Shown: one piece after another, positions 1 through 24,065 of the stretch
How positions within the stretch are numbered: the first letter of the stretch is position 1
How the letters are laid out: every line of letters begins with the position of its first letter
Origin: a virus
Virus record (IMG/VR): IMGVR_UViG_3300044730_000596
Location: 1-24,065 of that record
Strand: one strand, 5' to 3'
DNA: 24,065 nucleotides
Notes under the pieces: model-generated
What the model saw: only the letters and a program-made list of their open reading frames with translations
Database searches by the model: none
Told to the model about the DNA's origin: nothing
Translations under genes and position numbers: made by a program

Positions 1-159
1 AATTACATATACATAGATGTTTACATCTGCTGCGGTTGTATTTGTTGCAATTACGGATACTAAATAATAATCTGTAGAAGTAAATAGGGTAGTTCCAGAA
101 GAACCGTATGCAACCGTCGAGGAAAGACGACCTACCGCTAAACGTTCAATTCCTGCCAT
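1..159 (-). CDS. Small beta-rich virion-type protein, N-terminal part (runs off the window)
   Basis: The first 53 residues of a protein are visible, starting MAGIERLAVGRLSST. The reading frame is open to the left edge, so the 3' end is missing. The start ATG (157-159) directly abuts the TAA of the collagen-like gene upstream, and a TAGGAG ribosome binding site lies inside the last codons of that gene, so translation is probably coupled. The visible part alternates short hydrophobic strands with Thr/Ser/Asn turns and resembles the start of the 112-aa protein at 18219-18557 (shared pattern R-L-A, then T-N near residue 40, then V-x-I/V). Its place after the fibre gene suggests a virion or fibre-associated protein. 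No catalytic motif is visible and the function is unknown. Confidence 0.7.
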   Translation of the reverse strand, partial: MAGIERLAVGRLSSTVAYGSSGTTLFTSTDYYLVSVIATNTTAADVNIYVYVI

Positions 160-1767
160 TTATACTCCTAACCACCAAGATGTTCCAATGCTTCCTGCAC
201 TAGATGAGCCCGCAGGTCCTGTAGCACCTGTTGCTCCAATAGCTCCTGTAGGGCCGGTAACTCCTTGTGGTCCTGTAGGACCAATTGGTGCTGCACCAGT
301 CTCAACCCAGTATCCATCATAATAAATAAAAATTCCGCCTGTATTAGGGTCAAACCAAGCATCACCAGCGGCTGCACCTACTGGAGGTGTAGAACTTGAA
401 TACGCCCACGCACCAGTTGGACCTGTTGGTCCTGTAACTGTTGAAGCAGCACCTGTTGGTCCCGTTGGACCTGTTGGTCCTGTTACTGTGCTTGCTGCAC
501 CAGTTGGACCTGTTGGTCCTGTAACTGTTGAAGCAGCACCTGTTGGTCCCGTTGGACCTGTTGGTCCTGTTACTGTGCTTGCAGCACCAGTTGGACCTGT
601 CGGTCCAGTAGAACCTTGCGGACCTGTTGGTCCAGTTTCTCCTTGTGCTGCTGCAGTTCCAGGAATACCTTGTGCACCTGTTGCACCAGTTGCACCAGTT
701 GGTCCTGTAGGACCCTTAGGAATCCAAATTTCCCACTGACCATTGGTTAAATAATCAACTGGGTCACCAAGCGCACCACTTGCCTTAGCAAGATAGAGTT
801 GCCCATCTGAACCCCTTACTACAGCAATGTCTGTTACATAACCATTAGCTGGGTTGTAGTTTCCTAAATAATAAATTCCAAACGCAGCACCAGTAGGTCC
901 TGTTGGACCTGTTGGTCCTATATCTCCAACGTCTGCAATTAATGACCAAATAAATCCCGCTTGAGGAGTGTCTCCTACGTTTCCACCGTTAGCGTGTGTG
1001 CGGTACCAAGTCTGTCCGTTGTAAGTTACTACATCACCGACTGCGTAAGATTCACCACCACTATAAGGTCCTCTAAAATTCCATAGAGCACTTGCACCAG
1101 TAGGACCAGTTGCACCAGTTGGTCCAGTACTACCAGTTAATCCTGTAGCTCCTGTGGCACCAGTTGGTCCAGTAGCTCCCACATTTCCTTGAGCTCCAGT
1201 TGGTCCAGTTGCTCCTTGTAATCCTGTGCTTCCTGTAGGACCCGTAGGTCCAGTAACTGTACTTGCCGCACCTGTTGCTCCTGTCGGTCCTTGTGTACCT
1301 TGTGGACCTGTTGGTCCTTGAATATTTCCAACGTTTTCCCAAACATCATTTGCTTGGTCCCATACATAAAGATTTCCATTTACAAGATAACCTTCGCCAG
1401 CATTTCCAGTTGGCTGTGCAGCATTAAGTGCTGCTTCACTGTTATAAGAACCTAATATGTTTACGCCAACACCAGCGGGACCTGTTGGACCAGTTACACC
1501 AGGGGTACCAGTAGCACCAGTTGCACCTGTGGTACCTGGTGGGCCTACAGGGCCAGTTATACCTTGAGGACCTGTTGGACCAGTAGCACCAGTTGGTCCT
1601 GTAGGACCTGAAGGGCCTGTTGCACCAGATGGTCCAGTAACAGTAGATGCACTACCAACAGGTCCAGTAGCACCTGTAGGGCCAGTTGGTCCTTGTGAGC
1701 CTGTTGTACCAGTAGAGACAGTTACTTCAACAGGAGTTTGTGGTGTGACAATAATTTCATCAGGCAT
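160..1767 (-). CDS. Collagen-like (Gly-X-Y) tail fibre or adhesin protein
   Basis: This 535-aa protein is built from long Gly-X-Y blocks, mostly GPT/GAT/GPQ triplets, at roughly residues 22-100, 150-225, 285-292, 350-445 and 490-515. Such blocks form trimeric collagen-like rods in phage fibres. Globular inserts separate them: about 101-150; about 227-282, with [16 protein letters not shown], which resembles chitin-binding CBM5/12-type modules; about 293-345; and about 446-490, with a [11 protein letters not shown] motif. Proline sits at the X position and threonine at Y. The start ATG overlaps the TGA of the upstream structural gene by one base (TGATG). It closes the head module, so it is most likely a receptor-binding or head or tail fibre. 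The rod is repetitive at the DNA level too (see 411-584). Which virion part carries it is not shown. Confidence 0.88.
411..584. repeat. Two tandem copies of an 87-bp unit inside the collagen-like gene
   Basis: Positions 411-497 and 498-584 are head-to-tail copies of an 87-base unit that differ at one position (t496 versus a583), and the unit begins again at 585. Each copy encodes 29 residues of the Gly-X-Y rod, including the recurring ASTVTG segment, so copy changes keep the reading frame. Confidence 0.93.
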
Positions 1768-2828
1768 CAGTCAGTAACTTCTCTTTCGCAGAATATTTGT
1801 CCACGAATATAAGTTTGTTCAAATGTTGGGTCACTTATTGAAGTAGCTTGTAAATCCCAAAACGCTCTTACAGGTATAACTTGTGTCTGTGCTTTAGTTA
1901 ATGCAAGTCTTAATTTTTTAGTAGTTGAGTTTTCAACTGTAATTGTAAAAGTAGCCCACAGTGATGGAGAGCTAGGATATGTTCTAATTTGGGCTTTAAA
2001 TACTAAATCATTAAAATTAGTGTTGTCTGGAAAATCAAATATTCCATACCAAGAGTCCCCCTGCTGAAGGATGATGTCATAAATTCCAGCTGTGCTTGGA
2101 AGAGGCGTTCTGCCAGTCATGTCGTTTGGAAGGTATACACGCTCTGGACGACGTGAGTCATCGATTTCTTGAGGCATGAATATCGGAACAAGTTTGTTAG
2201 TAGTTCTACTTACTCGACGTAGAGTAGCAACCTCAATACGGTGAATTCCTATGTTTAGAGCAGCGCATAGCATTTTGTATTGTTCCATGCGTTGTTGTAT
2301 AAGATTTGTAAGCTGATGGTATCTCTCAGAACGCGGTATGGTCACGCCGTCTGGGGCAAAGATGTTGATGTCAAAAGCAGCGTCTGTGGCCAATGTGTAT
2401 AGGCCTTCTATCGATGACAAGATGGTTACTGGGTATACCTCAACCTCGGGAAGCATTCCAATAGTCATGGCTCTTCCATAGCTATCTGTTCTATTGAAAG
2501 TGTGTTGAGTTACTGCAGTATTAACAAAATAAGTAATTTCTGAATCTGAAAAGTATCTAAATACGCTTCCTGTTACATTTATAACTGCGTTAAGCGCAGG
2601 AGCTGTTACGAAGTGAATAACTCCGTGTTGAGCTTCAATAGTAAAGTGAGTTGGGTTAGCTCTAGCAACACCGTTTACGGTCACTAATAGTGTTGACGTA
2701 TCAACGGGCTTGACTCCAAGAACAAAATCTACGGTACTTCCGTCACCTGTGAAAGTCTTCGTGAATTGTTTGGGTTGGTCGCCAAGCTCCATACGGACCT
2801 TTGATACAAAGTCTGCAAGAGTTGCCAC
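1767..2828 (-). CDS. Virion structural protein with C-terminal Ig-like domain
   Basis: A 353-aa protein between the capsid genes and the collagen-like fibre gene. The N-terminal part (about 1-125) has an [13 protein letters not shown] segment, a VTVNG turn and a [17 protein letters not shown] helix, a pattern seen in phage head-tail connector or neck proteins. The C-terminal 100 residues ([16 protein letters not shown], then [18 protein letters not shown], ending REVTD) match the small Ig-like beta-sandwich common at the ends of phage structural proteins and BppU-type baseplate N-termini. The start is a GTG with AAGGAG five bases upstream; an ATG two bases earlier is out of frame. It could be a neck or adaptor protein that anchors the fibre. 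The exact role is inferred from position only. Confidence 0.6.
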
Positions 2829-2903
2829 ATTTACTCCTTATTCACGCATAACAGGCTACTCTAATGGTGCCGTGTAGCAGGTTTAAAAACTGGTTAAACG
2901 AAA

Positions 2904-2929
2904 CAGCGGGCTACAAATAGCGCCCGCTG
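2904..2929 (-). terminator. GC-rich stem-loop, likely terminator
   Basis: Perfect 8-bp arms CAGCGGGC (2904-2911) and GCCCGCTG (2922-2929) flank a 10-base loop. On the minus strand the stem is followed by TTTCGTTT, a fair U-rich tail. It lies 18 bases past the stop of the 124-aa gene. A second, AT-rich inverted repeat (GTTTAA/TTAAAC, 2881-2899) follows before the next ribosome binding site. Confidence 0.6.
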
Positions 2930-2947
2930 CCCCGCCTAATCGTGCGT

Positions 2948-3322
2948 TTAGAGAATCTGAGCCACGTATCCTTTTTCCTGAAGGTGAGCTGCAACGTCTT
3001 TAGTAACAGAATATTTGTTACCAACCTTAAACGTATAACTAGTTCCTGCACCTAAAGTCATGTTTTCAATATCATCTGTAACACGGATAACTACTGTGTC
3101 GTTTCCACTTGCCCCAGTTGTTTTAACTTCATCAACTACGATAGTGGTTAGACGGTTTGGCTGTGTTGCGTCGATTACTTCGTTCTCTGCTTTGAACTGC
3201 GCTTCCGCAGTAGCTAGAGACATTTCACCTGCACGTTTTGATTGCTCTTCAGCAAATTCTTTAGCAAGGGCTTCTCGCTGACGTCCTGTGTAATCAGTCG
3301 CCTTCGGTCTATTATTAGCCAC
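2948..3322 (-). CDS. Small head-associated protein (helical N-terminus, beta C-terminus)
   Basis: A 124-aa protein encoded directly after the major capsid gene. The first 55 residues are charged and Ala/Glu/Lys-rich (RQREALAKEFAEEQSKR), predicting a long helix or coiled coil. The last half is beta-type, ending GNKYSVTKDVAAHLQEKGYV, a pattern found in small proteins encoded next to capsid genes of podovirus-like and actinobacterial phages. The start is GTG, chosen because a strong GGAGG lies seven bases upstream. Position and size suggest a head stabilisation, decoration or fibre-anchor protein. No enzyme motif is seen. Confidence 0.6.
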   Translation of the reverse strand: MANNRPKATDYTGRQREALAKEFAEEQSKRAGEMSLATAEAQFKAENEVIDATQPNRLTTIVVDEVKTTGASGNDTVVIRVTDDIENMTLGAGTSYTFKVGNKYSVTKDVAAHLQEKGYVAQIL

Positions 3323-3359
3323 GTTATATCCTCCGATTTAGTATCTGTTGTTTGTGGTT

Positions 3360-3385
3360 GGGGGCGGGTTTTTAAGCCCGCCCCC
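3360..3385 (-). terminator. Very strong stem-loop after the capsid gene
   Basis: Perfect 9-bp arms GGGGGCGGG (3360-3368) and CCCGCCCCC (3377-3385) surround an 8-base loop. It sits 12 bases past the capsid stop codon and 25 bases before the GGAGG of the next gene. The minus-strand sequence after the stem (AACCACAAAC) is not U-rich, so it may act as a leaky terminator, a transcript 3'-end stabiliser or a processing site rather than a full terminator. Confidence 0.6.
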
Positions 3386-3397
3386 TAACTTTTTAAA

Positions 3398-4465
3398 TTA
3401 GTTGGTTTCTGCAATAACTACAGCCTGGTCAGTAATTAGACCAAGACCGAAGATTGAGTACCAAGCAAGTGCATGCTCACGACCGAAGTCAAGAATACCG
3501 CCATCGCGGAGTTCAACTGGAAGTGAGATTGCGTGACCGAATGCGTTATCTCCAATGAAGATAGAGTCATAGCGGTCTGAACCACCGTTACCGGTGAATT
3601 CAGCTGGTGAAATATATCCGCCGCCTGCTGTAACTGTTGGAGTTGTAGCAGTATCGGCTGAGTAAGAAGTACCAGCACCACCAGCGACCTTGCGGACCTG
3701 TGTGGTTTCGATGAATACGCAGTCGTATAGACGTCCGATTTCACCAAGCATGAAGTTTCCAGGAGCGGCGTACTTCGTTACTTCGATGAACTCAGGAACG
3801 TCACGTAGACGACGTGATTGGTGAGGGTGAACGAATGCCACATAGGTCTCACCTAAGCGTGGAATGTTCTTTGTTGACAAGGTCTCAACTGCATCCTTGA
3901 CTACGTGAGGAGTCATGTTGAATGCACCGGTCATGCTTGCACGAGTTGTGCCTACAGTTCCGTAGCCGTACCAGTCATTTGCAGCTGAAAGACTTGAACG
4001 GTCTTCGCCGTAAATCTTGGATGTTGCTGAGTAGAGTGTGTCGCGGCTCAACTTATCAAGATAAAGAGCCATGTTGCGTCCTAGAAGACGTGAAGCAGAA
4101 GCCATAACGTCATCGAAAGAAGCATTAAGTAGTAGCTCAGAAACTGCAAGAGCATAACCATGCTCAGATACAGTGATTGAGAACTGTTGCGCTGTTAGCG
4201 CATTTGTCTGCATACGTACACCTTCGACAAGTGCGTTAGCAAAGCCGAGGTTGTTGTAACGTAGGAAGTTGATTTGAAGACCAGGTGCAACACCAAGTTC
4301 AGTCTTCTTGACTGCGAATTGCTCAAAGCGAAGGATTGGCATAGCCTGGAAAAGGATTTCCTTTGACCAGATTTGCTGAATCGCTTGAGTCAACTGTGTG
4401 TTAGTACCTGAATAGGCTGTTGGGGCTGCGGCTAGATTGCCGGTACCCGTAATACCAGATGCCAT
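3398..4465 (-). CDS. Major capsid protein, N4 gp56 family
   Basis: A 355-aa protein with the hallmarks of the N4 gp56-type major capsid family (HK97 fold): a Thr/Gln-rich N-terminus leading to IWSKEILFQAMPILRFEQF, the segment SITVSEHGYALAVSEL, and the well conserved FVHPHQSRRLRDVPEF followed by a GEIGRLYDCVFIETT strand. Length is typical for the family. It follows a scaffold gene, and the portal lies upstream of that, the usual head gene order. An AAGGAG ribosome binding site precedes the ATG. Many copies should assemble into the icosahedral shell. The strong hairpin past its stop may help make it the most abundant product of the operon. Confidence 0.93.
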   Translation of the reverse strand: MASGITGTGNLAAAPTAYSGTNTQLTQAIQQIWSKEILFQAMPILRFEQFAVKKTELGVAPGLQINFLRYNNLGFANALVEGVRMQTNALTAQQFSITVSEHGYALAVSELLLNASFDDVMASASRLLGRNMALYLDKLSRDTLYSATSKIYGEDRSSLSAANDWYGYGTVGTTRASMTGAFNMTPHVVKDAVETLSTKNIPRLGETYVAFVHPHQSRRLRDVPEFIEVTKYAAPGNFMLGEIGRLYDCVFIETTQVRKVAGGAGTSYSADTATTPTVTAGGGYISPAEFTGNGGSDRYDSIFIGDNAFGHAISLPVELRDGGILDFGREHALAWYSIFGLGLITDQAVVIAETN

Positions 4466-4503
4466 TTAGTTTTACTCCTTAGTTGGAATTTGGATTTGGG
4501 GGT

Positions 4504-5286
4504 TTAGCCGAACAATCCCGAGCCTTTGCCTTGAGCTTTTGGACTCAAAAGGCGTTGGCGATATTTTGCGTATTCGTTCATCGGCATAGCTGATATTTCA
4601 TCAGCTGTAAAGTTACGTTGCTCCGAATTAATGTCCAGTGGTCCGGTTGGAGGCGCTGTTACGCGACTTCCAGTCATTTCTTTGCGAGCCGACTGCATAG
4701 CCTGCTGCGCAGATTCTAAAATACGAGTTGAACGGTCTTTTAGACTTTCAATACTCGTGTTAATCTCGTCTTGGGTGTTACCTGTGACGAGGTCCAAAAG
4801 TTCAGGAATAATTGCTTCCCGTTCTTCCTCCAGACGTTGCTGGCGGAAATTTTGAATCTCAGCAAAAGTTTTTTCTCGCTCCAATAGAGCAAAGGCGCGT
4901 TCGCGCTCCTGGCGCTCACGCTCCAACTGTTCAGACCATTCTGTTTCCTTCTTTTTAAGAAGTTCACGAACGTCTAAATCAGCTTCAAGGCGAGTACGCT
5001 CTTCAGCGTCCTGTGCCTCTTTCTCTGCTTGCTTGGCCGCAAGTTCTGCTTCTCTCATTTGCTTGAGTTCTTCAAGCTCAGATTTTAGCTTTTCAATTTG
5101 CGGATACAACTTGTCTTTCTCTTGACTACGAACTTTTGCTAAATCTTCTTCGGTGTAACCCTTAGATGAATCAGTAGTCTTTGTAGTCTTAACAGTTGGC
5201 GCGTCAACGCCAGCGTCTACAATAGTTGGAGCTTGGTTTGCTTCAGCTTCAAAAGCTTGAGCAAGCACTTCTGTTTGAGTTTCCAT
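4504..5286 (-). CDS. Capsid scaffolding protein
   Basis: A 260-aa, highly charged protein. Residues about 45-160 form a continuous Glu/Lys/Arg/Gln-rich helix (for example KSELEELKQMREAELAAKQ and RERQERERAFALLEREK), which predicts a long coiled coil. The C-terminus is short and mixed (FTADEISAMPMNEYAKYRQR, then a Gly-rich tail). It lies directly between portal and major capsid genes, where phages encode the scaffold that directs procapsid assembly and is then removed. No protease motif (Ser-His pair) is visible, so maturation cleavage, if any, would come from elsewhere. The ribosome binding site is AAGGAC before the ATG. A 125-base spacer separates it from the portal gene, the longest in this operon; it may hold a promoter, but none is clear. 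Confidence 0.85.
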   Translation of the reverse strand: METQTEVLAQAFEAEANQAPTIVDAGVDAPTVKTTKTTDSSKGYTEEDLAKVRSQEKDKLYPQIEKLKSELEELKQMREAELAAKQAEKEAQDAEERTRLEADLDVRELLKKKETEWSEQLERERQERERAFALLEREKTFAEIQNFRQQRLEEEREAIIPELLDLVTGNTQDEINTSIESLKDRSTRILESAQQAMQSARKEMTGSRVTAPPTGPLDINSEQRNFTADEISAMPMNEYAKYRQRLLSPKAQGKGSGLFG

Positions 5287-5411
5287 ATACGTCCTTAAGT
5301 TCTCTGGGTCTTTTTTCGAATGAGGTTTTACCCTCGTAGCACAAATGACCGTCTCTTGGTTTTACACATACATTTTTCCGCCTTTTACAAAAAATTTCAG
5401 CCTATAGTGCT

Positions 5412-7127
5412 TTATTTTTCGTATTCTTCTGGTACGCGACGTTGTGGAATTTTAGTTCCATAAGCTTCGGTTACTAGTCGAGAGCGGATGTCTTGTTCAC
5501 CTAGTTGTAATCCTTGGACTACATTTCCGTCCAACAATGGTGTCTGGGCAGGAGAGCCTCCGCCAGCAGCCATACCCGCTGCTTGCTCAGGTGAGAGCGG
5601 AGCAGCAGAACCGTCAGGTCCTGGGACCATGCCTGTTAAGGTCATAATCTCATTAGCGATTTCGGTTTGAACAAGTTTAAGTGCGCCGTCTGCCTTGGCG
5701 TCGTCAATAAGCTCTTGTCTAATTTCTTGAATTTTTTCTGAAGGGAACTCTTCGCCAAGGGCTCTAAGTGCTCCTTCTTTAGACTCTAGTCCTAGAGATA
5801 GCATAGATTGAATTTCGTTAAGAATAATAAGTTTGTCTAGAGGCAGTGGTGGTGGGAAATGTACGTACGTTCTGTAGGTGTCTGGGTCATTAGGGTCTAA
5901 CTGAAGAAGTTGGTCTGGCTTAGGAATGGTGTCTCTATCAGGATTCCAAGTAAATGTTTCTGGTTCTTTAACAGCTAAGTTACGAAGAATGAGTTCATTT
6001 ACTCGCTCTAGTCCGTATGCGTATTGAACAATCTTTTGATGATAACGATTCATTAAAGGTTGGAACTGGATAGCAAGTGCTACACCAGAGGTATTAGAAA
6101 TTGGTTGTGACTGACCTAGAGCAGTTTCTGGAACACCGGTCATTTCGTGCATAGCACGCTTTAACATAGTCATGTATTCCATGGCACCTTTTAGACCTTG
6201 GCCGCCACCTTCTAGATTTTCTACTCTTGCATCTTTTGGTAGACCGCCCCACACTTTATTAGCACCCTTTTCAAGCTGAGATGCTTTAGCTCCAATGATT
6301 ACTGTTACAGGAGCAGCGTGGTAGTTAATGATGTCTGCAATGTCAGTGGCAGTCTCATTGTATGCACGGTTTAAAGAAATCATTTCATTACAGTCAGATA
6401 GGCCCCATGGTGAGCCTGAAATTCTAATGTTAGGCATATGAACTACAGGAATAGTTCCTAGTGGATTAGGGCGAGAATCGATTAGTTCGTCATTAATGTA
6501 CTCTTCAATAACATCGTCAGTTAAGATTTCTGTATATGTGTATACCTGTCGTGTACCTTCTAGAGATGTACCCCAAAAACGATACTTAAGTTTAAACCGA
6601 ATCAAACGGTTGCGGTCGTGGGGGTGAAACTCTGGAAAACAAAAAGATGAGTTTAAAGGTAATACGCGTACACGTCCTGGGTGTTGCATACCGGCTGGGT
6701 CTACCCATGCTTCTTCGTATGCTACTTTAACAAAACAGTCTCCAGATACAGAACCTTGTTGACCAATCTCCCAAAGTACGGTTGCTTTGTTGTTATCTAC
6801 TTCCCATACGCGCTCAAGCAAATCAGGAACAATAGCCTCTGTTGCTTTAGGGCTTCTAAATTGAACACCCTTGCTAAAAGTAAAGTTAATAATAAAATCT
6901 GTAATTGCTCGATAGTAATTGAATACCATTTGAGGTTCGCCCTGTTGGCGGCGGAAAGATGTATGGTGACCTAGGTACATCGCCCAGTTAAGAGAATACC
7001 GATTTAAACGCGGACCATGAACTTCAAACTCTTCATCAGCAAGTTCTACTAATCCCAGAGGGGATATGGATATGGTTAAGTCAGATGAGGCGGCCCTATA
7101 ACTAGGGGGTGAAAAATCTATGCTCAC
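5412..7127 (-). CDS. Portal protein, SPP1 Gp6-like
   Basis: A 571-aa protein with the features of an SPP1 Gp6-type portal, the dodecameric ring at the capsid vertex through which DNA enters and leaves. Visible signs are the N-terminal FNYYRAITDFIINFTFSKGV, a central NPLGTIPVVHMPN followed by SPWGLSDCNEMISLNRAYNE, and the helical ALGQSQPISNTSGVALAIQF segment typical of the family. The C-terminal 100 residues are Gly/Ala/Pro-rich and probably flexible. The start is GTG, supported by GAGAGG seven bases upstream. It follows two small genes after the terminase and precedes the scaffold. Confidence 0.92.
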   Translation of the reverse strand: MSIDFSPPSYRAASSDLTISISPLGLVELADEEFEVHGPRLNRYSLNWAMYLGHHTSFRRQQGEPQMVFNYYRAITDFIINFTFSKGVQFRSPKATEAIVPDLLERVWEVDNNKATVLWEIGQQGSVSGDCFVKVAYEEAWVDPAGMQHPGRVRVLPLNSSFCFPEFHPHDRNRLIRFKLKYRFWGTSLEGTRQVYTYTEILTDDVIEEYINDELIDSRPNPLGTIPVVHMPNIRISGSPWGLSDCNEMISLNRAYNETATDIADIINYHAAPVTVIIGAKASQLEKGANKVWGGLPKDARVENLEGGGQGLKGAMEYMTMLKRAMHEMTGVPETALGQSQPISNTSGVALAIQFQPLMNRYHQKIVQYAYGLERVNELILRNLAVKEPETFTWNPDRDTIPKPDQLLQLDPNDPDTYRTYVHFPPPLPLDKLIILNEIQSMLSLGLESKEGALRALGEEFPSEKIQEIRQELIDDAKADGALKLVQTEIANEIMTLTGMVPGPDGSAAPLSPEQAAGMAAGGGSPAQTPLLDGNVVQGLQLGEQDIRSRLVTEAYGTKIPQRRVPEEYEK

Positions 7128-7195
7128 CTAAAATCCTCTCATTCAAATATTTAACTACCGTAGTTTAGCATTAATTTGCTAACTTGCGGAACCAC

Positions 7196-7519
7196 CTATC
7201 TTGCTATTGGCCGATTTACTGGCTTGTTTACATCTTTGGTTACTGACTTCTTAATAGACTTGGTAACCTTCTTCTTTTTAGAAGATTCAATTTTGTCTGT
7301 TTTTTCTTGTGCTACGTCCCTATTCTTAGGGTCAATATCTTTTTTAGAATCTACAAACTTTCCACCCATTTGAACATATCGAGAATGAACCCAGTGAGCT
7401 GATGCTGGGGATTGTTTTGAAAATCTAGTTTTTGCCTGTGTGGTAATCATGTTCCAAAGTCTAGGGTTAGCAGGGAGTTGTTTAGGACCCTCTTGAACTT
7501 CTTTACCTTTGATTAACAT
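7196..7519 (-). CDS. Small basic protein upstream of the portal gene, unknown
   Basis: A 107-aa protein that I do not recognise. The first 60 residues are mixed (LPANPRLWNMITTQAKTRF, then SPASAHWVHSRYVQMGGKF). The last 40 are strongly basic and low in complexity (KKKKVTKSIKKSVTKDVNK), a type of tail that binds nucleic acid or stays disordered. A GAGG ribosome binding site lies seven bases before the ATG, directly after a strong hairpin. Being between terminase and portal, it may be a DNA-contacting head or packaging accessory; this is inference. Confidence 0.7.
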   Translation of the reverse strand: MLIKGKEVQEGPKQLPANPRLWNMITTQAKTRFSKQSPASAHWVHSRYVQMGGKFVDSKKDIDPKNRDVAQEKTDKIESSKKKKVTKSIKKSVTKDVNKPVNRPIAR

Positions 7520-7542
7520 TTATTATCCTCAATGCAGGGAAT

Positions 7543-7582
7543 CCTGCCCCCTCAGCATGGTGGGACGCTGGAAGGGGGCAGG
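7543..7582 (-). terminator. Extended stem-loop in the leader of the 107-aa gene
   Basis: Arms CCTGCCCCCT (7543-7552) and AGGGGGCAGG (7573-7582) pair perfectly over 10 bp, and an inner CAGC/GCTG pair (7553-7556 and 7567-7570) continues the stem past a two-base bulge. It sits eight bases past the stop of the 132-aa gene and 12 bases before the next ribosome binding site. No U-tract follows on the minus strand. Confidence 0.6.
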
Positions 7583-7590
7583 AAACTTAA

Positions 7591-7989
7591 TTAGTCCTGA
7601 ACTACTGCTGGGCTTACACGTGATTGGCGAGCGCCGTTACGTGTAACTTCTTCAATTGTTGGTTCTGCATAATCTTGGAAAGAACCATTTGAAAACTCTT
7701 GAAGAAAATCTGTTGCTTCAATCCAAGAAGCTGAACCTACGTGAGCACGCTCGCGCATAGTTTCTTCAGCTGGCTTGGTGTGAACAGGTGCATTACGATT
7801 TGGACGGCCTGCTGCTGGTGTGTAACCTTGTGCAGCACCCTTTCCAAATTCTTGTGGAACATCGGTATCGGTTCCGATACCTTCTTGAAAACGTAGAGGT
7901 CCGCGTTGTCCTGGGACAGCGGAAGCCATCTTACGGTCGTAAGTATTTCCAGAGCGTTCTGGAACTTGTGGTGTTGGGGCAATTGCCAT
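7591..7989 (-). CDS. Unknown protein downstream of terminase
   Basis: A 132-aa protein rich in Gly, Pro, Arg and Glu, with few hydrophobic stretches and therefore probably largely disordered (starts MAIAPTPQVPERSGNTYDRK). A helical patch SWIEATDFLQEFSNGSFQDY is the most ordered part. An AAAGGAG ribosome binding site and a perfect 10-bp palindrome (TGAGGCCTCA, 8012-8021) lie just upstream. It is co-directional with the head genes and probably co-transcribed with portal. I see no family signature; a minor virion protein is the simplest guess. Confidence 0.65.
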   Translation of the reverse strand: MAIAPTPQVPERSGNTYDRKMASAVPGQRGPLRFQEGIGTDTDVPQEFGKGAAQGYTPAAGRPNRNAPVHTKPAEETMRERAHVGSASWIEATDFLQEFSNGSFQDYAEPTIEEVTRNGARQSRVSPAVVQD

Positions 7990-8068
7990 GTTTATTACTC
8001 CTTTAAAAGGTTGAGGCCTCAGTACAAGTGTCTTATTAAAACGTTAATTTTTCAGGATAAAGTCAAAT

Positions 8069-9664
8069 CTATCTGAAAAAGGGTGACGACGAGACCTCAA
8101 CCTGAGGCATTGTAAGGTCCATGGTTAGAGAGCAGGCAATAGCCAAACTATCAGCATAGTCGTCGTGGGCATGGGCTTCCTCTGGGGCATGAGCTAAAAA
8201 GTTAGGCCCAGTAAATTTAGTTTCTAGGTCGGTCATCTGTTGGTAAAACCTTTTCCAAGTTCTAAGTCTTCTGGTCTTAGCATGGGCAGGCCAACCAATA
8301 AGTCGTCTATCAATTAAAGTTTTAAGGTGTTTCCAACGTTTAGACTGCTCAGGTTGGCTACTTCCAATTGGGTATACCTCAGCTCTAGGTAACAACAACT
8401 TTAATCTTTGAGCCACTGCGTCACCCACACCACCTGAGTCAACACCAACAGCTAGCACGTCATAACTACCTAAAAAGTTAACTATTTGAAAATACTGGTC
8501 TTCCCAGTCCTCACTTTGAATCTCCATCCAATTTAGAATTCTATGGTCAAAGTAGCCAAACTCATCTGGCCTATCCCAGTCAACCCAAACAACTGTGACA
8601 ACAGTAGAGTCAACTTTTCTGGCTGGGTCAATTCCCACTACAACTGGAGTTCTGTGCCAAGCCTTAACAATTTCTTGAGAGGTATCCCCAAGTTCGTCCA
8701 TTACCGTAGAGGTTACAAACATGCCTCGTTCTAGAAGCCACTTACAGTTATAGGACATTTGGAATTCATCAGAGTCTTCACCTACACGTAGTATTTCTTT
8801 CTTAATAAACTTCTGGTAGTTATCATTATATTTAGCTACGTCTTTCCAATCCCACTGATAGTGGTTTTGCTTATTTCCTCTAGAAGTTTGACGACGCTTG
8901 TTTAACTGGATAGAGCGATAGAAGTTGTTTTTGTGTGTGGTAGGCGTGCCTGTTTTAACCATAGTTCCAGCGTAATACGCCAACATAGGAGATATAGATT
9001 TAGATACTACAAAGTCATCTGCTTCTTGGCACTCATCAATAACAATGAGGTGGAAAGACTTAGATTCAATTTTTGCACGAGGGTTGGCCGTCATCATCAT
9101 TACAGATGAGCCAGAGTTCTTCAATTTAATTTGCTTTGTAACTCCAGCAACTTTTTTAGCTTCGTCATCAATCTCTGGGTCACCTAATACGTTTAATGCG
9201 TGCTCACTAGTAAGCCTGTTAATAGTACGACTAAACAGAGTTTCTGCTTGACCTTCTACTGGAGCAAACAATCCTACCCAGATACCGTCTTTAAACTTAC
9301 CTAATAAATCTGGATACATACGTGCAAGTCGTGGAAGAATAACCATAAGTGTAGCTACAGTATTTGCAATAGTTTCTGATTTACCGGACTGACGTGCAGC
9401 AAGAGCGGTAATTTCTTCACCGTCATTAATAATTACAGATTCCATAATTCTTCGTGCAAGTGGTGCTTGATATGGATGCAACTCATAGCCAACAAGTGCT
9501 ACTAAAAACACCATCATTTTGTCTACTAGTTTGTCAACAAACTCTCGGGACAGCTCATCTAACCCGTCGTCTTCTTCAGCGGGTTCAAGGTCGTCCTCAT
9601 CAATTTCTTCGAAGTCTTCTTCTTCTTCAAAGAGTTCATCAATGTCAATATCTTCTTCAAACAT
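8069..9664 (-). CDS. Terminase large subunit
   Basis: A 531-aa packaging motor and nuclease. The ATPase domain has a Walker A motif AARQSGKSET (about residues 89-98), Walker B LIVIDECQEAD (about 206-216) and the coupling motif KTGTPTT (about 237-243). The C-terminal RNase H-like nuclease shows VGIDPARKVDST (D346), VGVDSGG (D409) and HDDYADSLA (D501/D502/D505), the acidic residues that hold the metal ions. Unusually, the first 40 residues are almost all Glu and Asp. The start has a strong AAAGGAGG. The gene opens the head operon behind a long leader with a hairpin. No small-subunit gene was recognised nearby. Confidence 0.95.
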   Translation of the reverse strand: MFEEDIDIDELFEEEEDFEEIDEDDLEPAEEDDGLDELSREFVDKLVDKMMVFLVALVGYELHPYQAPLARRIMESVIINDGEEITALAARQSGKSETIANTVATLMVILPRLARMYPDLLGKFKDGIWVGLFAPVEGQAETLFSRTINRLTSEHALNVLGDPEIDDEAKKVAGVTKQIKLKNSGSSVMMMTANPRAKIESKSFHLIVIDECQEADDFVVSKSISPMLAYYAGTMVKTGTPTTHKNNFYRSIQLNKRRQTSRGNKQNHYQWDWKDVAKYNDNYQKFIKKEILRVGEDSDEFQMSYNCKWLLERGMFVTSTVMDELGDTSQEIVKAWHRTPVVVGIDPARKVDSTVVTVVWVDWDRPDEFGYFDHRILNWMEIQSEDWEDQYFQIVNFLGSYDVLAVGVDSGGVGDAVAQRLKLLLPRAEVYPIGSSQPEQSKRWKHLKTLIDRRLIGWPAHAKTRRLRTWKRFYQQMTDLETKFTGPNFLAHAPEEAHAHDDYADSLAIACSLTMDLTMPQVEVSSSPFFR

Positions 9665-9687
9665 TTGTACCTCCTTTAAAGACGGAA

Positions 9688-9712
9688 AGCCCTGGGTTTA
9701 AAATCCAGGGCT
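9688..9712 (-). promoter_or_regulatory. Stem-loop in the terminase leader
   Basis: Perfect 8-bp arms AGCCCTGG (9688-9695) and CCAGGGCT (9705-9712) enclose a nine-base AT-rich loop. On the minus strand it ends ten bases before the AAAGGAGG of the terminase gene and is followed by TTTCCGTCTTT. It could be a terminator for the upstream small genes, or an RNA element that tunes terminase translation. Confidence 0.5.
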
Positions 9713-9754
9713 GCCGCTGCCACACGGGAGAGAAGGAGAGAGTTGGCGGATATA

Positions 9755-9782
9755 ATTTTAGCATACAAATGTAGTTACTCAA
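9755..9782 (-). promoter_or_regulatory. Candidate promoter for the terminase and head operon
   Basis: On the minus strand TTGAGT (9777-9782) and TAAAAT (9755-9760) are separated by 16 bases, close to a sigma-70 type promoter. It overlaps the end of the 81-aa gene and would give a leader of roughly 80 bases containing the hairpin. This is a sequence match only. Confidence 0.35.
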
Positions 9783-10020
9783 TGCGAGATAATCTTTTGT
9801 GCAATTCGTCAACAACTGCATGGATAGCTTCAGCTCCAGTAAGGGCCTCATCCAAATAAACTTGATTTCTGTTCTTTTCGTAAGCTGAAAGACAGCGGCT
9901 TAACTCATAGAGAATCTGGTCTGACCAAACCAAAAGTTCTCCTGAAGGTATCTTGGATACTCTTTTGGCTACCTTTTCAGAAAAAGGTTTGTTCCAATTC
10001 TTTTTTCGTCTAATCACCAT
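9775..10020 (-). CDS. Unknown small helical protein
   Basis: An 81-aa protein, basic at the N-terminus (MVIRRKKNWNKPFSEKVAKR) and otherwise predicted helical (ILYELSRCLSAYEKN, then a helix with GAEAIHAVVDELHKRL). The ATG overlaps the end of the upstream gene by seven bases, with GAGGAG eight bases before it, so translation is coupled. It is the last gene before the terminase. A small-terminase role can be imagined from position, but no DNA-binding motif supports it. Confidence 0.65.
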   Translation of the reverse strand: MVIRRKKNWNKPFSEKVAKRVSKIPSGELLVWSDQILYELSRCLSAYEKNRNQVYLDEALTGAEAIHAVVDELHKRLSRIE

Positions 10021-10295
10021 TCGTCTATCTCCTCAGTAGAGAGCCCCATATTACGGGCTCCAAGAGCATTTGCCAAAAGCAAGTCTGCGTCCTCTTCAAA
10101 GACTATCTCTGTGTTTTTATTCCACATACCTATTACTAAACCTGGTTTAGTGAAGGGGGTTCTAAAAACTAAACAAACTTTGCTTTTCCTGTAGGGGAAG
10201 TCAGTTTCTTGAGTCCAGCCTTTTTCTACTATCGGTAGAGCTCTACGGTGGTAGTACTGAATTACATCTACGTATAGTGGTCCGAATGTTTTCAT
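10014..10295 (-). CDS. Unknown small protein
   Basis: A 93-aa protein with mixed alpha/beta character (FGPLYVDVIQYYHRRALP, SKVCLVFRTPF, VIGMWNKNTEIVFEED). AGGAG lies just before the ATG, and the gene directly abuts the stop of the KTSC-domain gene. It belongs to a run of small, tightly packed genes between the regulatory region at 11.5-12 kb and the terminase. No family recognised. Confidence 0.65.
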   Translation of the reverse strand: MKTFGPLYVDVIQYYHRRALPIVEKGWTQETDFPYRKSKVCLVFRTPFTKPGLVIGMWNKNTEIVFEEDADLLLANALGARNMGLSTEEIDEW

Positions 10296-10778
10296 CTACT
10301 CCTGTTTTCCAAATAGATAATCATCCAAAGTAGGTATTTTAGGTTTAGACCCGTACATATATTCTGAAAACTCTGAAATGTCGTTCATCTGTTCCCTACG
10401 GTGTTTTGGCATACGGGTTACATCTGAAGGCCCCATGTCTCCCCAACCGTCTAACCCAGACTCTCTTAGAAACACTCCTTTAGACGGTGCGTTAACAAAG
10501 TCATACCACACGTCTTCAGGAACTCCTCGATAATCCCACCAAGTACCGTCTCTAAATACAACGGTCATTGTGTTGGTTTTAAAATCGTATCCAGCTTTTA
10601 TAGTTCTTGGTTTAGCTGGATTGCTTGTTGTAGTGGTTCGCATAGAGGGTCCACCGTCAATTACTTGAAATTCAGGGTCATTTTCTTTAGGGTCTTTTAA
10701 AAGTTCGTCAATAAAATTTGACGTGTAACTAGACGACATCTCTTCCCAAGAAGGGATAGTAGGTCTTTTCTTAGCCAT
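10296..10778 (-). CDS. KTSC-domain protein
   Basis: A 160-aa protein whose residues about 58-108 match the KTSC domain: TIKAGYDFKTNTMTVVFRDG, then TWWDYRGVPEDVWYDF and the signature NAPSKGVFLRES. KTSC domains are short alpha/beta folds found alone or joined to other modules in bacteria and phages and are suspected to bind nucleic acid or act in RNA-related processes; their role is not settled. The N-terminal 55 residues are polar and look disordered. Its start overlaps the upstream stop as TAATG. Confidence 0.75.
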   Translation of the reverse strand: MAKKRPTIPSWEEMSSSYTSNFIDELLKDPKENDPEFQVIDGGPSMRTTTTSNPAKPRTIKAGYDFKTNTMTVVFRDGTWWDYRGVPEDVWYDFVNAPSKGVFLRESGLDGWGDMGPSDVTRMPKHRREQMNDISEFSEYMYGSKPKIPTLDDYLFGKQE

Positions 10779-11041
10779 TAGTTCTCACATTCATGCAAAA
10801 CAGCTTCTTCTTCTGTAACTCTAGCATGACAAGCCTTGCACCTAAGATACTTAGGCGGTTTAAAATTATTTTGAGCCGTAGCTCCTAAAGGAAAATTGTT
10901 TCCGTTTTCATCATTTTCGGATTCGTAATCAAATACTATCTTTGATTCTCTAAAGAGGTGGTCTGGAAAAGGACCTTTAGCTTGATAAGCTTTTTCTGGC
11001 ACGGGGTGGGCTTGAATAGCTTTTACCCGTGTTATTTTCAT
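10778..11041 (-). CDS. Small protein with C-terminal zinc-finger-like motif
   Basis: An 87-aa protein. The last 25 residues contain C-x2-C followed by H-x-C (LRCKACHARVTEEEAVLHEC), spacing suited to one zinc ion. The rest is polar. The start ATG overlaps the upstream stop as ATGA, with AGAGGAAG as ribosome binding site. It is paired with another cysteine-rich small protein upstream. It could bind DNA or protein; no specific role is visible. Confidence 0.65.
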   Translation of the reverse strand: MKITRVKAIQAHPVPEKAYQAKGPFPDHLFRESKIVFDYESENDENGNNFPLGATAQNNFKPPKYLRCKACHARVTEEEAVLHECEN

Positions 11042-11298
11042 ACTTCCTCTTCTGTTGGCTCCTCCGTAGATTCTACAGTACTTTCTGTAGTTTTTGCTTT
11101 ACTTGCAGTTTTCTTAATAGTCTTCTTTGAGTCTTCAATAATAGGGGTACCTGTGGATGTACCAGGTAGTGGTAACTGCCCAGATAGTGCCCGCACTTGT
11201 AAGTGTGGTGGCAAACAGATTGGGCAATAACTTATTGGGTTAGCGCCTTTGTCAGCCAGAGTATATTCAGCATTATTTGGGCAGTTCACACATTTCAT
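11038..11298 (-). CDS. Small zinc-ribbon-like protein with acidic Thr/Ser tail
   Basis: An 86-aa protein. The N-terminus has MKCVNCPNNAEYTL and then SYCPICLPPHL, i.e. two C-x2-C knuckles about 17 residues apart, typical of a zinc ribbon. The C-terminal 35 residues are Lys/Thr/Glu low-complexity sequence (KTIKKTASKAKTTESTVEST) and probably disordered. It follows the holin-like gene by four bases and overlaps the next gene by four. A function is not evident. Confidence 0.65.
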   Translation of the reverse strand: MKCVNCPNNAEYTLADKGANPISYCPICLPPHLQVRALSGQLPLPGTSTGTPIIEDSKKTIKKTASKAKTTESTVESTEEPTEEEV

Positions 11299-11302
11299 GA
11301 TT

Positions 11303-11506
11303 TTACTTAGCTCCTGTGCCGAATGCTGTATCGGAAGGATTTAGATAACGAAGTAGTACTGGAAGAATCGCTACAACACCTGCGGTGAGGATAGCTTTTA
11401 CTCCTTCTAGGTCAAGGCTAAATACATCTCCACCTGTGGCAACAAATGCGGAAACTGCTGCAGCCATGAACGAGCGACCCCATGAGGCCAACATTGCTTT
11501 ATTCAT
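11303..11506 (-). CDS. Holin-like two-helix membrane protein
   Basis: A 67-aa protein with two hydrophobic segments, about residues 10-25 (WGRSFMAAAVSAFVATGG) and 36-54 (VKAILTAGVVAILPVLLRYL), joined by a short acidic turn and ending in a small polar tail. Size, the NKAMLASWGRSF start and the layout fit the small r1t-type holins common in actinobacterial phages. It would permeabilise the cytoplasmic membrane at lysis. No endolysin is adjacent on this strand, but a secreted transglycosylase-like gene lies divergently about 460 bases away. A TTGACA box with an overlapping palindrome precedes it. Confidence 0.65.
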   Translation of the reverse strand: MNKAMLASWGRSFMAAAVSAFVATGGDVFSLDLEGVKAILTAGVVAILPVLLRYLNPSDTAFGTGAK

Positions 11507-11554
11507 TTATTTCTCTACCTTTCGAGACACAACTAGGTTAGTGCCTGCACAATT

Positions 11555-11583
11555 AGTCTGCCTGATTTACAACTTGATGTCAA
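11555..11583 (-). promoter_or_regulatory. Candidate promoter of the holin-like gene
   Basis: On the minus strand a perfect TTGACA (11578-11583) is followed after 17 bases by CAGACT (11555-11560), a weak -10. The -35 box lies inside the palindrome CTTGATGTCAAG (11573-11584), so a repressor or activator bound there could control it. Confidence 0.35.
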
Positions 11584-11584
11584 G
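11573..11584. promoter_or_regulatory. Operator-like palindrome over a -35 box
   Basis: CTTGA-TG-TCAAG is a 12-base sequence with perfect 5-base arms, in the short gap between two minus-strand membrane-protein genes. It covers the TTGACA of the candidate holin promoter. Confidence 0.4.
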
Positions 11585-11589
11585 CCCAA

Positions 11590-11835
11590 CTACTTTGCAG
11601 ATTCCTCAATATGTTGCGTAAACCGTCCTTCTAAGCGTGCCATTGAAATTTTTTGTTCTGTTACATCTCTACTAATTTGATTTAACTGGTCCTTCATTGA
11701 GCTTCCACCGTTTGGTTTCAATTCGGACAAATACCCCTTTAACCAACTCTTTAATAACCAATTAGTTATTGAAATAGTAAACAAAGCAAACGTAGCAAAA
11801 CTAGCTAATGTTTGCGCCCATTGTAAAACTGTCAT
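11590..11835 (-). CDS. Small membrane-anchored coiled-coil protein
   Basis: An 81-aa protein with one strong transmembrane segment (about residues 8-30, with TLASFATFALFTISITNWLL) followed by a charged helix (MKDQLNQISRDVTEQKISMARLEGRF) that looks like a short coiled coil. This layout is common for phage proteins encoded beside holins, which act as antiholins, second holins or spanin-like factors. I start it at ATG 11835, nine bases after AGGA, and not at the TTG one codon earlier. It faces the plus-strand lysis and whiB island across a divergent promoter region. Confidence 0.65.
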   Translation of the reverse strand: MTVLQWAQTLASFATFALFTISITNWLLKSWLKGYLSELKPNGGSSMKDQLNQISRDVTEQKISMARLEGRFTQHIEESAK

Positions 11836-11859
11836 CAATGTGTTTCCTGTCTAAAGGGC

Positions 11860-11890
11860 GTTATACGCAGTGTAGAAAAAAGTTTGTCAT
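11860..11890 (-). promoter_or_regulatory. Candidate minus-strand promoter of the divergent region
   Basis: On the minus strand ATGACA (11885-11890) and TATAAC (11860-11865) are spaced by 19 bases, slightly long for sigma-70. The -10 lies in a near-palindrome GCGT-TAT-ACGC (11858-11868). It would drive the 81-aa membrane protein gene. Confidence 0.35.
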
Positions 11891-11909
11891 AAAAACACAC
11901 CTTTGTCAT
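11883..11909 (+). repeat. Direct repeat TTTGTCAT, possible operator pair
   Basis: TTTGTCAT occurs at 11883-11890 and again at 11902-11909, a spacing of 19 bases (about two helical turns), and a related CTTGACAT follows at 11919-11926. The copies coincide with -35 boxes of both divergent promoters, which suits a shared regulator. Confidence 0.5.
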
Positions 11910-11931
11910 GCTATTCAACTTGACATATATA
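11903..11931 (+). promoter_or_regulatory. Promoter of the transglycosylase-whiB operon
   Basis: TTGTCA (11903-11908), a 17-base spacer and TATATA (11926-11931) form a good sigma-70 type promoter. Transcription would start near 11938, giving a leader of about 30 bases with AAGGAGG at 11956-11962, seven bases before the ATG. Confidence 0.55.
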
Positions 11932-11969
11932 CGTAACTCAGTGTTTCCTTGTACTAAGGAGGAAATCAA

Positions 11970-12536
11970 ATGCTTTTGTTAAAGAACATAGCGCCAGAGT
12001 CAAAGGGACTTGGAGCCATGGCAATGACCATGGTCCTTTTAGTCACAATGACAGTAACCGCAACTGACTCGTCTCAAGCTTCAAATAAGCTTGGAGACGC
12101 AAAAGATATGGGTTCTGTCCAGGTAGTTACATTAAGTGATTACTCAGATAAGACCTCACTCACGGACACGGAGTTAAAAGAACTTCTAACTCTTGTCGGA
12201 TTTAAAGGGTCTGCGCTTAAGACAGCGTGGGCCGTAGCTAAAAAGGAATCTAACGGACGACCTTTAGCTCACAATAAAAATGCTAATACTGGGGACAACT
12301 CTTATGGCATTTTTCAAATCAACATGTTAGGAAGCCTCGGTGAGGACAGGAGAGAAAAGTTCTCTCTATTGACTAACTCTGATTTGTTTAACCCAGTAAA
12401 AAACGCTCAGATAGCGTTTCATATGACCCAAGGAGGAGAAGACTGGTCCTCTTGGACATATTTGGAAGGAGAACGGTTTAAGCAATTTTTGCTTGAATAT
12501 CCAGCGATATTTAATACCAAAAACAATAAGGAGTAA
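11970..12536 (+). CDS. Secreted lytic transglycosylase-like (SLT) protein
   Basis: A 188-aa protein with an N-terminal signal or anchor segment (about residues 14-33, LGAMAMTMVLLVTMTVTATD). The catalytic part has AWAVAKKESNGRP with E93 in the position of the SLT catalytic glutamate, followed by NSYGIFQINMLG (about 110-121), the usual G-x-x-Q motif. The enzyme would cut the glycan strand of peptidoglycan. Having its own signal, it can reach the wall without a holin. It is the first gene of the only plus-strand operon, with an optimal AAGGAGG. Tail-associated lysozymes share the fold but usually lack a signal peptide, so an export-type lysin or wall-remodelling enzyme is more likely. Confidence 0.8.
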   Translation: MLLLKNIAPESKGLGAMAMTMVLLVTMTVTATDSSQASNKLGDAKDMGSVQVVTLSDYSDKTSLTDTELKELLTLVGFKGSALKTAWAVAKKESNGRPLAHNKNANTGDNSYGIFQINMLGSLGEDRREKFSLLTNSDLFNPVKNAQIAFHMTQGGEDWSSWTYLEGERFKQFLLEYPAIFNTKNNKE

Positions 12537-12539
12537 TAT

Positions 12540-12803
12540 ATGGCTAAAGCACCAGGTTTTGACGGTACGCAACCCTGCGCTACTGTAAACGGAGATATGT
12601 TTTTTCCAGAAACTGGTGCTGAAACTATAGAGTTAAAACCTGTACTAAATAAGATATGCAATAGTTGCCAGTTCCAAACACCTTGTTTACAGTATGCGTT
12701 AGAAAACGCTGTTCAAGGTTTTTGGGCTGGCACTGTTGAACGTGAAAGACGACTTATGCGTAAGCGTTTAAATATTGTAGTTAAGCCGTTAGTTTATTAC
12801 TAA
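12540..12803 (+). CDS. WhiB-family iron-sulfur transcription factor
   Basis: An 87-aa protein with the WhiB signature: C13, then C40-x2-C43-x5-C49, four cysteines that hold a [4Fe-4S] cluster, followed by GFWAGT (60-65), equivalent to the family's G-[VI]-W-G-G turn, and a basic C-terminus (RERRLMRKR). WhiB proteins bind the main sigma factor and change promoter choice. Phage versions, such as WhiB of mycobacteriophage TM4, interfere with host WhiB2 and septation and contribute to superinfection exclusion. The AAGGAG lies in the last codons of the upstream gene, so the two are coupled. This is the best evidence for an actinobacterial host. It might also regulate the divergent promoter next door. 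Confidence 0.93.
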   Translation: MAKAPGFDGTQPCATVNGDMFFPETGAETIELKPVLNKICNSCQFQTPCLQYALENAVQGFWAGTVERERRLMRKRLNIVVKPLVYY

Positions 12804-12812
12804 ATATTAGTA
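12798..12812. terminator. Palindrome at the convergent gene ends
   Basis: TACTAA-ATA-TTAGTA is a perfect inverted repeat with 6-bp arms that contains the stop codons of both whiB and the minus-strand gene facing it. The stem is AT-rich and no U-tract follows, so termination here would be weak. Confidence 0.3.
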
Positions 12813-13543
12813 TCTGGTTCATTAAGTTTAAGTTTAGTTTTGTGGTTGTGCTCCCACTCAGGCTTAGTTCCATCTGGACGTTGACCTCTTAAGTACATCT
12901 TTCCAAACACACCCATGCCAGCTTTATCTGTAAGGTTTCTCCATTCAGAAAAATCTCTATTGTGTTTATCTATATCTGTTCCGTACTCTACTGGATGATG
13001 TTCTAAAGTAAACTCTTCAAGTTCTGTCTTGTGTATAGGTATAAAGAAGAACACTGGGTCTCCTTTTTTAAAGGTAACAACTTTTCCAGGCTTAGTTAAT
13101 TTCCAATTAGCGGTTGGAGAAGAAAACATCCAGTCTGACTCTACAATTCCGCTTAACGGAGACGCCCCAGGAATTACTAGGTTAGGGGCCCCCATAATCC
13201 ATAAATTCCAATCTTTAGAGGTTCTTGGTATAGCGTTTAAATGAAAAGTTACTATTCCGTTACCAGTGCCATTATCAGCAAATCTAATTCCATTTTGTTC
13301 TCTCCCACAAATAATATTAGTTCCATCGGCTGAAGTAGTCCCGTCCCAAACAACTTCTACATCCTGTGCTAGACGTATACACCAACCGTGCCTGTTTGCG
13401 TAAGTCATGGGCAAACACCTGTAAGCGTATCCTTGACCTGTTTGGTCCATCCACTCTCGGTCTACTGGAGCTTGTTCAATATTCATTCTGCTACCTACAG
13501 GAACAGTATGATAAAACTTAATGATTTTGTCTGTTGTGGTCAA
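12800..13543 (-). CDS. DUF6065-like protein
   Basis: A 247-aa protein that resembles the DUF6065 family: the segment REWMDQTGQGYAYRCLPMTY followed by ANRHGWCIRLAQDVEVVWDG, then a beta-rich core (GIVTFHLNAIPRTSKDWNLW) and GDPVFFFIPIHK. The family has no known reaction; its members occur in phages and in gene clusters for surface polymers. The start is TTG, chosen because GAGAGGAG lies seven bases upstream; the next ATG is 19 codons in. It overlaps the glycosyltransferase gene by 26 bases and is the last gene of that operon, so a role in glycan or fibre decoration is plausible but unproven. It converges with whiB, with stop codons sharing four bases. Confidence 0.6.
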   Translation of the reverse strand: MTTTDKIIKFYHTVPVGSRMNIEQAPVDREWMDQTGQGYAYRCLPMTYANRHGWCIRLAQDVEVVWDGTTSADGTNIICGREQNGIRFADNGTGNGIVTFHLNAIPRTSKDWNLWIMGAPNLVIPGASPLSGIVESDWMFSSPTANWKLTKPGKVVTFKKGDPVFFFIPIHKTELEEFTLEHHPVEYGTDIDKHNRDFSEWRNLTDKAGMGVFGKMYLRGQRPDGTKPEWEHNHKTKLKLNEPDTNI

Positions 13544-14495
13544 GTCTATACTCCTCTCTCCAAAGTTTAAATAATTTACCTATATCGTACCCTAAGTATT
13601 GATACAGGTCATCTACTGAGCGTTTAGTGCCAAAGTGTTCAAATCCTGTAGTTCTATCTATTATGTGGTCAATTATTAAATTAGTAGCTATAGGTTTATT
13701 TATCTCCCACTCATCATAAAAATCGTTCCACAGTTTGTTTAAAGGCATAAAAGCCTCTACGTCTTGCGGGTACATATGTCTTACAGGTAAACTATAAGGA
13801 AAGTAAACGTCCCAACCATTAGTAAATGCCATAAGACTGTGGTAAAGCTCTTCTCCCCAAAATAACACCCAGCTTGGTTGGGTAACAGTTAAAAAGTATT
13901 CTGCTGGTCCAAAAATAAAATGACCGCATACGTACCATCCTTTAGCAGCAAGGTTATCTTTTCTTTCTCTGCCTACAAGATGAGGAACTAGCTCATAGGT
14001 GTCAAACAAAGATTTTTTAGCAGTATCGGTGTTATAAGTTAAATCGCTCACTGTGTTTGGAGAGTACTCTTTAAGTGTGTCAACTGGTTTTGGAGTCCAC
14101 CCGGGCAAGTAGGTACTAAAAAGTAGTTTAGAATCTAAACGCTGTGTTGTTTCTCTGTGCTCTTCTACAAGAACGTTGTCCCAGTTACTCTCAAACCTGC
14201 TGTGAGCGTCTATTTGTAAAACATAGTCGTAACTGTGGTCTAGCCAACTGTTTGCCAAAACTCTGCATTTGCTTACACTAAATACGCATCCAGGGAGGTC
14301 TACGGAAAAGTTTACTTTACCATCGTAGGTATTAGTTATAGAAGCGTCATCGGATTCAAACTCTTGAACAAATACCCCTACATGAATATCGTGTAGGCCC
14401 GAAGCAGTGCTAAAAAGATTATCTACAGTTGACTGAACTAACGGGTCTCTATAAGACGCAATTGAGACATATATTTTTGCCACATTGCCTACCAC
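13518..14495 (-). CDS. Glycosyltransferase, GlcNAc (PF11397/GT60-like) type
   Basis: A 325-aa protein with the pattern of the GlcNAc glycosyltransferase family: KIYVSIASYRDPLVQSTVDN at the start, then VFVQEFESDD, CRVLANSWL and the metal/UDP-sugar motif VLQIDAHSRFESNWD (about residues 92-106, a D-x-H version of DxD), and later GEELYHSLMAFTNGWDVYFP. Characterised relatives include Dictyostelium Gnt1, which attaches GlcNAc to hydroxyproline of Skp1. Here the acceptor may be a fibre protein or a host glycan. The start is a GTG at 14493-14495; a second GTG at 14481-14483, giving MAKIYVSIASY, is equally good because neither has a clear ribosome binding site. It overlaps both neighbours and is therefore co-transcribed with them. 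Confidence 0.82.
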   Translation of the reverse strand: MVGNVAKIYVSIASYRDPLVQSTVDNLFSTASGLHDIHVGVFVQEFESDDASITNTYDGKVNFSVDLPGCVFSVSKCRVLANSWLDHSYDYVLQIDAHSRFESNWDNVLVEEHRETTQRLDSKLLFSTYLPGWTPKPVDTLKEYSPNTVSDLTYNTDTAKKSLFDTYELVPHLVGRERKDNLAAKGWYVCGHFIFGPAEYFLTVTQPSWVLFWGEELYHSLMAFTNGWDVYFPYSLPVRHMYPQDVEAFMPLNKLWNDFYDEWEINKPIATNLIIDHIIDRTTGFEHFGTKRSVDDLYQYLGYDIGKLFKLWREEYRLDHNRQNH

Positions 14496-14893
14496 TTACC
14501 TATTGGACAAGTCGCTTCTTTTAACTTTGTTTTAGCTTGCATAAAGCATCCGCATTTTTTACAGGTTTTAGTAGCTTTAATTAAATGTTCGCAGCCCATA
14601 CAAATGTCTAATCTGCTTTTAGCTTCGTCGTCATCAGTATAATTTGCTTTATTAAGTAAGTCCCAAGGTTTAACCGTTCTTTTTTTTGCTACTTCCTCTG
14701 GGAGTGGAGAACAATCAAACTCTCCATCATCATGTCTACAACCAACACCAACCTCTGGATTGTCTGTTAGGTCTACTATTGTGGGGTTTCCAAGAAGAAT
14801 AGCGCCTAGTCTAGGCGGGGTTCCAATAAAGTCTACAACTTCTCCGTCTAGTACAAACCCTACTCTTTTTGAACCCTCTGGTAGTCCATCCAT
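14489..14893 (-). CDS. Zinc-ribbon protein of the fibre-decoration cassette
   Basis: A 134-aa protein. The C-terminal 40 residues hold C-x2-C, C-x2-C-x-C and a final C (ICMGCEHLIKATKTCKKCGC, then TCPIGKW), enough for one or two zinc sites. Similar short ribbons occur as separate small proteins in T4-like cyanophages, from memory. The N-terminal half (GFVLDGEVVDFIGTPPRLGA, then GNPTIVDLTD) looks like a small beta domain. The start follows AGGAG. The gene overlaps the glycosyltransferase gene by seven bases, so the products may act together. The function is unknown. Confidence 0.7.
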   Translation of the reverse strand: MDGLPEGSKRVGFVLDGEVVDFIGTPPRLGAILLGNPTIVDLTDNPEVGVGCRHDDGEFDCSPLPEEVAKKRTVKPWDLLNKANYTDDDEAKSRLDICMGCEHLIKATKTCKKCGCFMQAKTKLKEATCPIGKW

Positions 14894-14934
14894 GTATATC
14901 TCCTATATCGTCCGTCCACTAGTTTACATTAAAT

Positions 14935-15525
14935 TTATAAAATTGGTATCCACTTTTGTGGGTACTGCCTCTCTAGCATTGCTATAGGGGCTACGCTAAA
15001 AGTCAATAGTTTTACATCCGCTTCCCCGTAAACAATACGTTTACCTGCCTCAAACAAAAGTATGGTTCCTTTGGGGGTTGAGTAGGGGGTGTCGTTAATA
15101 ATAGTAGTTGAGGTATCTAAAGACTCTATAAAGTAAATGCCAGAGAAGCAGGGCGCCCTAGTGCCCCCCATGTCATACCAGACATCTGTTCTAACACCCT
15201 CTACATAATCTGAAGAAATATAATATCCAACTTTACTGCTTAGCTCGTAGTAGTTAAGGGCCTCAGTCAGTAGTCCTCTAATAATTTGCAAAGCTTGATT
15301 TATTTGTTTGTTATACGCACCAAGATAATTTTTTGAATTTGGGTCTTCTACAGGAACAAGTCCTAAAAAATCTGCGGCTACTCCGCTATTAAATTTATAC
15401 AGCTCATCTGGTGGGTAGACTTTATTAATTACTGTATCTAATATGTTTTTAGGCTCTGATGCACCTTTAAATACTTTAAAAGGTTTTAGTTCCCTATTTA
15501 ATAGTTCTTCTTCTAGATTACCCAT
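14935..15525 (-). CDS. Jelly-roll-like protein resembling 2OG-Fe(II) oxygenases, iron ligands absent
   Basis: A 196-aa protein. The C-terminal half (YYISSDYVEGVRTDVWYDMG, CFSGIYFIESLD, then TPKGTILLFEAGKRIVYGEA and VKLLTFSVAP) follows the strand order of prolyl-4-hydroxylase-type jelly rolls, including the P-x-G-x-x-x-x-F turn. However, the whole protein contains no histidine, so the H-x-D...H iron triad is missing and normal oxygenase chemistry is not expected. It could be a degenerate or binding version of the fold, or an unrelated cupin-like protein. I start it at ATG 15525, which overlaps the upstream stop by eight bases behind GGGGG, and not at a TTG eight codons earlier. The neighbours are a GNAT-like gene and a glycosyltransferase. 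Confidence 0.6.
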   Translation of the reverse strand: MGNLEEELLNRELKPFKVFKGASEPKNILDTVINKVYPPDELYKFNSGVAADFLGLVPVEDPNSKNYLGAYNKQINQALQIIRGLLTEALNYYELSSKVGYYISSDYVEGVRTDVWYDMGGTRAPCFSGIYFIESLDTSTTIINDTPYSTPKGTILLFEAGKRIVYGEADVKLLTFSVAPIAMLERQYPQKWIPIL

Positions 15526-16090
15526 TAAAGCCCCCAATTCGTTGACCAAACCATATCACAGGAGATGCTGGGTCTCTAGGAGGTTCTTGTTCAGGCATAA
15601 AAGCCCTACCACCAGGCATTGGAGAGTTTGGCTTATTGTGGTTCATAACTTTAGAGAGGGTAGCGTATAGCTTGTTGGTTATAGGACTTCTATCTCTAGT
15701 ACCTTCTAACAGGATACCTCCAGCATTACTATAAAATACTGAACGTAGAACACTAGCTAAAAACTTCCAATATCCTCTTCTTCTGTATATTGGATTTGTG
15801 TACATCCTGTTTGACTCTACTGTTTTATTAGAGTCCGTGTAAGAACCTAAGTAATCTGGTGCTTGGATAGTGTACATATCAGGGTACTCATTTGGAGTAA
15901 ATTGAGAAAAAACTATAGTTCCGTTAGGGTACTTATTGTTTTTATACAGCCCTATAGATATCTTTATTATGTCAGCGTTGATAGAGCAACTGTGAATCCA
16001 TGAATTACCCAGCTCTGTAGGGTACTGAGATAGGCTCATCATAGCGTGACCATCAATTGTTATCGGAGTTATAGTTGTAGTTGAGTCCAT
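15518..16090 (-). CDS. GNAT-like N-acetyltransferase (tentative)
   Basis: A 190-aa protein. Residues about 100-135 (NPIYRRRGYWKFLASVLRSV, then FYSNAGGILLEG) resemble GNAT motif A, where R/Q-x-x-G-x-G/A binds the pyrophosphate of acetyl-CoA, preceded by strands with NGTIVFSQFTPNEYP. The last 45 residues are Pro/Gly-rich (PMPGGRAFMPEQEPPRDPAS). The third motif position is Tyr-Trp instead of Gly, so activity is uncertain. It directly follows the cysteine-rich fibre gene (two-base gap, no good ribosome binding site, probably re-initiation) and overlaps the jelly-roll gene. It may acetylate a fibre or a sugar; both are inferences. Confidence 0.5.
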   Translation of the reverse strand: MDSTTTITPITIDGHAMMSLSQYPTELGNSWIHSCSINADIIKISIGLYKNNKYPNGTIVFSQFTPNEYPDMYTIQAPDYLGSYTDSNKTVESNRMYTNPIYRRRGYWKFLASVLRSVFYSNAGGILLEGTRDRSPITNKLYATLSKVMNHNKPNSPMPGGRAFMPEQEPPRDPASPVIWFGQRIGGFNG

Positions 16091-16092
16091 AG

Positions 16093-18063
16093 TTATTCTA
16101 TTGTATTTGAGTCGTGTACCAACATTCTTTCTGTGTAGAACACATCATAAGGTTCGCAGTCTATAGACACAACCTCATGAGGTATATCGGCTTTTCTAAG
16201 TTGAGTAATATTTTCCCAAGAGCTTGAGCTGTAGTTGTATACCTTATCTTCCATAAACACCTCAGAAGACAAAATAAACATAGCTTTAGCGCCTCGTTTT
16301 ATCAATACGTAGTGAGTATCAGAGAACAAGTCGTTATTAATCATAACTCCTGAAGGCGCTATTCTTCTTACTACATTAACTACAGTTGTTTCTACAGTAG
16401 CAATATCAGGGTTTTTACCTGTCCAGTTTATAGCAGCAAGGTTTGCTCCCGCTAGCTCTTCATAAGGAAACCCTGTTATATCAGCAGAGAGTAATACATC
16501 TCCAACTTCGATAGACCCAGCAGGAGCTAGCCCATCTGGAGTTCTTACTAATGTTGAAATGTTGACTGATTTACCTTGCCATCCGCCGCTAAAATCTCCG
16601 CCGGGAGGAAATAGTGGTCCTGGGTCAGGCGGTGGTGGTGTTGGGGTACCTCCGCCACTGTTTTCACTTCCTGAACCGCCACCAGTTGGTGCGGCAGCAT
16701 TTGAATTGTAATCGCCTTGACAGAGATTTGGGCAAGCACCTGGAGTTATACACCAAGTTCCGTTACCGTAGGTTCCACAAGCGCCTCCGTAGCTGACGCA
16801 AGTATTGCAATCAACGGCTGGAGGTGGTGGTGGCGGTGGTGGAGTTGCACCACTACAAACAAAAGTTTCACCGCATGTAGTAACGGTAATGGTTGCTTGC
16901 CCACCGCAGGAAGACCGATACTCTGTGTAGTAGTACATAAACGTACAGGCTGGAGGTGGTGGTGGCGGTGGTGGTGATGCACTAGTTGCAATACAAGGAC
17001 CATAAGTATTAGGGCAGCCAAAATTAGTTATACATACTGACCGTGTTCCAGGAAGATAGAGGCCCGCAGCATAAACGGTGCACGCTTCAGAAGAAGTTCC
17101 AAGCGCACACGTTACACAATCTAGTGCCGGTGGAGGTGGAGGAGGCGGAGCTGTACCCGTTGATTGACAAGCTGGATACGTTCCAGTGTTGTTATAGCTA
17201 CATGTGGTGTTGTAACCACTACCACTAGCATTTTGACTTGTTGCATAAGAGTTATAACTGCAGTTTCCTACTCCAGCGCCTTGAACAGATGTGGTGCAGT
17301 AATAAGCGTATGAAGAAGCAGCTGGAGGCGGTGGTGGCGGTGGAGGAGGTGTTACTCCTGTGCAAGCACCTTGAATAGTAGAATTACAATAAGCGTCGGA
17401 ATAAGAATAAAGAGTTGCATTACGAGTCCCTGATGCGCAAGTACCATCTGCAACAGTTGTTGCGGTAGTTCCATAAAATGTTCCGCAGTATAACCCCGCA
17501 GAAAATCTATTACCACAAGGTCCTGTCTGGCTAAGAGATGTGCAAGGACTGCAAATGTCGGCTATGTTGTTGTTATCACAATAACAGTTTCCACCAGTAA
17601 AAGTTTGTGGAGTAGTGCAACCACCTACGCCACCACTACAGGTGGGTTGGGATACACTTCCTGAAGCGCCACAAATCCAGTTGCTTGGATTACCAGAAAG
17701 GTTTTGCCAGTAAGAACAACAAGAGCCTGTTGTACATCCACCAAATGCAACACCATTATCTGTTCCGCACACAGCTCCGCCTGCAACAACTGATGTACCG
17801 TTACAGTAATAATATCCGATGCTTACGCAAGAAACTAAACCGCCACCGCCAGGTGAAGGGGGCGCAGGAGGAGGGGGAGTTGGTGGAGGAGGAGGAGGAG
17901 GAGGAGGTGGAGGAGGAGGAGCTGCTGCTGGAAAAGATTGTTTCCAAATACCGTTAGCTCTTACATAAGTGTTAGTTACAGGTCGCCAAACACCAGCTAC
18001 TTTTACATAGTAAGCAGAGGCTACTTGCCATCCGCCAGGTGTTTTAACATACCCATGTGACAT
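16093..18063 (-). CDS. Cysteine-rich, poly-proline modular fibre-like protein with C-terminal Hint-like domain
   Basis: A 656-aa mosaic. Residues 1-45 carry three repeats of Y-V-(K/R)-x-x-G-x-W (YVKTPGGWQ, YVKVAGVWR, YVRANGIWK), a motif of phage fibre N-termini. A 13-proline run opens a linker (about 48-72). Five cysteine-rich modules follow, separated by runs of 7-9 prolines and holding 18, 4, 6, 4 and 6 cysteines; the two 6-Cys modules are similar (both begin DC-x2-C). A Gly/Ser/Pro hinge leads to a Hint-like (hedgehog/intein) domain at about 499-656: SVNISTLVRTPDG, IEVGDVLLS, DTHYVLIKRG and VFYTERMLVHD. The intein Cys1 is Ser and the final Asn is Asp. It is likely a secreted-type or virion fibre stiffened by disulfides. 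No signal peptide is seen. Confidence 0.75.
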   Translation of the reverse strand: MSHGYVKTPGGWQVASAYYVKVAGVWRPVTNTYVRANGIWKQSFPAAAPPPPPPPPPPPPPTPPPPAPPSPGGGGLVSCVSIGYYYCNGTSVVAGGAVCGTDNGVAFGGCTTGSCCSYWQNLSGNPSNWICGASGSVSQPTCSGGVGGCTTPQTFTGGNCYCDNNNIADICSPCTSLSQTGPCGNRFSAGLYCGTFYGTTATTVADGTCASGTRNATLYSYSDAYCNSTIQGACTGVTPPPPPPPPPAASSYAYYCTTSVQGAGVGNCSYNSYATSQNASGSGYNTTCSYNNTGTYPACQSTGTAPPPPPPPALDCVTCALGTSSEACTVYAAGLYLPGTRSVCITNFGCPNTYGPCIATSASPPPPPPPPACTFMYYYTEYRSSCGGQATITVTTCGETFVCSGATPPPPPPPPAVDCNTCVSYGGACGTYGNGTWCITPGACPNLCQGDYNSNAAAPTGGGSGSENSGGGTPTPPPPDPGPLFPPGGDFSGGWQGKSVNISTLVRTPDGLAPAGSIEVGDVLLSADITGFPYEELAGANLAAINWTGKNPDIATVETTVVNVVRRIAPSGVMINNDLFSDTHYVLIKRGAKAMFILSSEVFMEDKVYNYSSSSWENITQLRKADIPHEVVSIDCEPYDVFYTERMLVHDSNTIE

Positions 18064-18069
18064 GCTGAC

Positions 18070-18219
18070 CTACGCACTCGTGTATGTAAGCCAGATATCT
18101 CCGTCTTGACCTACGGTGTTAACAGGTGCACCAGTAGAAACAAAGATGTTACGGTCGCCGTCATCATTACTTGAAAGTACAGTTGCGCCATAGACGCTAA
18201 CATCACCAGGTCTTGGCAT
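18070..18219 (-). CDS. 49-aa beta-rich fibre-associated protein
   Basis: A short gene encoding MPRPGDVSVYGATVLSSNDD and onwards to a C-terminus with GQDGDIWLTYTSA. The ATG (18217-18219) shares one base with the TGA of the upstream gene (TGATG), and the TAG at 18070-18072 lies six bases before the ATG of the cysteine-rich gene, so it fills the gap exactly. The G-x-x-GDIW turn recurs in phage fibre ends and resembles the GDAWFDP segment in the collagen-like protein of this window. Coupled position argues for a real structural or fibre-cap protein. Confidence 0.72.
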   Translation of the reverse strand: MPRPGDVSVYGATVLSSNDDGDRNIFVSTGAPVNTVGQDGDIWLTYTSA

Positions 18220-18557
18220 CAGGTAATCACTATTCCGCTAACAGTTATATTAACAGCAGCGGCATTTGATGCCCTTGCTGTAAGAAACTCGTTGGTAACC
18301 ATAGGTAAATCAACAGCAAAAATTAAATTAGAGTATGCACCAATTGACAAGTCGCACACGATTTTGTTTCCAGTTAGGACTGAGCCTCCGCTGGGTACAA
18401 GGTTGACGTTAAGTGTTACGGCGGAACCAGAACAGTTTGTAAACATAAGCTGCTTTACTACTACAGTTTGACCAGCAACAACTGGGGTGATTATCTGGGC
18501 GTCTGAGGTTGTAAGTGGAAGCGGGCCTGCGAGGCGAGCCGCGTTAAATATTGCCAT
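18219..18557 (-). CDS. Small beta-rich virion-type protein
   Basis: A 112-aa protein of alternating hydrophobic strands (VVAGQTVVVKQLMFTN, SAVTLNVNLVP, AVNITVSGIVIT), predicted all-beta, with the look of a fibre or receptor-interaction module. It opens the fibre cassette, with AAGGAA before the ATG, and resembles the protein that runs off the left edge (1-159), so the phage may carry a small paralogous family next to each of its two fibre genes. The function is inferred from fold type and neighbours only. Confidence 0.7.
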   Translation of the reverse strand: MAIFNAARLAGPLPLTTSDAQIITPVVAGQTVVVKQLMFTNCSGSAVTLNVNLVPSGGSVLTGNKIVCDLSIGAYSNLIFAVDLPMVTNEFLTARASNAAAVNITVSGIVIT

Positions 18558-18620
18558 TTAGTTCCTTCCTAGTGGCTTCCTAAACGTCTAGGATAGCCCA
18601 TAATTTATGGTTTTAGTTGT

Positions 18621-18776
18621 TTACCTAGTACCGTGGTAAGCACGTCCTGGGTTCATGTAGCTCTTGATACTTGGCTTTTCTTTGTCATTTAAGAATATCT
18701 TACGTAGTCCAAACCGAGAATCCCGCACTGTTATTAGTTTGGGTTGGACGTATGTAAACTCTTTTGCTCTACTCAT
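18621..18776 (-). CDS. 51-aa unknown basic protein
   Basis: Starts MSRAKEFTYVQPKLITVRDS and ends SYMNPGRAYHGTR; basic and probably beta at the start. I place the start at ATG 18776 because it overlaps the TGA of the upstream small gene as ATGA and has AGGTGG five bases upstream. The frame stays open further, to a TTG at 18836, but that extension would lie almost entirely inside the upstream gene. Not recognised. Confidence 0.6.
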   Translation of the reverse strand: MSRAKEFTYVQPKLITVRDSRFGLRKIFLNDKEKPSIKSYMNPGRAYHGTR

Positions 18777-18937
18777 GGGGACCACCTGTTCCATTGAATA
18801 GCTTGAGTCACCATACCGGGAATAGATGGCTTCCAACCTGCCTTTGTTATAGCGTCTCTAAATTCTCTGCTACGTCCAGTAAGTAGTTTTACTGGCTCAC
18901 TAGGGACGTTTAGGGGGCTGTTAACTTCTTTTTCCAC
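18773..18937 (-). CDS. 54-aa unknown protein overlapping both neighbours
   Basis: A short frame from GTG 18937 to TGA 18773 encodes MEKEVNSPLNVPSEPVKLLT, then GRSREFRDAITKAGWKPSIP and a Trp-rich end (QWNRWSP). It overlaps the end of the 253-aa gene by 17 bases and the start of the 51-aa gene by four (ATGA). The composition looks like a real folded peptide and explains the otherwise empty stretch. The start is the weak point: GTG without a clear ribosome binding site. Confidence 0.5.
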   Translation of the reverse strand: MEKEVNSPLNVPSEPVKLLTGRSREFRDAITKAGWKPSIPGMVTQAIQWNRWSP

Positions 18938-19682
18938 GGCGTTTACTTGCTAAATAATTTGCTTCGTTACTTAACATTGTTGAACTTGGTTCTGGGTTTA
19001 CTGAGTAACTTCCATCAGAAGCCTTGTTAATACCAGACTTTCTAGATTTAACTGGTTTTGAAGGTGTATCAAATCCTGAAGCATCTGCTTTTTTACCTGC
19101 TGCTCTAGATGCGTATTTTTTAGCGTATGTTGGGCTAATCTCTATTGCGTCTTCTTCTGTAATATGACCGCCAGCTACAGCTGCACGGGTATCTGTGTAA
19201 GTGCCTTTTCTTCCCTTAGACTTACCTGTAGAGCTCCACTGCTTGCCTTCAGCATGCCCGGAAGGATTTGGTTTTGGTGTTGAGTCACCAGCTGTTTGAT
19301 TTTGTACATCTTTAATTACATCTCCGTATTCAACGCTAAATCCACCTTTACCATCCGCAGCAAGTTTTCTTAGTTTGCTACCTTCAGGGGTGTTTTTACC
19401 TGATGCTCCATAATGATAGTCGCCTCGTCGTGTTTCTCTATCGAGGTCGTACTCTTTCATTGTGTTTTCATTTTGCCAGTCTTCAGCACTTCGTTCTCTT
19501 GAACCGCCGCCACCGCCGCCAGCACCTTGACTAGGGTTTTTACCTTTAGAACCAGCAAAGATACCTACACCAACTTGTAGTGCATTTCCGAAAGCAGATG
19601 CTTTTCCTGATTTCTTACCAAAATTAGAAGCTGCATCACCCTCTGCACTAGTTGAGGGTTTTTTCATATCAAAAGTAGCCAT
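18921..19682 (-). CDS. Low-complexity Gly/Ser/Lys-rich protein, unknown
   Basis: A 253-aa protein rich in Gly, Ser, Lys, Ala and Asp with almost no hydrophobic core, including a run of six glycines (about residues 55-60), a charged DRETRRGDYHYGAS segment and a basic C-terminus (YLASKRRGKRS). It is predicted to be mostly disordered and to bind acidic partners such as DNA. It lies between the lysis operon and the fibre cassette. It may be an internal virion protein or an ejected DNA-binding protein; nothing in the sequence decides this. The ribosome binding site is weak, which may mean a low level or an RNA structure in the 56-base gap upstream. Confidence 0.6.
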   Translation of the reverse strand: MATFDMKKPSTSAEGDAASNFGKKSGKASAFGNALQVGVGIFAGSKGKNPSQGAGGGGGGSRERSAEDWQNENTMKEYDLDRETRRGDYHYGASGKNTPEGSKLRKLAADGKGGFSVEYGDVIKDVQNQTAGDSTPKPNPSGHAEGKQWSSTGKSKGRKGTYTDTRAAVAGGHITEEDAIEISPTYAKKYASRAAGKKADASGFDTPSKPVKSRKSGINKASDGSYSVNPEPSSTMLSNEANYLASKRRGKRS

Positions 19683-19738
19683 GATAGAAGTTTATGCTAC
19701 TTTCTCTATGGTGTACCAATAAGCCTTAAAAGCTCTTA

Positions 19739-19834
19739 TCATTTACGTTCTGCCCACCACATGCCAAGAACAGTAGTAACGCATAGCGTTACTATAACTA
19801 CCCCTTGGAAGGTTATGTGGGTTAGGTAGTACAT
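19739..19834 (-). CDS. 31-aa single-helix membrane peptide of the lysis operon
   Basis: The frame from ATG 19834 to TGA 19739 starts MYYLTHITFQGVVIVTLCV and ends WWAERK: one transmembrane helix of about 19 residues with a positive C-terminus, predicting an outside N-terminus. The ATG shares a base with the TAA of the endolysin gene (TAATG), as at the junction just upstream. Size and position fit a lysis accessory such as a pinholin-like or anti-holin peptide. The codons are real-gene-like, but at 31 residues chance cannot be excluded. Confidence 0.5.
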   Translation of the reverse strand: MYYLTHITFQGVVIVTLCVTTVLGMWWAERK

Positions 19835-20382
19835 TACTTACCGCAGGTTGGGCACTTAGCCGCTGGAACCACTGAACCCGCTGCTTTAAACTTAGGACGA
19901 CCAAAGCCAACGATTGAAACCATGACTCCAGCCTTGTTCTTCTTGAAAGCACGAAGTTGCTTGCAAACTTCTCCGCCATTTCTTTGGCTTCCAGACTTCT
20001 TAGAAGATGTGTTTCCCTCTATACACCAAACGGTGCCGTCTTCATTGTCTTTTACAACAATACCAACGTGAGAAATTCTATCGACGTTATCTGAGGGGAA
20101 ATCAAAGTAAGCGATATCTCCTGGTTCTGGGTCTGCAATATCTCCGTCAATCCATGAACCAGCCTTCTTAAAAGCTTGCGCTCCACCTGGAGTATAAACA
20201 GTGTTAGGGATTTTTACGCCAGCTTCATTTCCGCACCAATTAACGAAACTTCCGCACCATGGTTGGAAGTTAGCTTTTGTATAAGCGCCGTATTTTGTTT
20301 CGTTATCTTTAGGGCCTTCAATAACGCCAATTTCTTCTTTAGCAACTTCAATAAGACGTGCTGCTGTTCCTTGTTCTGCCAT
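19834..20382 (-). CDS. CHAP or NlpC/P60-type endolysin
   Basis: A 182-aa cysteine peptidase/amidase. The catalytic Cys sits in FQPWCGSFVNWC (C43), the His in DRISHVGIVV (H105) and the polar third residue in CIEGNTSS (E122/N124), in the right order and spacing for CHAP domains; the PEPGDIAYFDF strand precedes the His as usual. It would cut peptide bonds in host peptidoglycan. No signal peptide is present, so it needs a holin to cross the membrane. A short tail ends CPTCGK, a single C-x2-C knuckle that might bind metal or wall. It lies directly after a two-helix membrane protein gene (shared base TAATG). Confidence 0.85.
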   Translation of the reverse strand: MAEQGTAARLIEVAKEEIGVIEGPKDNETKYGAYTKANFQPWCGSFVNWCGNEAGVKIPNTVYTPGGAQAFKKAGSWIDGDIADPEPGDIAYFDFPSDNVDRISHVGIVVKDNEDGTVWCIEGNTSSKKSGSQRNGGEVCKQLRAFKKNKAGVMVSIVGFGRPKFKAAGSVVPAAKCPTCGK

Positions 20383-20792
20383 TAGTCTTTATCCCAATCT
20401 GTATCAACTGGTTGTTCTTCTGGCATAGCGCCGTCTGGCTTTGCTGCAAGACGTGCTGCTGTAGCATCAATCTCAGCTTCTAATTTTTTGTCTGCTTGAG
20501 TGTTCTTAGCATCCATCTCTTTGTTATCTAATTGTGCTTTCATAATGTCTTTAGCACCAGATGAACCAATCAAGATACCTGCTAGAGTTCCTGTAATAAA
20601 TGTAGCGATGCTTCCAAGAACGTTAAAGAACATTTTGTCATTCTCTGACTGTGCTCCAATTGGCTGTGTCACAAATAAAAGGCCGTAAAGAATGCCTAGT
20701 GATGTACATAGCAGAATTGTTCCTAGTGTGATTCCTAGAATAAACTTTAAGCGAGCATCTAAGTCTTGTGGTGATAATCGTTCTTTACTCAT
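20382..20792 (-). CDS. Two-helix membrane protein, probable holin
   Basis: A 136-aa protein with two transmembrane segments, about residues 16-42 (LKFILGITLGTILLCTSLGI onward) and 54-77 (MFFNVLGSIATFITGTLAGI), followed by a long charged helix (DIMKAQLDNKEMDAKNTQAD) and an acidic tail. Two helices plus a charged C-terminus immediately before the endolysin gene is a typical holin arrangement. AGAAGGA precedes the ATG, and the gene overlaps the lipoprotein gene by eight bases. The extended cytoplasmic helix is longer than in most holins, so a membrane scaffold for the endolysin is an alternative. Confidence 0.65.
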   Translation of the reverse strand: MSKERLSPQDLDARLKFILGITLGTILLCTSLGILYGLLFVTQPIGAQSENDKMFFNVLGSIATFITGTLAGILIGSSGAKDIMKAQLDNKEMDAKNTQADKKLEAEIDATAARLAAKPDGAMPEEQPVDTDWDKD

Positions 20793-21006
20793 TTGGTGTT
20801 CCTTCTGGATTTACAGTAGCGGTAGTTCCGTCTGATGTTTTAACTAAGTCTACAGGACAAGTCTGCGTAGCGGTGCAAACTGGAGGCTTACACTCTGCTT
20901 TTTCCCAATTTGTGGGGTCTTGGCATGGGTATCTAAAATGCCCATCATATCCACAACCTGTCAAAGAAAAAACAAGCAGGGCAGATAATGTAAGTCTTTT
21001 AATCAT
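20785..21006 (-). CDS. Lipoprotein with conserved RYPCQDP motif
   Basis: A 73-aa protein with a lipoprotein signal: MIKRLTLSALLVFSLTGC, lipobox L-T-G-C with the lipidated Cys at residue 18. The mature part has GHFRYPCQDPTNWEKAECKP and then PVCTATQTCPVD: five cysteines besides the lipid Cys. Small lipoproteins with this RYPCQDP-x-NW pattern occur in tailed phages, including cyanophages. Its place in the lysis operon suggests a membrane-anchored lysis factor or a superinfection-exclusion lipoprotein. The start overlaps the upstream stop as ATGA. Confidence 0.75.
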   Translation of the reverse strand: MIKRLTLSALLVFSLTGCGYDGHFRYPCQDPTNWEKAECKPPVCTATQTCPVDLVKTSDGTTATVNPEGTPNE

Positions 21007-21173
21007 TCTTCGTCCTTCGGATTTCTAAGCGGGTAGGTCACCGCCCAAGCAACTAATGTTCCCACAATTGCGTATCCCACAACGGTCTTAGCTGAGCCAT
21101 CTAGAACTACCCAGGCAATAAACATTCCTAATAGAGTCCATAGCTGGTCAATCATATCTTTAACTATCTTCAT
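21003..21173 (-). CDS. 56-aa two-helix membrane protein
   Basis: The frame from ATG 21173 to TGA 21003 starts MKIVKDMIDQLWTLLGMFIA and continues with two hydrophobic segments (LWTLLGMFIAWVVLDG and VVGYAIVGTLVAWAVTYPL), ending in charged NPKDEE. It overlaps both neighbours by ATGA, a strong sign of a real coupled gene. Size and topology suit a small holin or a holin partner. It fills the gap between the big exported protein and the lipoprotein. Confidence 0.75.
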   Translation of the reverse strand: MKIVKDMIDQLWTLLGMFIAWVVLDGSAKTVVGYAIVGTLVAWAVTYPLRNPKDEE

Positions 21174-24016
21174 GGTTTACGTCTCCTAACTCCCTTACTA
21201 TCTCCGGAAGGAGCTCCTCCCCCAGAATTTCCTCCACCACTTGAGCCTCCAGAGGTTGAACCTCCAGTAGCACCTGCTGCTGCACCAACTGCATTCATAG
21301 CAGCACCTGCAGCCACAACGGCAGCAACAACCATTTCAGTTGCTTCTTCACGTTCTTCAGGGGACATGTCTGCACCGATACTTCCTAGTGCTTGAAGTGC
21401 CTCACCTGGGTCGCTAAATATTGCGCCAACTAATTCGGATGGGTTCTCTAGTAAAACTAGAGCCGCAGCTACGTCTGCTGTAATTATAACTTCATTACCG
21501 TTTTCATCCTGCCTAACCTCAACAGGGGTCTGTTCAGGAAGGTCTTGATAAGCAATGCCAGCTTCTTGAATTTGTTCTGATGTAAGAGTTTCTCCAGGAG
21601 CTACTGATTCAATAAGGGCCTCTGCTACAAGTTCTTTTTCTGCTGTTGTGAACTTTCCATCTCCAGCAAGAGTTTCTGAAAGGTTGTTTACCTCTGCTTG
21701 TGTAATCTCTCCGTCAGCGGATAAAGCATCTAAGATTAAAGACTCTTCGGCAACGGTTAATTTACCGCCATCGCTTAGTGTTTCAATTAAAGCCGTAGCT
21801 TCAGCCTCTGTAACTTCTCCGTCAGCCATTAAGGAATCAACAACAGCATCAGACTCTGCTGCTGTTAAATTTCCGTCTGATAATGCCTCTTCAACTTCTG
21901 CAACTACTTCTTCTGATGTGATAGGCTCTGGCTCTACAATAGGAGGTTCTAATGGTTCTATGGACGGATTTTCTGGCTCTGGCTCTGGTAACACTGGTTC
22001 TGGTGCTGGTTCCTCGGGTATGGAAGGTTCCAGAGGCGCCTCGGGCTCTACGGGTGGTGCTTCGGGCTCTACCGGTAGTGGTGGCTCTTCTATGGGTGGT
22101 AATGGCTCTTCTGTGGCAGGCTCAGTAGGTGGCTCACCAATCGTTCCCTCAGGGTCAGGGAGTGCCACAGGTGGTTCAGGCTCTACAGGAGGCTCAGGAA
22201 CGGGTTCTGGAGTTGGCTCAGGAACAGGTACGGGTTCTGGGATTGGCTGCGGCTCAGGTTCAGGAGTTGGAACGGGCTCAACGGGTTGCACTGGAATGGG
22301 ATTTACAGGGGTCTCGACGGGCGCTGGTTCAGGTTGAGGAACAGGTTGAGGTTCTGGAACCGGGGTGGGCTCGGGGACCACTGGTGGAACTGTAGGAGGT
22401 TCTGGTGAAGGTTCGGGTTGTGGTGTTGGCTCTGGTTGTGGGGCTGGTGTTGGCTCTGGCTGCGGTGCGGGAGTTGGCTCGGGTGCTGGAGTCGGCTGAG
22501 GAGTTGGAGTTTGAAGAGCTGTGACTGCAGCAGCAACTGTAGATGTAGCGGTATCAGCTAAAGTATTAGCAGTTGTAATTGCTGTTGTAGCTGTTGATTG
22601 GAGGGTAGTTAATGTTTGAGTTTCTGTTATTAATGTGGTCTGAGCTGTTGCAAGTGCTGTCACTGCTGTTGTTTGCACTTCTGTAACAGTTGCAAGAACA
22701 GCAACTTCAACTGCTTTAACTTCTGTTTTATCAACTACTACTGCTGTTTGGCTTGTAATTTGAGCCGTTAAAGTTTCATTGGTTACATTGGTCATTGGCT
22801 GTACTGGAGCACCTGCAGTTTCACGAACACCAATACGAGGACCGTTATGCAGTTGTGTTGTGTTTCCCGCAACGGTTCCTATACCAGTCCATTCCCCTGT
22901 TGTTGGATTGACTGTCATCTTCCAATTTACATTTGTAATAGGGCTATTTGGTTCTGCAAATTTGTGCAAATTCCAGTCAACTTCTAGAGTAGTTTCAGTA
23001 GTCTTTACTACTGTAGATGAGTTAGGTCCAGCACTTTGAAAGTCGCTGCCAAAGACTGAGATATGTGCTCCTGCTGGAAAATCCCACCAGTTATAGTCGC
23101 CATTACCAAAGGTAATAGTTGCTTTTGAAGTCACATAAATTTGGCTGTTTGTTCCTTGCCCTTCATAAACTGTGTTACCCATTTTTATATCAAAAGGCGT
23201 ATTAATTTTTGTAAAGCCGTCATACATAACTGGAAGCGTTGTAGTAGTCACGGTTGGGGTTTCTGGAGCAACAGGGGCTACATAGCCTTCGGTTGTATAG
23301 GTTTTGCTATCTGAAGGGGTATTTTGTAAAGCAGTTAATGTTGTTTGAGCATTAGTTAGGTTAGTTGTTGCAACTGCTACTACTGCTGTTTGTGACTCAA
23401 CTGCTGCTGTGGCTGTAGCAACAACTGCGGTTGCAGTAGTAACGTCCTGCGTTACTACGGCTACTACTGCTGTTTGTGACTCAACTGCTGCTACTGCGGT
23501 CACTGCTACGGCTGTTGCTGACTCTGCCGCTGCAATTGCTGTAGTTGCTTCAGCTACTGGAACAGCAGCAGCAGCTACTTGTTCAGTACTGGCTGCTGCA
23601 ACCGCAGTGCTTAATGCTATAGTTGCGTTTTCAACTTTTGTTTCAATAGTAGAGGGGGTAACTGATGTGGTGGTTTCTGTTTGGGTTGGGTTTGGGATTG
23701 GCGTTGGACTGGGTGTTGGTGAAGGTGATGTTGAGGTCTCTGAAGGAGCGGGTGAAGGCTCTGGAGTTGGCTCGGGGCTCGGGGCAGGACTTGCCTCAGC
23801 ACCAGAATTCGTACTGGAAGTTTGAGGGTCCGAAGTTACAGAAGAAGGTTCTGGACTTGGAGATGGAGTTGGAGTCGATTCGTTCGAAGACTCTGTGGAA
23901 GCAGGACTAACTGCTACCTGTTCTGGGGCAGGGTCAGTAGCGCTCGCGGTTGATTGACCAAGCAAAAATAGAAATAATGTGAGGACTGTTGCTGCGAATA
24001 TGCGCAGTATTAACAT
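21170..24016 (-). CDS. Large exported Ala/Pro/Glu-rich protein with NIDO-like and DG-repeat regions
   Basis: A 948-aa protein. A Sec signal peptide (1-26, ATVLTLFLFLLGQSTASA) is followed by a Ser/Pro/Thr/Glu linker to about 120, an Ala/Val/Thr-rich helical part (125-235), a beta-sandwich (about 264-400, with PFDIKMGNTVYEGQG and YNWWDFPAGAHISVFGSDFQ) that recalls NIDO-type extracellular domains, a second Ala/Thr helical part (410-500), about 195 residues of Pro-Glu repeats (503-698), five DG-x-[LVIF]-T-x-AE repeats (711-803) and an Ala/Gly/Ser C-terminus ending RRRKP. No LPxTG or C-terminal anchor is seen. It is likely secreted into the wall of the infected cell. It heads the lysis operon. The function is unknown; a wall-spanning or exclusion factor is possible. 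Confidence 0.8.
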   Translation of the reverse strand: MLILRIFAATVLTLFLFLLGQSTASATDPAPEQVAVSPASTESSNESTPTPSPSPEPSSVTSDPQTSSTNSGAEASPAPSPEPTPEPSPAPSETSTSPSPTPSPTPIPNPTQTETTTSVTPSTIETKVENATIALSTAVAAASTEQVAAAAVPVAEATTAIAAAESATAVAVTAVAAVESQTAVVAVVTQDVTTATAVVATATAAVESQTAVVAVATTNLTNAQTTLTALQNTPSDSKTYTTEGYVAPVAPETPTVTTTTLPVMYDGFTKINTPFDIKMGNTVYEGQGTNSQIYVTSKATITFGNGDYNWWDFPAGAHISVFGSDFQSAGPNSSTVVKTTETTLEVDWNLHKFAEPNSPITNVNWKMTVNPTTGEWTGIGTVAGNTTQLHNGPRIGVRETAGAPVQPMTNVTNETLTAQITSQTAVVVDKTEVKAVEVAVLATVTEVQTTAVTALATAQTTLITETQTLTTLQSTATTAITTANTLADTATSTVAAAVTALQTPTPQPTPAPEPTPAPQPEPTPAPQPEPTPQPEPSPEPPTVPPVVPEPTPVPEPQPVPQPEPAPVETPVNPIPVQPVEPVPTPEPEPQPIPEPVPVPEPTPEPVPEPPVEPEPPVALPDPEGTIGEPPTEPATEEPLPPIEEPPLPVEPEAPPVEPEAPLEPSIPEEPAPEPVLPEPEPENPSIEPLEPPIVEPEPITSEEVVAEVEEALSDGNLTAAESDAVVDSLMADGEVTEAEATALIETLSDGGKLTVAEESLILDALSADGEITQAEVNNLSETLAGDGKFTTAEKELVAEALIESVAPGETLTSEQIQEAGIAYQDLPEQTPVEVRQDENGNEVIITADVAAALVLLENPSELVGAIFSDPGEALQALGSIGADMSPEEREEATEMVVAAVVAAGAAMNAVGAAAGATGGSTSGGSSGGGNSGGGAPSGDSKGVRRRKP

Positions 24017-24028
24017 TTACCTCTGATG

Positions 24029-24065
24029 TTACTGTAACTCAGTATCCCAATCAGGGTTAAAGTAT
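24029..24065 (-). CDS. Probable 3' end of a further gene (cut by the window edge)
   Basis: The only upstream frame that looks coding ends YFNPDWDTELQ followed by TAA at 24029-24031, 12 bases before the ATG of the large exported protein. Only 11 residues are visible, so the identity cannot be told; the short gap suggests co-transcription. Confidence 0.3.
   Translation of the reverse strand, partial: YFNPDWDTELQ

Follow-up and report, generated by a model that had tools for sequence, protein, structure and literature searches.

A mosaic, fibre-like viral protein with a predicted C-terminal Hint fold, a fixed non-canonical residue set and two co-conserved downstream genes

What might a Hint domain do at the C-terminus of a viral protein that otherwise consists of cysteine-rich modules separated by poly-proline stalks? 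The window analyzed here is the full 24,065 nucleotides of IMGVR_UViG_3300044730_000596, a 24-kb virus record with WhiB, terminase, portal, capsid, collagen-like tail protein and CHAP genes. Its virus is uncultured and probably infects water-dwelling actinobacteria. The WhiB gene indicates an actinobacterial host and is also found in isolated Ca. Nanopelagicales phages (PMC10202952); the nearest relatives of the window terminase are the terminases of Streptomyces phages. A first-pass annotation placed the protein at 16093-18063, and a 656-aa ORF on the minus strand does occupy these positions. It is a real gene, with frame and architecture kept in relatives on other contigs. Its parts and the two genes that follow it are:

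16093..18063, minus strand, mosaic fibre-like protein (656-aa ORF; relatives known)
17920..18063, minus strand, N-terminal module, residues 1-48, three YVK..GxW repeats, 0 Cys (PHROG 36019/25859, E 2e-5)
17848..17919, minus strand, poly-proline stalk 1, residues 49-72 (13 + 4 Pro)
17350..17847, minus strand, Cys module 1, residues 73-238, 18 Cys, second half hypervariable
17323..17349, minus strand, poly-proline stalk 2 (9 Pro)
17149..17322, minus strand, Cys module 2, residues 248-305, 4 Cys
17128..17148, minus strand, poly-proline stalk 3 (7 Pro)
16975..17127, minus strand, Cys module 3, residues 313-363, 6 Cys
16951..16974, minus strand, poly-proline stalk 4 (8 Pro)
16843..16950, minus strand, Cys module 4, residues 372-407, 4 Cys
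16819..16842, minus strand, poly-proline stalk 5 (8 Pro)
16699..16818, minus strand, Cys module 5, residues 416-455, 6 Cys, travelling module CNTCVSYGGxCGTYGNGTWCITPGxCPNxCQGDY
16573..16698, minus strand, Gly/Pro linker, residues 456-497
16093..16572, minus strand, C-terminal Hint domain, residues 498-656, with stop codon (from profile and structure comparison)
16567..16572, minus strand, K498-S499, presumed scissile junction, with S499 at the Cys1/Cys258 position
16312..16323, minus strand, block B SxxH motif, S581-H584
16141..16167, minus strand, block F S633-I-D-C636-E-P-Y-D-V641, with S633 at the motif C2 (F4) Asp position and C636 invariant
16108..16116, minus strand, H650-D651-S652, with D651 at the terminal Asn position
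15518..16090, minus strand, 190-aa GNAT-like partner gene, beginning 2 bp past the fibre gene
14935..15549, minus strand, cupin/2OG-like partner gene, 196-204 aa, without Fe-binding HxD...H

Several other minus-strand genes were noted in the window. A collagen-like tail protein with a CBM5/12-like stretch is encoded at 160-1767, and a 948-aa Pro/Ala-rich protein with an apparent signal sequence at its start and no family match at 21170-24016. The DUF6065 protein at 12800-13543 (E 3.9e-56) is found in most close relatives as strongly diverged alleles (28% versus 85-99% identity). A possible 49-aa ORF (MPRPGDVSVYG...GDIWLTYTSA), below the ORF cut-off, lies at 18070-18219, flanked by the 18219 gene and the fibre gene.

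The Hint-like C-terminus that the first-pass annotation proposed is borne out by both fold and profile comparisons, and its proposed boundary at residue 499 is the exact structural start of the domain. Structure prediction for residues 499-656, one of the checks suggested at that stage, gives a Hint fold with AF2 pLDDT mostly above 90 across residues 500-653. The 41 best PDB chains in a Foldseek search are all Hint proteins, headed by the bacterial intein-like domain 2lwy (E 2.4e-7). VIA-align superimposes the model on 6y75 (Z 17.7, rmsd 2.0, 137 aligned) and on hedgehog 1at0 (Z 16.8, rmsd 1.9, 130 aligned), and scores Z 13-18 against some 50 Hint entries, in keeping with the horseshoe beta fold of this superfamily, in which the N- and C-terminal junctions lie next to each other. 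In this register, model residues 499..651 match residues 1..440 of the RecA intein; residue 499 falls on hedgehog C258, and 651 on the terminal residue 440 of the intein. In a search with a profile of 23 relatives, the four best matches among PDB sequences are a bacterial intein-like domain (E 5.7e-5) and inteins, and no non-Hint fold comes near the Hint scores. Curated Pfam Hint models do not match the window protein; two matches to relatives, both under the cut-off, are PT-HINT (E 6.8e-5) for a jumbo-phage protein and Intein_splicing (E 0.004) for L039. Peptidase_S74, the tail-fibre intramolecular chaperone, has no Pfam match at the C-terminus, which the Hint fold wholly occupies. Because profile, AF2, Foldseek and VIA results agree, the predicted Hint fold of residues 499-653 is a firm assignment.

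The residues that occupy this fold are non-canonical and nearly fixed. Position 1 is Ser and block B is SxxH in every one of 30 distinct sequences, with Ser replacing the canonical Thr of TxxH. Lys at -1 and a His-Asp-Ser end are found in 29 of them, the exception being L039, which has Phe and Tyr-Asn-Val. S633, at the C2 (F4) Asp position, and C636 are also invariant, a result that rests on an alignment of 23 sequences because the regular expression behind the 30-sequence count demanded SIxCEP. Three intein positions are replaced in the window clade: the C2 (F4) Asp by Ser, the block F His by Asp and the terminal Asn by Asp. The NX-motif His preceded by Arg or Lys, a mark of Ser1 inteins (PMC10189870), has no counterpart, as no His is conserved between the block A strand and block B, judging from the sequence alignment of relatives. 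Lacking these intein residues and the NX His, the domain might react slowly, depend on help or have no activity. The Lys at -1 is notable since the sequence upstream of it is unrelated between groups of relatives. The window clade has thus altered several catalytic positions together and then retained them.

The class 1 intein features looked for at the end of the domain, a terminal Asn/Gln and a C-extein with a +1 nucleophile, are absent, and Asp651 and Ser652 are followed by 4 residues and the stop. No sterol-recognition region, as in the hedgehog Hog domain, lies behind the Hint domain, where only 4-5 residues remain after D651. The His-Asn end of A-type bacterial intein-like (BIL) domains is likewise absent (His-Asp in 29/30, Tyr-Asn in L039). 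A class 3 intein reading of the invariant C636 was rejected, as this Cys aligns at F7 and not at F4.

The window clade also shares two downstream genes. The GNAT-like gene is present in all 48 contigs (window included) that have a Hint domain and enough downstream sequence, either directly next to it or within about 0.6 kb. The cupin-like gene follows in every Hint contig that reaches far enough, with other genes intervening in a few. This order is kept whether the Hint-tailed gene has a Cys-rich, PASTA-type or fn3-type N-terminal part, and the total includes contigs from a reverse search with the two partner families, which yielded 15 that have the same arrangement. Partner genes lack a Hint neighbor only where the contig ends just upstream, which includes L137 and L160, whose GNAT-like match is at the contig edge. 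Both partners are absent beside Hint domains that end in Asn (L039, L040, L041, L054, L056, L057 and L082). Since the clade is a single lineage with many near-identical contigs, the linkage represents a strong association rather than 48 independent events. No Hint relatives were found among bacterial genome contigs, and none of the isolated phages searched has the GNAT-like gene or the travelling 6-Cys module.

The first partner is weakly identified as GNAT-like: its model has a pLDDT of 68, and the top Foldseek and VIA rows are almost all GNAT-fold proteins, but the best scores are E 0.017 and Z 6.2. The second looks cupin/2OG-like by eye and from weak Cupin_2 matches. Its family alignment has no conserved HxD or second His of the HxD...H iron site of 2OG-Fe(II) oxygenases and prolyl hydroxylases. 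Two further genes lie nearby on the minus strand. A small Cys-rich ribbon-like protein at 14489-14893 (phrog_13558, DUF6171-like) accompanies the cassette in many relatives and also occurs in the partner-less L039. A GlcNAc transferase of PF11397 (13518-14495, E 2.5e-31), beside a poly-proline and a collagen-like gene, belongs to the family of the Skp1 hydroxyproline GlcNAc transferase, which modifies hydroxyproline in Dictyostelium. Hydroxyproline modification was rejected as the principal interpretation, since HxD...H is missing from the 2OG-like protein and the GlcNAc transferase is undetected in several relatives.

The interpretation we favor, at slightly better than even probability, is that the protein is a virion display fibre whose C-terminal Hint domain acts at the K498-S499 bond, with the help of dedicated partners, to mature or attach the fibre. 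The N-terminal YVK..GxW module would probably anchor the fibre, and rigid poly-proline stalks would space a changeable set of small, disulfide-closed modules that meet the host surface. The Hint domain most likely would act once, at maturation. Ser499 would attack the Lys498 carbonyl and convert the peptide bond to an ester, which could then either free the fibre from the Hint domain or hand the new C-terminus of the fibre to an acceptor. The GNAT-like and cupin-like proteins may be dedicated partners of this step. The constraint on the active site (Ser1 and block B His in 30/30; K-1 and H-D-S in 29/30) counts for activity, given that the preceding sequence is unrelated between groups, and we place the probability of Hint activity of some kind a bit over one half.

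Simple self-removal, in which the Hint domain is a C-terminal maturation domain hydrolyzed off after folding and the partners serve something else, is an unlikely alternative. The domain is C-terminal with merely 4-5 residues beyond D651, Hint-less relatives exist, and Hint domains are capable of N-terminal cleavage (PMC7765530). In the T5 tail fibre pb1, an unrelated intramolecular chaperone is removed (PMC4690869). Hydrolysis of this kind leaves the strict two-way linkage to two partner genes unexplained. That same linkage would be expected if the Hint domain were catalytically dead and its fold served only as a docking or trimerization cap for GNAT-like and cupin-like assembly factors, and the replaced C2 Asp, block F His and terminal Asn and the non-conserved NX His agree with such a role. 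A dead site should drift, however, and here Ser1 and the block B His never vary while K-1 and H-D-S persist in 29 of 30 sequences. We also consider a dead domain unlikely.

A more specific proposal, that the Hint domain is a two-component ligation device, is rather improbable. Once Ser499 had activated the carboxyl of Lys498 as an ester, the GNAT-like protein would pass it to an amine on a virion part or surface molecule with assistance from the cupin-like protein. The GNAT fold class handles acyl donors. Such a device would have analogues in hedgehog lipidation and in sortases, with interchangeable adhesins plugged onto one covalent attachment system.

A role as a fibre in the virion is plausible, as suggested by the N-terminal YVK..GxW repeats, the late-gene setting and the database names of distant relatives, which are collagen-like proteins of jumbo phages annotated as virion or tail proteins. 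AF2 predicts six strands in the N-terminal module with pLDDT 53-62, and PDB sequence searches with the N-terminal and Cys regions gave no useful match. One Hint domain is common to relatives in which the N-terminal part is exchanged for Cys-rich, PASTA or fn3 sequences. Compared with its nearest relative (L010), the N-terminus and Hint domain are 100% identical and neighboring genes 97-100% identical. The first half of Cys module 1 is 97% identical, whereas its second half is only 40% and module 3 only 75% identical. Module 5 reappears at 86-97% identity in otherwise different mosaics. This is the pattern that a modular, diversifying host-recognition surface would be expected to leave in sequences. 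Cys modules occur without any Hint domain in several relatives, so display does not need it.

Alternatively, the protein might be set free at lysis or end up on the host surface rather than be built into the virion. The wall-binding PASTA modules of some relatives would fit this function. The late structural setting, the lack of a signal peptide apparent by eye and an N-terminal YVK..GxW module common to many viral mosaics argue against it, and we judge it improbable.

Two other groups of mosaics were encountered in these comparisons. L050-L053, L058 and L072-L074 form a large aquatic-virus family with VTPAVTP/PTPTP/NPSV linkers and Cys modules, no Hint domain, and Cys parity kept in linker-bounded modules. 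L054, L056, L057 (1286-4714) and L082 (4001-5113) carry a canonical Cys1-type Hint at the C-terminus; L054, L056 and L057 lack the block B His, and the L082 Hint ends in SHNK-stop.

The counts of 18, 4, 6, 4 and 6 Cys per module and the runs of 7-13 Pro between modules reported by the first-pass annotation are both correct; the runs are 13, 9, 7, 8 and 8 residues long, and there are two extra runs of 4. The 39th Cys is the lone C636 inside the C-terminal domain. Every full-length Hint-tailed Cys-rich relative has an even Cys total before the Hint domain (38, 42, 44, 46, 48 or 50), and each module is also even (for example, 28/6/4/6 and 30/6/4/6, with 28 or 30 Cys at the position of module 1). 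The count was extended to mosaic proteins that were found via the Cys modules and N-terminus and have PTPTP, VTPAVTP or NPSVNPSV linkers. In this wider family, 97% of 128 linker-bounded modules have an even Cys count, whereas randomly placed cuts yield 51%, and at most 66% in 500 trials. Dereplication at four similarity thresholds leaves 62/64, 40/41, 25/25 and 27/28 even modules (p = 1e-16 to 1e-7; about 2e-11 for 40/41; a first count gave 59/61), although distant common ancestry may remain among them. Odd totals were found in four full-length proteins without a window-type Hint (L051, L052, L055 and L059).

Evenness is thus beyond chance, and this statistical rather than chemical evidence strongly supports the earlier suggestion that these modules are built for disulfides. 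Disulfides would fit the counts but are not directly proven by them. The AF2 model is mostly below pLDDT 50 in the Cys region, with residues 321-360 of module 3 reaching 73-79. The disulfides might form after lysis, once the virion meets oxygen. Among nine contigs searched for oxidation helpers, three have a thioredoxin; the search for Erv/ALR found no match but is uninformative because its positive control was equally silent. Metal binding by the modules is very unlikely. CxxC motifs are present, and parity would also be favored if two or four Cys held a metal, but two-Cys modules are common and argue against zinc sites, counts of 2, 6 and 18 are unsuited to Zn(Cys)4, and the composition is rich in Gly/Ser/Thr/Asn/Tyr.

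A true intein or mobile element within the gene would have the same fold, but it is extremely improbable given the terminal Asp, the lack of an endonuclease, the constant C-terminal position on unrelated proteins and the lack of a C-extein, which itself makes splicing very unlikely.

Among known systems, BIL domains (C. thermocellum 2lwy and T. thermophila BUBL1 BIL2 6y75) are the best profile and structure matches and share the Hint fold and the lack of a sizeable ligation partner. The window Hint differs from them in having Ser1 rather than Cys1, H-D-S rather than the A-type His-Asn, a fixed K-1 and two co-conserved genes. The hedgehog autoprocessing domain (1at0) is also a C-terminal Hint behind a displayed protein, with C258 equivalent to S499; the viral domain has Ser for this Cys, no sterol-recognition region and different downstream partners. 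Cysteine-less Ser1 inteins (Aes123 PolB1 9hth and PolB16) share Ser at position 1, the block B His and Ser at +1, whereas the window Hint has a terminal Asp and lacks a C-extein, a conserved NX His and the C2 Asp. The same profile finds a C-terminal Hint (E 1e-12 to 1e-14) in collagen-like "virion structural" proteins of Erwinia, Yersinia and Dickeya jumbo phages that have tail-protein neighbors. Unlike the window, these Hints (Yersinia fHe-Yen9-02, Erwinia pEa_SNUABM_17) have the canonical Cys1, C2 Asp and His-Asn, and their proteins are collagen rather than Cys-rich and lack GNAT-like or cupin-like partners. If the window Hint is active, it would resemble the T5 pb1 and K1F endosialidase chaperones in C-terminal self-processing of a phage fibre at Ser, although these are trimeric coiled-coil chaperones of unrelated fold.

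Predicted structures of three proteins from uncultured Caudovirales in BFVD (A0A6J7WKC1, A0A6J5NY54 and A0A6J5MFV5; "Hint domain containing", PASTA_pknB, fn3) match the window model and are probably of the same kind. They are uncharacterized, and their partner genes and residue set are not described in the literature searched. The first-pass annotation knew of no described phage protein with the full combination of features. This stands in that none was found in the open-access literature, but it must be qualified by the uncharacterized relatives in IMG/VR and by those that BFVD already names for a Hint domain. The phage inteins described in that literature belong to TerL and other enzymes, and none of the papers found deals with Hint domains of phage fibres, with the fixed residue set or with the partner genes. 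Each element has precedents of its own: Hint domains, mosaic fibres and fibre C-termini that cleave themselves are already known (PMC7765530; PMC4690869). The first-pass annotation had not noted that relatives swap their N-terminal parts, that the non-canonical Hint residues are fixed or that two downstream genes are co-conserved.

Hint domains are familiar from hedgehog, inteins and toxin systems as agents of covalent C-terminal processing. Here the Hint domain is a constant C-terminus on interchangeable phage adhesins, with an active site that is changed but frozen and two obligate neighbors. Should it be active, it would give phages a new means of maturing or attaching the fibres used in host recognition; it would also be a processing domain that relies on Ser and tolerates oxidizing conditions. 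Cysteine parity offers a simple test for disulfide modules that requires only sequence, and it suggests that many aquatic-phage mosaics are oxidized outside the cell, which virion proteomics could address.
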